This document shows, piece by piece, positions 1-64,000 of a DNA stretch of 64,000 nt. Position 1 is the stretch's first letter, and each line of letters starts with the position of its first letter. The position numbers were made by a program, and so were the translations under genes. Source of the stretch: Anaerolineaceae bacterium (GTDB lineage Bacteria; Chloroflexota; Anaerolineae; Anaerolineales; Anaerolineaceae); assembly GCA_016927865.1 (NCBI GenBank), contig JAFGLU010000132.1, positions 1-64,000 of the forward strand. The letters run 5' to 3'. The notes below the pieces were generated by a model that worked only from the letters and a program-made list of their open reading frames with translations, searched no databases and had not been told where the DNA came from.

Positions 1-2037
1 CAGATGCGCAATGGCTGCTCCGCCATTCCCCGGCTGGGCATCCCTGCTTACGACTTCTGGAGTGAAGCGCTTCACGGCGTGGCCCGCAACGGTCGCGCCA
101 CGGTTTTTCCCCAGGCCATTGGCATGGCCGCCACCTGGGACAGGGACCTCATCAAGCGCGTCTCCAATGCCATCAGCGACGAAGGCCGCGCAAAATATCA
201 TGAAGCGCTGCGGAAAAACGGCAAGAACCTCATCTATCAGGGCATCACCTTCTGGTCGCCAAATGTCAACATCTTCCGCGATCCTCGCTGGGGGCGTGGG
301 CAAGAAACCTGGGGCGAAGACCCCTATCTCACCGGCGAAATGGGCTCGGCCTTTGTCAAAGGCCTGCAGGGTGATCATCCCCGCTACATGAAAACCGCCG
401 CCTGCGCCAAGCACTACGCCGTCCATTCCGGCCCTGAGCGCGACCGGCACACCTTCAATGCGGTCGTCTCCAAACGCGATCTAAACGCCACCTACCTGCC
501 CGCCTTCAAGAAATTGGTTCAGGAAGCCAAAGTCGAAGCCGTCATGGGTGCTTACAACCGCACCAACGATGAAGCCTGCTGCGCCAGTGAAATGCTCATG
601 GGTGAGACACTGCGCGGTAAGTGGGGCTTCGAAGGTCACTATGTCTCAGACTGCGGCGCGCTCACCGATATCCATCAGAATCACAAGATTACCGCCGATG
701 CCGCCGAAACCTGCGCCCTGGCACTCAAAAGCGGTTGCGATCTGGGTTGCGATCACGCCTACTTTGAACATCTTCAGGAAGCGATCGACCGCGGTTTGGT
801 CACTGAGGCCGATGTCGATGTTTCCCTGGCCCGCACCCTGACCACCCGCTTCAAGCTGGGCATGTTCGACCCTCAGGAATTGGTGCCCTACAGTTCCATC
901 ACAATGGATGTAGTCGGCTGCCAGGCTCACAAAGACCTCGCCTACGAAGCGGCTGTCAAATCTGTAGTTCTCCTAAAGAACAAGAACAACATCCTGCCCC
1001 TGAAAAAAGACCTGCGAACCGCTCTGGTAGTTGGCCCCAGCGCCACCAGCCTGGAAGTGCTCCTGGGCAACTACTACGGCATGAACACCGAACTCACCAG
1101 CATCCTGGAAGGCATCATAGGAGCCGTGCCCGAAGGCGTGAAACTCGAGTACCGCCAGGGCTGCATGCTCAACCAACCCAACAAGGCTCCCATGGATTGG
1201 TCCGTTTACGAAGCCGCTTCTTCCGATGTCACCATCGCGTGCGTGGGTTTCTCCCCGCTCATGGAAGGCGAGGAAGGCGACGCCATTCTCTCCGATCAAA
1301 ACGGCGACCGCCTCAGTATCGACCTGCCTGCGGCGCAGGCCGAGTACATCAAAAAGATTATTGTCGGCGGGGCTAAGGTTGTCCTGGTCGTCACTGGTGG
1401 CAGCCCCATCGTCCTGGGCGAATTGGCCGACATGGTCGAAGCCGTGGTTTACGTTTGGTACCCCGGGCAAGAAGGAGGCCGCGCGGTCGCCGACGTGCTC
1501 TTTGGTAAGGCCATCCCCTCGGGCAAACTGCCCCTCACCTTCCCCAAATCCATCGACCAACTGCCGCCCTTTGAAGATTACCGCATGACCGGGCGCACCT
1601 ATCGCTATTCCACCGCCGAGCCACTCTACCCCTTCGGCTTTGGTCTCAGCTATACGAAGTTTGAGTATTCTAACTTAACCCTCTCGGCCAACAGCATCCG
1701 CGCCCGCAGCAACATCAGCGCCAGCTTCACCCTCACCAACAAGGGTGCCGTCGCCGCTGATGAGGTTGTCCAGTTCTACCTCTCCGATCTCGAAGCTTCG
1801 GTCGAAGTTCCCATTGCCAACCTGGTTGGCTTTGAACGCGTGCACCTCGAACCTGGCCAAAGCCGAGTCATGGACTTTACCGTCACTGCCGAGATGATGA
1901 AACTGGTCAACGACGAAGGCCTATCCATGCTGGAACCCGGCATGTTCCGCCTAACCGTCGGCAGTTGCTCACCCGGTGTTCGCGGTCTGGAGCTTGGCGC
2001 CGCTAAGCCGCTCAGCGCAGTATTCGAAGTCAAATAA
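1..2037 (+). CDS. GH3 beta-glycosidase (beta-xylosidase-like), 5' truncated
   Basis: The reading frame is open from the first base and lacks the first few dozen residues normal for the family, so the gene begins outside the window. The N-terminal part (RLGIPAYDFWSEALHG) matches the GH3 barrel of beta-xylosidase/arabinofuranosidase-type enzymes. The nucleophile Asp is in YVSDCG near base 650. The GH3 C-terminal domain (ALVVGP, YPGQEGG, PLTFPKS) and a fibronectin-III-like tail (LSYTKFEY, then a beta-rich end) follow. It should remove non-reducing sugars from oligosaccharides. No signal peptide can be judged because the start is missing. It converges on the uronide operon, with a perfect hairpin between them. 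The family is clear; xylosidase versus glucosidase specificity is inference. Confidence 0.9.
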   Translation, partial: QMRNGCSAIPRLGIPAYDFWSEALHGVARNGRATVFPQAIGMAATWDRDLIKRVSNAISDEGRAKYHEALRKNGKNLIYQGITFWSPNVNIFRDPRWGRGQETWGEDPYLTGEMGSAFVKGLQGDHPRYMKTAACAKHYAVHSGPERDRHTFNAVVSKRDLNATYLPAFKKLVQEAKVEAVMGAYNRTNDEACCASEMLMGETLRGKWGFEGHYVSDCGALTDIHQNHKITADAAETCALALKSGCDLGCDHAYFEHLQEAIDRGLVTEADVDVSLARTLTTRFKLGMFDPQELVPYSSITMDVVGCQAHKDLAYEAAVKSVVLLKNKNNILPLKKDLRTALVVGPSATSLEVLLGNYYGMNTELTSILEGIIGAVPEGVKLEYRQGCMLNQPNKAPMDWSVYEAASSDVTIACVGFSPLMEGEEGDAILSDQNGDRLSIDLPAAQAEYIKKIIVGGAKVVLVVTGGSPIVLGELADMVEAVVYVWYPGQEGGRAVADVLFGKAIPSGKLPLTFPKSIDQLPPFEDYRMTGRTYRYSTAEPLYPFGFGLSYTKFEYSNLTLSANSIRARSNISASFTLTNKGAVAADEVVQFYLSDLEASVEVPIANLVGFERVHLEPGQSRVMDFTVTAEMMKLVNDEGLSMLEPGMFRLTVGSCSPGVRGLELGAAKPLSAVFEVK

Positions 2038-2045
2038 GCAACTAT

Positions 2046-2068
2046 CGCGGGCGGTCCAACCGCCCGCG
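2046..2068. terminator. Perfect 10-bp hairpin between convergent genes
   Basis: CGCGGGCGGT and ACCGCCCGCG pair perfectly around a 3-base loop, just after the GH3 stop and before the end of the leftward operon. The T-tract is weak on both sides, so a bidirectional terminator is likely but not certain. Confidence 0.5.
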
Positions 2069-2139
2069 AAAACTTTCTCATACCGAATTTACCGCAATCT
2101 CCGGCAGCGCGGGTGGAGGCCGCCCAATCCATTCTCCAG

Positions 2140-3573
2140 TTAAGCGACCGCCCCTCGCTTGATCTCCGCCAGCTTTTCCACCTCCGGACGTTCCCGGTAA
2201 AACGGGTCGATCGGATAACACCCCGAAACCATCCCGTTGCGCGGCGCGGTCGTGCAATCGCTGAAAGTGCGGCAAATGCGCTTGGATTGCAGCGCCCGCC
2301 CCGCCAAAATATCCGCCGGCATCTCCGGGTAGGACAGCACCATGCGTCCCAGTCCGACGAAATCGGCCTGCCCGCCTCGAATCACTGCCTGGGCCACGTG
2401 CGGCAGCCATTCCTGCAAACAGGAATACCCCGACCCCACTATGATCATCCCAGGGAAACGCGCCTTTAATTCTGCGGTCGCCGCGATCTGCCGCGCTACG
2501 CCCAGCAGTGGGTCTTCTGGCGGCAGATAAGCATCGGAAGGCGGAAAGTATGCCGGGCGCTGGATGTGCGGGTTGTAATAGGGGCTGCCCGCCGTCGCGC
2601 AAATCATCTTCACACCCAGCTCGCTCAACATTGACAGGAACCGCGCCGGCTCATCCAGGTTGTAGCCCACCCCCGTGCCGTCTCCGCCAAACAAAAACGG
2701 CACGTCTGCGCCCGCTGCCACCGCCTGCCCCACCCGGTCATCCCCGGGGCGGAAAGGCACAAAGTCGTACAAGCTCAGCCGCACCCCAATGCCCAGCCCA
2801 GGCGCCGCGGCTTGAATGCCCGTAATGATCTCGCGTGCCAGCCGGGTGCGATTCTCCAAACTGCCCCCATACCGCCCCGGTCGCTCCACCGCCGAGAGAA
2901 ATTCGTGCAGCAAATAGCCGTGGCAGTGCTTCACATCCACGAAATCAAAGCCCGCTTCTTGCGCCAGCACCGCCGCGCGGATGTAGTCCTGCACCAATTC
3001 TTCCAGCTCATCGTCTGAAAACACCTTGCCCGAAGGGATGGGCAGCCCAAAACGCGGATTGAGCAGCGAGTGGTCATAAGCCAGGCGCGGCTCCAAAGCC
3101 TTGCCGTTGGGGCGGCAAAACCGCCCCGAATGCGTCAACTGCAAGCCAATCACCAGCCCATCACTGCTCCCCGTTGCCTCGCAGTGACTTTTCACCAGCG
3201 TATCCCGCAGGTAGATCAACCCCGCCAGGGTCTCCGGCGCAACCACCAACTGGTTGGGGTTGGCCCGCCCATCCGGGCGCACCGCCGCAGCTTCGCCGCC
3301 CCACACCAGCTTGGCCCCGCTGGCCCCAAAATTCCGCCAGCGCCGCAGGGTCAACTCCGAAGGATTCCCATCCGGCTGTGCGTCCCAGCCTTCCATCGGC
3401 AGCACCGCGAAGCGGTTGCCAATGTTCAAGCCCTGCACCGCCAAAGGCTGCGCAAGTGGCGACTTTCCCGGCTCTGCCAGGTCCGCGTCGAAAGGCATCT
3501 CAATGCCATTCTTTACCAGGTAAGCCTGGAAATCGGCACTTGTCTTGAATGAAGCAGGTTTGCGGTAATTCAT
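2140..3573 (-). CDS. Old Yellow Enzyme family NADH:flavin oxidoreductase
   Basis: An FMN-binding TIM-barrel oxidoreductase of 477 aa, longer than classic OYEs (about 360 aa) but without the C-terminal FAD/NADH domain of dienoyl-CoA reductases. Family marks are [12 protein letters not shown] near the N-terminus, [31 protein letters not shown] and a C-terminal FMN loop ([21 protein letters not shown]). The C-terminus keeps Cys residues (ICRTFSDC, then SGCYPIDP) in a pattern recalling the FeS motif of dienoyl-CoA reductases with a Cys missing, so a cluster is doubtful. It is the last gene of the operon; its start lies one base from the aldolase stop, so they are co-transcribed. A reduction of an unsaturated keto-sugar intermediate would fit but is inference. 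Confidence 0.85.
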
Positions 3574-3574
3574 C

Positions 3575-4240
3575 CTATTTCTTGACGCGAGCTTCTTTGA
3601 TCCAGGCGATCATGTTGGCCACGTTCGGCCCTGCCGTCGAGAAGTCTCCGCTGGCCAGCATCGATTTGGAGATCAACGCGCTTCCAATCCCCAGGCAGGC
3701 CGCGCCCGCGCCAATCCACTTGTTCACGTTCTCCTGCGTTGGCTCCACCCCGCCGGAGGGCATCAGTTTGGCCCACGGCAGCGGCCCCAGCACCGCCTTG
3801 ATCAGTTCTGGGCTGGGCGGGAAAATCTTGATGATCTCGCAGCCGGCCTCTTCGGCGTTGGATATCTCAGTCGGCGTAGCCGTGCCCGGCAGGTAAGCGA
3901 TCTTGCGCCGGTTACACAGCTTGGCCACCTCGGGGTTAAAGTTGGGGCTGACGATGTAGTTGGCCCCATGCGCAATGAACAGCGCCGCCGTGGGCGCCTC
4001 CAGCACCGACCCCACCCCAAAGATCAGGTTGGGGTTGGCCTTGCGGAAGTGTTCCACCATTCCGCTGAAGACCGCCAGAGCGCCCTCGCCGCGGTTGGTG
4101 AACTCAATGCATCGCACCCCGCCCGAAGCAATCGCTTCAGCCGCCGCAATGGCCTTTTCCAGGCTGGGCGTATAGAACAACGGCACGACCCCGTCCGAAA
4201 GGACAGTTGTATAGAAAGTCAAACGATCAACAGCAGGCAT
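3575..4240 (-). CDS. KDPG/KHG-type aldolase (2-keto-3-deoxy sugar acid aldolase)
   Basis: A 221-aa class I aldolase of the Eda family, cleaving 2-keto-3-deoxy-(6-phospho)gluconate or a relative to pyruvate and an aldehyde. The start was set at MPAVDRLTF because AAGGAG lies just upstream; a longer frame would run into the SDR gene. Visible motifs are the substrate loop [12 protein letters not shown], the PGTATPTEI loop, the Schiff-base Lys in IIKIFPPS, and the phosphate-binding end ([16 protein letters not shown]). It sits between the SDR (10 bp away) and the OYE gene (1 bp). With GH88 and SDR this makes a plausible uronate route ending in central metabolism. Exact substrate is unknown. Confidence 0.88.
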
Positions 4241-4250
4241 TTCATTCTCC

Positions 4251-5021
4251 TTACAGGCGGCGGAGGTGAAAACCGCCGTCCACATGAATAATTTCGCCGG
4301 TGGAATAGGGCAATGCCCCTTCGGCGATGGCAACAACGGCGCGGGCCACATCTTCCGCCTTTCCCCAGCGGGAAAGCGGCAGCAGCCCGCCTTCAATCAT
4401 CCGGTCATACTTTTCCTGCACCACGGCAGTCATATCCGTCTCAATGATCCCCGGGCGCACCTCGTACACCAAGATTCCGTGCGCCGCCAGCCGGTCGGCG
4501 AACAGGGCGGTCATCATGCCCATGCCCGCCTTCGACAGGCAGTATTCCCCGCGCGAGGTGCTGCTGGTCGTCGCGCTGGTCGAGCCGATATTGACAATCA
4601 TTGCCGGAGCGCCGTCTGAGCGGGTTGGGCGCTCGATCATCTGTCTGGCAACCATCTGCGTCAGAAAGAACGGCCCCTTCAGGTTGGTCGCCAGCACCTC
4701 GTCATAGCTTTCTTCGCCCATCTCAAGCAAATCGGCCCGCACGCGCGGCGCCATCCCGGCGTTATTCACCAGCAAGTCAATGCGCCCAAAGGCCGTCAGC
4801 GTCTCTTGAACCAGCCGCTTGCGATCCTCCGCCAGGCTGATATCGGCCTGAATGGCCCTTGCCGTGCCGCCCGCGGAGCGGATGGCCTGCACGGTTTCTT
4901 CCGCCGCCTGCGCGCCACTGCGATAGTTAACAGCCACGCTCCAGCCCTTTTCCGCCAGAGCCAAAGCAATCGCCCGGCCAATCCCGCGGCTGCCCCCGGT
5001 GACCAATGCAACTTTACTCAT
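4251..5021 (-). CDS. SDR family oxidoreductase (FabG/KduD-like)
   Basis: A 256-aa classical short-chain dehydrogenase. It shows the NAD(P) motif TGGSRGIG at the N-terminus, NNAG near residue 90, catalytic Tyr/Lys in YCLSK, and the C-terminal VDGGFHL end. The first codons overlap the last 8 bp of the GH88 gene, implying translational coupling. Annotation pipelines would call it 3-oxoacyl-ACP reductase, but the neighbours (GH88, KDPG-type aldolase) make a 2-keto-3-deoxygluconate 5-dehydrogenase-like role (KduD) or another sugar-acid dehydrogenase more likely. That assignment rests on context only. Confidence 0.88.
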
Positions 5022-6117
5022 GCAGCACCTTATACAGCGCTTCCAGGAAGAAATACTCGCCCCACATCACACTTTCATCCACCCCCAGGCCTTTGCGTTG
5101 GTGGTACATCCCGTGTTTGAGAATACCCTCCCAGCTCGGCGTCTGGTCGGCCAGAAACTCCGGCGTGCATAACGTGTCCAATATCTTCAGTGCATAATCC
5201 CGGTACAGCCTGGCTCGGCCCCAGTCGTGGGTCAGCTTCGCCAGGTTCAGCAGCCCCGAAGCCGCAATTGCCGCCGCTGAGCTTTCATACGCATAAGCCG
5301 GGTGGGGTTCGTCCCAATCGTTGGGCGGAACGCCATGCGCGGGCGTGCGCTCCATGTAAAAACGCGCGCAAGCCTCTGCGGTCTCCAAAAAGCGCTCGTC
5401 TCCGGTCAGCCCGTAGACAGTGCCAAACCCATACAGCGCCCAGGCCTGCCCGCGCGCCCAGGCCGAATCGGCCCGCCAGCCCTGCTGCGTGCTCTGCCGC
5501 AGAAACTCGCCGCTCCCCAAGTCAAAAATCCCTTCGTGGGCCGTGCTGCCATCTCCGCGCACCAGCGCCCGGCGTGTGGTCAGGCAGTGCCGCAGGGCAA
5601 TTGACTCGAGCTCCGCATCCTTGCTTTGCTGCGCAGCGTAAAAGACGATCCCCACGTTCATCATGATATCGATGAACAGGCTGTCTTCCGCCAGGAACGA
5701 GCACATATACTGGCCCTTCTCTTTGAAACGCAAGCCCATCGTCCGCCCCGCCTGAATCAGCACCTCGTTTATAGCCGGAACCCCGGTCAGGTCGTACCAG
5801 CGTTTATACGTCGACCAAAACAGAAAACCCAGGTCATGCACGTTGCGATCCAGCTTGCGCGGTTCGATCAGGCGGCTGTAATGCTCCGCCCGAACCCGCC
5901 AGATTTCATCGCCGGAATGCTGGTAAAGCAGCCACAACTGCCCGCCCAGAAAGCCCTCGCACCAGTTTGTCCAGCTCTCCCCGTCCAAATTCCACACCCC
6001 GCTACGGGTGTACATGGGAAACTGATCGGGGTGCCGGGTCACCAGGCGGTCCAATTGACCCGCTGCAAACACCAAGGCTTCTTCATAGCGTGGATTGATG
6101 CAAGGTTCAGCCATCAT
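5014..6117 (-). CDS. GH88 unsaturated glucuronyl hydrolase
   Basis: A 367-aa (alpha/alpha)6-barrel enzyme of family GH88, which hydrates and removes the delta-4,5-unsaturated uronic acid left by polysaccharide lyases. The two characteristic Asp residues are in NVHDLGFLF (about residue 93) and LFIDIMMNV (about residue 150). The N-terminal [17 protein letters not shown] and the late [11 protein letters not shown] also fit. There is no signal peptide, so it acts in the cytoplasm on imported oligosaccharides. The start has AAAGGA six bases upstream. It overlaps the SDR gene by 8 bp and follows the FAD oxidoreductase by 48 bp. This enzyme gives the operon its clearest biochemical meaning. Confidence 0.92.
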
Positions 6118-6165
6118 GTTCTGTCCTTTTGGATAATGGGAACGCCATTAATTTTAGCACAGGAT

Positions 6166-7494
6166 TTACCCGGCGAAATTAGGCAGGTACGCCCCCATCG
6201 CTACCAGTCGCCGCTGCAAAGCCTGGACGGGCACCCCCCGCGGATCGCAGCCCAGTTCACAAACCAGGGCCGCTGCCATCCCCGCTGCCTGCCCGGTGAT
6301 ATAGCAGCCCGGCATCACCCGCAGCGAGCTTTGCATGTAGCGGTCCGTAGACACGCAGCGTCCTGCCACCAATCCATTCTGCAATCCTCTGGGGAGCAAA
6401 ACGCCGTAAGGAATGCCGTAATTCTCGCCGGGCTTGTAACGCAAGGTGGTATGGTCTTTTTCAAAAGCCGCGAAATCGTCCTTAGAGGAAGTCGCGGCGT
6501 GAACATCCACGTTGTAAGAATAGCGCCCAATCTCATCGGCAAACACGGCCCGCTCCTCAAAATGCCGCAGTTCCAATACAAAGTCGCCCACAATGCGCCG
6601 CGACTCGCGGATGCCCGGCAGCATGCCCGTGCCCGCCAGGTGCATCGACTCGAAGCCGTTCTGCACATACTGGCGGTAATAAATCTCGTACTCCTCGATA
6701 ATTTTGCGCCCCAAAAGCAGCGCCTCGGTCAGCGAACGTTCATCGGTGGCGTCGACTCCAAACATGTGCCCAATGTTTCCGCCGCCCATGCCCGGCCCCA
6801 CGTGCCAGATGCCCGGCAGGTGCCAGTCCTCTTGGGTAAACACCTTGTCGCGAAAGGCATCCTCCAGGCGAAACTTCTGGTGCTGCGGCAGCGCGTTGGC
6901 TCGCTCCCAATCGATGTTCGCCCACAGGCTGCACAACGTCCCCGGCATCATGCGTCCTTGCGCATCCCCCTTCTCAAACTCCGCCCCCGCCCAGGCTGCC
7001 AGGTCACCGTCCCCGGTCGCATCGATATACACCCCCGCTTTCACGGCAAACAGCCCGCTCTTCCCCGCGCAAACAACGTGCTCAATTCGGCCGTTTTTCG
7101 CCTCCACTCCAATTATCTGCGTGAGGAATGAGAACCCAAACCCGGCCTCCGCTGCCATCTGGTCGTACACTCGTTTGAGATCTTCCACGTTGATGGACAC
7201 GCTCAAATCCGGGCGATCATCGGCCAGGCCCCGCCGCGCCTTCAGCCTGGAATACACCTCTTCGCCAAACCCCGCCGCCAGAAAGTGCACGCCATCGCTG
7301 AACTGCATGAACGCGGGCACCAAAGCCGCCGTGCCCATGCCGCCAAAACAACCCTGTCCCTCCACCAGGAACACCCGGCAGCCCTGGCGCGCAGCCGTCA
7401 CCGCCGCGGCCACGCCTGCAGGCCCGCCCCCTGCCACAAATACATCCACTTCATGCCGCACCGGAATCGAACGGGTAAACTCAAGAGAGTCCAT
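6166..7494 (-). CDS. FAD-dependent oxidoreductase
   Basis: A 442-aa flavoprotein with an N-terminal dinucleotide-binding fold (VFVAGGGPAGVAAAV), a second FAD contact (FLVEGQGCFGGMGTAALVP), DATGDGDLAAWAG in the middle and a late GLVAGRCVSTD/AAGMAAALV segment. The family is common in environmental sugar-use clusters and its substrates are mostly unknown. The start at base 7494 is favoured over a longer frame (to 7689) because GAAAGGAG lies seven bases upstream and the FAD motif then falls near residue 15. It is the first gene of the uronide operon. Together with the OYE-type enzyme it suggests a redox modification of the sugar that the textbook uronate pathway lacks. Confidence 0.85.
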   Translation of the reverse strand: MDSLEFTRSIPVRHEVDVFVAGGGPAGVAAAVTAARQGCRVFLVEGQGCFGGMGTAALVPAFMQFSDGVHFLAAGFGEEVYSRLKARRGLADDRPDLSVSINVEDLKRVYDQMAAEAGFGFSFLTQIIGVEAKNGRIEHVVCAGKSGLFAVKAGVYIDATGDGDLAAWAGAEFEKGDAQGRMMPGTLCSLWANIDWERANALPQHQKFRLEDAFRDKVFTQEDWHLPGIWHVGPGMGGGNIGHMFGVDATDERSLTEALLLGRKIIEEYEIYYRQYVQNGFESMHLAGTGMLPGIRESRRIVGDFVLELRHFEERAVFADEIGRYSYNVDVHAATSSKDDFAAFEKDHTTLRYKPGENYGIPYGVLLPRGLQNGLVAGRCVSTDRYMQSSLRVMPGCYITGQAAGMAAALVCELGCDPRGVPVQALQRRLVAMGAYLPNFAG

Positions 7495-7808
7495 GCTGCT
7501 CCTTTCAAGTTGACCAAACCGCCGCCCTCTATAAAATTGTACACCACTCCACAAGCCGCTTACCTTCGCTGGCTGCATCTCTTCGTAGCGGCACGGGGAA
7601 ATGCGCATCCCAAATCCATCTTCAAGCCACCCCCGTGCCTCTTTCCTGCTTTCTTGAATTTTCTGCCATAACTCACGCACATAACTCATCTAACCAGGAA
7701 AACCTGGCTTCCGCGAACTGAGCAAGGGCTTTAGCCCGCGCCAAACAAGAACCACATCGCTATGCTACAATACAAATGGAACTCTATCCAAATATTTTGA
7801 GGAACCCT
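7495..7808. other. Divergent intergenic region with a repeat remnant
   Basis: About 310 bp between the FAD oxidoreductase and GH4 starts. It must hold promoters for both directions. A TACAAT box at 7766-7771 is a possible -10 for GH4, with no good -35. The stretch 7713-7745 (CTGAGCAAGGGCTTTAGCCC and on) resembles the hairpin of the dispersed repeats near 10570 and 43800. An open frame from 7689 into the FAD gene exists but is probably not translated. Confidence 0.4.
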
Positions 7809-9200
7809 ATGCCCCACACTAAAATTACCGTCATCGGCGCAGGCAGCGCCAGTTTCGGTCTGAATACCATCGGCTCTTTGATGAAAAGCAAAAAGCTCCG
7901 CGGCAGCCACATCGCCCTGGTGGACCGCAACCCCGAAGCCCTGGGACTGATGCACCGCCTGGCCCAACGCCTCAACCGCGACTGGGACGCGCAGATGACC
8001 CTCACCGCGCACACCCATCACACCGAAGCCCTCCCCGGCACATCCTTTGTTGTCGCCGCCATCGAGGTGCCCCCGCGCGAAGAACTCTGGCGCATAGATT
8101 ACGAAATCCCCCTCAAATACGGCGTGCGCCAGCCCTATGCCGAAAACGGCGGCCCCGGCGGCTTCGCCCACGCCGCCCGTAACATCGGCCCGGTGCTCGA
8201 GATTGCCCACGACATGGAAGCTCTCTGCCCCGAAGCCTACTACATCAACTTCACCAACCCCATGGTGCGCATCTGCGACGCGATCAACCGCTACAGCAAA
8301 ATCAAGGTCATCGGCCTGTGCCACCAGATCTACGAGGGTTATGCCATGGCCGGGTACATCCTGGCCGACAAGCTCGGCATCCAGCGCCCCGAAGGCTTTG
8401 TCAGCACCCACGCCGACCGCGCCTACTGGGGCAAGATCTTTCAGCTCATCCACGCCACCGTGCCCCTCGTCGACATCAAAGCCGCCGGCCTCAACCACTT
8501 CACCTGGATTATGGACATCCGCGACCGCCGCACCGGCGAAGACCTCTACCCCGCGCTCCGCGAGGGCTGGGACAAAGCCCCCGATTGGTTCGAGCCGCTC
8601 ACCCGCCGCGTCTATGACGCCTTCGGCTGGATGCCCGTTCCCGGCGACGAGCACCTCGACGAGTACCTGCCCTGGTGCAGCGACCCGCTCACCAAACCCT
8701 GGGAAAAGTACGATCTCAGCCTCTACGATTGGGATGCCAATGCCGCCCACCGTAAGGAAGGCCATCAAGAAATTGCCTTGATGGGCGAAGGCCAGAAGAG
8801 CATCGATCACCTCAAGGATGCCGACAGCGAAGGCGCCCTGGAAGTCATCGAAGCCGTCTCCGGCGCGGGCAACGACTACCACCTTGCCGTCAATCTGCCC
8901 AACACCGGTCAGATCAGCAATTTGCCATTAAACACCATCGTCGAGACCCCCGCCGTGCTTTCAGGCATGGGCCCTCGCCCTGTCTCGATGGGCGCCCTGC
9001 CCGAAGGCGTGGCGGAACTCTTGCGTCGCGAAGCCGCCGTGGTCAAGCTGTGCGTCGATGCCGCCGTGAGCGGGGATCGCGCTTTAGCCTTGCAAGCCCT
9101 GCTTCTCGACCCCGTCATCACCGACCTGGACGTAGCTCGCCAGGTGCTGGACGACTACCTCACCACCTACCGCGAGCACCTGCCCCAGTTCTGGCGCTAG
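7809..9200 (+). CDS. GH4 glycosidase (alpha-glucosidase/galacturonidase type)
   Basis: A 463-aa NAD- and Mn-dependent glycosidase of family 4, which works by oxidation at C3 and elimination. The Rossmann motif VIGAGSASFGLNTIGS opens the protein. The Cys/His metal site is in GLCHQIY (about residue 175) and the second His in GLNHFTWI. NFTNPMVRIC is also typical. The start at 7809 follows TTGAGGAA and puts the Rossmann motif near residue 6; the frame is open 11 codons further upstream. Its stop overlaps that of galactokinase in a shared CTAG. The unusual mechanism tolerates uronic or unsaturated sugars, which fits the neighbouring uronide operon. Confidence 0.9.
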   Translation: MPHTKITVIGAGSASFGLNTIGSLMKSKKLRGSHIALVDRNPEALGLMHRLAQRLNRDWDAQMTLTAHTHHTEALPGTSFVVAAIEVPPREELWRIDYEIPLKYGVRQPYAENGGPGGFAHAARNIGPVLEIAHDMEALCPEAYYINFTNPMVRICDAINRYSKIKVIGLCHQIYEGYAMAGYILADKLGIQRPEGFVSTHADRAYWGKIFQLIHATVPLVDIKAAGLNHFTWIMDIRDRRTGEDLYPALREGWDKAPDWFEPLTRRVYDAFGWMPVPGDEHLDEYLPWCSDPLTKPWEKYDLSLYDWDANAAHRKEGHQEIALMGEGQKSIDHLKDADSEGALEVIEAVSGAGNDYHLAVNLPNTGQISNLPLNTIVETPAVLSGMGPRPVSMGALPEGVAELLRREAAVVKLCVDAAVSGDRALALQALLLDPVITDLDVARQVLDDYLTTYREHLPQFWR

Positions 9201-10498
9201 ACTCCGAAGTCCACCTTCACCGCGCCCGCCGAACGGATGGAGATCGGGTAACAGGCTCCCTGCCCAAACACCGCCTCCATCTTTTCAACGTAGGCCGCCA
9301 CCTGCTCCTGCGGCACAAACACCTGGATCGTCCCGGCGAACCCGCCCCCATGCACCCGCCACGCCCCGCTCTTGCCCAGCAGGTCGGCGGTCAACGTCTG
9401 CGCCAAAGCCACGCCCTGCTCCAGCGGTTTGCGCGGCGAGTAACAATTCTGCAGTTGCATCCACGAGCTGCGCCCCGATTCGACCACCAGTTCCAAAAAA
9501 CGTCCAAACTGACCGCTTTCCAGCGCCGCCACCTGCTCCGCCACGCGCGCATCATCATCATAAAAGTGAAAAGCCCGCATCAGCGCCCGGTCGCTTACTT
9601 TGCCGTGCAGCTCAGCCAGCCGCGCCAGCAGTTCCTGCCGCGAAAAATCGCGCAGCACGCGCCCGCCCATCGCCTCCGCCACCGAGCGCATCTCCTGCGC
9701 CACCCCGGCATAATCCTCGGTCAGGTCGGCGTGGTCGCCTCCCGTCTCCACAATCACCAGCGCATACCCCGACTGGCGAAAGTCATACTTGACCTTGTTC
9801 ACCACCGGCTTTGCCGGGTCCTTGAAATCGATCGTCACAAAACCGCCCACCGCCGAAGTGGTCTGATCCATCAAGCCGCTCGGCTTGCCAAAATAAACGT
9901 TCTCCGCGTACTGGCCAATTTGCGCCGCGCTCACCGGGTCGATCCGCCCCTGGTTGTACAGGTGACTGAGAATCGTCACCAGCATTACCTCGTAAGCCGC
10001 CGACGAGCTCAAACCCGAGCCTTTGGGCACCGCGCTGGTCATGCAGGCATTGAATCCGCCAATCTCATAACCCAGCGTTTTCAACCGGGCGCACACCCCG
10101 CGAATCAACGCCGCCGAGGTGTTTTTCTCCGCTTCCACCGCCTCCAGGTTGTTCAGGTTCACCGTTACCTGGGGATAGCCCTCCGAGTCCACGCGAATCA
10201 CGCCGTGATGTGCCGGTCCCGCCACGGCGATCAAATCTAAATCCACCGCCGCCGCCAGCACCCGCCCCGCGTTGTGGTCAGTGTGGTTGCCTCCCACCTC
10301 GGTGCGCCCCGGCGCGCTAAAAAAGGCCGCATCCAACGTGTCGGGGAACACGGACTGGAACCGGCCCAGCAAGTCTTGATAGCGCTGCTTTTGCAGCGAC
10401 AGTGTCCCTGGCTGATCTCCATATAAATCAATCAGCGCGCGCTCTCCAACAGCAGACTCAATCGCTTGCAAAAGGGGCTCAAGATTAGGCATCATCAA
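9197..10498 (-). CDS. galK: Galactokinase
   Basis: A 433-aa GHMP kinase that phosphorylates galactose at C1 using ATP, the entry step of the Leloir pathway. The galactokinase signature is GRTEVGGNHTDHNAG near residue 65; the ATP-binding motif is PKGSGLSSSAAYE, and motif 3 is RVHGGGFAGTIQVF at the C-terminus. LMDQTTSAVGGFV supplies the catalytic Asp region. The gene converges on GH4 with overlapping stop codons and is divergent from the HAD phosphatase. No galT or galE is in the window, so galactose use must be completed elsewhere, or the kinase acts on a related sugar. Confidence 0.92.
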   Translation of the reverse strand: MMMPNLEPLLQAIESAVGERALIDLYGDQPGTLSLQKQRYQDLLGRFQSVFPDTLDAAFFSAPGRTEVGGNHTDHNAGRVLAAAVDLDLIAVAGPAHHGVIRVDSEGYPQVTVNLNNLEAVEAEKNTSAALIRGVCARLKTLGYEIGGFNACMTSAVPKGSGLSSSAAYEVMLVTILSHLYNQGRIDPVSAAQIGQYAENVYFGKPSGLMDQTTSAVGGFVTIDFKDPAKPVVNKVKYDFRQSGYALVIVETGGDHADLTEDYAGVAQEMRSVAEAMGGRVLRDFSRQELLARLAELHGKVSDRALMRAFHFYDDDARVAEQVAALESGQFGRFLELVVESGRSSWMQLQNCYSPRKPLEQGVALAQTLTADLLGKSGAWRVHGGGFAGTIQVFVPQEQVAAYVEKMEAVFGQGACYPISIRSAGAVKVDFGV

Positions 10499-10530
10499 CC
10501 TCGTCGTGGACAGAATAAATACACAAACCC

Positions 10531-10607
10531 CCTACAGGCCGTCTCTCTTCAGCCCGTAGGGCTTCCATGTACCGAGCAGGGACTTCAGTCCCGCGCCATG
10601 GATTAAA
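10531..10607. repeat. Dispersed repeat with two small hairpins, copy 1
   Basis: The segment with AGCCCGTAGGGCT and GGGACTTCAGTCCC hairpins recurs with about 80% identity by eye at 43755-43832, and a decayed part appears near 7715. It lies between galactokinase and the HAD phosphatase. Confidence 0.6.
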
Positions 10608-10652
10608 TGTATTACAAGAAAAATTATAGCCGAAGTCGGATAAGCCTCAGTT

Positions 10653-10658
10653 ATAATT
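10653..10658 (+). promoter_or_regulatory. Possible -10 box of a leaderless transcript
   Basis: A perfect TATAAT ends seven bases before the HAD phosphatase ATG at 10666, and no ribosome binding site is visible. If used, transcription would start at or next to the ATG, giving a leaderless mRNA. The -35 region is poor. Confidence 0.35.
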
Positions 10659-10665
10659 TCTCACG

Positions 10666-11328
10666 ATGAACCCATTACTTTCTTTCGATGCAATTGTGTT
10701 CGACCTCGACGGTGTCCTGGTGGACACCGAACCCCTGGCGTGGGACGTTTACTGCGAGATTTTCTCCGCCCAGGGCATCACCCTCACCGAAGAACAAGCC
10801 GCCGCCACCATCGGCGTCGACATGCCCGGCACGGCTCGCCGCCTGCTGGATGCCACCGGACTGGCCTGGACGCCCGAAGCGCTGCTCCAAAAGCATCTTT
10901 CCCGTCTTTACGAGCGTTTTTCGGTCGAACTTTCGCCCTTCCCAGGGGCCGGGGAACTTGTCCACCAGCTCGCCGCCGCAGGGATTCCCCTGGGCGTGGC
11001 CTCCAACAGCCCCGCAGATTACGTCCACCGCGTCCTGCGTGCCATCGCGCTTGAGCCTCACTTTAAAGCCATCATCGGGCGCAACCGGGTGGTCAACCCC
11101 AAGCCGCATCCCGATGTATATCTAGAAGCCTGCCGTCAACTGTCCGCCGAGCCCACCCGCTGCCTGGCGATCGAAGATTCCCAGGTCGGACTCCAGGCTG
11201 CCCTCGCCGCGGGCCTCTCCGCTGCCTGGATCCACCCGCCCGTTCCCGAACCGCTTTCCGCCCGCGTCTGGCGCTTCTCCAGCATCGCCGAAATCCTATC
11301 AGCGAACTTCGCGGTGTCCTTAAAATAA
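10666..11328 (+). CDS. HAD family phosphatase (beta-phosphoglucomutase-like)
   Basis: A 220-aa haloacid dehalogenase hydrolase. The nucleophile motif FDLDGVLVDTEP is near residue 12, motif II is GVASNSP, the Lys is in VNPKPHPDVY, and motif IV is AIEDSQVGLQAA. The helical cap after motif I is that of beta-phosphoglucomutase/sugar-phosphate phosphatases. It probably dephosphorylates or isomerises a sugar phosphate; mutase activity is possible because the general-acid Asp (DxD) is present. It stands alone, divergent from galactokinase, and ends at a strong hairpin terminator. Confidence 0.88.
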   Translation: MNPLLSFDAIVFDLDGVLVDTEPLAWDVYCEIFSAQGITLTEEQAAATIGVDMPGTARRLLDATGLAWTPEALLQKHLSRLYERFSVELSPFPGAGELVHQLAAAGIPLGVASNSPADYVHRVLRAIALEPHFKAIIGRNRVVNPKPHPDVYLEACRQLSAEPTRCLAIEDSQVGLQAALAAGLSAAWIHPPVPEPLSARVWRFSSIAEILSANFAVSLK

Positions 11329-11334
11329 GAGTCA

Positions 11335-11397
11335 CCCGAATTTGAGGTGTATATGGGTGCGAAGCACCCATATACACCTCAAATTCGGGACTTTTTT
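11335..11397. terminator. 26-bp perfect palindrome with T-tract (family P1, copy 1)
   Basis: Bases 11335-11360 pair perfectly with 11364-11389 around a GAA loop and are followed by CTTTTTTT. It ends the HAD gene and lies just after the rhodanese stop, so it can serve both. The outer arm CCCGAATTTGAGGTG is shared with the palindromes at 18637 and 41624, while the inner stem differs. Confidence 0.85.
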
Positions 11398-11402
11398 TCT
11401 TT

Positions 11403-11879
11403 CTACGGCCCCGTCACCGTCTCGTACCCGGCAGCGCTCCACTGGATGATTCCACCCGACATGCTGGTCACATTTTCAAACCCGGCCGCCTTGAGAATAT
11501 CACGACCCTCCTGGCTGCGATTCCCCGAGCGGCACATCACCACCACCGTCTGGTCGCGCGGCACTTCGTTCACCCGGCTGGCAAGCTCGCCCAACGGAAT
11601 CAACGTCGCCCCAGGCACGTGCAGTTGGTTCCACTCATCCACCTCGCGCACATCCAGAACAAACGCGCCGCTGTCCCGCAGCTCGGCGGCCTGGGCTACC
11701 GATATCTGAGAGGCCAGCCCAGTTTCTTCAGGCTTCAGCAGCGTAAATGCGGCCACGGCGATCGCGGCAATCACTAACAACGGCACCAGCCACTTCCAGG
11801 GCACAGAGCGTCCTTGCTGATTGGCAGCCTTCTTCACAACTTTTGTAGATTTCACGGGTTTCGAGGTTTTCTTAGACAT
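11403..11879 (-). CDS. Membrane-anchored single rhodanese-domain protein
   Basis: A 158-aa protein with a Lys-rich N-terminus (residues 1-25), one membrane segment (VPWKWLVPLLVIAAIAVAAF, about 26-47) and a C-terminal rhodanese domain. The active-site loop is VVMCRSGNRS with the catalytic Cys, and the CH2A-like LDVREVDEW is present. It probably faces the outside and handles sulfur or acts as a thiol-binding module. It stands between two palindromic or unrelated units with no obvious partner. The four-rhodanese lipoprotein at 20280-21995 is a distant relative in the same window. Confidence 0.85.
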   Translation of the reverse strand: MSKKTSKPVKSTKVVKKAANQQGRSVPWKWLVPLLVIAAIAVAAFTLLKPEETGLASQISVAQAAELRDSGAFVLDVREVDEWNQLHVPGATLIPLGELASRVNEVPRDQTVVVMCRSGNRSQEGRDILKAAGFENVTSMSGGIIQWSAAGYETVTGP

Positions 11880-11923
11880 CCTTCAAATCTCCTAAAAGCA
11901 TAGATGCGTGCGGTGCAATTTAG

Positions 11924-12847
11924 TTACATCGTTTTTGCAAATCGACTTTTAACCCACTTCGTCACCCGTCCAGGGTAATAATCAATCAGCACACTACCAA
12001 TCAAAATTAGCAGCAGCGCCACCCGCACCCAAAGCGCCGGTTGGATGAAAGTAAAAATGAACAAAACCACCACCGCTTCCAGGCCAATGCCCAGCGGGTG
12101 CAGCCGCCCCGGCTTGCGCACGTAACGCACCGCCGAAATCACCCCGCAGGCCAGCGCAGCCAACCACAGCACAATCTCCAGCGGCTCAATCGGCCCCGGC
12201 AGTACGCGGCCTTCAGCCCGGTTGCGAATTCCCAGCATCATTCCGCGCTCCATCACGTACCCCGCGTTCAGCACCGCTTCGATTGCGCCCTGCGGCGCGT
12301 CTTCCGGGAAGATAAAACGATGCCGCACAATCAACCGGGTCGTATCTTGATCCACCGGGCGCAGATACCACAACCACGTCCAGTTCATGCCCATCTCGTT
12401 CAATGCTTCCGTCGCCCCCGCCAGCACGTACTCCCCCTCCCGGTAGTCCTGCAGCGCAAACATATCCATGATCATCCCCTGTCCAATGGGCGGATTCTGC
12501 CAATCCGCATGGATGTGGTCTGCGTTTACATAGCGGTCATTCGATTTTCCCACCATCATGAACACATTCTCGATGAACGTATAGCTGTAATACGCCGCGC
12601 GCGTATCTCCCATCTGGATCAGCCAGGGGTAAATCTCCTCTGCGGGCGCCTTGATCGTTATCCCGTGGTTCCAATCCAACTGCGGTTGTGGAATGTACTC
12701 GTCTCCCGGCAGTGCCAGGGCAATCTCCTCATCCGTCGCGTTCCACGTGGGAATCACCGCCCCCACCCACACAAACCCTGCTACGAGCACAATCAACAGG
12801 CAGGCCAGCCCAAACAAAAAACGAGAAACCGGCTTTCTAAATTTCAT
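11924..12847 (-). CDS. SRPBCC-domain membrane protein
   Basis: A 307-aa protein. The start at 12847 is chosen because GGAGGAG lies about eight bases upstream and a hydrophobic N-terminal helix (FLFGLACLLIVLVAGFVWV) follows. The frame stays open to 13354, but that extension is antisense to the polymerase gene and crosses a palindromic repeat. The middle (GITIKAPAEEIYPWLIQMGD, then a beta-rich part) looks like a START/polyketide-cyclase-like lipid-binding domain. The C-terminal third has about three membrane helices (EIVLWLAALACGVISAV and after). Function is unknown; binding or moving a hydrophobic ligand at the membrane is a guess. Confidence 0.8.
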   Translation of the reverse strand: MKFRKPVSRFLFGLACLLIVLVAGFVWVGAVIPTWNATDEEIALALPGDEYIPQPQLDWNHGITIKAPAEEIYPWLIQMGDTRAAYYSYTFIENVFMMVGKSNDRYVNADHIHADWQNPPIGQGMIMDMFALQDYREGEYVLAGATEALNEMGMNWTWLWYLRPVDQDTTRLIVRHRFIFPEDAPQGAIEAVLNAGYVMERGMMLGIRNRAEGRVLPGPIEPLEIVLWLAALACGVISAVRYVRKPGRLHPLGIGLEAVVVLFIFTFIQPALWVRVALLLILIGSVLIDYYPGRVTKWVKSRFAKTM

Positions 12848-12875
12848 CCGACACTCCTCCATGAGCTGCTCCGTT

Positions 12876-12908
12876 CCCTCTCCCACCGGGAGAGGGCCAG
12901 GGTGAGGG
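12876..12908. repeat. REP-like palindrome, copy 1
   Basis: CCCTCTCCCACCGGGAGAGGG followed by a GGGTGAGGG end is nearly identical to 28427-28459. This repeat type encodes PHPGPLPVGEG when read in a gene. Here it lies between the polymerase stop and the SRPBCC gene start. Confidence 0.7.
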
Positions 12909-12915
12909 TATTCTA

Positions 12916-15153
12916 TCACCAAAATAACCGTTCCTGCTTTGGCCCTACCCCCTCCCAACCAAACGGCGCCAACACCGCCTCTGCCGCTCGCAGCAGCAGC
13001 TTGCGGTACTGCCATGTATCCACCTGCCCTCCGGTAGGTGAGCTGCCCGCATCCCAGGCGCGCACGCCCGGCTCCCCGCGCGTGTAAACAAAGCGCACCG
13101 ACTGGCCCGGGCGCAACACCTTGCCCTGCGCCAGCATCAAACGCGCCGCCCGCGCCGCCGGAGACGGGCTGTGGTAAGCCTCCACTGCCCGGCTCAAGCG
13201 ATGCGTCACCACCAGGTCCTCCGCCGCCACATGCCCCCCGCTCAACTCTGCCAGCCGCCGCCTCACCAGCCGGTCGGCCTCCGGCAGCGCCTCGTGCGGG
13301 TCGTCCGGCTTTGCCAGCAGTTCCAGCAGGCTCATCTGCATTCCACCCACCCAAGGCGGTGTGTCGTGCCGCCGGGCCTCAATCCCTCGCGCCTTGATCG
13401 TCCCGTCCCGAAACACCCCAAAATAGCGGTTTGCCACCGCCCGGTTGGGATACATACGCGAGGATAGGAACACCACCCAACGGTACACCCCCTCCAGTGC
13501 TACCGGCAGTCCCGTTCGCACCTCGATCTCCGCCAGCAGCTCGCCGAACTGTTCCTCCGCGCAAAAACCGTCCTGCTTCAGCCACAGCCCGTCCACATAG
13601 AGATGCAGCACCTCAAAACCCGCATCCTCGGCGGCTTCCTTAGCCCGCAGCAAAATGTCCCGCCCGAAAGCCGTCACCGCCTGGTGAGCTTCCATGCGCC
13701 CAAAACGCGCATTTTTATACCCCAAATAGCCAAAGCAGGTCACCAGCAGCCACTTCAGCGCCGAGGCGCGCTGCTTGTCGCTCTTGCGGCGCGGGTCCCA
13801 GGCCGGCAATCGTGCCAGTCGCTGCTTCAACGCCACGCGCTTCTGCAGCAGCGGGGCCAGCGCCCGCGGCACAATCCCCTTGCCCCCCACCTGAATGGCC
13901 ACCTCCAGTCCCGGCACGGTCTCGGCCCCCGGGCGCGGCGGTCCCAGGGTCTCTGGAGAAATATTGAAATGCACCATGATGGCCGGGTACAGCGACACAA
14001 AATCCACCCCCGCCACGTTGTAATGCAGCCCCGCCAGCGGCTGATACACCAGCCCGCCCTGATCCGCCTGGAAGGTCCCCGCCGCGCTGTGATACCCTTC
14101 CACCTGCTGCTTCTGCCACGGCACCAGCACCCCATCGCGCAGCGCGGTCAGCATTTGAATCGCCGAGATGCCCGTCCCCGGCGAGACCCGTGCCGCCTCC
14201 TGCACGGGCAGCCCCGTCACGCGCGCCGATTCCAGCACACCCGTCAGGCCGTAATCCTCCCACAGCATGGCATTCTTGCGGTCGATATGCCAGCGCCCAA
14301 ACAAAAACACCTGCGCCCCGCGGTACACAATCCGTCCATAGGAAAAATAGCTGCGCGCCGGTCGGTGTGCCGAAGCCCGGTCCTCGCGGCTGAGCGGCAG
14401 CGGCAGCCCGTGCGCCCGGCTCAGTTCATCCAGCTTGGGTAACAGCCAGGTGTCCCCCCAATCGGTCAAAATCAAGTCGGGGTCCCAGCGCAGCAAAATA
14501 GCCCGCAAGTTCACCAGCAGTGCTCGCGGCGGGTCAAAGCTCAGCGCGCATTCCCGCCGTTCATAGCGCGCAATCACCCGCCGGGGTTCGGCGTGCCCGG
14601 GGTCGCAATCCGGCGTCAACTCCAGCACCCGCAGCGGCGGCTCATCCGGATCCAGCTCCCAGGCCGTCGACAACCCCTCCATCCGCGTCACTCTTCCACC
14701 CGGCCCCACCTGCGCCCGGCAGCGCAGCAGCGGCCCCACCCCGGTCGCTGCCGCGTAGCGCAAACTCAGCGGTACATCCGCATTGGCATATTGCAAATCG
14801 GGGAAGGTGCATAAAGCCTGCTGAAACAGCCCCGGCAGGCTGGCGTGCCGCTCTACTTGCGCCTCCAGCACCGGCACCGGGCAGCCTGGCAGCAGCGCCT
14901 GGACCGTTCCCTCGCTTTGCGCAAAGGCATCCACCCGCTCGCAGCGCCGTAAATAGGGTGCCTCCTCTCGCCCCGCCAGAAATCGCCACAAATCCCGCAG
15001 GCGCTCTGTGGGCCCTTCGGCGCAGAACCCCACCGGAAAAGGCTGCGTCAGCCGCCGCCGCGCGCCGTCATCTCCCAACAGCCAAAGCGCCACCCCCTCG
15101 CGGGAATCCTCGTATAGGTCCAGCAGCCAGCCGCTTAGTTCCATAGTCGTCAC
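12916..15153 (-). CDS. Inactivated family B DNA polymerase (archaeal PolB2-like)
   Basis: A 745-aa PolB homologue that keeps the fold but not the full active sites. Motif A is intact (DFVSLYPAIM, about residue 383). In motif B the usual NSxYG is VTCFGYLG (about 470). In motif C, YGDTD is replaced by YVDGLW (about 516), so the second catalytic Asp is missing. The exonuclease motif DIE is replaced by LELT, though an exo-II-like LTDWGDTWLLPKL remains. This matches a described family of inactivated archaeal B polymerases with a few bacterial members. The start is GTG at 15153; before a MITE insertion it overlapped the upstream small gene (GTGA). The role is probably structural in DNA repair or translesion synthesis with its two upstream partners. 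Confidence 0.85.
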   Translation of the reverse strand: MTTMELSGWLLDLYEDSREGVALWLLGDDGARRRLTQPFPVGFCAEGPTERLRDLWRFLAGREEAPYLRRCERVDAFAQSEGTVQALLPGCPVPVLEAQVERHASLPGLFQQALCTFPDLQYANADVPLSLRYAAATGVGPLLRCRAQVGPGGRVTRMEGLSTAWELDPDEPPLRVLELTPDCDPGHAEPRRVIARYERRECALSFDPPRALLVNLRAILLRWDPDLILTDWGDTWLLPKLDELSRAHGLPLPLSREDRASAHRPARSYFSYGRIVYRGAQVFLFGRWHIDRKNAMLWEDYGLTGVLESARVTGLPVQEAARVSPGTGISAIQMLTALRDGVLVPWQKQQVEGYHSAAGTFQADQGGLVYQPLAGLHYNVAGVDFVSLYPAIMVHFNISPETLGPPRPGAETVPGLEVAIQVGGKGIVPRALAPLLQKRVALKQRLARLPAWDPRRKSDKQRASALKWLLVTCFGYLGYKNARFGRMEAHQAVTAFGRDILLRAKEAAEDAGFEVLHLYVDGLWLKQDGFCAEEQFGELLAEIEVRTGLPVALEGVYRWVVFLSSRMYPNRAVANRYFGVFRDGTIKARGIEARRHDTPPWVGGMQMSLLELLAKPDDPHEALPEADRLVRRRLAELSGGHVAAEDLVVTHRLSRAVEAYHSPSPAARAARLMLAQGKVLRPGQSVRFVYTRGEPGVRAWDAGSSPTGGQVDTWQYRKLLLRAAEAVLAPFGWEGVGPKQERLFW

Positions 15154-15197
15154 TCACGCCAAAAGCAAAAAAGCCCTTTCCCAACCTCGGTGAGTAG

Positions 15198-15465
15198 TTT
15201 GACAATGTCGCTTTAAAATTTCGGGCTCGTGACCCCACCCCCACCCCTCCCCGCTGGCAAAAAAACCGCAAAACATAGGCTCAAGGGCGGGGAGGGGAGA
15301 AGATTCTGCAAAAGTGAGGGGCTGAAAGCCCCTCACTTTTGCAGAATTCTTTCCCTCCCCCGGCAAAACACTTAAGTAATTAAGCGTCTTGGTTGCCGGG
15401 GGAGGGTAGGGTGGGGGCAACACCCGAGTTCGAAGGTCATGGCGTTATAAAGTGACATTGTCAAG
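15198..15465. mobile_element. 268-bp MITE related to the nearby IS701-family element
   Basis: The ends TTTGACAATGTCGCTTTA (15198) and TAAAGTGACATTGTCAAG (to 15465) are inverted copies of the IS701-family ends at 16601 and 18116, with one change each. A 4-bp target duplication GTAG flanks it (15194-15197 and 15466-15469). It has no gene; the inside is a set of GC-rich hairpins. It lies between the small gene and the PolB gene and supplies the stop codon of the small gene. Confidence 0.88.
15236..15412. repeat. GC-rich composite hairpin (family P2, copy 1) inside the MITE
   Basis: The centre is a perfect 21-bp stem (15303-15323 with 15327-15347) around GAA. It is flanked by C-rich/G-rich hairpins (about 15246-15295 and 15353-15412) that together form a cloverleaf-like inverted structure. 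The same plan recurs at 16449-16548 and 57243-57343. Confidence 0.75.
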
Positions 15466-15748
15466 GTAGATACGTTCCATCTCGCCCCGGCGGCAAACGA
15501 TCTACACGCTCCACCGCGCTACGCAGCCGTTCGATCTCCTTCTGCTGTTCCAGCAAAATAGACAGCAGAAACAGCTCAAAAGGCAGCGCGTGCCCCGCGT
15601 AAGAGACCGCCGCCAGGTGCCGCTGGGCCGCATCCAGCAGCGCATCCAGAGCCACCTGATCGCTGCGCCGCAAGGCCCGCCGAAAGCGTCCCAAGGCCTC
15701 GCTTTCCTCCATGAAATACTGCGTGATGGAAGGCAGCGTGCGGCCCAT
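15461..15748 (-). CDS. Small helical protein of the PolB operon, truncated by the MITE
   Basis: A 95-aa, mostly helical, unknown protein (YFMEESEALGRFRRALRR, then an amphipathic helix with LLEQQKEIERLRSAVE). Its ATG overlaps the stop of the RecA-like gene (TAATG), so the two are coupled. The current stop TGA is inside the MITE end. Removing the MITE and one GTAG copy continues the frame for 14 codons (LTEVGKGLFCFWRE) to a TGA that overlaps the PolB GTG. The original product was therefore probably 108 aa. The loss changes only the C-terminal end, so the protein may still work. No function is recognised. Confidence 0.7.
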   Translation of the reverse strand: MGRTLPSITQYFMEESEALGRFRRALRRSDQVALDALLDAAQRHLAAVSYAGHALPFELFLLSILLEQQKEIERLRSAVERVDRLPPGRDGTYLP

Positions 15749-16284
15749 TAGAACAGCTCCAACTGGCGAACATCCGGCGGCGGAGCGCTCCAGGCCCAAT
15801 TCACGTCCGCGGCAGCCTGCAAGCGCGCCAGCAACGGCTCCCACAGGTCTGCCAGGCCTGTGTGTTGCGCCGCCCACACCAGCACAGGTTGGCGAGTCGC
15901 CATGCGCCGCAGCCCCTCCAGGCAGGCCCCAAACAGTCGCATCCGCTCGCCCACCGGCACGGCCTCGTCGGCAAAGGTGGCCAAAAAATCCAGCACCAAC
16001 ACCGGCTGCTCCGGCGGCTCGGGCACGCACACCAGCGCCTGCATCTGGAAGCAGGTGAAGGCCCGCGCCAGCGTCACCCGCCGCAGGGCCGGGTAGGGCG
16101 AGCCGCCCAGCCGCCGCAGCGCCGCCGCCACCGGGTAGGTGTTGAAGGTGTTGCCCCCATCCATCACCCGCAGCGCGCCGCGAGACGCCAGCCGTGCCGC
16201 CAGCTCGTACAGGGCCGGGAGAATGGCCCGCGGCCCATTTACCAAATAAAGACGATTTTGAGAAAGAACCAGTGAATCATTCAT
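15748..16284 (-). CDS. RecA-superfamily-like protein without a P-loop
   Basis: A 178-aa protein with a RecA/RadA core layout. The place of Walker A holds NGPRAILPALY without a GKT. Then RVMDGGNTFNTYPVAAALRRLG resembles the RadA IDTExxF strand and helix. A Walker-B-like strand (VLVLDFLATF) and a VLVWAAQHT strand follow. It probably cannot bind ATP in the usual way. The start at 16284 follows a GGGGG stretch and gives a compact domain; the frame is open to 16410. It is the first gene of a three-gene operon with the small helical protein and the inactivated PolB. A mediator role on DNA, as for ImuA-like proteins, is inference. Confidence 0.7.
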   Translation of the reverse strand: MNDSLVLSQNRLYLVNGPRAILPALYELAARLASRGALRVMDGGNTFNTYPVAAALRRLGGSPYPALRRVTLARAFTCFQMQALVCVPEPPEQPVLVLDFLATFADEAVPVGERMRLFGACLEGLRRMATRQPVLVWAAQHTGLADLWEPLLARLQAAADVNWAWSAPPPDVRQLELF

Positions 16285-16600
16285 ACCCCCAGGATACGCT
16301 CGCCCGCCCGCCCGCGCCATCCCCCACACATGGGAAGCGCAGGGGAAGACCGGGGTACCCCCCAGGGGGGATAAGCGTCTCTGCTCCTTCTCCCTTCTCA
16401 TCATCCACACACGCTCAAACCCGCCCCGGGCGCGGGGAGCAAGACGTCAGAAGAGTGAGGGGCTTTCGCCCCTCACTCTTCTAAATTTCTTTCCCTCCCC
16501 CAGCCAAAACCACAGAATTCACCCAGTTCCCGATTGGCTGGGGGAGGGATAAAGGGAGGGGGTTGATAGCGCGCCCTTGGGTAAGAAAAAACGTAAATAC
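16285..16600. other. Intergenic region upstream of the PolB operon
   Basis: Just over 300 bp between the RecA-like start and the left end of the IS. It holds the operon's presumed promoter, which I cannot pinpoint, and a P2-family hairpin element. The IS insertion may have separated or replaced upstream regulation. Confidence 0.4.
16449..16548. repeat. GC-rich composite hairpin (family P2, copy 2)
   Basis: A 15-bp perfect stem (16449-16463 with 16468-16482) is followed by a second one, CCCTCCCCCAGCCAA (16493-16507) with 16534-16548. The order and the linking TTTCTTTCCCTCCCC match the copy inside the MITE. Confidence 0.75.
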
Positions 16601-18116
16601 TTTGACAATGTCACTTTAAAACAGCTGCTTTGCCATTCGCCTTTTTCAGGCGAGATTTGCGGGAGCGAGTTCTGTTGACCAAATGAGTAGCGACAAGTTG
16701 TGCAGCCTCATGAGGTGATAATTGAGGCAACGGCATGGCAGCCCGGAGTAATTCTCGCACATTACCAACCGATAATTGAGGAAAAACATCCACCTCATAT
16801 TTGGCAAGCAAAGCTGGGTCTTGGGCAAAGCGTTCCATCCAATCCAGGCGAGTTTCAGCTATGAACCAGGCAGCTAACAGGGTCATCGCCAATTGATGTT
16901 CCCAAGCGAGAAATTTCCGGGTTTGGAATTCGTCCCACCCCAGTTCACCTTTGGCATCCTGGTTGCTCCTCCCGATCAGGTAGCGATGGGTTTTACGCCA
17001 GGCCATCGTTTCCAACGGGGTGTTCTCAGGAGCATTACTCAGTACATAAGTGATCTGGACAGCATCCTGACGGATCAAAAGCCATTCTTGACGGATCTGC
17101 GTGCCATACACAACCCACACCCGACAACAGGCGAACTTCGCTTCCAAATAGCCGCATTCATTGGGGCGTAAACGGATGGTTTGCCACGTAAGAGTCGGCT
17201 CTCGTCTCAGTTCCTGCACTTGATATGCCTTCGCCCCCACAATTTTGGGGTTCTTGGCAGGTTTTCCCTGCTTTGTAAGCGGGTAAACCACTTCCGGCTT
17301 GGTCAGATAGACCTTGGTGTCGACGGGAACATCGCCGTAATACTCGATCTGACCTTCATCCAACTGTTGCCGAAGGGCAGCATTCCGCCCATACAGGTCG
17401 TCCATGACCACTGCCTGGAACGGAATCCCTCTTGCCTGCGCTCTTTGGATCATTTGCCAGCCCAATTCTGGCTTTTTCTGGAACATCCGATCCTTGGGGA
17501 TTCCGATTGCCCTCCGCTTTTCTGCCTGTCCTTCTTCAAACCAATGCATTGGAATATACAGTTCGCCATCGATCCAGGTGTTGACAGCAGGCGTTACAAG
17601 CGACAAAAACACACCCACCTGGCTCATTTCGATTTTCCCGAGCCGTCCATTATGTTGTCGCCCTGCCCCTGCGCTTTCAGGTCCGGCCTTTTCTTCGGCA
17701 CTTTCATCCAAAACCAGGATGGATTGCTGAAATGCAGGGTGAACTTTGATCTCTTCCTGTATGGTTTCGATCACAGATCTCCCAGACCAGGGTGAATTGC
17801 TGATGAAATGCTGCAAGTTTTGCCCAGACACTTTTGTTTTTCGGCCTACATTTGCCAGGTTTCGGTCGCTTTCCATCCGCAGAAGGCCACTTATGTATTT
17901 GTAACCATAGTCGCTTGTATCTCTTCTTCGGGTGCGCAATTGCCTTCTATACCGATCATAATATTTGGACAATCGCTCGCCTAGCGTCGGTACTTCTTCT
18001 ATCGGTATGCCCCAGAGGGCTATTTCTTCTCGTGGGTTGGATTCTTGACCATTCGGCTATGTTATGCCACAGAATCGCTATTTTGTTAATGTGCAATCTA
18101 AAGTGACATTGTCAAA
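16601..18116. mobile_element. IS701-family insertion sequence, complete
   Basis: A 1516-bp element with perfect 18-bp terminal inverted repeats TTTGACAATGTCACTTTA and a 4-bp target duplication ATAC (16597-16600 and 18117-18120). It holds one transposase gene. The direct repeats are intact, which suggests a fairly recent insertion. Its ends match those of the MITE at 15198-15465. Confidence 0.93.
16611..17972 (-). CDS. IS701-family DDE transposase
   Basis: A 453-aa transposase. The DDE residues appear to lie in LVLDESAEEKAG, VVMDDLYGRN and the C-terminal FLAWEHQLAMTLLAAWF region. The first formal start is TTG at 17972 (LSKYYDRYRRQ). Upstream codons continue a coding-like sequence (about GIPIEEVPTLGER) to a stop near 18057 without ATG, GTG or TTG. 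Either the true start codon has mutated, or translation starts at a weak codon. The gene ends right at the left inverted repeat. Confidence 0.9.
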   Translation of the reverse strand: MSKYYDRYRRQLRTRRRDTSDYGYKYISGLLRMESDRNLANVGRKTKVSGQNLQHFISNSPWSGRSVIETIQEEIKVHPAFQQSILVLDESAEEKAGPESAGAGRQHNGRLGKIEMSQVGVFLSLVTPAVNTWIDGELYIPMHWFEEGQAEKRRAIGIPKDRMFQKKPELGWQMIQRAQARGIPFQAVVMDDLYGRNAALRQQLDEGQIEYYGDVPVDTKVYLTKPEVVYPLTKQGKPAKNPKIVGAKAYQVQELRREPTLTWQTIRLRPNECGYLEAKFACCRVWVVYGTQIRQEWLLIRQDAVQITYVLSNAPENTPLETMAWRKTHRYLIGRSNQDAKGELGWDEFQTRKFLAWEHQLAMTLLAAWFIAETRLDWMERFAQDPALLAKYEVDVFPQLSVGNVRELLRAAMPLPQLSPHEAAQLVATHLVNRTRSRKSRLKKANGKAAVLK

Positions 18117-18166
18117 ATACTCAGAGATCGAAGAAAGTCCCCAGAATGAGGGTGGAAAACAACCAT

Positions 18167-18571
18167 CTACTCCCAGGCGCTAAAATCCAACCCATCCAGC
18201 GCCTGGCGCAATTCCTCCTTGCTGTGCAGTCCCAACTTTCGCAGCAGACTGCGCAGGTGGCTCTTCACCGTCTCCGGCGAGACACCCAACCGTGCGGCAA
18301 TTTGCCGGTTGGTATACCCCAAACAAGTCAGCGCCGCCACCTCTTGCTCCCGCGCTGTGATCATCTGCCAGGCCGCCAACTGCGCCTCGGCCTGCTGCCG
18401 GTCGAACAACGCCCCGCGCAGCAGTACCTCCGCCATCTCCTCCGGCGTCAAATTCTGCTGATCAGCCATGAATCGAAGCATTTCCTGAGCAGGCTCGTCC
18501 AATTCAAAACGAATAACCTGCGAGTCTGATAAAAAGCCCAGGCGATAAAGCAGGCGCAGCCAAAAGTTCAT
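18167..18571 (-). CDS. LuxR-type HTH transcriptional regulator, no receiver
   Basis: A 134-aa protein. The C-terminal 65 residues are a LuxR helix-turn-helix (ITAREQEVAALTCLGYTNRQ, then VSPETVKSHLRSLLRKL). The N-terminal half is helical and has no response-regulator Asp or PAS motif, so the input is unknown. It stands alone between the IS and a P1 palindrome, with a weak ribosome binding site. It could control the LarA gene upstream or respond to an unseen partner; nothing in the sequence decides. Confidence 0.85.
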   Translation of the reverse strand: MNFWLRLLYRLGFLSDSQVIRFELDEPAQEMLRFMADQQNLTPEEMAEVLLRGALFDRQQAEAQLAAWQMITAREQEVAALTCLGYTNRQIAARLGVSPETVKSHLRSLLRKLGLHSKEELRQALDGLDFSAWE

Positions 18572-18608
18572 GGTTAATCCGGCACGCAGGCAGTGCCAAT
18601 TTCAATAT

Positions 18609-18803
18609 GCAACTACTCTCGGTAGGGGTGAAAAACCCTGAATTTGAGGTGTTGATGGGGGCTTCGCCCCCATCAACACCTCAAATTCAGGAACTTCCCC
18701 AATCCCGATGAGTATATACTTCAGTATAATAGATATTATGTTCTACAACAAGGTAAAAAAACGCCTCAAATTCGGGCATTTTTACCTCTTCATGAGTAGT
18801 TAC
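18609..18803. repeat. P1-family palindrome, copy 2, with terminal arms
   Basis: The core 18637-18662 pairs perfectly with 18666-18691 (26 bp, TTC loop). Outer arms GCAACTACTC (18609) and GAGTAGTTAC (to 18803) are inverted copies of those at 41596 and 41707. A second partial arm, CCTCAAATTCGGG, is at 18764-18776 inside a stem AGGTAAAAA/TTTTTACCT. The right arm contains the stop codon of the LarA gene. Confidence 0.8.
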
Positions 18804-20077
18804 GACTGTTTTACATACGGAATAGTAACCGGCCCCTCAGGCAGCACACAAATACGCGTCTCCTGACCGTAGCGCTCCACCAGCATCGCCATCGTCCCCT
18901 CCACCGTCTCCGCCGGCAGCAGCATGGCCTGGCGGATTTGGTCAAAGCTCAAATGCGTGCTGTAAACGTATACTTCTGCCTTACGCAACACCTGTCCCAA
19001 CACCTGTGCCTGCCATTGATCCTGCCTGCAGAACCCCGGCTGTTGAATTTTCGCCAGCAGTTCCTCCACATTGCCTGCCTCAGCCAGCATCTGCCCGAAC
19101 AGCCCGTGCTCTGGAATACCGTCCCAGCACTCTGCTGCGATCACAATTGCGCCCCCCGCCTTGACCACCTGCCCCGCCGCGCTCATCCCTTTCACCGCCT
19201 GGTACAAATTCAAATCCAACGGGTAGCCAGAATTAGAGGTCAGCACGATATCAAAAGGCCGCTCGACGGGGATCATGGTCATCTTCCGCGCATATTCGCA
19301 GCCCGCCTCGTGCGCCTCATCCAGGTCCCCTGCGAACACCGCCGTGATCTGCTTCTCCCGGTTCAGCGTGACATTCACCAGGAATAAATCCCCCGCCATC
19401 CGTGCCGCTTCTTGCACCTCCTCCCACAGCGGGTTCCCCTTCGTAATTCCCCATGTTGCGCGTGGATCACCGATATTGGCCGCATCATGGTTACCCAACA
19501 CGGTCGTCTGCCCCGCCATCCCCGGCATCAGCGCTTTGCCCCCGCCCGAAAACCCGGCGAAGAAATGCGGCTCAATAAACCCGGTCAAGATCTTAACGTC
19601 ACATTCCATCAAATCCCGGTTTAGCCAAACCTCGTTCCCCCGCGAAGTCTTGCCAACGCACACCTGTGTGTCTCGGTCACATGCGTTATTCTGCACAATG
19701 CGATAACCATCCACCAGCGCGTCCCCCAACATTCGCCGCAGTTCAGCCTCGCTGTTTGAACGGTGCGTGCCCAGCGCATTGTATAGCGTGACCTGTCGCG
19801 TGGGCACGTGTGCCAATTCCGCCAGGATCGCTGAAATTATTACCTCATTGGGTGTGGCGCGGGTAATGTCATTGAACACAATCCCCACCCGGTCGCCCGC
19901 CCGAACCCGTTCGCGCAGCGGCGGGCTGCCAATCGGGTCGCGCAGCGCCTCGCGCAATTTTTTTGTCGGGTCGGTTGCGCCCGGAGCATACCTGGGTTCT
20001 ACGATCTCAATGGCCCACTCGTCCGGCAACTGCACTGTCAAACCGCTCTTCCCAAATGCCAGGTGTGTATTCATCAT
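18800..20077 (-). CDS. LarA-family nickel-dependent racemase-like protein
   Basis: A 425-aa member of the lactate racemase catalytic family (DUF2088). The conserved N-terminal NDITRATP, the His loop YNALGTHR, and EPHFFAGFSGGGKALMPGMAG with the Lys that carries the nickel-pincer cofactor are present. LarA enzymes racemise or epimerise 2-hydroxy acids. No larB, larC or larE is nearby, so the cofactor genes must be elsewhere. ATG codons at 20077 and 20074 are both possible. The stop TAA is within the P1 repeat arm. The substrate may be another hydroxy acid or a sugar acid. Confidence 0.88.
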   Translation of the reverse strand: MMNTHLAFGKSGLTVQLPDEWAIEIVEPRYAPGATDPTKKLREALRDPIGSPPLRERVRAGDRVGIVFNDITRATPNEVIISAILAELAHVPTRQVTLYNALGTHRSNSEAELRRMLGDALVDGYRIVQNNACDRDTQVCVGKTSRGNEVWLNRDLMECDVKILTGFIEPHFFAGFSGGGKALMPGMAGQTTVLGNHDAANIGDPRATWGITKGNPLWEEVQEAARMAGDLFLVNVTLNREKQITAVFAGDLDEAHEAGCEYARKMTMIPVERPFDIVLTSNSGYPLDLNLYQAVKGMSAAGQVVKAGGAIVIAAECWDGIPEHGLFGQMLAEAGNVEELLAKIQQPGFCRQDQWQAQVLGQVLRKAEVYVYSTHLSFDQIRQAMLLPAETVEGTMAMLVERYGQETRICVLPEGPVTIPYVKQS

Positions 20078-20141
20078 TTCGCCTGCCTGTTTCCTCAAAA
20101 AACACTTTCTAATTCATTATACGAAAATAGGCACTCTAGCT

Positions 20142-20207
20142 GTTACCATGATAGGCCCCTCATTCCCCAACATGCGGATTTCATCACGCCAATTCTCAAC
20201 GATCCCG
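20142..20207. repeat. Half copy of the palindrome found at 62970-63053
   Basis: GTTACCATGATAGG and ATGCGGATTTCATCACGCCA here match GTTGCCGTGGTAGG and ATGCGGATTTCACCACGCCA around 62974 and 63034. The central long stem is missing, so this looks like an element that lost its core. Confidence 0.6.
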
Positions 20208-20228
20208 AAAAGGCCTTTGCTTAAATCA

Positions 20229-20257
20229 CACCTGCCCCGAAATTCTCGGGGCAGGTG
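20229..20257 (-). terminator. Hairpin after the four-rhodanese gene
   Basis: CACCTGCCCCGA and TCGGGGCAGGTG pair perfectly (12 bp) around a 5-base loop, just after the rhodanese stop in its direction of transcription. The following T run is short. Confidence 0.6.
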
Positions 20258-20279
20258 CATTGGGGAGGGAGGATGAAAT

Positions 20280-21995
20280 TTACTTTACAACAGGCAGTTC
20301 GGCGCCAATCCACGCGCCCAAACCACCATTCAAATTACGCACATTAGTGTAGCCGTTCATCTGCAGCGCCATCTGAACGAACGCGCCGCGATGACCCGAC
20401 TTGCACAGCACCACAATCGGAGCGGCCTTATCGGCGGGCAGCTGATCCAGGCTGGCGAACACCTCGCGCACCGGGATGAGCACCGAACCCTCAATGTAAC
20501 CGTCCGCCTCTACCTCAGACGCCTCGCGCACATCCAGGATGAAGGGGGCAGCCTCAGCCATTTCCGCGTTCAAATCCGCGGCCTTGACCGTACCAAAGCC
20601 CTCGGGCAGGTTGCTCAGGTGCTCGTCCAATTTTGCAAACAGCATCGGGTCCACTTCCGGAGCAGTCCCGGCCACCAGCTCGCCCGCGCCTTCAGTAACC
20701 AGGGGCAGTTCGGCTTTTGTCCAGGCACCCGTGCCGCCGCCCAGGTTGCGCACATTGGTGTAACCAAGCAGATTCAAAGCCGCCAGGCCCAACGCGCCGC
20801 GATGACCCGAACCGCAGTAAATCACGATCGGCTCATCCTGCGCAGGCAGCTTATCCAAGTTCTTAAGCAGCTCACGAATCGGGATGTTGACCGCACCCGC
20901 CAGGTAACCGGCTTCGAACTCCGAAGCTTCGCGCACATCCAGCAGGAAAGGCATCGCGTCAACCATCTCGGCGTTCAAATTCGCCGGGGAAACGGAATAG
21001 AAACCTTCCGGTAGGGAGCTCAAGAAATTCGCCCAGGTGGCGTTCCAATCCACAACGCCCGCCACCGGCAATCCGGCAGCCTTCCAGGCATTCAAACCGC
21101 CGCCCAGGTTGATCGCATCATAGCCCAACAGGCGTAAAGCTGTCATCGCCACGCCGCCGCGGTGTCCCGAAGCGCAGTAAACCACAATCTGCTCTTCCTT
21201 CGAGAACTCGTTCAGGCTGGTCAACAGCTTATCCAAGGGGATATTGAAGGAACCCTCAATATAACCACCCTCTGCCACTTCCTTCTCCGAGCGCACATCC
21301 AACAGGAAGGGCATCTCCGAAACCAGCAGTTCATCCACCGCCGAGGCCTTCATCGCATAGAAGCCATCCGGCAGATTGCTGAAGAACGCATCCAGCTCTG
21401 CCAGCATGCCAGCATCCACATCCGGGGCTGTGCCGGCAGCCGCTTCGGGTACCGCACCGGTCTCAACGCCCAACTCGGCTTTCTTCCACGCGCCCAGGCC
21501 GCCGCCCAAATTGCGCACCTTGCTATAACCCAAAGCTTTCAGGGCAGCCATCGCCATGCCGCCGCGATGTCCAGAAGCGCAGTAAACCACAATCGGCTCG
21601 TCCAGCCCGGGCAGCTTATCCAGGTTCTTTAACAGATCGCGAACCGGGATTTGCACCGCGCCGGCGATATATCCCTCGGCTTCCACTTCCGAAGCCTCGC
21701 GCACATCCAGGAGGAAGGGCGCACTGTCAACCAGTTCTTCGTTCAGCTTTGCAGCCGACACCGAAGCATAACCGGCGTCGGCAGGCATGGAAGCGATGAC
21801 TTCCGTCATCACCGCAGCCCAATCTACGGGCGCAGCGGTCGGCTCAACCGGCACGGGCGTCGCTGTTGGGGGAACAGCTGTCGGTTCAACAACCGGGGCT
21901 ACCGGTTCAACGGTCGCCACAGCGGGCTGGCAAGCTGACAACACCATTGCCAGCAATACGGTTAAAACAACCAGCACACGAACTTTCTTCTCCAT
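20280..21995 (-). CDS. Lipoprotein with four rhodanese domains
   Basis: A 571-aa exported lipoprotein: signal peptide with lipobox LSAC (Cys 22), a Pro/Thr/Ala linker, then four rhodanese domains of about 125 residues each. Each has the catalytic Cys in a similar loop: VVYCASGHRGG (Cys 139), VVYCASGHRGG, VIYCGSGHRGA and VVLCKSGHRGA. All four look active. It follows the multiheme cytochrome gene by 23 bp with a good ribosome binding site (AGGAG), so the two form an operon. A role in extracellular sulfur, selenium or tellurium chemistry coupled to electron transfer is suggested by the pairing. Four tandem domains on one lipid anchor are unusual. Confidence 0.9.
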   Translation of the reverse strand: MEKKVRVLVVLTVLLAMVLSACQPAVATVEPVAPVVEPTAVPPTATPVPVEPTAAPVDWAAVMTEVIASMPADAGYASVSAAKLNEELVDSAPFLLDVREASEVEAEGYIAGAVQIPVRDLLKNLDKLPGLDEPIVVYCASGHRGGMAMAALKALGYSKVRNLGGGLGAWKKAELGVETGAVPEAAAGTAPDVDAGMLAELDAFFSNLPDGFYAMKASAVDELLVSEMPFLLDVRSEKEVAEGGYIEGSFNIPLDKLLTSLNEFSKEEQIVVYCASGHRGGVAMTALRLLGYDAINLGGGLNAWKAAGLPVAGVVDWNATWANFLSSLPEGFYSVSPANLNAEMVDAMPFLLDVREASEFEAGYLAGAVNIPIRELLKNLDKLPAQDEPIVIYCGSGHRGALGLAALNLLGYTNVRNLGGGTGAWTKAELPLVTEGAGELVAGTAPEVDPMLFAKLDEHLSNLPEGFGTVKAADLNAEMAEAAPFILDVREASEVEADGYIEGSVLIPVREVFASLDQLPADKAAPIVVLCKSGHRGAFVQMALQMNGYTNVRNLNGGLGAWIGAELPVVK

Positions 21996-22018
21996 TTACT
22001 TTTCTCCTGAAACAAAAA

Positions 22019-23383
22019 TTACTGACCTCCCACCGGATCCGGTGGCTGAGGAACAATCACATTTTGGTTGGCTTCCAACTCTTCTTCGGCCACCTTATCC
22101 GCCGTCAAGAACAGTTCGGCATTACCGTGACAACTATCACAGCTTTGATTCTGCGGCGTCACACGCTGAATGTTGTGCGGGGTTGCATAAGCCCAGGTCG
22201 GCATAGCATCGAAGTTGGGTAGCAAATTGTCGCCGTAGTATGAATAGCTGTCCGGAGCAATCGGAATGTGGCGCACGGTCACGTAATCATACGGCCTGTC
22301 CGCACTCTTCCGCGTGTTCAAGCCAATATAGAACCCCAAATACGTGGCATCTGTCTTAAAGAACGCATTGCCCGTCTTATCGCTAATAGCAACGTGGCAG
22401 TTATCGCAGCTGGTGTACTGTACCGAATGGCAAACCTGACACGAGAGATCGTTCCCATGAATGGCATGCTGCGGGATCGTCTCATCCAAACCACCCACCT
22501 GGTGGCAATCCGTGCATTCCACCGCTGGCTTTCCTGCATAACGGTGCGAGGCCGCATCTTCTTCGGTCGCGTGCATCTCACCGCCTGTGTGGCAAGTAAT
22601 GCAGTTCATACGCCCGGTGCGGAAGTGTACGTCTCCCGGAATTCCCTCGTTTTTACCCAGGTATTCATTTCCCACACGGCTGCCGTGGCAGGCCGTGCAG
22701 GTGCGGGTCATCGGCGGGGTCTTCACAAACATATGCCCGTCCAGCAGGCCACCACCCACGTTCTCCGGCTGGCTAATGTGGCACTCACCGCAGCTCGTGT
22801 GACAAGTGGCGCAGTGATTGCCAAACATCTCTTCTAAATCCTCGTGGCCTTCAGGCACGCTGCGCGCATCGATCTGAGTCCAGTACCCGGCTTGCGTATT
22901 GTGCAAAGCAGTCGCGTACGTGGTGGAAACCTCTTCATGACATTCACTGCACGAAGCATCAGACACCGCAAGCGGATTTGCAACCATGTCCTTGTGTGCG
23001 GCTTCTTTATCGGCTGCTTGCTGCGCGCCCCCGTGGCAGTAGGTGCAGCGCAAGAAACCATGCAGCGTCGTCGTATAATCCGCCGAAACTAAAACCTTTT
23101 CCCAGGGCTCCAACGGAGCCACATCGCCACCTCAGCCAGCGCCTTCGTCTTCTTTCTCGACCTCTTCCTCAATCTTTGCTGTGGCAATCAATTGGTCCTT
23201 GTCGGTGTGGCAGTCCAGACAATAATTCGGTTCCAGAGTCGGTAAAGGCGCCGCAGTTGGCAGTTCGGCGGTCACCTCAGGCGCAGCCACGGTGGCAGTT
23301 GGCGCGCCCTGACAGGCTGTCAATGACAGTGCTGCCAGAACAGTCAAAACAGCTACCCCAATCCATTGACGCGGATGGTTCAT
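22019..23383 (-). CDS. 11-heme c-type cytochrome lipoprotein with in-frame TGA
   Basis: The frame from ATG 23383 (AAAGGAGG upstream) to 22019 encodes 454 residues if TGA at 23134-23132 (codon 84) is read through. It splits into 23132-23383 and 22019-23122 if it is a stop. The first part has a lipobox (LTAC, Cys 24) and CLDCH; the second has ten more CxxCH motifs, no signal of its own and only a GTG start. The second part alone could not be exported, so the intact product needs readthrough or a repaired codon. The context is GAG-TGA-GGD; Cys-to-stop (TGC to TGA) or selenocysteine both fit. A SECIS-like hairpin follows. It is probably a surface electron carrier. Confidence 0.75.
23106..23134 (-). 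promoter_or_regulatory. In-frame TGA with SECIS-like hairpin
   Basis: On the coding strand, TGA (23134-23132) is followed after 11 bases by GGCTCC-GTT-GGAGCC (23120-23106), a perfect 6-bp stem with a loop starting with G. The loop begins 18 bases after the TGA, close to the spacing of known bacterial SECIS elements. The hairpin may be chance, as it also encodes APLEP. Confidence 0.35.
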
Positions 23384-23444
23384 CGCTTCTCCTCCTTTTA
23401 ACAGTCTACCTTTTGATGATAAATGGGAAACCTGATAACCTCTA

Positions 23445-23458
23445 GTGATTTTCGTCAC
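23445..23458. promoter_or_regulatory. CRP/FNR-type inverted repeat between cytochrome and LysR genes
   Basis: GTGA-TTTTCG-TCAC fits the core of a CRP-family operator. It lies in the 165-bp divergent region between the cytochrome operon and the LysR gene. A TATAAT at 23485-23490 could be the LysR -10. LysR binding near the same palindrome is also possible. Confidence 0.4.
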
Positions 23459-23548
23459 AAAGTATATAGTTTTTACTTATCCGCTATAATAAGGGAAACT
23501 TATAGATCTGCCATATTTCATCCACAAAAGAATAAAGGATTCCTTCAC

Positions 23549-24493
23549 ATGCTGGACTCTCACCAACTCAATGTGTTTCTTACAGCCGCCGAAACGCTCA
23601 ACTTTTCCCGGGCAGCCGAGCTTTTGCACATGTCCCAGCCCAGCGTCACCCAGCATATCCGTTCTCTCGAGCAGCACTTTGGTACCCCGTTATTTGATCG
23701 AAAAGGCCGCCAGATTTCTCTCACCGAAGCCGGAATCGCCCTCCTCCCCCTGGCTCGCCAGATGGTAGCCGTCTCCTTACGCACCGACGAGATCATGGAC
23801 CAGATAAAAGGCGACGTACAGGGAAACCTGACCATCGGCTGCAGCACCACGCCTGGAAAATACATTCTCCCAGTACTGCTGGCCGACTTCATGCGTCGCC
23901 ATCCTCGCGTAAACGCCGCTTGCAATATCACAAACCGCGCCCAAGCACTTCAAATGCTCGAAGGCGGTCAGGTAAAGTTTGCCCTCTCCAGTATCCCCGA
24001 AGAGTTCTCTCCGAACATTGAATTTCGCAAACTCATCGATGACCCAATCACTCTGCTGGTGCCAAAAAACCACGAATGGGCCGCTCGTGGACACATTCGC
24101 ATCGAGGAACTCAAGAAAGAGCGCTTCATTATGCGCGAAGAAACCGCCGGCACCTATCGCACGGTTCGGGCTGCCCTGGCCCGTTGCGGGCACAACATCA
24201 ACGATTTGCGCATTATTCTTTCCCTCGGAAATTCCGAAGCCATTGCCATCGCCATTCAGGAAGGCATCGGCGTCGGATTCGTCTCCCAAATGGTTGTAGA
24301 GCGTATGCCCAGCCCTCAAGCCATCCCTGTCAAAATCCACGGGCTCGAAATACACCAGGAAATTTACATTGGCCGAAATCGTCGCCACGCCGAAGGGCGG
24401 CTGCAGTCTGCCTTCTGGGATTACCTTATCAACCAGGCTCAGCCAGTCATCCAGCGTCTCTCTCGCAACGATTTTCCCCGCCCTGGGTTATAA
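23549..24493 (+). CDS. LysR family transcriptional regulator
   Basis: A 314-aa LTTR. The N-terminal winged HTH (FLTAAETLNFSRAAELLHMS, then SVTQHIRSLEQHFGTPLFDR) is followed by a periplasmic-binding-protein-like effector domain (TIGCSTTPGKYILPVLLADF). The start is set at 23549, where the HTH falls at residues 5-60, although the frame opens at 23423. It is divergent from the cytochrome/rhodanese operon, the usual arrangement for an LTTR and its target, and CysB/CysL-like control of sulfur or redox genes would fit. The PfaD gene follows by 28 bp on the same strand and may be co-transcribed. Confidence 0.88.
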   Translation: MLDSHQLNVFLTAAETLNFSRAAELLHMSQPSVTQHIRSLEQHFGTPLFDRKGRQISLTEAGIALLPLARQMVAVSLRTDEIMDQIKGDVQGNLTIGCSTTPGKYILPVLLADFMRRHPRVNAACNITNRAQALQMLEGGQVKFALSSIPEEFSPNIEFRKLIDDPITLLVPKNHEWAARGHIRIEELKKERFIMREETAGTYRTVRAALARCGHNINDLRIILSLGNSEAIAIAIQEGIGVGFVSQMVVERMPSPQAIPVKIHGLEIHQEIYIGRNRRHAEGRLQSAFWDYLINQAQPVIQRLSRNDFPRPGL

Positions 24494-24521
24494 GCTTTAA
24501 ACCAATCCAAGGATAGCAACT

Positions 24522-26192
24522 ATGACCCCATTGACTGAGCTGGCACAGGGCAGCGCACACTCCTGGAACAATGTTTCCTGGCAAGGCCCTGCCCATCAAC
24601 TGGCCCTCGACACTTCATCAATACACGAACAATTACTGGATGTAGCCCAATCCTTGTGGGTGATCGCCAGCGATCAGCATGTCGGGGTTGCCGCATGGGG
24701 CAGCCTTGTCCCCGCCGCCTCCCCAGGGAATTCTGTGCTGGGTTTCCTACCCGCTCTCCCAACCGAGAGCCTGGGCGACCCCGCCTTCAAAGCCACCTAC
24801 GGCACACGCTATGCGTATTACGCCGGAGCCATGGCGAACGCAATCGCCTCTGAAGAAATGATCATTGCCCTGGGCAAAGCCGGGCTAATGGGCTCCTTCG
24901 GCGCCGGCGGCTGCCTGCCGGCCCGCATCGAGACAGCCATCCAGAAAATCCAGCAAGCCCTCCCCAATGGCCCCTATGCCTTCAACCTGCTCAATTCTCC
25001 GTTCGAACCGGCTCTGGAACAGCGCGCAGTTGAACTCTACCTTAAACATAACGTGCGGGTCATCGAAGCCTCCGCCTATATGGACATAACTTTTGGACTG
25101 GTCCATTACCGCGCCGCAGGCCTGGCCCAGTCGCCGGATGGGCAGGTCATCATCAACAACCGCATCATCGCCAAGATCTCCCGAAAAGAAGTGGCCAAGC
25201 GCTTCCTCAGCCCGGCCCCGCAGGACATTCTCAACAAGCTGCTCGAACAAGGCAAAATCACTCCGTTACAAGCCGAACTTGCCCGCCTCGTACCCATGGC
25301 CGATGACATCACCGCTGAAGCTGACTCGGGCGGTCACACCGACAACCGCCCTCTCATTGCCCTCCTCCCCGCCATCCTGGCACAGCGCGACGCCTTCCAG
25401 GTTCAGTACAACTACGCCGTTCCCGTGCGCGTGGGCGCCGCCGGCGGCATTGGCACCCCAACGGCAGCGATGGCCGCCTTCGCCATGGGCGCCGCTTATA
25501 TCGTCACTGGATCGGTCAACCAGTCTTGCCGCGAAGCCGGCGCATCTGAATACACGCGCAACCTTCTCGCAAAAGCCGACATGGCGGATGTCAGCATGGC
25601 CCCTGCCGCCGACATGTTTGAGATGGGCGTCCGGGTGCAGGTGCTCAAGCGCGGCAGCATGTTCGCTCCCCGTGCTGGCAAGCTTCACGACCTCTATTCC
25701 CGCTATAACGCCTGGGAGGAGATTCCGCTCTCTGAGCGCGAAAAGCTGGAATCGACTGTCTTCAAACGCCCCTTCGACGAAATCTGGGCCGACACAGTCA
25801 AATTCTTCACCGAGCGCGACCCCCGCCAGGTGGAACGTGGTATCGCAGACCCGCACCAGAAAATGGCTCTCGTCTTCCGGTGGTACCTGGGCCTCTCCTC
25901 GCGTTGGTCCAACGTCGGCGAAAAAGGCCGCGAGATGGATTACCAAATCTGGTGCGGCCCATCGATGGGTGCTTTCAACGATTGGGTCAAAGGCGCTTAT
26001 CTGGCCCAAGCTGCCAATCGCGGCGTTGTTGATGTGGCCCTGCACCTGCTTACTGGCGCCGCCTATCTCACCCGCATGCGCCAACTGGCCGAGTTGGGCT
26101 TGCACATCCCAGCAGAATGGATGAGCTATTTACCAAAACAGCCGCTAGCAGATCATCTGACACAACTTGGGGCAACAGGGTTAAAAATATAG
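24522..26192 (+). CDS. pfaD: PfaD-type enoyl reductase of PUFA/polyketide synthesis
   Basis: A 556-aa FMN-dependent trans-acting enoyl reductase with a nitronate-monooxygenase-like barrel. Signs are GKAGLMGSFGAGG, VGAAGGIGTPTAAMAAFAMGA with the phosphate-binding loop, and VTGSVNQSCREAG. The length is that of PfaD proteins. It reduces enoyl-ACP intermediates on a partner synthase, here most likely the 2847-aa protein at 28566-37109, which lacks an enoyl reductase. A good GGA-rich ribosome site precedes it. Its 3' end overlaps the convergent sulfatase-like gene by 40 bp. Confidence 0.92.
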   Translation: MTPLTELAQGSAHSWNNVSWQGPAHQLALDTSSIHEQLLDVAQSLWVIASDQHVGVAAWGSLVPAASPGNSVLGFLPALPTESLGDPAFKATYGTRYAYYAGAMANAIASEEMIIALGKAGLMGSFGAGGCLPARIETAIQKIQQALPNGPYAFNLLNSPFEPALEQRAVELYLKHNVRVIEASAYMDITFGLVHYRAAGLAQSPDGQVIINNRIIAKISRKEVAKRFLSPAPQDILNKLLEQGKITPLQAELARLVPMADDITAEADSGGHTDNRPLIALLPAILAQRDAFQVQYNYAVPVRVGAAGGIGTPTAAMAAFAMGAAYIVTGSVNQSCREAGASEYTRNLLAKADMADVSMAPAADMFEMGVRVQVLKRGSMFAPRAGKLHDLYSRYNAWEEIPLSEREKLESTVFKRPFDEIWADTVKFFTERDPRQVERGIADPHQKMALVFRWYLGLSSRWSNVGEKGREMDYQIWCGPSMGAFNDWVKGAYLAQAANRGVVDVALHLLTGAAYLTRMRQLAELGLHIPAEWMSYLPKQPLADHLTQLGATGLKI

Positions 26193-27718
26193 TCTTGGTC
26201 GGTCGGCGAATCAAAGCTTTGATCAGGAAGCAAGGGATAATCAAGACCAAAATAATGGCTGAACAGCAGCCGAAATGTATTCACTGGCGTTACCCCATCG
26301 GGATGCAGATCAGGCGCACCAGGAAAATAGAACGCATTAAAAATTCGAACACGTTCAGGTGTTTTTAGGAACCCATGATCGCCCTGCAAAATAATAATAG
26401 GGGGAGTTTCTGATTGCTCAAGTATTTTCTTTACAATAGCCAGGATGCGTGTGTTGGTGTATTGCAACGATTGTAGGTAACTCTCCACATCCTCTTCACC
26501 ACCTGCGCGTAGGGAGCCGTCCGCATTAAAAACAAACGGTGCATGCGCTGGAAAGATGTGGGCATATACAAATTTCTTTCCTGGTAAAGACGGAATGGTC
26601 TCCAGCTTTTCAAACGCAAATAAGTTATTGCGGTATTCACGATACTCACGTCCTAAAAAGAAACTGCTTTTGGGATTTATGTAGTTAAAAACGTTTAATA
26701 CAGGCGCAGGAAAATTCTCAAGACGACTTCCGGCAGAATCCAACCAATCCATCAAGGGAAGCATCAATGTGGTCCGGAGAAACAAATATTGGAAGTTAAT
26801 AGCTTCCTGACGCTCAAAAATACTGACTGTTGTTTCAGGGTCCAGATATACATCGCTGTCGGTAATATTCAACCAGGGATAAACGGTTCGGAACGTCACC
26901 AGTTTATAACCCAACTCTGAAAACTGCCGGCGAACGCGACTATTCTTTATGAGATCAGCAAGATCCTCGATTTCAATCGAGTCTGGAGCCGTGTAAATCG
27001 GTACGCCCAAAGCATCCAGATATTCCATGTTTAAAGTAGAAGGCATGGAAGTCTGCGTATTATCATAATTTCCCTGAGCACATGGATCGACATCAAAACC
27101 AAGATCGGTTAAAGACTGAATGAACGCACTATTATCAAAACCCATATCATTCAGTTGATCTTCCCGCGCATAACTATCAATCAAAATATAATATACATCT
27201 GGACTTGCTTCCGAAGATTTTTCAACGATGGTTTCCACCGGGTCCTCTTGAGCAGAAATCTTCAGATGGGTCATGGAATTCCATAGAATTAGTGCACTCG
27301 GAACGAGGACCAGAAAGCCCGCCCCAACCAATAAGCCAGTGTGAAGTAACTCTGGTATGCGGCGTGAGCGGATAATCAGAAACAGGCCAGCCGCAAGGAA
27401 TAACCCCCAAATCAGCAATAATGACCGGTATCGAAGCGCCTCGGCCCCTCCCAACAACTGGTATGCATGACCAAAGGTGAAGAATAGAAACGAGATCAAA
27501 CTACTACTAGCCGTAGCCTTACCCGGCTCACGAAAAACCAATTTGTTCAGCCCTAGCACAATAACCAGAAATCCAGCCGAAAACAATAAAGAACGCAAAA
27601 TTGCGAAAGCGGGAATTTGTCCAAGATTGGCAGACCATAAAGCAACAAGAGGATATAAAACAAATAATAACGGGTGCATCAAAAGAAAATTGGTCTGTTT
27701 TGATGGTGTTTGCGGCAT
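26153..27718 (-). CDS. Membrane sulfatase-like hydrolase/transferase
   Basis: A 521-aa protein of the alkaline phosphatase superfamily. The N-terminal 170 residues contain about five membrane helices. The extracellular domain starts with PDVYYILIDSYAR (metal Asp), has the probable Thr nucleophile in NYDNTQTSMPSTLN, FAHAPFVFNADG-like metal His residues, and LQGDHGFL near the C-terminus. The arrangement resembles lipoteichoic-acid-synthase/phosphoethanolamine-transferase relatives rather than true sulfatases, since no CxPxR is present. It may transfer or remove a phospho-group on a surface lipid. Base composition is more AT-rich than the neighbours, a possible sign of transfer. Confidence 0.82.
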   Translation of the reverse strand: MPQTPSKQTNFLLMHPLLFVLYPLVALWSANLGQIPAFAILRSLLFSAGFLVIVLGLNKLVFREPGKATASSSLISFLFFTFGHAYQLLGGAEALRYRSLLLIWGLFLAAGLFLIIRSRRIPELLHTGLLVGAGFLVLVPSALILWNSMTHLKISAQEDPVETIVEKSSEASPDVYYILIDSYAREDQLNDMGFDNSAFIQSLTDLGFDVDPCAQGNYDNTQTSMPSTLNMEYLDALGVPIYTAPDSIEIEDLADLIKNSRVRRQFSELGYKLVTFRTVYPWLNITDSDVYLDPETTVSIFERQEAINFQYLFLRTTLMLPLMDWLDSAGSRLENFPAPVLNVFNYINPKSSFFLGREYREYRNNLFAFEKLETIPSLPGKKFVYAHIFPAHAPFVFNADGSLRAGGEEDVESYLQSLQYTNTRILAIVKKILEQSETPPIIILQGDHGFLKTPERVRIFNAFYFPGAPDLHPDGVTPVNTFRLLFSHYFGLDYPLLPDQSFDSPTDQDYIFNPVAPSCVR

Positions 27719-27819
27719 GCCTTTGATCCTATCTATATTTTAAGCCCCCATTATAACAGCAGGCGTATCGGCATCACAAATAGATTACAGGTGCTATTTG
27801 GGCTTTGCCGGATAAGTCT

Positions 27820-28569
27820 CTAATTCTTCAACACCGCCATTGTCAACAAATACCCTCCATCGCTCCGCCAGCCAACCCAGCAATCCCCCTTGAGCAAACC
27901 ACTCCGCACATCCAACCGTCTCCATCCATCCAATTCACCTTCTCCTGGTAGGGCCTCAATTTCTCTTGTGTCTACGCGCAACCCCGTACGCAGCGACTTG
28001 AGAACCGCCTCTTTCGCACTCCACACCAAATACGGCCAGCCTATTCCCTGCCCTTCGCACAGCCCCCATTCAGCTTCCGTCAGGTAATCCACCATCCAGG
28101 CCGGGTTGGCTTCGCCCACCAACTCCAAGTCCACTCCAACCTGCATTCCGAGCACATCTGCCCAGGCAGCCGTTGCTCGGTCCCCTCGGTGACTAATCGA
28201 CAAACAACCCGGCACGCGCTCTCCTGCTCGCCAGACCACCGGCGCGCCGCCCGCTTCCGGCTCAATGCTCAACTCGCGTGGCGCGCAGCCCAACTGCACC
28301 GTAAGTAGCTTTTTGGCCGTCCAGCGCCCCATCAACCACTCCCGCCGCCGCTTCTCAAAACGCAGCCCTGCTAAAATTTTCAGTTCGTTTTCCGAAAGAA
28401 ACGCTATCCCATCTTCTGCTTCTGCTCCCTCTCCCACCGGGAGAGGGCCGGGGTGAGGGCGCTGCTTCAGCGCTCTGACGAAAGCAGGGTGAGGCCAAGC
28501 GCTCAAGGCCGGGGAAAATTCCCCGGCCTCAAACGACTCACACAGCCAAGAAACCGGCAACTGGCTCAT
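27820..28569 (-). CDS. 4'-phosphopantetheinyl transferase (Sfp type) with inserted repeat
   Basis: A 249-aa PPTase that would arm the carrier domains of the adjacent synthase. The Mg-binding motif GVDLELVGE and WSAKEAVLKSL are clear; RRREWLMGRWTAKKLL is the usual CoA-binding part. Residues of about 35-50 (RPHPGPLPVGEG) come from a REP-like palindrome inserted in frame at 28427-28459, which lengthens the N-terminal loop. The ATG overlaps the synthase stop (ATGA), so translation is coupled. Enough of the catalytic part is intact that activity is likely. Confidence 0.9.
   Translation of the reverse strand: MSQLPVSWLCESFEAGEFSPALSAWPHPAFVRALKQRPHPGPLPVGEGAEAEDGIAFLSENELKILAGLRFEKRRREWLMGRWTAKKLLTVQLGCAPRELSIEPEAGGAPVVWRAGERVPGCLSISHRGDRATAAWADVLGMQVGVDLELVGEANPAWMVDYLTEAEWGLCEGQGIGWPYLVWSAKEAVLKSLRTGLRVDTREIEALPGEGELDGWRRLDVRSGLLKGDCWVGWRSDGGYLLTMAVLKN
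28427..28459. repeat. REP-like palindrome, copy 2, inside the PPTase gene
   Basis: Nearly identical to 12876-12908. It is read through in frame and gives PHPGPLPVGEG. Confidence 0.8.
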
Positions 28570-31500
28570 TCGCCCCCTACCACATCCTTCAACGGCTTGA
28601 GCAGGTCTGCCTCCATTGAATAGTTCAACGCCGAGGTGCGGTAATCCTCCAACTCCAGGAACAGTTGACCGTTCCCGTCCACCACCCGCGCCGTGAAAGA
28701 CAGGCCGCTTTCCCCCTCCACCGGCGCAACCTCGGCAAAGATCGGCGCGCCGTTCTTGCCTGCCTCATATAACTTGATCTCGCGGATCGACTGCGGCAGG
28801 GCCAGCGCTCCTGTGCGCCCAATCTCCCACACGCCCGCGGTCTGCAAGCACAGCTCAATCAACACTGGGGTGATCGGCGAGCTTTCTCCGTTCATGATGG
28901 GCGGCAGGTTCGCCTGGAGCTTACCCAAAACCCGCCCATCCACCATCTGCACCCCCTCCAGCACCTGGAAGGCTGGACCGTGGAAGTACAATTTGTAGAT
29001 ATCTTCCGCCGAAATGGTCCGCCCTCCGTTCCAATGCGGCGGTTTGACCTTCGACACGCTCAGCCCCACTCCCACCGGGCACAAATTCACCTTCCCACTG
29101 AAGTGCAGCAGCTTTTCATCTTTCTTGACCTTTGAAACCGAGGTCGATTCGAGTGTCACATACACAACCAACCCGCTTGCCTCGCGCACGCCCTGTGCCT
29201 TCCAGGTGATTTGCCGCTTCTGGTCGCGGTAAAACTTGAACGGCGCCAGGAATTGTATGTCCTCCAGGCCGGTCACCAGGAAACTACCCCGCTCTGAAGC
29301 CAACACCGAGGCAATATGCCGCGCCGCCACAGAGAACCCTTCGATGCCCATCACGCCCGGAAGCAGCGGGATTCCGTTCATGGCGTGATCCTTTAAGAAC
29401 GGCTCCGCTTGCGGGTCCAACTCGGCTTCCAGCAGCACACCCGTTTGCAAATCTACCCGTGACACCCGGCTAAACATCGTATGGATGGGCTCCCCCGATG
29501 TTAATGCCCGATTGGCCGCTTCCACGTCCAACCCGCCATCCGGATGCCGGTTGCCTTCCAACAAACCCAGGCTTCCCGCCAACAGGATTTCACCGCCTTG
29601 CGTCCCGCGCAGCAGTTCCCGGCGCACCAATCCCGCCCCTGTTTCCGGTTGCAGCATCTCGATCCCGGCCCGCTTCATCAACTCTGGAATGAAGCCCCGG
29701 CTGGCCATGCCCACCTCGGCCCATGCGCCCCAGTCCACCGTCAGCGCCTTCAACTGCGGGTAATCCTTCGGCAGGGCCGCCGCCAGCTTGCCCAACAGGT
29801 CGTTGGCTGCGCTGTAATCGGTCTGCCCGGTGTTGCCAAAACGTCCCGCCACCGAAGAGAACATCACCACGGCCCGCGGCAGCTTGCCTGCCGCTTCCAA
29901 TGCCTTGAACACATGGAAGAACCCCATCGCCTTCACACCGACCGTCTGGCGGAATTCCTCCACAGGCTTGTTGTCCAGTTTGCGGCTGCGCTCCGAACCG
30001 GCAGCGTGGATGAACACGTCCACCCTTTCCTCGCCAATCTCGGCAATCGCCCCAATCACCGAAGCGGCATCAGTCACGTCACAAACCAAATACACCGCTC
30101 TTCCACCGGCCGTTTCAACAGCGTTGATCGTATCCAGGGTCGCCGCGGCGCGTTCCAATGCCGCCACCCGTTGATCCACCTGCGCCGGGGTCGGTTTTCC
30201 ACCTTCCTGAAGCAGCCGGGCCATCAACTCCTTCTTGAAAGCGTTCTTATCCGCCTTCAAGCGAACCAAATCCGCCGAATTTCGCTCCGGCAAAGGCGTA
30301 CGGCTGAGCAAATAGAATTTGCCCCGCGTTGCCCGAGCCAGATCCACCAAAATCGGCCCGGTGATCCCGCCCGACCCGCCGCTAACCACAAACACACTGC
30401 CTTCTGGCAATTCAAAGTGTCCTTCGTCAGCAGGCCGCTCCGCCAACGCAAGGGTGAAGCGCAAATCACCGTCCCACCCTACTTCCACCGCACCGGGGTC
30501 GTTCAGTGTCTCGCGCAGCAGCAGCCCCGCCAAATCGCCATCAGGCATCTGCGGGTTGAAATCCACCACCTTGACCAGCGTTCCCGGCCGTTCCCAGGCC
30601 AGCGCCTTGGCAAACCCACTCACCAATCCGCCCAGCGGTGCGCTTGCGCCATCCGGACCGCAGCCGTGCAGCCCGCCCATGCGTGTGGCACACACCAGGA
30701 AAGGCTCGCCCTGAACAGCGCGCATCACCGTGTATAGACCTTCAGCCCGCCGGGAAACTTCCCGCTGCCAGCTTTCCGCATCCATCTCGGCTAACTTCGC
30801 CTCAACATCCAGCCCCACCAGGAAGTACACTCCTTGAACCTGGCTTTCCGCCTGGAATGCTGCAACCTTCTCAGCCGCCTGGGTGCTGTTTTCGCCATCC
30901 ACCGTCAGCACCTGTGCTTTGCGCCCGCGCAGTCGCCGCGCCAACCCACTCGCCACCTTGCCTCGGTCCGCCACGATCACCACACGGCTGCTCTCGCCCA
31001 GCGTGACCCCCGTGGGTACGCACAAGTCCAGTTTCGGACGCAGAATGGGTACGGGCACACGGCGTGCAATGGCCTGCCCCGCCTCAGCCTCCACCGCAGT
31101 GGGAATATCCTCAACCACCGGCTGCGCTTCTGCCTGCTTAGCTGCCAGCGCTTCGCCCATGAACTGCACCACTTTCGTCAGGGTGTTGTAATCCGAAAGG
31201 CGCAAATCCTCTCGGCGGGGAATGTCGTAGTGGGTACGGATGGTGGCAAACAACTCGGCTTGTTTGACCGTGTCGATACCCAAATCCGCTTCCAGATCCA
31301 GTTCCATGTCCAGCATTTCCACCGGGTAGCCGGTTTTCTCGCTTACCACTTCCAGCACGTAGGCTTTGATTGCATCGCCATCCGCTCCGGCTAACGACTC
31401 CATCGGAACCGGAGCTTCTGCCGCCTGTGTAGCCACAGCCTCACCCAACTCAACCACCGGTTCGCTCGCGGCTGCCGGTTGCGCACCACCCAGCGCTTCG

Positions 31501-34500
31501 CGCATGAACTGCACCACCTTGGTCAAGGTATTGTAGTCTGACAGGCGCAAGTCCTCCCGCCGGGGAATGTCGTAATGGGTGCGGATGGTGGCGAACAGCT
31601 CGGCCTGCTTAACCGTGTCGATGCCCAGGTCCGCCTCCAAATCCAGCTCCATGTCCAGCATCTCGATCGGGTAGCCGGTCTTCTCACTGACCACATCCAG
31701 CACATAAGCTTTGATTGCGTCGCTATCCGCTTCGTTGAATGATCCTGACGAGACACCTTCTGCAAGAGTCTCTTGTAGAGGTACAACTACCGGCTCCCCA
31801 CCCTCTATCGCCGATCTATTCACGGCAGCCGGTTGCACAGACCCCAACGCTTCACGCATGAACTGAACTACCTTGGTCAGGGTATTGTAATCCGAGAGGC
31901 GCAAGTCCTCCCGCCGGGGAATGTCGTAATGGGTGCGGATGGTAGCAAACAACTCGGCCTGCTTAACCGTGTCGATGCCCAGGTCCGCCTCCAAATCCAG
32001 CTCCATGTCCAGCATCTCCACCGGATAGCCGGTCTTCTCACTGACAACTTCCAGAACATAAGCCTTGATCGCGTCGCTATCGGTCGCAACGGTTGTTCTG
32101 GTCGAAACCTGAACGGCAACAGCTTCTTGCGCAGGCTCAACGGCTGACTCGACCGCCGCGGGGGTCTCAACCGAGACCCACATCGTCGGCCCCTGCCCGT
32201 ATTGCCATTTCGACTTCGCCGGGGCTTTCTGCGGCGCGCTGGTGTGCTTCACTCGCAGCGTGCGCTGTACTGTTTCCAGTTCGGGCGCCACGTAACCGCA
32301 CACCTCCGCCAGCCAGCGCAGGTGTTTAGGCTGATCGATCCGCTCACCCACGCCCGGCACGCGCCGCATCAAGGTCAGGGCAATCTGCGAGCCAAAGCCC
32401 GCCCCCAGCCGCAGCGCGTACTGAACATCATACTGCCCACCCAGCGACAGGTTCAAATCTCCCAATTCCGGGTCCGGTTCAAACCCGTCGTGGATGTTGG
32501 CAATCGGCGGCACCTGCTGGTTCTCCAGCGCCTTCACCGCCAGCACATCCTCCACCCCCACGCCCATCGCATGGCCCGTGTACCCCTTGGTATTGGCAAT
32601 CACCACCCGGTTGGCCTGTTCGCCAAACACCTGCCGCAGCGCGCGGATCTCCGCCGAAGCGCTTCCGCCCCGCGCCGGGGTATAGGTCTCGTGCGAGACA
32701 AACACCGTCTGTGCCGCCATCCGGCTTCGGTCCAGGCCAAAGCGCTCTTCGGCTGTGCGCACCAGGCGCTCCATCACCTCGCCAACGTGTTGCGTGTCCA
32801 GGCGCGTGCCGTGGAACGCGCTGTTGGCAATCTGTGTAGACAGCACTTCGCAAATCGGGCGTGCGCCTCGTTCGGCAGCAGCATCCGCCGCCTCCACCAC
32901 CAGCGCGGCCCCGCCCATGCCCATGATCATGCCGTTGCGCCGCCGGTCAAACGGCAGCACCGCCATGCGCACATCCCCTTCCACGGTCGCCGCCCCGCTG
33001 GCCAGCATCCCCGTGCCAATCCAATTGGCCAGTGCCCCGCCGGTCACGTCGTCTCCCGCCACCACGATCACCCGCCGGCAGCGCCCCGACCGGATCCAAT
33101 CTTCCGCCACCGCCAGTGCATGTGTTGTCGTCGCACAAGCCGCGTTGACGTGGGTGTTCGGCCCGCGCGCACCAATGTACTCGGCAAACTGAGAATGCCC
33201 CATTGCCAGCACCCGGAAGACAAACTTACGGTCGAATTGGTAGTTCAAAGCAATCAACTGCGCTTCCAACTCGCCGATTCGCTTTTCAAGGGCAGCACGT
33301 AAATCATTTTGCCCCTCGGGGACCAATGCCAGCACGCCGCGCAGTTCGTTCAGTTGGCCCGCCAGTTTCTCATGCTCTCCAAATCGCCCGGTCTCCTCGG
33401 CCATTTCATCCAGTCCAGGGAATGCCGAGCCAAATATCACGCCCGTCTCGTCCTGCAGTGACTCGGGCAGCTTCCACCGCTCCGGCAGGAAGGTGCCCTT
33501 GCTGGTCTGGCGGTAAGCCATAACCAGCGGAATGCCCGCGTCCCGCAGCGCCTCGATCCCTGCTGCGATGGCCAATTGGGTGGAAATATCAAAAGCCTCC
33601 ACCCGCTCGGCCGGCACGCCGAACTCCTCGACCAGATCAAACGCTCCCCGCTGTCCGCCCAGCTTAACAGCCTGGTCGGCCTGATCGAGCACTTCCATCA
33701 CCGCGCCCGCCTCGCTCTTCACCAGCCGCGTCACGCGCTTATCGATCATCCGCTGGCGCAGTTCGTCCGGCATGGCTTCAATCCGGTTTTCGCCGCGCAG
33801 TAAATCACGGATATTGTCATCATTGAACACATGCTTGCTGCGCCCCGGCAGTCCCAGCCCCGCGCCAGTCACCACCACCGATCCGGTCAGTGGCAGCTTA
33901 CCCTCGTTCTCTATCTGTGCAGTCTTCGGCGCATCCTGCACTGACACCACCTGGGTCACAACAGGCTGTGGGGCCGCGACAACTGGAGTCGCTTCAGGCT
34001 CAACCACCGCGGGTTCTTTCTGCCCCAACGCCTCGCACATGAACTGCACCACCTTGGTCAGGTTGTTGTAATCCGACAGGCGCAAATCCTCCCGCCGGGG
34101 AAGTTCATAATGAGTGCGGATGGTAGCAAACAACTCGGCCTGTTTGACCGTGTCGATCCCCAAATCGGCTTCCAAATCCAGTTCCATGTCCAGCATTTCC
34201 ACCGGGTAACCAGTCTTTTCGCTGACCACTTCCAGCACGTACTGCTTCACTTTCTCCCCGTCCACCGCGGCGCGCTGCACAGGCTGTTGGTTTGCAGCCT
34301 GTTTGGGTTGGGGGTTCCCGCCCACTCCCGCCGCATACAGCCCGCACAAAGCCTCGTTGAAGCTCACCACCGCCCCCTTGCGCGGGTGGTTGGTCGCCAG
34401 AATGGTCACATCCCGCTTTTCTTTCAGGCAGTCAGTCGCCAATGCGTTCATCACCCGCTTGGGGCCGCACTCCACGAACACCCGCGCCCCTTCGCGGTAC

Positions 34501-37109
34501 AGCGTGTCCACGCCCTTGATGAACTGCACTGGCGAAGCCACCTGCGCCGCCAGAATATCCAGGATTTTTTCGCGCTCCGTTGGGTACAGTTCACCGGTCA
34601 CGTTCGCCACCAATTTGATCCGCGGCGCGTTCACGCTCATTCCCGCAATCACCCCGCGCAGCGGTTGGCTGGCCGCCGCCACAATCTTCGTGTGGAAGGC
34701 GTGCGACACGGGGATCTTGGTGGCTTGCAAACCCGCCGCCTGGAAAGCCGCCAGGGCTTCTTCCACCCCTGCCGTAGACCCGCCGATGACAGACTGAACC
34801 GGGCTGTTGATGTTCGCCAACACCACATATTCTTTGACCGATTTGAGCATCTCTTCCACTTGCGCGATCGGCGCAGAAACCGCTGCCATGCAGCCATTGT
34901 CTGCCACCGACACCTTTTTCATCTCTCGCCCACGCGCGCTCACCACTTGCAGCGCTTCTTCAAAGGTCAGCACCCCTGCCGCCACCAGCGCCGCGTATTC
35001 ACCCAGACTGTGCCCAATCACCAGCTCCGGCTGGAATCCAAATTTTCGCATCAGTCGCAAAATCGCCACATTAGCCGTCAACAGCGCCGGCTGAGTGATC
35101 TCGGTGTTGCGCAAAGCTTTTTCCGCTTCCGCCAGCGAAGCCTCGTCTCCCTCCACGTAGATATAGCTGGTCAGCGGGCGACCTAGAATCGGCTCCATCA
35201 CCCGGTCAGCCTCGGCAAATGTCTCCGCCACCAGCGGCTCTGCCGCGCACAAATCCTTGAGCATATTCACGTACTGCGATCCTTGTCCGGGGAACATGAT
35301 TGCCAGCTTACCCGGCGCGCCGCTGCCCCTGAACACAGAATGCGCCTGCAAGGCCTGCCAGGGGTTACTAGATGGGTCGGCCTCCAGACCCTTCAGAGCC
35401 CGCTCCCCGCGCTTGACAAGCTCATCCAGATCACCGTAGTCAATCGCCAGCCGCTCCGCCTTGCCCAATGCTTCCGCCGAAGGCACGCCATTCTGCGGTT
35501 TCGTACCTTGGCGAGCCTGATCGAGCACCACGGCAAGCTGTTGTTTAAGTTCGTTCACCGAATCAGCGCTCAAGAACAGCAAACCGCGATAAGGCTGCGC
35601 CGCCGCCGCCACCTGAGTCTCAATTGCCGGGACCGGAGTCGCGGCCTTGGCGGGTTGCGCCGACTGGAACTGCGGCTTTTGCTCTGCCAGCATACCCGGA
35701 ATATACTCCTCCAGCACCACGTGGAAGTTTGTGCCCCCAAATCCAAACGCGCTCACCCCCGCTCGCCGGATCTCTCCTGGTTTCATCTCCCACTCCTGCA
35801 AGCGGGTGTTCACCCGCAAAGGCAGTTGCGAGAAATCCAGGTTGGGATTGGGCCGCTCAAAGTTGGCCGTGGGCGGCAGCACCTTCTCGTGCAGCGCCAT
35901 CGCCGCCTTGAACAAGCCCGCCGCGCCTGCTGCGCTCTTCAAATGCCCCACATTGGATTTCACCGACCCAAGCGCAATGCTGCCCACCGGCAGCCCAAAC
36001 TGCCCGAAAATTGTATTCAGGCTGTTGACCTCCACTACATCCCCCACGCGTGTGGATGTGCCGTGCCCTTCGATCATCGTCGCGGTCGCCGGCGAAAGCC
36101 CCGCCGATGTCCATGCCCGCGTGACCGCTTGTATCTGTCCGTTCGGATTAGGCGCTGTGATGCCCTTGCCCTTGCCATCGCTGCTGCTGCCAATCCCCCG
36201 AATGACTGCGTAAATCTTGTCCCCATCGCGCTCGGCGTCTTCCAATCGTTTGAGCAAGAAAATCCCCGCGCCCTCGCCCATCACAAACCCATTGGCCCCG
36301 TCTGCATAGGGCCGCGATCCATCCGCGCTCAATGCGCCAATCTTGGAGAACTTGACAAAGGCCTCCACGCCCATGCCCCGGTCCACGCCACCGGTCAGCA
36401 CCGCGTCGAAGTTGTGCGCGTTCAGCCCTTCCACCGCGCTCTGCAGCGCCGCCAGCGAGGAAGCGCAAGCCGCATCGGTCACAAAGTTCGGCCCGGTCAG
36501 GTTGAACACGTTGGCCACCCGTCCGGCGATCACATTGGACAATTCGCCCGGCATGGTGTCTTCGTTGATTTCCGGCGTCGTCCGGCGAATGTTCTCCACC
36601 AGCCCCGCCAGTAAGGCCTGCTGCACCGCCGGAGACAGTTGTTGAAAGTCCGGTACCGCGCTCAACGCTTCGGCAAACTCCGGCACACGAATGCGCAAGG
36701 TGGTGTTGTAATGCTTTTCGCCGCCCAGCGCGTTTCCCAAAATCACCCCAGTTCTGGAAATATCCAGGTGCCGTTGCGGGTGTCCATAATCCACCAAAGC
36801 CTGGCGGCAAGCTGCAATGGCCCACTGCTGCGCTTCGTCCATCTGTCCCAGCACCCGCGGCGGGATGGCAATTCCCCATTTGAACGGTTCAAACTGAAAG
36901 CCCTTCACCCAACCGCCAATCTTGCTATAAGTCTTTTCCGGCACGCTCGGGTCGGGGTGAAAGTACAAATCAGCCCGCCAGCGTTCCACGGGCACATCCG
37001 TAATCGAATAACGCCCACTCTTGATATTATTCCAAAACGCCGCCGCATCGTGCGCGTCCGGCATGATGGCCCCTATTCCGACGATTGCTACTGGTTTCTG
37101 TTCGTGCAT
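28566..37109 (-). CDS. PUFA-synthase-like type I polyketide/fatty acid megasynthase
   Basis: A 2847-aa single-chain synthase. Domains in order (approximate residues): KS1 1-460 (DAACASSLAAL with Cys near 216, GHGTSTRVGD, NVGHLKS); AT 600-920 (PGQGSQ, GHSLGEYAAL near 699); ACP1 955-1020; KS2 1100-1590 (NAACATTTHA near 1322, HETYTPARGGS, GYTGHAMG); ACP2-4 at 1676-1745, 1796-1865, 1913-1985; KR 2230-2500 (VVSGGSGGITG, SSVAGRFGNTGQTDYSAAND); a hot-dog DH-like part 2570-2800 (FLKDHAMNGIPLLPGVMG). There is no enoyl reductase, so PfaD at 24522 probably supplies it. All four ACPs read LGIDTVK, with Thr where the pantetheine Ser is normal. It makes an unknown lipid or polyketide. GGAGG precedes the ATG, and the PPTase gene is coupled to its stop. 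Confidence 0.93.
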   Translation of the reverse strand: MHEQKPVAIVGIGAIMPDAHDAAAFWNNIKSGRYSITDVPVERWRADLYFHPDPSVPEKTYSKIGGWVKGFQFEPFKWGIAIPPRVLGQMDEAQQWAIAACRQALVDYGHPQRHLDISRTGVILGNALGGEKHYNTTLRIRVPEFAEALSAVPDFQQLSPAVQQALLAGLVENIRRTTPEINEDTMPGELSNVIAGRVANVFNLTGPNFVTDAACASSLAALQSAVEGLNAHNFDAVLTGGVDRGMGVEAFVKFSKIGALSADGSRPYADGANGFVMGEGAGIFLLKRLEDAERDGDKIYAVIRGIGSSSDGKGKGITAPNPNGQIQAVTRAWTSAGLSPATATMIEGHGTSTRVGDVVEVNSLNTIFGQFGLPVGSIALGSVKSNVGHLKSAAGAAGLFKAAMALHEKVLPPTANFERPNPNLDFSQLPLRVNTRLQEWEMKPGEIRRAGVSAFGFGGTNFHVVLEEYIPGMLAEQKPQFQSAQPAKAATPVPAIETQVAAAAQPYRGLLFLSADSVNELKQQLAVVLDQARQGTKPQNGVPSAEALGKAERLAIDYGDLDELVKRGERALKGLEADPSSNPWQALQAHSVFRGSGAPGKLAIMFPGQGSQYVNMLKDLCAAEPLVAETFAEADRVMEPILGRPLTSYIYVEGDEASLAEAEKALRNTEITQPALLTANVAILRLMRKFGFQPELVIGHSLGEYAALVAAGVLTFEEALQVVSARGREMKKVSVADNGCMAAVSAPIAQVEEMLKSVKEYVVLANINSPVQSVIGGSTAGVEEALAAFQAAGLQATKIPVSHAFHTKIVAAASQPLRGVIAGMSVNAPRIKLVANVTGELYPTEREKILDILAAQVASPVQFIKGVDTLYREGARVFVECGPKRVMNALATDCLKEKRDVTILATNHPRKGAVVSFNEALCGLYAAGVGGNPQPKQAANQQPVQRAAVDGEKVKQYVLEVVSEKTGYPVEMLDMELDLEADLGIDTVKQAELFATIRTHYELPRREDLRLSDYNNLTKVVQFMCEALGQKEPAVVEPEATPVVAAPQPVVTQVVSVQDAPKTAQIENEGKLPLTGSVVVTGAGLGLPGRSKHVFNDDNIRDLLRGENRIEAMPDELRQRMIDKRVTRLVKSEAGAVMEVLDQADQAVKLGGQRGAFDLVEEFGVPAERVEAFDISTQLAIAAGIEALRDAGIPLVMAYRQTSKGTFLPERWKLPESLQDETGVIFGSAFPGLDEMAEETGRFGEHEKLAGQLNELRGVLALVPEGQNDLRAALEKRIGELEAQLIALNYQFDRKFVFRVLAMGHSQFAEYIGARGPNTHVNAACATTTHALAVAEDWIRSGRCRRVIVVAGDDVTGGALANWIGTGMLASGAATVEGDVRMAVLPFDRRRNGMIMGMGGAALVVEAADAAAERGARPICEVLSTQIANSAFHGTRLDTQHVGEVMERLVRTAEERFGLDRSRMAAQTVFVSHETYTPARGGSASAEIRALRQVFGEQANRVVIANTKGYTGHAMGVGVEDVLAVKALENQQVPPIANIHDGFEPDPELGDLNLSLGGQYDVQYALRLGAGFGSQIALTLMRRVPGVGERIDQPKHLRWLAEVCGYVAPELETVQRTLRVKHTSAPQKAPAKSKWQYGQGPTMWVSVETPAAVESAVEPAQEAVAVQVSTRTTVATDSDAIKAYVLEVVSEKTGYPVEMLDMELDLEADLGIDTVKQAELFATIRTHYDIPRREDLRLSDYNTLTKVVQFMREALGSVQPAAVNRSAIEGGEPVVVPLQETLAEGVSSGSFNEADSDAIKAYVLDVVSEKTGYPIEMLDMELDLEADLGIDTVKQAELFATIRTHYDIPRREDLRLSDYNTLTKVVQFMREALGGAQPAAASEPVVELGEAVATQAAEAPVPMESLAGADGDAIKAYVLEVVSEKTGYPVEMLDMELDLEADLGIDTVKQAELFATIRTHYDIPRREDLRLSDYNTLTKVVQFMGEALAAKQAEAQPVVEDIPTAVEAEAGQAIARRVPVPILRPKLDLCVPTGVTLGESSRVVIVADRGKVASGLARRLRGRKAQVLTVDGENSTQAAEKVAAFQAESQVQGVYFLVGLDVEAKLAEMDAESWQREVSRRAEGLYTVMRAVQGEPFLVCATRMGGLHGCGPDGASAPLGGLVSGFAKALAWERPGTLVKVVDFNPQMPDGDLAGLLLRETLNDPGAVEVGWDGDLRFTLALAERPADEGHFELPEGSVFVVSGGSGGITGPILVDLARATRGKFYLLSRTPLPERNSADLVRLKADKNAFKKELMARLLQEGGKPTPAQVDQRVAALERAAATLDTINAVETAGGRAVYLVCDVTDAASVIGAIAEIGEERVDVFIHAAGSERSRKLDNKPVEEFRQTVGVKAMGFFHVFKALEAAGKLPRAVVMFSSVAGRFGNTGQTDYSAANDLLGKLAAALPKDYPQLKALTVDWGAWAEVGMASRGFIPELMKRAGIEMLQPETGAGLVRRELLRGTQGGEILLAGSLGLLEGNRHPDGGLDVEAANRALTSGEPIHTMFSRVSRVDLQTGVLLEAELDPQAEPFLKDHAMNGIPLLPGVMGIEGFSVAARHIASVLASERGSFLVTGLEDIQFLAPFKFYRDQKRQITWKAQGVREASGLVVYVTLESTSVSKVKKDEKLLHFSGKVNLCPVGVGLSVSKVKPPHWNGGRTISAEDIYKLYFHGPAFQVLEGVQMVDGRVLGKLQANLPPIMNGESSPITPVLIELCLQTAGVWEIGRTGALALPQSIREIKLYEAGKNGAPIFAEVAPVEGESGLSFTARVVDGNGQLFLELEDYRTSALNYSMEADLLKPLKDVVGGE

Positions 37110-37417
37110 TGTCCATCCTCCAGGGGTGGTCTCTGAGCGCAGTCAACACAAATACATCCCCTCCGGCGCTCTTTGCCGGAAGGTTCAGTGAGGATTACAG
37201 GCTCAAAGACGATTGTCCAAATTTCTTGGTGTAAAGAGTATTTCGCTGCGGGGATATTCTCCGCCGCTCTGAAACCTGAAACACCTGGACAGTTCAAGAG
37301 TTACGCAATTTAAATATTTGATATTTTATACATTAATTACTATAATATATCACATCTAATTGCTCTTCGAGGCGCCGCCAGCCTCGAAACCATTTGCCCA
37401 TTGAAAGGATGGCTCTA
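37110..37417. other. Divergent regulatory region between synthase and acyl-CoA synthetase
   Basis: About 308 bp, AT-rich near the right end. It holds the promoter at 37318-37346 for the rightward gene. The synthase promoter should be here but I cannot place it. I see no gene. Confidence 0.5.
37318..37346 (+). promoter_or_regulatory. Sigma-70-type promoter of the acetyl-CoA-synthetase-like gene
   Basis: TTGATA (37318-37323), a 17-bp spacer and TATAAT (37341-37346) give the best promoter match in the window. Transcription would start near 37353, about 65 bases before the ATG at 37418. Confidence 0.7.
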
Positions 37418-39325
37418 ATGACTGTCGAGCAAACCGCAGGTGAACTCTACCTTCCCTCCGTTGAGATCGTCAACTCGGCCCACATCAACAACCGGGACGT
37501 TTTGGCCAACATGGCCACGCAAGATCTGGTCAAATTCTGGGAAGAACAGGCCAAGGAATTCGATTGGTTCTCCCCCTGGGACAAGGTGCTGGACGACTCC
37601 AACCCGCCCTTCTACAAATGGTTTACCGGGGCTACCACCAACATCGTCTACAACTGCCTCGACCGCCACGTTGCCAGTTGGCGGCGCAACAAGCTGGCCT
37701 TGCTCTGGGAAGGCGAAAACGGCGAGCAGCGCACCTACTCCTACCACGCCCTCAACCGCGAGGTGTGCATGTTCGCCAACGTCCTGCGCAGCATGGGCGT
37801 AAAGAAAGGCGACCGTGTCACCATTTACATGGGCCGCATCCCCGAACTACCCATCGCCATGCTGGCTTGCGCCAAGGTCGGCGCGGTTCACTCCGTCATC
37901 TACGGCGGATTTTCGGTCGAAGCCATCCACGGGCGCATCGATGATTCCCAATCCAACGTCATCATTACCTGCGACGGCGGCTTCATGAACGGCAAGACCA
38001 TCGAGTTGAAAGCCATCGTTGACGAAGCCCTCAAACGCTGCGCCACCGTCGAACACGTCATAGTCGTGCGCCGCACCGGTCACGAAGTCTCGATGGAATC
38101 CGGGCGCGACTACTGGTACCACGACCTGATGGGCCTGCCCGTGGCCCGCTCCACGGGCGGCGGCTCCCGCTGCGAAACCGAAGAGATGGACGCCGAAGAC
38201 CCGCTCTTCCTGCTCTACACCTCCGGCACCACCGGCAAGCCCAAAGCTATCCTCCACACCCACGGTGGTTACATGGTCGGCGTGGGAACCACCCTCAAAT
38301 GGGTCTTTGACCTCAAGGAAGAAGACCGCTACTGGTGCACCGCCGACCCCGGCTGGATCACCGGGCACAGTTACATCGTTTACGGTCCCCTCCTGCTGGG
38401 CGCCACCTCCTTCATGTACGAAGGCGCGCCCACCTTCCCTTATCCCAATCGCTGGTGGAGCCTGGTCGAGCGTTACGGAATCAATGTCTTCTACACCGCC
38501 CCCACCGCCATTCGCGGGCTCATGCGCTTCGGCGACGCCTGGCCCAACCGTCACGACCTCTCCAGCTTGCGCCTGCTCGGCTCCGTGGGCGAGCCGATCA
38601 ATCCTGAAGCCTGGCGCTGGTACTACGAAGTGATTGGCAAAAGCCGCTGCCCCATCATGGACACCTGGTGGCAGACTGAAACCGGCATGTTCATGATCAC
38701 CCCTCTCCCAGAAACACCTCTCAAGCCTGGCAGTGCGACGCGTGCCTTCCCCGGCGTCGATGCCGACATCTATGACGAAAACGGCAGGCCTGTCGCCCCT
38801 GGCGAAGAGGGGTATCTCGTGCTCAAGAGCCCCTGGCCCGCCATGCTACGCACCATTTACAAAGACCCCGAGCGCTATGTCAGCCAGTATTGGAGCCGCT
38901 TCCCTGGGGTCTACTTCACTGGCGATAGTGCCCGCAAGGACAAGGATGGTTACTTCTGGATCATTGGCCGCGTGGATGATGTCATCAAGGTCTCCGGCTA
39001 CCGTCTGGGCACCGCCGAGATCGAGAGCGCCCTGGTCAGCCATCCCTCCGTAGCCGAGGCTGCCGCCATCGGCATGCCCCACGAAATCAAAGGCCACGCC
39101 ATCCATGCTTATGTCATGCTGCGTTCCGGTGTAGAACCCGGCGAGGATTTCGAGAACGAACTCAAACAGTATGTCGCCCACGAACTTGGCCCCATCGCCA
39201 AACCCGAAAAGATCACCGTCGTGCCCCAATTACCCAAAACACGCAGCGGCAAGATCATGCGCCGCGTGCTCAAAGCTCGCGCCCAGGGCTTGCCCGAAGG
39301 TGACCTCTCGACTCTAGAGGAGTAG
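37418..39325 (+). CDS. Acetyl-CoA synthetase-like AMP-forming ligase
   Basis: A 635-aa adenylate-forming enzyme close to AcsA. The P-loop-like motif LLYTSGTTGKPKAILHTHGG is near residue 267, WWQTETGMFMI near 425, the hinge GRVDDVIKVSGYRLGTAEIES near 527, and the catalytic/acetylation Lys in TRSGKIMRR near the C-terminus. The start at 37418 follows GAAAGG by nine bases; an in-frame TTG lies eight codons upstream. It makes acetyl-CoA (or another short acyl-CoA) from acid, ATP and CoA. Its position next to the synthase suggests it could feed starter or extender units, but general acetate use is equally possible. Confidence 0.92.
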   Translation: MTVEQTAGELYLPSVEIVNSAHINNRDVLANMATQDLVKFWEEQAKEFDWFSPWDKVLDDSNPPFYKWFTGATTNIVYNCLDRHVASWRRNKLALLWEGENGEQRTYSYHALNREVCMFANVLRSMGVKKGDRVTIYMGRIPELPIAMLACAKVGAVHSVIYGGFSVEAIHGRIDDSQSNVIITCDGGFMNGKTIELKAIVDEALKRCATVEHVIVVRRTGHEVSMESGRDYWYHDLMGLPVARSTGGGSRCETEEMDAEDPLFLLYTSGTTGKPKAILHTHGGYMVGVGTTLKWVFDLKEEDRYWCTADPGWITGHSYIVYGPLLLGATSFMYEGAPTFPYPNRWWSLVERYGINVFYTAPTAIRGLMRFGDAWPNRHDLSSLRLLGSVGEPINPEAWRWYYEVIGKSRCPIMDTWWQTETGMFMITPLPETPLKPGSATRAFPGVDADIYDENGRPVAPGEEGYLVLKSPWPAMLRTIYKDPERYVSQYWSRFPGVYFTGDSARKDKDGYFWIIGRVDDVIKVSGYRLGTAEIESALVSHPSVAEAAAIGMPHEIKGHAIHAYVMLRSGVEPGEDFENELKQYVAHELGPIAKPEKITVVPQLPKTRSGKIMRRVLKARAQGLPEGDLSTLEE

Positions 39326-39339
39326 AGACCGCCCGGCTT

Positions 39340-41550
39340 CTACCAATTGAGTTCTACTTCGCACGGCCCAACCAGGGTCGTTTCAACACGCCCATCTGCA
39401 TTCGTTTGGGCCTGTTTCGCCTCGCTGCCAGCAAACATCTCGCCGGTTTCTACTGTCATCCTCACCGCCGCCTCCACCGGCAGCCCGCCCACCGTCACCC
39501 GGCAGCCGCCCTCATTCACCAGCCGCAAGCAGACCCGTCCTGCTTCCAGCCGGTATCCACGAATAATCGCCGGACGGTCGGTAGCCAGCAACAATCTTCC
39601 GTTCAGCAATACGTTCAGCCCCGCTGGGCCGCAAGCCACTTCCAACCGTCCTTCCGCCACCTGAATGCGCCCCGCCGAGGATGCCTCGACATCCAAATTC
39701 CCAAACCGCCAGCCCTCCCAGGTCTCACGGTCGGCCAGTTCCTGGATCCCCAGGTAGGCCAGCAGCGCTCCCCAGTGATACAACGGGTCAGCGTTTGGAA
39801 CGTTATCACCGTCGCCGCTGATATCGTCATAATTCTCATGAACATGGCCTTCATCCTGCCATTCCTTGAGAAACAGGCGCACGCTTTTACGGGCCAGCTC
39901 GTGGGCCTCACGGTCAAAACCGCAGCGCCGCAGCCCTTCGCTCACCAGGAAGTTCATCGGCCCCCAAATTCGCCCGCGCCAGTAATCCGTCATCGGCTGG
40001 GCCACCCCCTCGCGGATAACTTCTTTCTGGCGGTAGCCCGGATCGCTCCGCGAAATCGAGGGCAGGCCAAATTCTCCCCAGAACTCCCGTGGATTGAGCA
40101 GGTGTTCCCCCGCCATCTGCTCGGCCCATTCCTTGGGCACAATGCCCGCCAGCAGCGGGTAGAAATTGGTCGGCGAAATGCTGTGCGAGAAGCGACCGTC
40201 CCAATACCGGTTCAGGTACATTCCTTCTGTATCATTCCACAACAACCGGTTGATGCGCTCGCCATGCGCCAGGTATTCATCAAACAATCCGTGGGCTTCA
40301 TCATCCCGCCCCAGCAGCGCAGCCATCTCGCTCAACGCCCAGGCATCCGCCGCATACAGCGCATTCAATCCAACATCCGCCATCTCCATCGTGTTTGTTG
40401 TCCGGTTGAACACCGCCTCGTCATACATGGGACTGTTGTCCAATCCCGATTCATACATCGCCGAGCGCAGCGTATGATTTTCCCAGGCGTGCGCATCCTC
40501 CAACGGGTCCGAGCCCCACTCCAGCAGCCCGTCCCCATTTCCATCCCGGTTCGCCATCCACCAGCGGTGCCACGCCAGCAACCGCGGGTAGGTTTCCTGC
40601 AGCAAGCTCAAATCCTCGGGCGTGCCCGCCAGGCTGGTGGCCAGCCATGCCTTGAGCACCACATAAGCCCCTACCGGCGGCTGAGAGCGGTCCAGCGAGG
40701 TGGCTACCGCCGAGCCAAAATTCGGCACAAACCCGCGCGGCGTCACTTCGTCCAGGATCGCCAGAAAATTGTCCCGCATCAACTCCGGGCTGGAAATTCC
40801 CGCCATCAATCCACAGAAGAACGTGTCCCAATCGAACAACACATAGCCGCCCCAGTTACCCATACACCAATCGCGCGACACCGGTGTGCATACACGCCCC
40901 TTGATCGGCTCCCAAATCGTATTCCAGTGAATCGAGCGCGTCAGCCCCTCCGCCGCATCCTCCAGCCAGCCCCCGCTGCACAGGCTTTGTGCCCGGCAAT
41001 CCTCGGCTTGCCGTTCAAGACGCTGCCGAGCTTCTCCAGCCTTGTCACCAGCCGGCGCAATCTCGATCATGAAGGGCCGGTTCACGGTAAACACAGGCAG
41101 CAGTGGATCACTCACCGCGCCGGGCAGGCAGGTTTGCTCCCCCTCCACCACGCGCAGCAGCCAGCGCCGCCCATCCTCCATGACAATTTCAATTACGTCA
41201 CCAGACGCGCGCACATCCACCTGCGCGCCCCAAACGCCATCCACCTGCGTCAACACCCGCATACCTTGCGGCGCCTCTTTTTCCGGTGTGACGCGCGCCG
41301 ACAACCAATCCTCTTCAGCGGCAAATTCTATATCCAGGCCCAGCTCCTTCCAGCGCAATCCACAGCGGCTGTATCCCAGCTTGCGCCCGCTGTGCGGCCC
41401 AACCGAAATCACCGAGCGCCAGTTGAAAGTCTCCTTACGTTCGCCCGCCTGCGGGTCATACGGCAAAAAGCAAATCCGCAGTCCGCTGGGCAAATGCACA
41501 ATAGCGTTCAGGTGGTAAACGTCCCATGTATTCCAGCCTAATTCTGTCAT
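39340..41550 (-). CDS. GH63-like (alpha/alpha)6-barrel glycoside hydrolase
   Basis: A 736-aa enzyme of the MGH1/GH63 type. An N-terminal beta-sandwich (about 1-230) precedes the barrel. The barrel starts with SRDWCMGNWGGYVLFDWDTFF, which holds an expected catalytic acid region, and continues with SWEN-like DPLEDAHAWENH, LDNSPMYDEA and DYWRGRIWGPMNFLV. The C-terminus is a short beta domain. There is no signal peptide. The start is set at 41550 because upstream codons run through the P1 palindrome; the ribosome site is weak. It probably cleaves alpha-linked oligosaccharides such as glucosyl or mannosyl compounds. It converges on the synthetase gene with a 14-bp gap. Confidence 0.82.
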   Translation of the reverse strand: MTELGWNTWDVYHLNAIVHLPSGLRICFLPYDPQAGERKETFNWRSVISVGPHSGRKLGYSRCGLRWKELGLDIEFAAEEDWLSARVTPEKEAPQGMRVLTQVDGVWGAQVDVRASGDVIEIVMEDGRRWLLRVVEGEQTCLPGAVSDPLLPVFTVNRPFMIEIAPAGDKAGEARQRLERQAEDCRAQSLCSGGWLEDAAEGLTRSIHWNTIWEPIKGRVCTPVSRDWCMGNWGGYVLFDWDTFFCGLMAGISSPELMRDNFLAILDEVTPRGFVPNFGSAVATSLDRSQPPVGAYVVLKAWLATSLAGTPEDLSLLQETYPRLLAWHRWWMANRDGNGDGLLEWGSDPLEDAHAWENHTLRSAMYESGLDNSPMYDEAVFNRTTNTMEMADVGLNALYAADAWALSEMAALLGRDDEAHGLFDEYLAHGERINRLLWNDTEGMYLNRYWDGRFSHSISPTNFYPLLAGIVPKEWAEQMAGEHLLNPREFWGEFGLPSISRSDPGYRQKEVIREGVAQPMTDYWRGRIWGPMNFLVSEGLRRCGFDREAHELARKSVRLFLKEWQDEGHVHENYDDISGDGDNVPNADPLYHWGALLAYLGIQELADRETWEGWRFGNLDVEASSAGRIQVAEGRLEVACGPAGLNVLLNGRLLLATDRPAIIRGYRLEAGRVCLRLVNEGGCRVTVGGLPVEAAVRMTVETGEMFAGSEAKQAQTNADGRVETTLVGPCEVELNW

Positions 41551-41595
41551 TTTTTTTCGCCTGTTGATTGTCATCGGGTAAAATGAATGAAAGTC

Positions 41596-41707
41596 GTAAC
41601 TACTCAGCCAGAGGCGGAAGAGACCTGAATTTGAGGTGTGTGTAGGGTGCTTCGCACCGTACACACACCTCAAATTCAGGGGTTTTTCCAACCCTCTGAG
41701 TAGTTAC
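41596..41707. repeat. P1-family palindrome, copy 3, with terminal arms
   Basis: The core 41624-41650 pairs with 41654-41680 (27 bp, one mismatch, TTC loop). Terminal arms GTAACTACTCAG (41596) and CTGAGTAGTTAC (to 41707) are perfect inverted repeats. It lies between two divergent glycosidase-type genes. Confidence 0.85.
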
Positions 41708-41748
41708 TGAAAGTCTACCATCCAATTGTACCCTTCAGGAGTCTGCTC

Positions 41749-43716
41749 ATGGAGCTTCGTTTCCGTCAGGTTCACCTCGATTTTCATACCAGCCAGCACA
41801 TCACCGGCATTGGCGCATCCTTTGACCCCGATGAATTCGCCGCCACCCTGGCCTGCGCCCATGTCAACTCGGTCACTTGCTTTGCCCGCTGCCATCACGG
41901 CTACATGTACTACGATACGCAAAAATTCCCCGAACGCCGCCACCCTCACCTTCAGCGCAACCTGCTGCCCGAGATGATCGCGGCATGCCGCGCGCGCGGA
42001 ATCCGCGTGCCCATCTATACCACCATCCAGTGGGACCAGTTCACCGCCGACCGCCACCCCGAATGGCTGGCCCTCGGCGCCGATGGTAAAGTCCTCGGCA
42101 CCCCGCCTTACGAAGCCGGGTTTTACCGCTATCTCATGGTCAACTCGCCCTACTTCGATTTCCTCAAAGAGCACGTCCGCGAGATTTTTGAGTTGATGCC
42201 TGTCGACGGCTTCTTTTTTGACATCACCCAGTCCCTCGATGACTCCTCCATCTGGACCCGCAATGCCATGCTGGCTGCTGGTCTGAACCCTTCCGACCCC
42301 GAAGCGCGCTTCCGCTATGGCTTGCAAGTTATCGACACCTTCAAGTTGGAAATGACCGCTTTCGTCCGCCAGTTTTCTCCCGATTGCACCATTTTCTACA
42401 ATGCCGGGCACGTCAGCCCCTTTGAAAAGGCCGGGTTGCCCGCCTATTCACACCTGGAGTTGGAATCTCTGCCAAGCGGCGGCTGGGGCTACCTGCATTT
42501 CCCGCTCACCGCTCGCTATGCGCGCACTCTGGGCAAAGACATCCTCGGCATGACCGGTAAGTTTCACACTTCCTGGGGCGATTTTCACTCCTTCAAGAAC
42601 CCCGCCGCGCTGCAATTCGAATGCTTCCAAATGCTGGCCCTGGGCGCCAAATGCTCCATCGGCGACCAGCTACAACCCTACGGCAAAATCTGCCCGGCCA
42701 CCTATGACCTGATCGGCTCTGTTTACGCAGAGGTGGAAAAGAAAGAACCCTGGTGTGCCGGGGCTGCCCCGCTCACCGATATCGGCCTACTCAACACCGA
42801 AGAATGGAACCGCGAGCAGGTATCCAATGCCGCTGCCGGGGCGGTGATGATGCTGCAAGAAGCCGGGAGCCAGTTCAATGTGCTCGACACCCGCAGCGAC
42901 TTCACCCCCTACAAGGTGCTCATCCTACCCGATACCATCACCTTGAATCCTGAACTGACCCAAAAAATTGAGGCATATCTGGCCCAGGGCGGCTCGCTCA
43001 TCGCCTCTTACCATTCTGGTCTGGATACTGGCGGGCAAGACTTTCTCCTGCCCGCCCTTGGCCTCCAGCGGGTCGGCGAGGCCCCCTTTAGTCCCGATTT
43101 TATCCTCCCCGCCGGCGAAATTGGCCGCGGGCTGCCCGAAACCGAGCATGTCATGTACCAGCGCGGCTTGCAGGTCGCGCCACACCCAGGAACAGAGGTG
43201 CTCGCCCAAACCGCCGTGCCCTACTTCAACCGCACCTGGGAGCATTTTTCCTCCCACCTGCACACCCCCTCGGCGCACAAAACCGGCTACCCCGCCATCC
43301 TTCGTCACGGACGGGCCGTCTATTTCGCCCATCCCATCTTCAGCCAATACCGCGCCAATGCTCCTCGGTGGGTTAAGAGCCTGTTCCTCAACGCCCTCGA
43401 TTTGCTCCTACCCCAACCCCTGGTGCGCAAGGGCGGCCCCTCCACACTGCTGGTCACCCTCAACGACCAGCCCCAGCACCAACGCCAGGTCCTACACCTG
43501 CTGCATTACATGCCCGAGCGCCGTGGTCTGGGCTTTGACACCATTGAAGATGTCATCCCCCTTTATGATATCCCCATCTCCCTCCGCGCCGACTCTCCCG
43601 TCCAATCCGTGACCCTCGTTCCCGATGGCCCTTCGTTGCCCTTCACTCAATCCTCCGGGCGGGTCGAATTTACCGTCCCCGCCATCCTCGGCCACCAGAT
43701 GGTCGAAGTTGTATAA
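41749..43716 (+). CDS. Putative glycosyl hydrolase with beta-galactosidase-trimerisation-like domain
   Basis: A 655-aa protein. The N-terminal 320 residues look like a TIM barrel of the hypothetical glycosyl hydrolase type (HVNSVTCFARCHHGYMYYDT, IPIYTTIQW-like strand, VDGFFFDITQ with candidate Asp). The middle (ADIGLLNTEE to YKVLILPDTITLN) matches the Rossmann-like trimerisation domain of GH42 enzymes, and a beta domain ends the protein. There is no signal peptide. AGGAG precedes the ATG. It is divergent from the GH63-like gene and probably acts on the same glycan, such as a fucosylated or galactosylated oligosaccharide; specificity is unknown. Confidence 0.75.
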   Translation: MELRFRQVHLDFHTSQHITGIGASFDPDEFAATLACAHVNSVTCFARCHHGYMYYDTQKFPERRHPHLQRNLLPEMIAACRARGIRVPIYTTIQWDQFTADRHPEWLALGADGKVLGTPPYEAGFYRYLMVNSPYFDFLKEHVREIFELMPVDGFFFDITQSLDDSSIWTRNAMLAAGLNPSDPEARFRYGLQVIDTFKLEMTAFVRQFSPDCTIFYNAGHVSPFEKAGLPAYSHLELESLPSGGWGYLHFPLTARYARTLGKDILGMTGKFHTSWGDFHSFKNPAALQFECFQMLALGAKCSIGDQLQPYGKICPATYDLIGSVYAEVEKKEPWCAGAAPLTDIGLLNTEEWNREQVSNAAAGAVMMLQEAGSQFNVLDTRSDFTPYKVLILPDTITLNPELTQKIEAYLAQGGSLIASYHSGLDTGGQDFLLPALGLQRVGEAPFSPDFILPAGEIGRGLPETEHVMYQRGLQVAPHPGTEVLAQTAVPYFNRTWEHFSSHLHTPSAHKTGYPAILRHGRAVYFAHPIFSQYRANAPRWVKSLFLNALDLLLPQPLVRKGGPSTLLVTLNDQPQHQRQVLHLLHYMPERRGLGFDTIEDVIPLYDIPISLRADSPVQSVTLVPDGPSLPFTQSSGRVEFTVPAILGHQMVEVV

Positions 43717-43754
43717 GTCGTGAGAGCCCATTCTGGCCTTCTTACCACGGAGCC

Positions 43755-43832
43755 TCCCACAAGCTGTTTCTCTTCAGCCCGGAGGGCTTCCATATACTGA
43801 GCAGGGACTTCAGTCCCGCGGCATGGCTAAAG
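43755..43832. repeat. Dispersed repeat with two small hairpins, copy 2
   Basis: CAGCCCGGAGGGCTTCCATA and GGGACTTCAGTCCCGCGGCA match the copy at 10531-10607. It lies between convergent genes. Confidence 0.6.
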
Positions 43833-43862
43833 CACGCAATAGCAAAATCATTCAGAGAACAC

Positions 43863-43906
43863 AAAAAATGATAGAGTGCAGTTCGCGCCACACTCTATCA
43901 TTTTTT
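43863..43906. terminator. Bidirectional intrinsic terminator
   Basis: AAAAAATGATAGAGTG (43863-43878) pairs perfectly with 43891-43906, giving a stem that begins with A-tract and ends with T-tract on each strand. It separates the convergent GHL-type and alpha-mannosidase genes. Confidence 0.85.
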
Positions 43907-43925
43907 GATTTACCAACGACCGGTA

Positions 43926-46900
43926 TTACAGGTCCAGCCGCACGGTCTTAATTTCAAACGGGCGGAAGTCCAACGCCACCTTTCCATCCGCCACCGGCAC
44001 CGCCTCGCCCCGCTCTTCCACCAGGTTGGTCAGTGCCGCCATCTTCACCGGCAGCACGGTTCCCAGTGTGCAACGCGTCGCCGTGCGCATCGCTTCGTAC
44101 AGACGCACAATCACCGCGCCCGAGCCGTCTTCCGCCGGTTTGACCGCCTCGATGATCACATTCGGCGCGCTCACCGAGAACAGGCTGCCCTCGCCCGCGC
44201 TGCCCGCAACCGTCAGCACCGGCACGTTCAGGTCGTAGGCTTCCTGCACCACGCCGCTCTCCGAAAGGCTGCCATTCCAGTAATAAAGCGCATAAGTGAA
44301 CGTCTGGAAGCCGCGGTCCGCCACCATATCCGGGGCCGTGCCCGATTTAAGCAGGGTCAGGTTCAGGCTGTTGCCCTTCACGCTCAACCCGTATTTGCTG
44401 TCGTTCAGCACCGCCACGCCGCGCATCTCCTCGGTCAGCGCCGACCACTTGTGCGCGCTCACCTCGAAGCGATCCGCATCGTAGGGTCGCGACTTGTGGT
44501 TGGGACGCCGCAGGTGCCCGAACTGCACCTCGTGCACCGCCTCGTCCGTGTGGATGTTGGCCGGGAAGTTCACCTTCAACAGTTTGTGGCTCTCCTGCCA
44601 GTCGATGCCCGTCTCGAACTCGATCCGGCGGCTGCTGCGCTTCAGGCTAATCACCTGGGTCATTTCCGAGTTGTGCAGCTTGCGCGTCAGGCGCAGCTTG
44701 GCAACCAGCGGGCCGCTCCAGAACACCTCCAGTATGCCGTTATCCTCCAGTTCCACCGGAGCGTCCTCGGTCATGCTGTTCAAATCCCAGGCGTCCCAGA
44801 TATCCGGCACATCCTTATACATGCGCAACTGGTTGCCCAGACCCTTCAACTGCTCGCGCCCGCTTTCCTTGTCCATCAGGCGGGTAATCTCACCGTTGTG
44901 ATTGAACTCCACCCGCAGCAGGTCGTTCTCCAGGAAGGCTCCGCCGTCGATCACGCCGGCAAATGCCCGCGCTTCGTGCCCGCCCACCAGGGAGGGCGCC
45001 TTGACCGTGGTCCAGCCGCAGCCAGGCACTTCCACTTCCGCCTGCCCGCCGGGCACGTCCACCAGCGCCTTGCGCGGCCAGTTCAGCGAGTTGAACACCG
45101 TCACCCCGTCTGTGCCGCCCACAAAGCTCTGCGCGGCCTTGTGGGCCGTCTCGCGCGCGTCCTCCAGCACCTCAGCGTACAACGCCTCCGCTTCTTCGTA
45201 CACCCGTTGGATCGAAGACCCCGGCAAAATGTCGTGGAACTGGTTCAGCATCACTTTCACCCAGCTATCGTAGAGGGTCTTGTGATCAAAGGCAAAACCT
45301 TTCAAGGCCTTGGCCGCCGAACCCCACAGCTCGGCCTCGCGCAAAGCCAGTTCGCTCTTGCGGTTGCCCTTCTTGGTCTTGGCCTGCGATGTATACGTTC
45401 CGCGATGCGACTGGAAGTACAACTCGCCCACATAGCGTTCCTTGGGCAAGCCCTGCGTCTCCAAATCGGCAAAGAAATCCGCCGGTGTGGACAATTTGAG
45501 TTTGGGCATCCCTTCCAGGTCGGCCCCACGGCGCAGGAATTCCATGTGATTGCGCTCTGGGCCGCCGCCGCCGTCGCCCCAGCCAAAGGCCAGGATGAAC
45601 GAGTTGATCCCGTTCTTCTGCAGGCGGGTGTTCCAGCGATCAAAGACCGCCTTGGGCCGTGTCTGGCTGTTGTAATCGGTGAAGATGTGCGCCGGAATGG
45701 CCGAACCGTCGATTCCTTCCCACCAGAAGGTGTTATAGGGGAACGGGTCTCCGCCGCCATAAGCCCAGGTGATCTTTTGGGTGGCAAAGCCAATCATGCC
45801 GCAGCCCTTGAGGATTTGCGGCAGCGCGCCGGAATAACCGAACACGTCCGGCAGCCACAGCACGCGCGAATCTACGCCCAACTCGTCGCGGTAAAACTGC
45901 TGCCCGTACATCACTTGCCGGATCAGCGCTTCGCCGCCGCTCACGTTGGTGTCGGCCTCAATCCACATCCCGCCATCCGGGATCAACCGCCCAGTCTTGA
46001 TTTCAGCCTTATAGCGCTCGTACAACTCCGGATACAGCGTTTTCATCATCATATACAGATGCGGCTGGCTCTGCAAGAAGCGGTGCTCCGGGTACTCATC
46101 GAACAACACCATCTGGTTGATGGCTGTGCGCGCCATCTTCCGCTCGGTTTCCGCCAGCGGCCACAGCCAGGCCACATCAATGTGCGCGTGCCCAAAAGCG
46201 TGCATGGTCGGCATGCTTGGCCCGTTCTTCTTTGCCAGCAGCCCCGCCAGCCGCTCGCGGCCCTTGCGCACGGTTTCCAGCATCTCATCTTCGGGTAGCT
46301 CCAAATCGACGATCATGGTCGCGTCCATCAACCCCTGGTCGATTTCGGCTACGCGCAAACTAAGCGGGTCCAGCCCGTCGCGCAGATCGTGCAGCGTGGT
46401 CATATCCAGCGCCAGTTGGTAGACGTCCTCCAGCCACACGCCGAAGGTGCTTTCGCCCACCTTCACCTGCTGCGCAGGAGTCGGCGGCACCGTCTGGTAG
46501 CCGTGCGGATTGGGCCCGTCGCCCACCGTGATCCGCCCGTGCCCGGCGTAGGATTCGATCAGCAAATCATAGGTCGTCCCTACCTGAGCGCTCCGCGAGA
46601 GGGTAATCTCTTTGTGGCCCCAGCCCACCGAGCCTTCCACCCGCCCGTTGATCCACACCAGGCTTTCACCGCCCGGCGCCAGCTTCAATGCAATCCGCTT
46701 ACCCTGGGCCGCTTCTGGCAGAACAACCTGCCCCTTGAACCAGCCATACTCCCACTTCGACCCCCACGCCGTGCCGACCGGCATGGGTTGAAAGCTGCCT
46801 GCCTGTGCCTGTTCAGGGGTCAGCCGCATGGTGGTTGCGAAACTATCCAACTCCACCTGCCCCAGTGGGCGGTAGGTCATCTTCCACAACCACTCTTCCC

Positions 46901-46940
46901 AACGCTTAATTCGTTGTAACCATTCAGGTGTCAACGCCAT
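43926..46940 (-). CDS. GH38 alpha-mannosidase
   Basis: A 1004-aa zinc-dependent retaining alpha-mannosidase, full length for the bacterial family. The Zn-binding FGHAHIDVAWLWPLAETERK is near residue 255 and the nucleophile Asp is in LWLPDVFGYSGALPQ near 365. The middle helical bundle and C-terminal beta domains follow. No signal peptide is seen, so it degrades imported manno-oligosaccharides in the cytoplasm. The start follows AAGGAG. It ends at the shared terminator at 43863-43906. Confidence 0.93.
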   Translation of the reverse strand: MALTPEWLQRIKRWEEWLWKMTYRPLGQVELDSFATTMRLTPEQAQAGSFQPMPVGTAWGSKWEYGWFKGQVVLPEAAQGKRIALKLAPGGESLVWINGRVEGSVGWGHKEITLSRSAQVGTTYDLLIESYAGHGRITVGDGPNPHGYQTVPPTPAQQVKVGESTFGVWLEDVYQLALDMTTLHDLRDGLDPLSLRVAEIDQGLMDATMIVDLELPEDEMLETVRKGRERLAGLLAKKNGPSMPTMHAFGHAHIDVAWLWPLAETERKMARTAINQMVLFDEYPEHRFLQSQPHLYMMMKTLYPELYERYKAEIKTGRLIPDGGMWIEADTNVSGGEALIRQVMYGQQFYRDELGVDSRVLWLPDVFGYSGALPQILKGCGMIGFATQKITWAYGGGDPFPYNTFWWEGIDGSAIPAHIFTDYNSQTRPKAVFDRWNTRLQKNGINSFILAFGWGDGGGGPERNHMEFLRRGADLEGMPKLKLSTPADFFADLETQGLPKERYVGELYFQSHRGTYTSQAKTKKGNRKSELALREAELWGSAAKALKGFAFDHKTLYDSWVKVMLNQFHDILPGSSIQRVYEEAEALYAEVLEDARETAHKAAQSFVGGTDGVTVFNSLNWPRKALVDVPGGQAEVEVPGCGWTTVKAPSLVGGHEARAFAGVIDGGAFLENDLLRVEFNHNGEITRLMDKESGREQLKGLGNQLRMYKDVPDIWDAWDLNSMTEDAPVELEDNGILEVFWSGPLVAKLRLTRKLHNSEMTQVISLKRSSRRIEFETGIDWQESHKLLKVNFPANIHTDEAVHEVQFGHLRRPNHKSRPYDADRFEVSAHKWSALTEEMRGVAVLNDSKYGLSVKGNSLNLTLLKSGTAPDMVADRGFQTFTYALYYWNGSLSESGVVQEAYDLNVPVLTVAGSAGEGSLFSVSAPNVIIEAVKPAEDGSGAVIVRLYEAMRTATRCTLGTVLPVKMAALTNLVEERGEAVPVADGKVALDFRPFEIKTVRLDL

Positions 46941-47087
46941 ACAAATTTCTCCTTGGAATCAACCAATCAGGTCCGCGGCTCGTGCCGCGGTTACGGTGAG
47001 TTAACCCGGATTCTACTCGAAATCATCTGGCGTTACCAATTTTCTTAATCGACATCTAATATGGGCAAATGAGTAATTGACTTCCTT

Positions 47088-47313
47088 CTACTTCGGCCAC
47101 AGATTCACTACAACGATCAACAGGAATAACACCCAAATAGTGACTATGCCACCAGTTACGATTCCAGAATAGTTATACAGGCGCGGATACTTCTTCTGGG
47201 CGAGATTCCGCAGCCCAGATCGGAGTGATCGTATTCCAACAAAGCCCAATAAAGCAAAAACAAACCTACCCAGCAATAACTCAAACCATCATCTCGGAAT
47301 CAAATTCATTCAT
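47088..47313 (-). pseudogene. Small two-helix membrane protein, probably frameshifted
   Basis: The frame 47088-47276 (62 aa from a TTG) has two hydrophobic helices. A better start is ATG at 47313 with AAAGGGA upstream, giving MNEFDSEM, but that frame stops at once in TGA. Removing one base near 47290 would join them into one 70-odd-aa protein (MNEFDSEMWFELLLGRF and on). The joined form looks more natural than a TTG start. It follows the 145-aa gene by 19 bp, so they may be one operon. No function is recognised. Confidence 0.5.
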
Positions 47314-47332
47314 ATTCCCTTTCTCTTATCTG

Positions 47333-47770
47333 TCAATCATCTAAATACAGCTTCAAATCCCTCACGACCCCATCTTCAGAGAACAGAACCATGAAATCGA
47401 AACCATTCTCGGGATACTTGCATGGCATCATTGAAATCCTCTGCTTCAGTTCGCCACTCGAAAGTGTCGTTATCTCAAACGGAACAATCGGAGCAATATC
47501 CGATAAAGCTAATAGCACTTCAAGATATGTTGGGGTAGGCTGAGCTTGAGAATAAATCCGGCCCACCATTGCATTTCCGATCAAGGAATAAGTTGGGTCA
47601 ACTGAATATTCGACTCCCAACCGTTTATAGCAAGCCTTATTTTCTTGCCATACAGACACCCGATAAATAGACAAAGCCAAACAGCCTACTAAAAGAAAAA
47701 CGCACCCACCCAACAAAACAAATCTGACATATTTGCGAATAGGATTCACAATAACCTCATATCCATTCAA
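47333..47770 (-). CDS. Hypothetical membrane-anchored protein
   Basis: A 145-aa protein with a single N-terminal membrane helix (FVLLGGCVFLLVGCLALSIY, about 17-36) and an outside domain of about 105 residues with three Cys. I recognise no family. The DNA is more AT-rich than the neighbours, as is the small gene after it, which hints at later acquisition. It starts 12 bp from the end of the GNAT gene and is in the same direction, so co-transcription is possible. Confidence 0.6.
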   Translation of the reverse strand: MNGYEVIVNPIRKYVRFVLLGGCVFLLVGCLALSIYRVSVWQENKACYKRLGVEYSVDPTYSLIGNAMVGRIYSQAQPTPTYLEVLLALSDIAPIVPFEITTLSSGELKQRISMMPCKYPENGFDFMVLFSEDGVVRDLKLYLDD

Positions 47771-47782
47771 AAGTTCTATCTT

Positions 47783-48745
47783 TTACAACCGTTTCACCAG
47801 AATCAAGCACGGATTGGCTTCATCCCACACTTGTTTCAACTCTTCCAGCGGGCGAAATCCTGCCGCCACATAAAATGCCCGCGTCCGGGCGTAAAACGGA
47901 TCGTTGCTGGATGGCCCCACCGTCTTGACTTGCAAAAATTCCACACCTTCACTGCGCAAATGCCCTTCCGCCTTCAGCGTCAGCGCTCGCCCAACCCCTT
48001 TGTGGTGCGTCTCAGGGCGCACCCCCATCACGTAGATCTCCGCGGAAAAATGGCTGTGCTTCTTCACCGTCAAAAAGCCCATCAGCTGCCCGCTTTCGTC
48101 TCGTGCAATCCAGGTGGGCAAATCGCCAATCTCCTGCCCGTAGCGCACAATCGCGTCCTCGATTCCAAACCAATCGGGCAGCAGCCGCAGCAGCGCCTCG
48201 CACTCGGCGCCCAGGCCTAACTCCGGACCCGACACCTGCCATTCCAGCCCCATTCCGCCCGGCGATTGAAACTCCTGCATCGGTCCCGCCCAATCCTCTG
48301 CCGTCACCTCGCGGAAATTCCCGCCCGTATAGCGCTCAATCACCTTGCGCCAGAAAGCCTGGGCCGGCTGGTTGCTAATCTCTTGCCCCACCCGCCATGT
48401 ACCTGGAAAGCGGTTGAACAACTCCGCCGCCGCCTTGTCACCCAAACCTTTGGCGCGATACTTGCGCAACACAAAAAATTCAGCCATCAAGCTCATCATC
48501 TCGCCTGTTTCACCACCCACCACCCTGCGCACCAGGGCAAAACCCGCCAGCTTCCCGTTCGTCCGAAACAAGAAAGCATGCCGGCCTTCTTCTGTCCAAT
48601 AGTGATCCAGGTAGGGGTAACCAAACAAGCCGTGCCGATCCACATCTTCGCCGGAATACTGGCTATAGTCGTGCATGCACAGCTCCAGTAGATGCTGTAA
48701 TATGATCTTGTCTTCAACGACCGCTGGGACAACTTCAAGATTCAT
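47783..48745 (-). CDS. Tandem GNAT acetyltransferase
   Basis: A 320-aa protein with two GNAT folds. The first (about 1-150) keeps AEFFVLRKYRAKGLGDKAA, an acetyl-CoA loop similar to R-x-x-G-x-G, and matches predicted acetyltransferases. The second (about 170-320) has GVRPETHHKGVGRALTLKAE and YVAAGFRPLEE. Both acetyl-CoA loops look usable. Substrate is unknown; the family includes small-molecule and antibiotic acetyltransferases. It stands divergent from the ECF sigma gene. Confidence 0.82.
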   Translation of the reverse strand: MNLEVVPAVVEDKIILQHLLELCMHDYSQYSGEDVDRHGLFGYPYLDHYWTEEGRHAFLFRTNGKLAGFALVRRVVGGETGEMMSLMAEFFVLRKYRAKGLGDKAAAELFNRFPGTWRVGQEISNQPAQAFWRKVIERYTGGNFREVTAEDWAGPMQEFQSPGGMGLEWQVSGPELGLGAECEALLRLLPDWFGIEDAIVRYGQEIGDLPTWIARDESGQLMGFLTVKKHSHFSAEIYVMGVRPETHHKGVGRALTLKAEGHLRSEGVEFLQVKTVGPSSNDPFYARTRAFYVAAGFRPLEELKQVWDEANPCLILVKRL

Positions 48746-48811
48746 TGCTTGCGCCCTCCCTTCGCGTTGTTAAGTCAATGTAAGGTTTTTCTTACCAAAC
48801 GATGACCCGTT

Positions 48812-48839
48812 TTGACTACAAATACGTTTTATTTAACAT
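48812..48839 (+). promoter_or_regulatory. Candidate promoter of the sigma/FecR operon
   Basis: TTGACT (48812-48817), a 16-bp spacer and TAACAT (48834-48839). Transcription would start about 15 bases before the ATG. The -10 match is only moderate. Confidence 0.4.
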
Positions 48840-48859
48840 GAGTATACGGACGGAACAGG

Positions 48860-49414
48860 ATGCAGTCAACTAACGAAACAACCCTGGTACAACTCGCCCA
48901 AAAAGGCAACACCAACGCCACCGGCACATTGTACGAGATGCACCATCCCGGCATCTTTCAGTACCTCTTCTATCGGGTCGGGGATGTACACACCGCCGAA
49001 GAGCTGACCGGTGAGGTCTTCCTGAAGATGGTCCGCGCCCTGCCCGGTTACCGCCCGACCAACAACGGCACCTTTCGATCCTGGCTGTACACCATCGCTC
49101 GCAACATGGCCATCGACCACTACCGACGCAATGCCAACCGCCCCCTAGCTGCTTTTGACGACGAACTGGGCCTGGCTAGCGAGGACGCCGGCGACGCCGT
49201 TGAAGTCAAGCTCACCAACGAAGCGCTCCAAGAAGCCCTCAAGCAGCTTCCCGACATCCAACGGGACGTCCTCATCTTGCGCTTCATCGAAAATATGACC
49301 GTTGAAGAAGTTGCGTCCATGTTGCACAAAACCTACGATTCAATCAAGAGCCTACAACGCCGGGCACTGGTGGTTCTTCGCCAGGCCCTTCTCGAACAGG
49401 AGGAAATCCAATGA
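48860..49414 (+). CDS. ECF-type RNA polymerase sigma factor
   Basis: A 184-aa sigma-70 factor with region 2 (FQYLFYRVGDVHTAEELTGEVFLKM and SWLYTIARNMAIDHYRR) and region 4 (LPDIQRDVLILRFIENMTVEE, then LHKTYDSIKSLQRRALVVLR). Region 3 is missing, as expected for ECF factors. Its stop overlaps the start of the FecR-domain gene (ATGA), so the two are coupled and probably act together: the membrane partner would hold or sense for the sigma factor. Target genes are unknown. Confidence 0.9.
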   Translation: MQSTNETTLVQLAQKGNTNATGTLYEMHHPGIFQYLFYRVGDVHTAEELTGEVFLKMVRALPGYRPTNNGTFRSWLYTIARNMAIDHYRRNANRPLAAFDDELGLASEDAGDAVEVKLTNEALQEALKQLPDIQRDVLILRFIENMTVEEVASMLHKTYDSIKSLQRRALVVLRQALLEQEEIQ

Positions 49415-51141
49415 CCATTCAAGACCAGCTTTTACAAAATTGTCTGGATGAATTCAATCAGGGCCGCTCCCTGGATGAAATCATCGCCAACGTCCCCCCC
49501 GAATCGGCGGGGATCATCCCCCAGCTTCGCCTGGCAGTCGAAGCGCGCGGCTTACCCCCCGTCACCATGGCCCCTGAAAAAGCCCAGGCGCAGCGCGCCC
49601 AGGTCAAACAGGAAGCCCGTCGGGTGCTCAGCCCTGCCTTCTTGCGCTTCATCCCTTCCTGGGCCGTTGCTCCGGCCGGAGCGCTGGCTGTCCTGGTTGT
49701 GCTGCTCATCGCCTTCTCGGCGATTCTGGCCAAACCAGCCTCCAGTTATGCCACGGTCATGAACGTGGAAGGTATCGTCGAAGTCGCCGATGACATCGCC
49801 GCACCCGAATGGGCAGTGCTGCAAGATGGCGACCGGGTTGCCCAGGGGCAGTACGTCCGCACCCGCTTCGGCTCTTCCGCCACGCTGGTCTTCTTCGAAG
49901 GCACCCGCGCCACCCTGGGCCAAGACACGCAGGTCGGCTTGCAGGTGGTTGAAGGCTCTGGCCGCACCCTCACGGTGGAACTTGCCCAGATCAATGGCGT
50001 AACCGAGCACAGCGTCGTGCCCCTGCACGGCAACAGCAGCGCCTACATCGTCCACACCGCCTCCGGCCAGGCCTCCGTTCACGGCACCGCCTTCACCGTT
50101 GACTCCACCGCCGGCGCCACGCGCTTCGCCGTCGAACATGGCAAGGTTGAGGTCAACAACGCCGAAGAGTCCGTCTTCCTCACCGCCGGGCAAGCCGCCG
50201 TGGTCCTCGCCGACGAGACCCCCTCCGACCCGACCTTTGAATTCGCCGTGCAAGGTACCATCACCGCCATCGCCGGCGACCAGTGGACCGTGGGTGGCCT
50301 GACCTTCACCGTCGATCCGGCTCTCATCGAAGGTGGTGCCTGGGCCGAGGGTGACTGGGTCTGGGTCCGCGGGCGTATTCTCTCAGACGGCTCCCTTGTG
50401 GCTGACAAAATTAGCTACCCAAACAACAGCAAAGAGCGCTCTAACTTCACCGGCGTGGTTGAATCGATGGGCGATGCAGCCTGGGTGGTCAGTGGCAAGA
50501 CCGTTGCTATTGACGCCGAAACCGAATTTGACGAAGGCATCGCGGTAGGCGACCCCGTGGAGGTCAGCTTCACCATCCTCCCAGACGGCACCTGGCTGGC
50601 CAAAGAGATCGAGGCCCTGGAAGATGATCAAGACCAGCCTGTCGCTACGCCCACAGTCGATCCTGCCGCTACACCAGAGGTCATCGAGACCCCCGAAGGC
50701 ACCCGTGCCGGCTGCGATGTAACCGACAAGCAGCACCCCACAGGCCTGACCCTTTCCGCCCGCTACGGCGTGTCCTACGAAGAGATCATGGTCTGGTTCT
50801 GCAAGGGTTACGGCCTCGGTGAGATCGACCTGGCCTATGAACTGAGCCAGACCAGCGGCATGCCGGTCTCAGAAATCTTCGCCATGCGCGAATCTGGCAT
50901 CGGCTGGGGCAACATCAAGAAAGAAGTCGAAAAACTGGCCGAAGACACGCCCTCGCCCGATGACGATAAGAAGCAAGACAAAGATAAGGGTAAAGACAAG
51001 GATAAGGGCGAGGACGATGATGAAGGTGACGGCGAGGACGACCCCTCTATCGAGGAAACTCCACAACCGGACGACAAGAAGAACGATAAAAAGCCTACCA
51101 AGACACCCAAGGTGAAACCCACCAAGAAACCCAAACCGTAA
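49411..51141 (+). CDS. FecR-domain membrane protein, partner of the ECF sigma factor
   Basis: A 576-aa protein. A cytoplasmic helical start (1-80) could bind the sigma factor. One membrane helix (about 84-107) is followed by a FecR domain (SYATVMNVEGIVEV to TAGQAAVVL, about 110-265), then two OB-like repeats of about 60 residues (GTITAIAGDQWTVGG; FTGVVESMGDAAWVV) resembling DUF5666. A Cys-bearing helical segment (RAGCDVTDKQHPTGLTLSA to IGWGNIKKEVEKLA) and a long Lys/Asp/Glu-rich tail end the protein. The tail may touch cell-surface polymers. It is followed by a strong terminator. Confidence 0.85.
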   Translation: MTIQDQLLQNCLDEFNQGRSLDEIIANVPPESAGIIPQLRLAVEARGLPPVTMAPEKAQAQRAQVKQEARRVLSPAFLRFIPSWAVAPAGALAVLVVLLIAFSAILAKPASSYATVMNVEGIVEVADDIAAPEWAVLQDGDRVAQGQYVRTRFGSSATLVFFEGTRATLGQDTQVGLQVVEGSGRTLTVELAQINGVTEHSVVPLHGNSSAYIVHTASGQASVHGTAFTVDSTAGATRFAVEHGKVEVNNAEESVFLTAGQAAVVLADETPSDPTFEFAVQGTITAIAGDQWTVGGLTFTVDPALIEGGAWAEGDWVWVRGRILSDGSLVADKISYPNNSKERSNFTGVVESMGDAAWVVSGKTVAIDAETEFDEGIAVGDPVEVSFTILPDGTWLAKEIEALEDDQDQPVATPTVDPAATPEVIETPEGTRAGCDVTDKQHPTGLTLSARYGVSYEEIMVWFCKGYGLGEIDLAYELSQTSGMPVSEIFAMRESGIGWGNIKKEVEKLAEDTPSPDDDKKQDKDKGKDKDKGEDDDEGDGEDDPSIEETPQPDDKKNDKKPTKTPKVKPTKKPKP

Positions 51142-51159
51142 TTCGCCCTTCCAACTTCC

Positions 51160-51197
51160 TGCGCTGCGAGTCCCCCACTCGCAGCGCAATTTTTTTC
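51160..51197 (+). terminator. Intrinsic terminator of the sigma/FecR operon
   Basis: TGCGCTGCGAGT (51160-51171) pairs perfectly with 51177-51188 and is followed by ATTTTTTT. Confidence 0.9.
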
Positions 51198-51213
51198 TAC
51201 TGCCACTCCTACA

Positions 51214-51244
51214 GACCTGACAGGTTTTGAAAACCTGTCAGGTC
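51214..51244. repeat. ACCTGACAGG palindrome, copy 1
   Basis: GACCTGACAGGTTTT pairs with AAAACCTGTCAGGTC around one base, a near-perfect 31-bp palindrome. A shorter relative is at 59570-59602. It may end the leftward hypothetical gene next to it. Confidence 0.75.
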
Positions 51245-51266
51245 TTGATGGTCTTACCGAAATGCT

Positions 51267-52034
51267 TCAAACCGCTCGGTCCAACAACACCTCCATCATC
51301 GGAACGGCATACCTCAACCGATGGCGGCTCTGCGCCGCGCTGCCCTCCCGCTCCGCCTTCAACGCGGCCCCATCCACCTCCAGGATGAACGGGTCTTCCC
51401 AGGCCAGCCAATCCACCTCGTGCATTTGCACCTCGTCCACCAGGCCCGCCACCATCTCCGCCAGCAGGCTCATATCTCGTCGGGTCAGCGTTGGCAACAG
51501 ACTCGCCAGCCGCCCCGCCTGGATCGCCAGGTGGCACCAGGCAAAATCGAGCCGCTTGCCAAACAGCATCTCACCCGCCGCCGTGATCATCGCCTCGGCT
51601 TGCCGGTAATTGGCTGGGTGCGTGGCCCAGGCCGCCTCAGAGCGCGCAAACAGCAGCGGCGTGTCTTCCGCACGCAGGCTGCTCACATCCTCCAAAAACG
51701 CCTCACCGAACCCTCCCCCCAGCGCAAACGCCACCCGGTCGGGAAAGGCCAGGTGCAGCACCTGCCCAGGCGGGCAGACCCGCGCCGCCCACTCGTACAG
51801 CGCCAGAAAATATTCTCCTGCCAACTGCCCTGCCGGCGTCTCCAGCACTGCAAAGAACGGGTCCGCTCGCATCGCCGCCATCAACGCAGGTTGCCCCTGA
51901 GCCGTGTCCGCGGGCACGCCGACCAGCACTGCTGCCAAGACTTGCTTGAGTTGAGGAACGATAGGTTTAAACGACCGCCACACAATCCCTTGGGCATCGT
52001 TGAATGGCAGCACCAGAACCGGCTTCACACCCAT
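51267..52034 (-). CDS. Hypothetical protein, no recognised domain
   Basis: A 255-aa soluble protein with mixed helices and strands (PVLVLPFNDAQGIVWRSFKPIVPQ at the start, AFPDRVAFALGGGFGEAFLEDV in the middle, then a helical C-terminus). No motif of a known enzyme family is visible. Composition and codon use match the neighbours, and the frame is clean, so it is a real gene. It is in the same direction as the membrane protein that precedes it (74 bp gap). Confidence 0.7.
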   Translation of the reverse strand: MGVKPVLVLPFNDAQGIVWRSFKPIVPQLKQVLAAVLVGVPADTAQGQPALMAAMRADPFFAVLETPAGQLAGEYFLALYEWAARVCPPGQVLHLAFPDRVAFALGGGFGEAFLEDVSSLRAEDTPLLFARSEAAWATHPANYRQAEAMITAAGEMLFGKRLDFAWCHLAIQAGRLASLLPTLTRRDMSLLAEMVAGLVDEVQMHEVDWLAWEDPFILEVDGAALKAEREGSAAQSRHRLRYAVPMMEVLLDRAV

Positions 52035-52107
52035 ACTTGCCCTCCATACGCAACTTGCTCCACGAGTCTTCTGACATCGTGGAGCAAGTCTAACCTTTCA
52101 ATCTCGT

Positions 52108-53061
52108 TTATACAGCCTTGCGCGGCCTCAAGGTGAAGTACAACACCAGTACCCCCGCCAGGATGATCATCACCGGCCCAACATAATCGACCGCCCCGCT
52201 GAACAGCAACGCCGACACGCCCACGATGGCCAATCCAATCGCGGGCCAGGCCGCCCAGGAAGTAGGGTGCACCGAGCGCCGCAGCCACAGGATTCCAAAC
52301 GTAGCCGCCATCCCCAGGAAGAGGACTGCATTCGACAGGCCAAAGCGGGAATCCTGGATGACGCCCGTGGTCAACAACCCGACCATCAAGGCGATGCTGC
52401 CCATCACGCCCGCCGGGATGAGTGCCCACCAGTTATCCTTGGACCACAAATACGTCGCCAGGAACGGAAGAGCAACAGCAGCGAGAACGTACGCGCCAAT
52501 CAATTCGTTGGCCCGCTGGCTGGACATCAAGGGAATGAAACCAATCGCAATCATCACAAACCCCGGAATCAGCGCCCACCAGTTCTGACGGTTCATGGCA
52601 AAGACCACCAGGAAGGGAACACCGATGGAGAACAGCACCAACGCGCCGATGAATTCGCCCGGCGCCGTATCGGCCAGCAGTGTGATCGCGGAGATTACCA
52701 GCATCACCCAGGCCGGGATCAGCGCCCACCAGTTGCTACGATCCATTAAGAACACCGCCAGGAAAGGCAGCGCAATGGAGGCCAGCAGGGGCGTCGCCAC
52801 CCAAGACTCTTCCACACCACTAATCGCCAGATAAGTGGTGGTTGCCACCCCCGCCAGGATGAACGCCGGGAACAACCAGCCGAACTCCTTGCGCCCCTGA
52901 ACGAAATAGGTCGCAAAGAATAGCACGCTCGCGGCGGCCATAACAATCACCCAGGTCATGTCCTGGATTTCGCCAATCCAGCCCATGCTCTGCGCCAGCA
53001 GCACGCCACCTAGCGCTATTAAACCCAACCCCCACAGCCAATCCACCAGCCTCGGTTTCAT
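52108..53061 (-). CDS. Polytopic membrane protein built from internal repeats
   Basis: A 317-aa protein with about ten membrane helices. Three units of about 60 residues each carry NWWALIP followed by a helix (SNWWALIPAWVMLV, QNWWALIPGFVMIA, DNWWALIPAGVMGS), and an earlier degenerate unit has FGWLFPAFILAG. Each unit also has a PFL-x-VF or PFLATYL helix before the Trp motif. The pattern points to repeated duplication of a two-helix module. Function is unknown; it could be a small sensor or a structural membrane protein. GGAGG precedes the ATG. Confidence 0.8.
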   Translation of the reverse strand: MKPRLVDWLWGLGLIALGGVLLAQSMGWIGEIQDMTWVIVMAAASVLFFATYFVQGRKEFGWLFPAFILAGVATTTYLAISGVEESWVATPLLASIALPFLAVFLMDRSNWWALIPAWVMLVISAITLLADTAPGEFIGALVLFSIGVPFLVVFAMNRQNWWALIPGFVMIAIGFIPLMSSQRANELIGAYVLAAVALPFLATYLWSKDNWWALIPAGVMGSIALMVGLLTTGVIQDSRFGLSNAVLFLGMAATFGILWLRRSVHPTSWAAWPAIGLAIVGVSALLFSGAVDYVGPVMIILAGVLVLYFTLRPRKAV

Positions 53062-53167
53062 TTCCTATTCCTCCACAGATCAAGGGAAATAGCGGCATCG
53101 TTCACCGCTGAATCATTCATAACAATATACGCAAGGATCGAAAAAAAGTTACAATTTTTCTGACAGC

Positions 53168-53196
53168 TTGAGTATACAACTCTTTCGTGGCACAAT
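53168..53196 (+). promoter_or_regulatory. Weak candidate promoter of the GH3/GH4 unit
   Basis: TTGAGT (53168-53173), 17-bp spacer and CACAAT (53191-53196), 144 bases before the GH3 ATG. Confidence 0.3.
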
Positions 53197-53339
53197 TAGT
53201 CTGTCAACTCATGGTTCACTGGGAATTCACCACTGCTACTCCTAGAGAACCATTTCATTTCAGAAAATAGTTTCCAAAAAGCGATCCCCAAAACGAAATT
53301 CATGTGTTAACATTCACACAATTCCCCAAGGAGCAGAAA

Positions 53340-55802
53340 ATGGCAGATATTCAGCAACGTGTTGAAGCGCTTCTCGCCAAAATGACTTTGCGAGAAAAAG
53401 TGTCCTTGCTTTCCGGCCTGGACGTATGGCACACCGCCCCCATCGAGCATCTGGGCATCTCTTCCATCACCATGACCGACGGCCCCCACGGCGTGCGGTC
53501 CAGCATCTCAGAATTTGGCCGCCCCGCCGGTCCCACCACCAGCTTCCCCACCGGCGTCTCGCTGGCCGCCACCTGGAACCCAACCCTCATCGAAAAAGTT
53601 GGTGAAGCCCTGGCCGAAGAAACCCGCGGCATGGACTGCGAAATCCTCCTCGGACCCTGCGTCAACATCGTCCGCCACCCCCTGGCCGGCCGTAACTTCG
53701 AAGCTTACTCCGAAGACCCCTTCCTGGCCGGAAAGATCGGCACAGCCTGGGTCAAAGGCTTGCAGAGCAAAAAAGTCGGCGCGTCGCTCAAGCACTACGC
53801 CCTCAATAACCAGGAAATCGAGCGCTTCCGCGGCTCCTCCGAGGTCGACGAGCGCACCATGCGCGAAATCTACCTGCCCCAGTTCGAGATGGTCGTCAAA
53901 AACGCCCAGCCCTGGACGGTCATGTGCTCGTACAACCGCATCAACGGCATCTACGCCAGCGAGAACGGCTACCTGCTCAACGATATCTTGCGCGACGAAT
54001 GGGGCTTCGAAGGCGCCGTGGTCTCCGATTGGGGCGCTAACCACTCCATTGTCGACTCTGTCAACAACGGCCTCGACATCGAAATGCCCGGCCCGGCCAA
54101 ATACTACGGCAAACTGCTCGTCGATGCTGTCAACACCTGGCAGATTGACGAGGAAGTGGTCAACGAGGCCGCCCGCCATGTGCTAGCCCTGGTGGTCAAA
54201 TCGGGCAAGCTGGACAAAGACCAGATTCCCGGTTCCGTGAATGCCCCCGCCACCCAGGCCTTGGCCCGCGAAGTGGCCGCCGAGTCGATCACCCTGCTCA
54301 AAAACGAAGGCGGCCTGCTGCCCCTCAGCACAGCCAAACTCAGCACCCTAGCAGTCATCGGCCCCTCCGCCGATCAGGGCAACATCGGCGGCGGCGGCAG
54401 TTCCTTCGTCGACCCGCCTCGCCGTGTTTCCCCGCTCCAAGGCCTTCACTCGCTGCTGGACGAAGAAGTTGAGATCATCCATGAGCAGGGCTGCGACAAC
54501 GCCGTCCACCCGCCGGTCCTCAGCGAAGGCCTCCTCACCGCTGCCGGAGAGCGCGGCTTTGCGGTCGAATACTTCAACAACCCCACCCTCTCCGGAAAAC
54601 CTTGCGGCGCCGATGTGATGCCCAAGCTGGATTTCTGGCTGTGGGGCAACGTCTTCCCCAACCCCGGCATCACCCAGCCCAACTATTCCGCTCGTGGCAC
54701 AGCCACGCTCACCGTGCCGGTTTCCGGAAATTACACCTTCCACCTGCGCCACAGCGGCCATTTCCGCCTGATTCTGGATGGCAAGACTCTCATCGACCAC
54801 GCCAGTCCTTCCGGAGATGAACCGAACTGGGAGGATGCCGGGACTTCCGCCGAAGTCAGCCTGGAAGCTGGCAAAGCCTATCCCCTCACGATTGAATTCC
54901 TGCGCACCGGTCAGGATCATTTCACCCAAATTCGCCTGGCCTTCTCCCGAGCTTATCAGCCCGGCGAGGATGACCGCCTGGAGCGTGCCGTAGCCGCCGC
55001 CGCCAAAGTAGATGCCGCCCTGGTGTTCGTCGGCTTGCCCGAAGGCTTCGAGTCTGAGGGTGGCGACCGCCCCCACATGCGCCTAACCGGCCGGCAAGAC
55101 GAACTCGTCCGCGCTGTTGCCCAGGCCAACCCGCGCACGGTGGTGGTCGTTTTCGCAGGCTCCCCGGTCGAAATGCCCTGGGCCGATCAAGTCCCCGCCC
55201 TGCTTGAGGCCTACTATCCCGGCCAGGAAGGCGGCTTTGCCGTCACCGATGTGCTCTTTGGCGAGGTCAACCCCTCCGGCAAGCTCACCGTCACCTTCCC
55301 CAAACGCCTCGAAGATACGCCCGCCTACATTAACTATCCCGGCGGCAAAACCGTCCACTACGGTGAGGGCATCTTCGTAGGCTATCGTTTCTACGAGAAA
55401 AAGGAAGTCCAGCCGCTGTTCCCCTTCGGCCACGGCCTTTCCTACACCACCTTCGAATACAGCGGACTGACTGCCCCGGCAAAAGCCGCCATCGGCGACT
55501 CGGTCCAGGTGTCCCTGACCGTCAAGAACACCGGGAACCGCGCTGGAAAAGAGGTCGTTCAGCTTTACGTAGCCGACCGCAAATCCTCGCTGGTTCGCCC
55601 GCTCAAAGAGCTGAAAGATTTCGCCAAAGTCGACCTGGCCCCCGGCGCCTCGCAGCAGGTTACCTTCACCCTCGACTTCCGCTCCTTCGCCTTCTACGAT
55701 CCCCACAAAGCCCAATGGGTCGTTGAACCCGGCGAGTTTGATCTCCTGGCAGGCGCTTCCTCACAGGATATTCGCGCAGTTGCCACCATCGCGCTTTCCT
55801 AA
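53340..55802 (+). CDS. GH3 beta-glucosidase with PA14 domain
   Basis: An 820-aa enzyme. The barrel domain holds the nucleophile Asp in [10 protein letters not shown] near residue 235. The (alpha/beta)6 domain is interrupted by a PA14 insert (about 400-540; [19 protein letters not shown]), as in known PA14-type beta-glucosidases, and an Fn3-like domain ends it ([11 protein letters not shown] and after). There is no signal peptide. The start at 53340 follows AAGGAG; the frame opens 12 codons earlier. It is followed 59 bp later by GH4 and probably forms one unit with it. It should release glucose or a related sugar from oligosaccharides. Confidence 0.92.
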
Positions 55803-55861
55803 GATTTCAATCGCGAGGTGAGCCGTTCCCTCACCCCGCATTTTATATAGAGGATTATCCC

Positions 55862-57187
55862 ATGACCAAAATAACCTTCATCGGAGCGGGCAGCCTCGGC
55901 TTCACCCGCGGGCTGGTTCGCGACCTGCTCACCTTCCCCACCATGCGCGACGCGCACATCTGCCTGATGGACATCAACGCCGAACGCCTCGATTTTGCCC
56001 AGCGCTCTTGCCAGAAGATCGTTGACATGGGCGGCTACCCTGCCAAAGTCACAGCCACCCTGGACCGGGCCGAAGCATTGCAAGGCGCGGATTTCGTCAT
56101 GTGCACAATCCTGGTCGGCTCCACCGAAGTCTGGCGCCATGACATCGAAATCCCCAAGAAGTACGGCGTCGATTTCAACGTCGGTGATACCCGCGGTACC
56201 GCCGGAATCTTCCGTGCCCTGCGCACCATCCCTGTCATGGTCTCCATCGTCAAAGACATGGAGAAATACTGCCCCGATGCCATCCTGCTCAATTACACCA
56301 ACCCCATGGCCATGCTCTGCCGCGCCATGAACCGCGAGTCCTCCATCCAGCTCACCGGCCTGTGCCATTCCGTCCAGGGCACTGCCTCCATGCTGGCCAA
56401 CTGGATCGGCGCGCCCATGGATGAGATCACCTATACCTGCGCGGGCATCAATCACCAGGCCTTTTACCTCAAGTACGAGTGGAACGGCAAGGACGCCTAC
56501 CCGCTCTTGCGCGCCGCGGTGGAAAAGCCCGAAATCTACAAAGAAGAAATCGTGCGCAACGAAATGTTCAAGGCCCTGGGCTATTATGTCACCGAGTCTT
56601 CCGGTCACAACTCCGAGTACAACTGGTGGTTCCGCAAACGCCCCGACCTGATCGAGAAATATTGCACCGACGGCACCGGCTGGAATCCCGGCGAATACGC
56701 TTACATCCTCAAGGAATATCAGAAAACCGAGAACACCTGGAAGGATGAGGCCGTCAAATGGTTCGCCAAGGAGACCCCCATCAGCCTCGAGCGCGGGCAT
56801 GAGTACGCTGCTTACATCATGAATGCCGTCCTCGGCGGGGAGGTCTTCCAGTTCAACGGTAACGTGCCCAACCGCAAGCTCATCACTAACCTGCCCGATG
56901 ACGTCTGCGTCGAAGTGCCTGTCTTTACCAACAAGGCCGGCTTCCACCCCGTGCATGTCGGCGCGCTGCCGCCCCAATTGGTGGCCCTCAACCACCTCAG
57001 CGTCATGACCGAAGAAATGACCGTCGAAGCCGCCCTCACCGGCGACCCCACCCTGGTCTACCACGCCTGCTGCTACGACCCCGTGGCTGCCTCGGTGCTG
57101 TCGCTGGCCGAAATCCGCCAGATGGTCAACGAAATGCTGGCCCAAAACCAGCCCTACCTGCCCCAATTCAATAGTCTTACAGCCTGA
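55862..57187 (+). CDS. GH4 alpha-galactosidase/galacturonidase-type glycosidase
   Basis: A 441-aa NAD/Mn-dependent glycosidase. The Rossmann start is [29 protein letters not shown] is near residue 143, the Cys/His metal site is in GLCHSVQGT, and the second His in [14 protein letters not shown]. The pattern is closer to MelA-like alpha-galactosidases than the other GH4 enzyme of the window. The ATG has a modest AGAGGA upstream. With GH3 before it and an AAC(3)-like gene after a P2 hairpin, it belongs to the third carbohydrate stretch. Confidence 0.92.
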
Positions 57188-57242
57188 TTGTCTTTTCATC
57201 CCATCCCTCTCAGGAAGGAAATTTTCTCCAGGGGCAAGATAT

Positions 57243-57343
57243 TGGAAAAGTGAGGGGCATTCAGCCCCTCACTTTTCCAGATTTCTGTCCCTCCCCAGCC
57301 CCAATGCGCTGAACTTCACTCAACTGATTGGGCTGGGGGAGGG
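57243..57343. repeat. GC-rich composite hairpin (family P2, copy 3)
   Basis: TGGAAAAGTGAGGGGC (57243-57258) pairs with 57264-57279, then 57289-57305 pairs with 57327-57343. The order and linking bases match the other two copies. It is located between GH4 and the AAC(3)-like gene. Confidence 0.75.
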
Positions 57344-57374
57344 TTGGGTGGGGGTAACATCTTAAGGAGCTTCC

Positions 57375-58127
57375 ATGCCCACTCCCCTCGACCAAATCGC
57401 TCTCGAAGAGCATTTCCGCGCCCTCGGCTTAGGTCGCGGCATGGCTGTTGAAGTTCACAGTTCGCTGAGCAGCTTCGGCCACGTCAACGGCGGCGCCGAA
57501 GCGGTCATCCACGCCCTCATGAACGTGGTAGGCGAAGAAGGCGCCTTGATTATGTCCGCCTTCCCAGTCACCAAGCCACTGCCCTTGAGTGACTCAGAGG
57601 TGGCCCGCGGCATCGTTGCCAAAATCCGCCTCCTCGATCCCGATTCAGACGAACCCACCGGCATGGGCATCATCCCCGACACCTTTCGGCGCATGCCCAA
57701 CGTCGTCACCGGCCCTGGTTTTCATCGCGTGGCTGCCTGGGGAAAAGATGTAGATATCCATGCCCAGGGCTACCAGCACCTGCTCGATACGGGCGGATAT
57801 GCACTTCTGTTGGGCGTCGACATCCACCGTCTGACCAGCATGCACTACGCCGAAGGCAAGGTGGGCCTGCCCCAAGCGGTGAAAGACATCTTTGCTCCCA
57901 ACCCAGAAATTCTCAAGGACTATCCCGCAGATCAATGGTACGTCGAGGCAGGCGCTCCGCCCGTCGACACCTGGGGCAAAATCCAGGCCGAAGCCGATCG
58001 CCGCGGTCTCATCCGCCACCGCCGCATTGGTGAATCCGAGTGCCTGTTCTTTCGCGCTTGTGATGTGGTCGACATATATGAAGAAGCTCTGCGCACCGAT
58101 CCTCTCGGTTTATATGGCTTGAAATAG
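57375..58127 (+). CDS. AAC(3) family N-acetyltransferase
   Basis: A 250-aa acetyl-CoA-dependent enzyme of the antibiotic_NAT superfamily. The N-terminal VEVHSSLSSFGHVNGGAEAVIHALM and GALIMSAFPVTKP, and the middle FRRMPNVVTGPGFHRVAAWG, match the family. Many such proteins in environmental bacteria modify amino sugars or polyketides rather than aminoglycosides. AAGGAG precedes the ATG. Its location beside glycosidases suggests an amino-sugar substrate; resistance should not be inferred. Confidence 0.85.
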   Translation: MPTPLDQIALEEHFRALGLGRGMAVEVHSSLSSFGHVNGGAEAVIHALMNVVGEEGALIMSAFPVTKPLPLSDSEVARGIVAKIRLLDPDSDEPTGMGIIPDTFRRMPNVVTGPGFHRVAAWGKDVDIHAQGYQHLLDTGGYALLLGVDIHRLTSMHYAEGKVGLPQAVKDIFAPNPEILKDYPADQWYVEAGAPPVDTWGKIQAEADRRGLIRHRRIGESECLFFRACDVVDIYEEALRTDPLGLYGLK

Positions 58128-58333
58128 GGCTCTTTGAGAGTTGCCGAGGAGTTTCCCAATGAACTCCTGAAATAGTACAAACAAAACGGCAGATCATGCT
58201 ATATTATTAGCAAACCATATAGAGGTTGAAAAAAGCCTTTGAATTTTAGTTGTTTGTAGGAGTTTTGCAGCCACAAATAACTTAAACTCAGACTTCTCTG
58301 TTTTTGCCTGAGAAGTTATAGAAAAGTGAAGGG

Positions 58334-58767
58334 ATGGAAACATACCAAAACGAGACACCCTCACCAAAATCCTCGCTATCGCCGGCACGATCGCCGTCTG
58401 GCTGCCCATCCTTGCGCCGTTCATTTTTGCAGTCATGTTCTACTTTCGTGCCAGGCGCTTCCATTTTGACTACCTGATGCCCGCCGAGTTGGGCTTACTA
58501 GCCCTGGGTGGCGGAGGCGCCCTGCTCTGGGCAGCCCTGCGAGCAAAATTGCGCGTCAAATGGATCGCCTGGGCCATCGGAACCGCCGTCTTCCTGCTGT
58601 TCGCCAGCCAGGGCCTTGCTGTCATCACCGGACTGGCAGATGGCAGCACCGCCATCGGTGGCTGGGAATGGGCCATAGTGCTCGGCATGCTCATCGGCTA
58701 CATCATCGCTTTGATTGCCTTAGCCATCGGCGGCATTTACCTCATCCGCGATCTTCGAAATCGTTAA
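58334..58767 (+). pseudogene. Small membrane protein with a probable 2-bp frameshift
   Basis: The frame from ATG 58435 gives 110 aa with three or four membrane helices, but coding-like sequence (TLTKILAIAGTIAVWLPILA) continues upstream without a start codon. An ATG at 58334 with GTGAAGGG upstream gives METYQNET in another frame. Dropping one AC at the ACAC near 58364 joins them into METYQNETLTKILAIAG and on, a natural 142-aa membrane protein. It is either a recent frameshift or a sequence error. Function unknown. Confidence 0.65.
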
Positions 58768-58792
58768 TTTCTAACCCAGGAGAGTCAAAACC

Positions 58793-59530
58793 ATGCCGGT
58801 ACCGCTTTTCACCCCCACCGACCTTCACGTACACCTCGCCCCTGAGTTCCCCATCCATGAGGCCCTGGCTGCCGCCGAGCAGCGCGGTTTCCGCCTGGGC
58901 ATTGTCGAGCATCCGGAAAAGTCCTGGGGCATCAAAGACAACACCGACTTGCAGGAATACATCAACCACTTGCGCCCCTACCCGGTGCATGTCGGTCTCC
59001 AGCCCATCTATCGCAATTGGAACCGGGCTTTCTCTGCCGAATTGCTGGCCCAGGTAGATTATGTCCTCATGGACCCCCAAACTCTGCCGCAGCCGGATGG
59101 CTCTTTCCTCAGGATTTGGGAATTTGATACTTTTGTGCCGGACCCCGAAAAATTCATGCAGCAATACATGGCTCATTGTTTGGGCATTTTAGAAAACGAA
59201 CCCATCGATATTTTCGGTTGGCCGTTGTTCCTGCCGGTTTGCATTGCCCGCGACTACTACACCCTGTGGACCACCGAGCGCAAGCAGCAAATCATCAACG
59301 CCGCCAAGGCTCGCAACATTGCTATCGAAATCAACGAGATGGCCCGCGTGCCTGACGAAGATTTCATCTGCATGGCCAAAGAACACGGCCTCAAATTCGC
59401 TTTTGGCACCGACGCCCGCACCAAAGATGTCGCCGGCAGACTCATCTACGGCATGGAAGTCGTGCGCGCCTGCGGCCTCACCCCCGAGGATTTCTTCACC
59501 CCAAGAAGGTCTGCCTCCACTCTTGCTTGA
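58793..59530 (+). CDS. PHP-like metal-dependent hydrolase
   Basis: A 245-aa protein with PTDLHVHLAPEF at the N-terminus, the HxH metal motif of PHP/amidohydrolase folds, VEHPEKSWG, and FAFGTDART near the end. Similar to histidinol-phosphatase-like PHP proteins of carbohydrate clusters. It probably hydrolyses a phosphoester or lactone. CAGGAGAG precedes the ATG, and it follows the small membrane protein by 25 bp. Confidence 0.78.
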   Translation: MPVPLFTPTDLHVHLAPEFPIHEALAAAEQRGFRLGIVEHPEKSWGIKDNTDLQEYINHLRPYPVHVGLQPIYRNWNRAFSAELLAQVDYVLMDPQTLPQPDGSFLRIWEFDTFVPDPEKFMQQYMAHCLGILENEPIDIFGWPLFLPVCIARDYYTLWTTERKQQIINAAKARNIAIEINEMARVPDEDFICMAKEHGLKFAFGTDARTKDVAGRLIYGMEVVRACGLTPEDFFTPRRSASTLA

Positions 59531-59569
59531 AAAGAACCGGGCCGACAGCAGACCTGCGTCGCCGCGCAC

Positions 59570-59602
59570 AAACCTGACAGGTTTCAAGAACCTGTCAGGT
59601 TT
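59570..59602. repeat. ACCTGACAGG palindrome, copy 2
   Basis: AAACCTGACAGGTT pairs with AACCTGTCAGGTTT around a 5-base loop. It lies after the PHP gene and may act as a terminator. Confidence 0.7.
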
Positions 59603-59680
59603 CATGTTAATTCTCGACTAAAAAGTATTACAATTATCATGACGAATCGTATCCAATTATCGATTAAAAGGTGGTGAATT

Positions 59681-60616
59681 GTGAAACCCTTCCGTAAGAA
59701 CGTAGCCATCGCCATCGATGGTGGCGGCATCAAAGGCGTCATTGTCACCAAAGCCCTCTCCATCCTCGAGCAACACCTGGGCTTGCCCAGCAACCAGATT
59801 TTCCAACTGGCAGCCGGCACCTCCACCGGCTCCATCATCTCCGCCGGCATCGGTTGCGGCCTGACCGCCCAACAAATGTACGACCTCTACGTCCAACTCG
59901 GCAACACAATCTTTCAGAAAAGTTGGCGAACTGCGCTATTTCCGCTCACCCGATACCGTTATCCTCACGGGCCGCTGGAAAGTGCTCTCACCAGCGCAAT
60001 GGGGAATCGCGTCATGGGCGACTTCTGGAACGCCTCGCCCAAAATCGATGTCGTCATCACCGCCTTTGACCTCGTCACCAACCGCACCCGCTTCATCAAA
60101 CCCTGGAAGACTGAGTACGCCAACTGGCCTGTCGTCCAATCCGTACTGGCCTCCAGCACGGTCCCTACCTACTTCCCCGTCGTCGCCGGCCGCTATGTGG
60201 ATGGCGGCGTCGGCTCCTATTCCAACCCCTGTTACGTAGCCGCCTACGAAGCCAAATACTACCTTGAATGGGACCTCGCTGAAACCACCCTCATCAGCCT
60301 GGGCACCGGCCGCTCGCCCCACTACCTCGAACCCGGAGAAGCCGACAAATACTATGTCTGGCAATGGCTAAAACCCATCCTCGGCGCCTTCATGCACACC
60401 GCTGACGACCAGCAGGTTCATCTGGTGGGTTCCCTCTTTGAGCAACTCGACTTCCGCCGCTTCCAGGTTGATCTGATGCAGCCCATCGAAATGGACCAAC
60501 CCGAAAACATTCCCCTCCTGGCCCAATATGGCGAGGAGATGGGGCAAAAAATCCTCAACGACGAAGTCGACCCCATCCCCGTCATGAAAGCGGTGCCTTC
60601 CGAAAAACCGGATTGA
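59681..60616 (+). CDS. Patatin-like phospholipase
   Basis: A 311-aa lipid acyl hydrolase. The oxyanion loop DGGGIKG is near residue 15, the Ser nucleophile in GTSTGS near 50, and the Asp in YVDGGVGSYSNP near 170, so the Ser-Asp dyad is complete. The start codon is GTG with AAGGTGG upstream. There is no signal peptide. The CPBP protease gene begins four bases after its stop, so they are one operon. It probably trims membrane lipids or storage lipids in the cytoplasm. Confidence 0.9.
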   Translation: MKPFRKNVAIAIDGGGIKGVIVTKALSILEQHLGLPSNQIFQLAAGTSTGSIISAGIGCGLTAQQMYDLYVQLGNTIFQKSWRTALFPLTRYRYPHGPLESALTSAMGNRVMGDFWNASPKIDVVITAFDLVTNRTRFIKPWKTEYANWPVVQSVLASSTVPTYFPVVAGRYVDGGVGSYSNPCYVAAYEAKYYLEWDLAETTLISLGTGRSPHYLEPGEADKYYVWQWLKPILGAFMHTADDQQVHLVGSLFEQLDFRRFQVDLMQPIEMDQPENIPLLAQYGEEMGQKILNDEVDPIPVMKAVPSEKPD

Positions 60617-60620
60617 CATC

Positions 60621-61391
60621 ATGTGGCACAGGCTTCACCCAGGGCAAAAGGCGCTGCTGGAGGTTGGCATCCTCTTCCTTCCAGCCGTCCCCGCTTACCT
60701 CTGGATGTGGCCGAATGTTACTGGCCCAGCCGCCGACATTGCCAACGTCGTCGTTTACTTATATGTTCTGGCAGGCGCGCTGTTCATCGGCCTGCGCCGC
60801 TGGAACTGGGACCAGCTTGGCATCAACCGCCGCGGCATCTGGCTCAGCCTGGCCTACGGAGGCGTGTTCATCCTGGCTCGTTTACTCATCCTCCTGGGCG
60901 TGCAGTGGCCCGGCCAGCGCCCCGAGTTCACTTTTCTAGAAATACTGGGAAAAATCAGCTTCTACATTGGCCTGGTTGGTCTGGTCGAAGAATTTCTCCA
61001 CCGTGGCTTGATCTATCGCGCTCTATTGGATTGGCGCGGAGAGCGTTGGGCAATATGGGGTTCCAGCTTCGCTTTTGTGCTCTGGCACGTTTTCGGTCAC
61101 GGAGTGCTCATCGGTGCAACCATGCTCTTCTTCGGCCTCATCTTCGCCCTGATTCGCAAGTTCGCTGGGGGAATTGTCGGTTTGATCCTGGTACACGGTT
61201 TGATCGACCTGGAAGCCATCTTCCTCGTCAACGTCTCCAACCAGGAACTCACCTCCAGCCGCTTTGAATTATCCAGCCCGGCCTTAATTCTGGCCGGACT
61301 GGGATTTCTCATCTTTTTACCATTTGCTTTGTGGAAGCTCCATCCATACTTGGCGCGCCGCTTCCGCCAAGCCGCTCAAGGTAATTCGTAA
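60621..61391 (+). CDS. CPBP family intramembrane metalloprotease
   Basis: A 256-aa membrane protein with about seven to eight helices. The CPBP motifs are VEEFLHRGLIYRALL (EExxxR) near residue 132 and FVLWHVFGH near 158, followed by a late VHGLIDLEAIFL with another His. Bacterial members cleave membrane proteins or protect against peptides. It is coupled to the patatin gene and overlaps the convergent M32 peptidase gene by 16 bp. Confidence 0.87.
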   Translation: MWHRLHPGQKALLEVGILFLPAVPAYLWMWPNVTGPAADIANVVVYLYVLAGALFIGLRRWNWDQLGINRRGIWLSLAYGGVFILARLLILLGVQWPGQRPEFTFLEILGKISFYIGLVGLVEEFLHRGLIYRALLDWRGERWAIWGSSFAFVLWHVFGHGVLIGATMLFFGLIFALIRKFAGGIVGLILVHGLIDLEAIFLVNVSNQELTSSRFELSSPALILAGLGFLIFLPFALWKLHPYLARRFRQAAQGNS

Positions 61392-62884
61392 AGCTCGCCG
61401 TACTTACCGCGCAAATGCGCGATATACGGATCAATCACCATCGGGCCGCCGGTGGCCTTCTCCACAATCTCATTGGCGGTGTATTTGCGCCCGTGACGGT
61501 AAATGTGTTCGCGCAGCCAGCCATACAGGGTTCCAAACTTCCCGCCTTCAATTTCGGCAGGGATTTGAGGGTTGTCCCGCACCGCCTGATTAAAGAACAG
61601 CGCGCTCATGATATTCCCCAGGGTATATCCCTGGAAAGCTCCGCCAATCAGCCCGGCATACCAGTGTACGTCCTGCATGCAGCCATCCCGGTCGTCTTCG
61701 GACGCAACCCCCAGGTCGCTGCGATACCGCTCGCGCCAGGCATCCGGCAAATCCTTCACCGCCAGCTTGCCTTCCAGTAAGTCCATTTCTAGATCGAAGC
61801 GGATCATCACGTGCAGATTGTAGGTCAACTCATCAGCATCCGTGCGGATCAGCGAGCGCTGCACCTTGTTAACTGCCCGATAGAACGTATCCAGCGAGAC
61901 GTTTCCTAACTGAGCGGGGAAGTGCTTCTGCGCGATCGGGTAGTAATGCGTCCAAAAGCCCCGGCTGCGCCCAACCAAGTTTTCCCACAGCCGCGACTGG
62001 CTCTCATGCACGCCGGCCGAGGTTCCGCTCGCCAAATGGGTTCCCTCATACGACTGATCCACACCCTGTTCATACATGGCATGCCCCGCCTCATGCACAA
62101 TCGAGAAGAACGAATCGTTAAAATCCTTCTCCTGAATGCGTGTGGTGATGCGCACGTCGTTGATCGAAAATCGGGTGGTAAAGGGATGCGGCGATTGGTC
62201 CAACCGCCCATTTTCAAACTGATAGCCGATCTGCGCGGCCACTTCGCGTCCAAAAGCTAATTGTGCCTCCGGCGCGTAATACAACTTCAAACACGAATCG
62301 TCTGCCAGAGGCTGGTTGGTCACGGCCTGCACCAACGGGACCAGTTCCTTGCGCAGCTCGGCGAAAATGTGCCGGATTTCAGCCGTCTTCATACCGTAAT
62401 CGGATAGATCGATAAGCGGATCACCGATGGCTTCATAACCTGGGAAGTATTCTGCGAACTGCCGGCTGAGATCCAGCGTTTTCTCTAGCTTTCCTTGTAC
62501 TGCCGCAAAGTCATTCTTCGGACGTGCTTCGGCCCAGGCCTGATATGAATCCGCCATGTGCTCATACAGTCGCCCGATGAACTCCGGCGGAATTTTCACC
62601 ACCTTGTCATAATCACGCTTGGCCACCAGGATAAAGCGAGCGTCATTGGAATCGGGGTCCAGACTCTCGGCGTATGGCAGCAAATCATCTAGCAGTTTTC
62701 CCAAGGCCGGGTCCGTCATCTTCTCCTGTGAAATTTTCGCCAAGGTTGCCGATTGCCGACCACGCGCAGCCGCCCCACCACCCGGCATCCACGTATTTTG
62801 GTCCCAACCCAACACCGCGTTCGCCATATCGATGTCCGCGATTTCAGCCAGCCGTGCTTTCAGTTCTTGAAGTTTGCCTTGCAT
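61376..62884 (-). CDS. M32 family carboxypeptidase (Taq type)
   Basis: A 502-aa zinc carboxypeptidase that removes C-terminal residues from peptides in the cytoplasm. The zinc motif HEAGHAMYEQG is near residue 265; DVRITTRIQEKDF, ESQSRLWEN and IRFDLEMDLLEG (extra metal/substrate motifs) follow in family order. The start at 62884 has AGGAG upstream and gives the normal length. A P-type palindrome lies upstream. Confidence 0.93.
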   Translation of the reverse strand: MQGKLQELKARLAEIADIDMANAVLGWDQNTWMPGGGAAARGRQSATLAKISQEKMTDPALGKLLDDLLPYAESLDPDSNDARFILVAKRDYDKVVKIPPEFIGRLYEHMADSYQAWAEARPKNDFAAVQGKLEKTLDLSRQFAEYFPGYEAIGDPLIDLSDYGMKTAEIRHIFAELRKELVPLVQAVTNQPLADDSCLKLYYAPEAQLAFGREVAAQIGYQFENGRLDQSPHPFTTRFSINDVRITTRIQEKDFNDSFFSIVHEAGHAMYEQGVDQSYEGTHLASGTSAGVHESQSRLWENLVGRSRGFWTHYYPIAQKHFPAQLGNVSLDTFYRAVNKVQRSLIRTDADELTYNLHVMIRFDLEMDLLEGKLAVKDLPDAWRERYRSDLGVASEDDRDGCMQDVHWYAGLIGGAFQGYTLGNIMSALFFNQAVRDNPQIPAEIEGGKFGTLYGWLREHIYRHGRKYTANEIVEKATGGPMVIDPYIAHLRGKYGELYELP

Positions 62885-63172
62885 CGAATGCTCCTGAACA
62901 AAATCCGAGTCTCTGTCCAATTATAAACCTTGTACTTGCGCTCCCGCCTGAGCAATTTCGGGTTCTCTGGAGTTGCCGTGGTAGGAAACGCATTTAGGGG
63001 TATGTGAGTGGCTTCGCCACTCACATACCCCTAAATGCGGATTTCACCACGCCAATTCCCAATGACCACAAAATCGGCTTGACAATTCACTTCCAGGTTA
63101 AGTTATACTGAAACTGGCGTGGATTGATTACGTCCCACCCGTTACCCATCAGTTCAACGGATTAAGCACCTC
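62885..63172. other. Intergenic region with a long palindrome
   Basis: Holds the palindromic element at 62970-63053 and the start region of the cyclase gene. No other gene seen. Confidence 0.5.
62970..63053. repeat. 24-bp perfect palindrome with flanking arms (family P3)
   Basis: Bases 62989-63012 pair perfectly with 63016-63039 around TTC. Flanks GTTGCCGTGGTAGGAAA and TTTCACCACGCCAAT form an imperfect outer inverted repeat. A core-less version is at 20142-20207. The plan (long stem, 3-base TTC loop, outer arms) matches P1. Confidence 0.8.
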
Positions 63173-64000
63173 TTGGAATCACCTTCCCTACCTACCGGCA
63201 CGGTAACCTTCTTATTTACCGACATTGAAGGCAGCACCCCGCTCTGGGAAAGCCGCCCCAATGAAATGTCGGCTGCCCTGCAAATCCACAACACCGTGAT
63301 GCGCCAGGCCATCCAGGAACACGGCGGGATGGTCTTCAAGGTCGTAGGGGATGCCTTCCAGGCCGTCTTTTCCACCGCCGCACAGGCACTGCAAGCCGCA
63401 GTTGCAGCACAACGCGGTTTATTGGCAGCCCCGTGGAACGAATTAGGCCCCCTGAAGGTCCGCATGGGTCTTCATACAGGTGAAGCAACGCTCGATCCTG
63501 GTGGCGACGAATATGCCGTCTCTCATTCCAAAAACCGCGTTGCGCGCATTATGTCCGCCGGCCACGGTGGCCAAATCCTGCTCTCAAAAGCCACGGAAGA
63601 ATTATTGGGCAGTCAGGCTCCTTCCGGCATCACCCTTTCTGATCTGGGCGAGTATCATTTGAAAGGCTTGAGCCAACCTGAACATCTCTTTATGGTGCTC
63701 GCCCCCGACCTGCCTTCCGATTTTCCTGCGCTTGCTTCCAGCGAGCCTCTTCCCAACCTGCCCGTTGCCGGCACCCCATTCTTCGGGCGCGAAGCAGAGT
63801 TGGAGCACATCGAGTCGCTGCTGGTTGACCCCGCCTGCCGATTGATCACGCTGGTAGGCATTGGGGGCACTGGAAAAACGCGTCTGGCCATAGAAGCCGC
63901 CAGCCGCAGCCATACCTACAACAGCCGCGCCTATTTCGTAGCCCTGGCTTCCGCCACATGCCTTGGCGATATGCTCTCCGCTATAGCCGAGGCGGTACTC
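63173..64000 (+). CDS. Class III adenylate/guanylate cyclase fused to an ATPase, 3' truncated
   Basis: The frame is open from a TTG at 63173 to the end of the window (276 codons). The start is chosen because TGTVTFLFTDIEGSTPLWE, the normal start of these proteins, follows; no ATG is in frame upstream and no clear ribosome site is seen. The cyclase domain has the metal Asp in FTDIEGST and a second in VVGDAFQAVF, and the family ending NRVARIMSAGHGGQILLS. From about residue 195 an AAA/NB-ARC-like ATPase begins (FFGREAELEHIES, Walker A VGIGGTGKTRL). Such proteins are usually about 1000 aa with TPR repeats. Probably a signalling regulator. Confidence 0.88.
   Translation, partial: MESPSLPTGTVTFLFTDIEGSTPLWESRPNEMSAALQIHNTVMRQAIQEHGGMVFKVVGDAFQAVFSTAAQALQAAVAAQRGLLAAPWNELGPLKVRMGLHTGEATLDPGGDEYAVSHSKNRVARIMSAGHGGQILLSKATEELLGSQAPSGITLSDLGEYHLKGLSQPEHLFMVLAPDLPSDFPALASSEPLPNLPVAGTPFFGREAELEHIESLLVDPACRLITLVGIGGTGKTRLAIEAASRSHTYNSRAYFVALASATCLGDMLSAIAEAVL

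Follow-up and report, generated by a model that had tools for sequence, protein, structure and literature searches.

The window (the 64,000-nucleotide stretch of Anaerolineaceae DNA analyzed here) contains three intact reading frames, iRadA, PPB2 and PolB2, all transcribed from the minus strand between 16284 and 12916, whose sequences identify them as the PolB2 mutasome of bacteria, a system reported in 2025 (PMC11791011). The original prediction of a coupled bacterial operon is thus correct, although the system had already been described, and its three-gene extent is accurate as to the frames but misses a conserved fourth gene upstream and two mobile-element insertions. The features of the locus are as follows.

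12916..15153, minus strand: PolB2, 745 aa from the GTG at 15153; the ATG at 15144 (742 aa) suits the relatives better and is the more likely start
12922..12936, minus strand: QERLF, a possible second clamp motif, near the PolB2 C-terminus
13591..13599, minus strand: PolB2 motif C, Y519-V520-D521, where Tyr stands in place of the first DxD Asp and the second Asp is retained
15199..15464, minus strand: MITE-like element between PPB2 and PolB2, with the same ends as the insertion sequence at 16602..18115
15461..15748, minus strand: PPB2, a small helical protein of 95 aa with N-terminus MGRT
15748..16284, minus strand: iRadA, 178 aa, with a Rad51/RadA-like core, no Walker A, and a C-terminal QLELF
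15751..15765, minus strand: QLELF, the beta-clamp binding motif at the iRadA C-terminus
16331..16357, minus strand: remnant of CCC-rich direct repeats (TACCCC..TCCCC..TCCC, ~11 nt apart) in the HTH-iRadA interval
16602..18115, minus strand: insertion sequence between HTH and iRadA, with ends TTGACAATGTC and GACATTGTCAA and flanking AGTATT direct repeats
17972-16611, minus strand: DDE transposase of the insertion sequence
18167..18571, minus strand: LuxR/GerE-type HTH protein, 134 aa, the conserved first operon gene in Anaerolineae (stop codon included; 18571-18170 without it)
18731..18744, minus strand: degenerate LexA box AGAACATAATATCT, differing from AGAACNNNNGTTCT at two positions; the promoter around it has homologues in relatives

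The iRadA stop codon TAA overlaps the PPB2 ATG (TAATG), and comparison of gene neighborhoods across relatives shows that, among loci whose upstream sequence is long enough, almost all keep the order iRadA-PPB2-PolB2, the genes overlapping or nearly so. The PPB2-PolB2 gap is 308 nt in the window, whereas almost every relative falls between -31 and 48 nt. The RecA-like and small helical partners proposed for the polymerase are real and conserved, all three genes being present in 28 of the 41 related genomes and all three absent from 12 (iRadA versus PPB2, Fisher p=6e-11); the remaining genome has a single PolB2 fragment at a contig edge. Three loci (L029, L033 and L050) have PolB2 without adjoining iRadA or PPB2 within the sequence covered, and were counted against our preferred explanation. 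All of the PolB2 operons in a Chloroflexota sample (11 of 201 genomes) are in the class Anaerolineae, to which the window belongs, and the cultured species Levilinea saccharolytica and Ornatilinea apprima of this class each have one. Median dN/dS values in relatives (iRadA 0.13, PPB2 0.12, PolB2 0.09) indicate purifying selection and, together with the intact frames, agree with the earlier view that the clean frames are likely maintained by selection. PolB2 is the sole B-family polymerase detected in the genome; a single Y-family gene lies outside the operon.

Searches of Pfam and NCBIfam assigned neither iRadA nor PPB2 to a family with a useful E-value, and a profile built from 36 relatives was needed. 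The iRadA profile matches RadA in the PDB (E=1.1e-7), and its AlphaFold2 model (pLDDT 92.7) has RadA/Rad51 as top Foldseek matches (E=2e-8), in keeping with the RecA-like core without Walker A recognized at the outset; there is no GKT/S at the P-loop position, and neither an N-terminal domain nor an ATPase site is present. PPB2 in the window starts MGRTLPSITQ, and across relatives M1 and G2 are invariant and R3 nearly so. A C-terminal clamp motif of the QxxLF type is present in 53 of 74 iRadA relatives, with 1.5 expected. Strict clamp motifs in PolB2 tails number two, with 2.1 expected, so QERLF is indistinguishable from chance and the idea that two clamp motifs per complex are a peculiarity of the window was discarded.

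The combination of a polymerase, a RecA-family partner and SOS control is a logic common to this operon and the ImuA-ImuB-DnaE2 mutasome, and to that extent the ImuA/ImuB analogy drawn originally is apt. Actual membership, in which the RecA-like gene would be ImuA, is extremely improbable and was rejected, given that the operon contains neither a Y-family ImuB nor a C-family DnaE2, that the polymerase belongs to the B family, and that the RecA relative matches RadA/Rad51 best. More generally, Pol V (UmuD'2C-RecA) and ImuA-ImuB-DnaE2 resemble the PolB2 system in joining a polymerase to a RecA-family protein and a small partner, in clamp binding and in SOS control, but have Y- or C-family polymerases and other small subunits, and are not homologous as systems.

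A PolB fold was found for the PolB2 of the window. Alignment with P. abyssi PolB pairs GFKVLYIDTDGLYA with GFEVLHLYVDGLWL, such that D-T-D corresponds to Y-V-D; the motif C Asp that is lost is therefore the first, and not the second as had been claimed. An alignment-based census of 83 PolB2 proteins shows D384 (motif A), D521 (motif C) and K467 (motif B) in all 83, an invariant R439, and Tyr (80) or Phe (3) at position 519. D364 of the D(K/R) motif preceding the palm is also present in all 83, and the residue following it is variable, being Q in the window. Motif B is changed as predicted (KWLLVTCFG versus KILANSYYG), although its Lys and Gly are retained. The exonuclease site is lost: in Exo II, YNGDNF.. 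pairs with DWGDTWLL, and the Exo I region reads LRVLELTPD, confirming from the same alignment that the DIE motif is missing. The grouping with archaeal PolB2 holds, and these too lack the first motif C Asp.

In canonical PolB enzymes the first motif C Asp is a metal ligand, and its absence counts against catalysis by PolB2. The protein could then serve as scaffolding alone, supporting either a different translesion polymerase or the repair of forks, as the original prediction of an inactivated, non-catalytic scaffold had it, and the replacement of one of the two motif C Asp residues in all 83 relatives, the missing exonuclease site and a RadA partner without an ATPase site would all fit. We regard this as unlikely because an archaeal PolB2 that has undergone this kind of loss is active as a translesion extender: Sulfolobus islandicus PolB2 (Dpo2), with motif IID, polymerizes robustly and extends mismatches (PMC8764526, PMC7390963). 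No other catalytic position varies at all, the two carboxylates that remain and the Lys of motif B among them, which is unexpected for a dead enzyme, and PolB2 has a lower dN/dS than either of its partner genes. The corrected reading of motif C takes away the argument for a dead enzyme, and the candidate of an inactivated PolB was set aside on the P. abyssi alignment and the residue census. We infer that the PolB2 of the window is probably active, and that translesion synthesis, a role also entertained in the original prediction, is most likely its function in Chloroflexota. A literature search found no published activity of a bacterial PolB2, and this was counted against our preferred explanation.

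The HTH gene heads approximately 70% of PolB2 operons, nearly always behind a LexA box, and occurs only in PolB2-positive genomes. The box, AGAAC-N4-GTTCT, is found, allowing up to one mismatch, no further than 200 nt from the operon head at 59 of 70 Anaerolineae loci, compared to 12 of 478 control ORFs, and also lies at the lexA promoters of 15 of the 20 relatives scored. It tracks whichever gene is at the head, being HTH in most cases, iRadA where HTH is unlinked, and the lone polB2 in L029 and L033. Enrichment of lexA near bacterial PolB2 loci has been noted previously (PMC11791011), but the main text of that study mentions neither the operon-head LexA box nor the LuxR-type HTH gene; both are new, and were not found in the searched literature. 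The box in relatives lends indirect support to damage induction of the PolB2 mutasome. The window has no exact LexA box, the exact 14-mer occurs at only two places in the genome, and a promoter-consensus scan of the window operon found nothing. Boxes with two mismatches number 11 across the 64 kb, with 15.8 expected, and the one at 18731..18744 is not significant alone; it is assigned because its promoter is homologous to those of relatives.

In relatives, the HTH-iRadA interval contains short CCC-rich direct repeats, which are a candidate binding site for the HTH protein. Our tentative suggestion, which we hold at somewhat less than even odds, is that HTH is a LexA-controlled dedicated regulator binding these repeats of ~11-12 nt period before iRadA, forming a two-step SOS cascade from LexA to HTH to the mutasome, or else a fourth mutasome part.

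The MITE-like element provides the PPB2 stop codon, has a strong hairpin and is present in many copies in the genome; a further hairpin repeat lies between the promoter and HTH. The MITE and the insertion sequence may break the coupling of polB2 and HTH to the other operon genes. Given a degenerate LexA box and an operon interrupted by two mobile elements, regulation may be altered or decaying in this genome, with all frames intact. In a stronger form, the operon would be active in relatives and decaying here, the insertions and the eroded LexA box having removed SOS control and the intact frames reflecting recent inactivation. The MITE hairpin between PPB2 and PolB2, the insertion sequence between HTH and iRadA, the upstream hairpin repeat and the two LexA-box mismatches are consistent with this, but four of four reading frames are intact, the proteins retain their catalytic residues, MGRT arm and clamp motif, and such repeats are common in the genome, so that insertions between genes are not in themselves a sign of decay. 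We consider such decay doubtful, though less so than a non-catalytic PolB2.

The window closely resembles group G2 of the bacterial PolB2 mutasomes (Timinskas, Timinskas, Venclovas 2025, PMC11791011), sharing its three proteins and gene order, the PPB2 MGRT arm, the RadA fold without an ATPase site, the missing first DxD Asp, the lost exonuclease and a clamp motif mainly in iRadA. It differs in having possible clamp motifs in both iRadA and PolB2 (that of PolB2 at chance level) and in its mobile-element insertions. Models of the complex exist for 40 sets from archaea and bacteria, with a predicted heteropentamer PolB2-iRadA-PPB2(3) (PMC11791011). The archaeal counterpart operon is polB2-arCOG07300-radA (PMC4104785), and archaeal PolB2 regulation is tied to Orc1/Cdc6 homologues and not to LexA (PMC11791011). 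Archaeal PolB2 is active, damage-induced and needed for targeted mutagenesis; Dpo2 belongs to the same family as the PolB2 of the window, has likewise lost proofreading and the first Asp of motif C (IID in Dpo2, YVD in the window), and is damage-inducible, its activity being experimental whereas that of the window protein is predicted (PMC7390963, PMC8764526).

We therefore favor, with a probability of roughly 0.8, a competent PolB2 translesion polymerase in complex with PPB2 and iRadA, belonging to the LexA regulon in Anaerolineae and associated with an HTH regulator. PolB2 would be a catalytically competent B-family translesion polymerase without proofreading, most likely an extender, joined in one complex by PPB2, a predicted trimer with its MGRT arm, and by iRadA. 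The Rad51-like iRadA, with no ATP-binding loop, and PPB2 would dock PolB2 on the beta clamp at stalled forks. The Anaerolineae mutasome would be induced through the LexA box overlapping the promoter of whichever gene heads the operon, and the small LuxR-type HTH gene, the usual head, would be its dedicated regulator.

So far the PolB2 mutasome of bacteria has been described through sequences and models only; the LexA box and linked HTH gene predict the timing of its production, in a class that includes cultured species. If the proposed LexA-HTH cascade is correct, it would time or limit mutagenesis in Anaerolineae. The box and the HTH gene suggest, too, by what route a damage polymerase that bacteria acquired from archaea became part of their SOS response.

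The three minus-strand genes encoding iRadA (a RadA-like core without Walker A), PPB2 (a small helical protein) and PolB2 (a B-family polymerase) are the bacterial PolB2 mutasome described by Timinskas et al. 2025 (PMC11791011), the core of which is already known. The match holds feature by feature, and includes the gene order, the MGRT start of PPB2, a Rad51-like iRadA without an ATPase site, loss of both the first Asp of DxD and the exonuclease site from the polymerase, and a clamp motif located chiefly in iRadA. A fourth gene encodes a small LuxR-type helix-turn-helix protein (HTH).

Features of the operon and its inserted elements in the window
18571-18167, minus strand: HTH gene, GerE (LuxR-type) domain protein (stop codon included)
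18115-16602, minus strand: IS between HTH and iRadA, with a DDE transposase and AGTATT flanking repeats
16357-16331, minus strand: remnant of CCC-rich repeats before iRadA
16284-15748, minus strand: iRadA, 178 aa
15748-15461, minus strand: PPB2, 95 aa
15464-15199, minus strand: MITE-like element between PPB2 and PolB2, with the same ends as the IS
15153-12916, minus strand: PolB2, 745 aa

The iRadA and PPB2 genes overlap in the sequence TAATG, and the four proteins are probably made, since all four reading frames are intact in the window. The neighboring genes, which we take to encode galactokinase-like (9197-10498) and rhodanese-like (11403-11879) proteins, together with a LarA lactate racemase family gene (18800-20098; family checked), seem unrelated to the operon.

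A profile of 36 iRadA relatives matches RadA chains in the PDB (E=1.1e-7), and the AlphaFold2 model of iRadA (pLDDT 92.7) has RadA/Rad51 as its top Foldseek matches (E=2e-8). The PolB2 model (pLDDT 88.6) matches archaeal PolB structures (E=3.5e-39), and the protein matches Pfam DNA_pol_B (1.6e-26); its best NCBIfam match is the 'type B DNA-directed DNA polymerase' model (1e-108, under the model's curated cut-off). No other B-family polymerase was found in this draft genome (147 contigs, ~85% completeness). iRadA ends in QLELF, and strict clamp motifs are present in the iRadA tails of 53 of 74 relatives, where shuffled tails would give 1.5. PolB2 ends in KQERLFW, and we give this second motif little weight because strict motifs in the PolB2 tails of relatives are not above chance (2 observed, 2.1 expected).

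The original prediction held that the polymerase is inactivated and lacks the second motif C Asp, but alignment to P. abyssi PolB pairs Y519-V520-D521 with D-T-D, such that it is the first Asp that is replaced and the second that is retained. Residue 519 is Tyr or Phe across 83 PolB2 relatives, in all of which D384, K467 and D521 are invariant. S. islandicus PolB2, with Ile at the first Asp position (IID), polymerizes DNA robustly and extends mismatches (PMC8764526), and damage-induced mutagenesis depends on it (PMC7390963). Given this active enzyme without the first Asp, and the three invariant residues, an active extender would be a better reading of the window PolB2 than an inactivated enzyme.

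The 80 best named loci, out of a larger number in the genome collection, carry PolB2; their titles are Chloroflexota, mostly Anaerolineae, and iRadA and PPB2 lie directly upstream in nearly all of those with enough upstream sequence. At three loci (L029, L033 and L050) PolB2 has no adjoining iRadA or PPB2 in the available sequence. Among 41 related genomes PolB2 is found in 29, and iRadA and PPB2 in 28 each: the complete set is shared by the same 28 genomes, 12 lack every one of the genes, and in the remaining genome (G009) a PolB2 fragment sits at the edge of a contig. Across the phylum, PPB2 occurs in 11 of 201 sampled genomes, all 11 in the window's class. Median dN/dS values among relatives are 0.13 (iRadA), 0.12 (PPB2) and 0.09 (PolB2). 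An additional iRadA copy, linked to an HTH gene, occurs at L157 (genome G029) and, together with PPB2, at L158 (G031), and some genomes may thus carry two mutasome operons. PolB2 is also encoded on two contigs that IMG/VR lists as viral (L104 and L103), with PPB2 on L103 as well; the copies may be carried by phage, or the contigs may be host sequence.

The HTH protein has a GerE domain (5e-16). Its N-terminal part resembles a ribbon-helix-helix, which is a guess given that RHH_1 matched just one of four members scanned, and weakly (E=0.02). Clustering of neighboring ORFs places the gene upstream of iRadA on the same strand, usually at ~65-170 nt, in 50 of 73 related iRadA loci, some of the others ending at contig ends. 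Of the 41 genomes, 18 have a strong match (E<1e-30), every one of them PolB2-positive (including G009, where both genes are fragmentary), against none of the 12 PolB2-negative genomes (Fisher p=3e-4); a median dN/dS of 0.13 among relatives indicates purifying selection. Between HTH and iRadA, the intergenic DNA of 33 dereplicated loci has an excess of 4-mers, mostly CCC-rich, recurring at 11-12 nt (z 6.9, 5.4) and at 21-24 nt. These repeats are candidate sites for binding by the HTH protein; alternatively, they are low-complexity C-rich sequence.

The window copy is interrupted by mobile elements. The IS and the MITE, which supplies the PPB2 stop codon, have common terminal repeats (TTGACAATGTC/GACATTGTCAA), and the IS probably mobilises the MITE. 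The MITE has 76 matching places in the genome, a count that includes incomplete matches and its inner palindrome on either strand. Another hairpin repeat is located between the promoter and the HTH start; dispersed hairpin repeats are seen at 18600-18720 and 16440-16560 (e.g. TGAATTTGAGGTGTTGATGGGGGCGAAGCCCCCATCAACACCTCAAATTCA), with a similar one at locus L121. Control of the window operon may be altered.

Beside the known core, the linked HTH gene, the confinement to one class of the phylum, Anaerolineae, and a LexA box at the operon head were not found in the searchable literature (supplementary files lay outside the search). GAAC-N4-GTTC is the LexA box type of Gram-positive bacteria (PMC3323433), and AGAAC-N4-GTTCT, a sequence of this type, overlaps the -35/-10 region of the operon's first gene. 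With at most one mismatch and within 200 nt, the box is found near the operon head at 59 of 70 loci, versus 12 of 478 control ORFs from the same DNA. It precedes HTH in 47 of 50 loci with a linked HTH, iRadA in 12 of 20 without one, and the lone polB2 directly at L029 and L033; three genomes with HTH away from the operon retain it there. The window's box, AGAACATAATATCT, has two mismatches. In relatives, lexA has the same box between TTGACA and -10 (no more than one mismatch in 15 of the 20 scored), and the window's own genome has a two-mismatch form before lexA. Because operon heads and lexA share this box, the sequence evidence makes LexA control the most likely reading.
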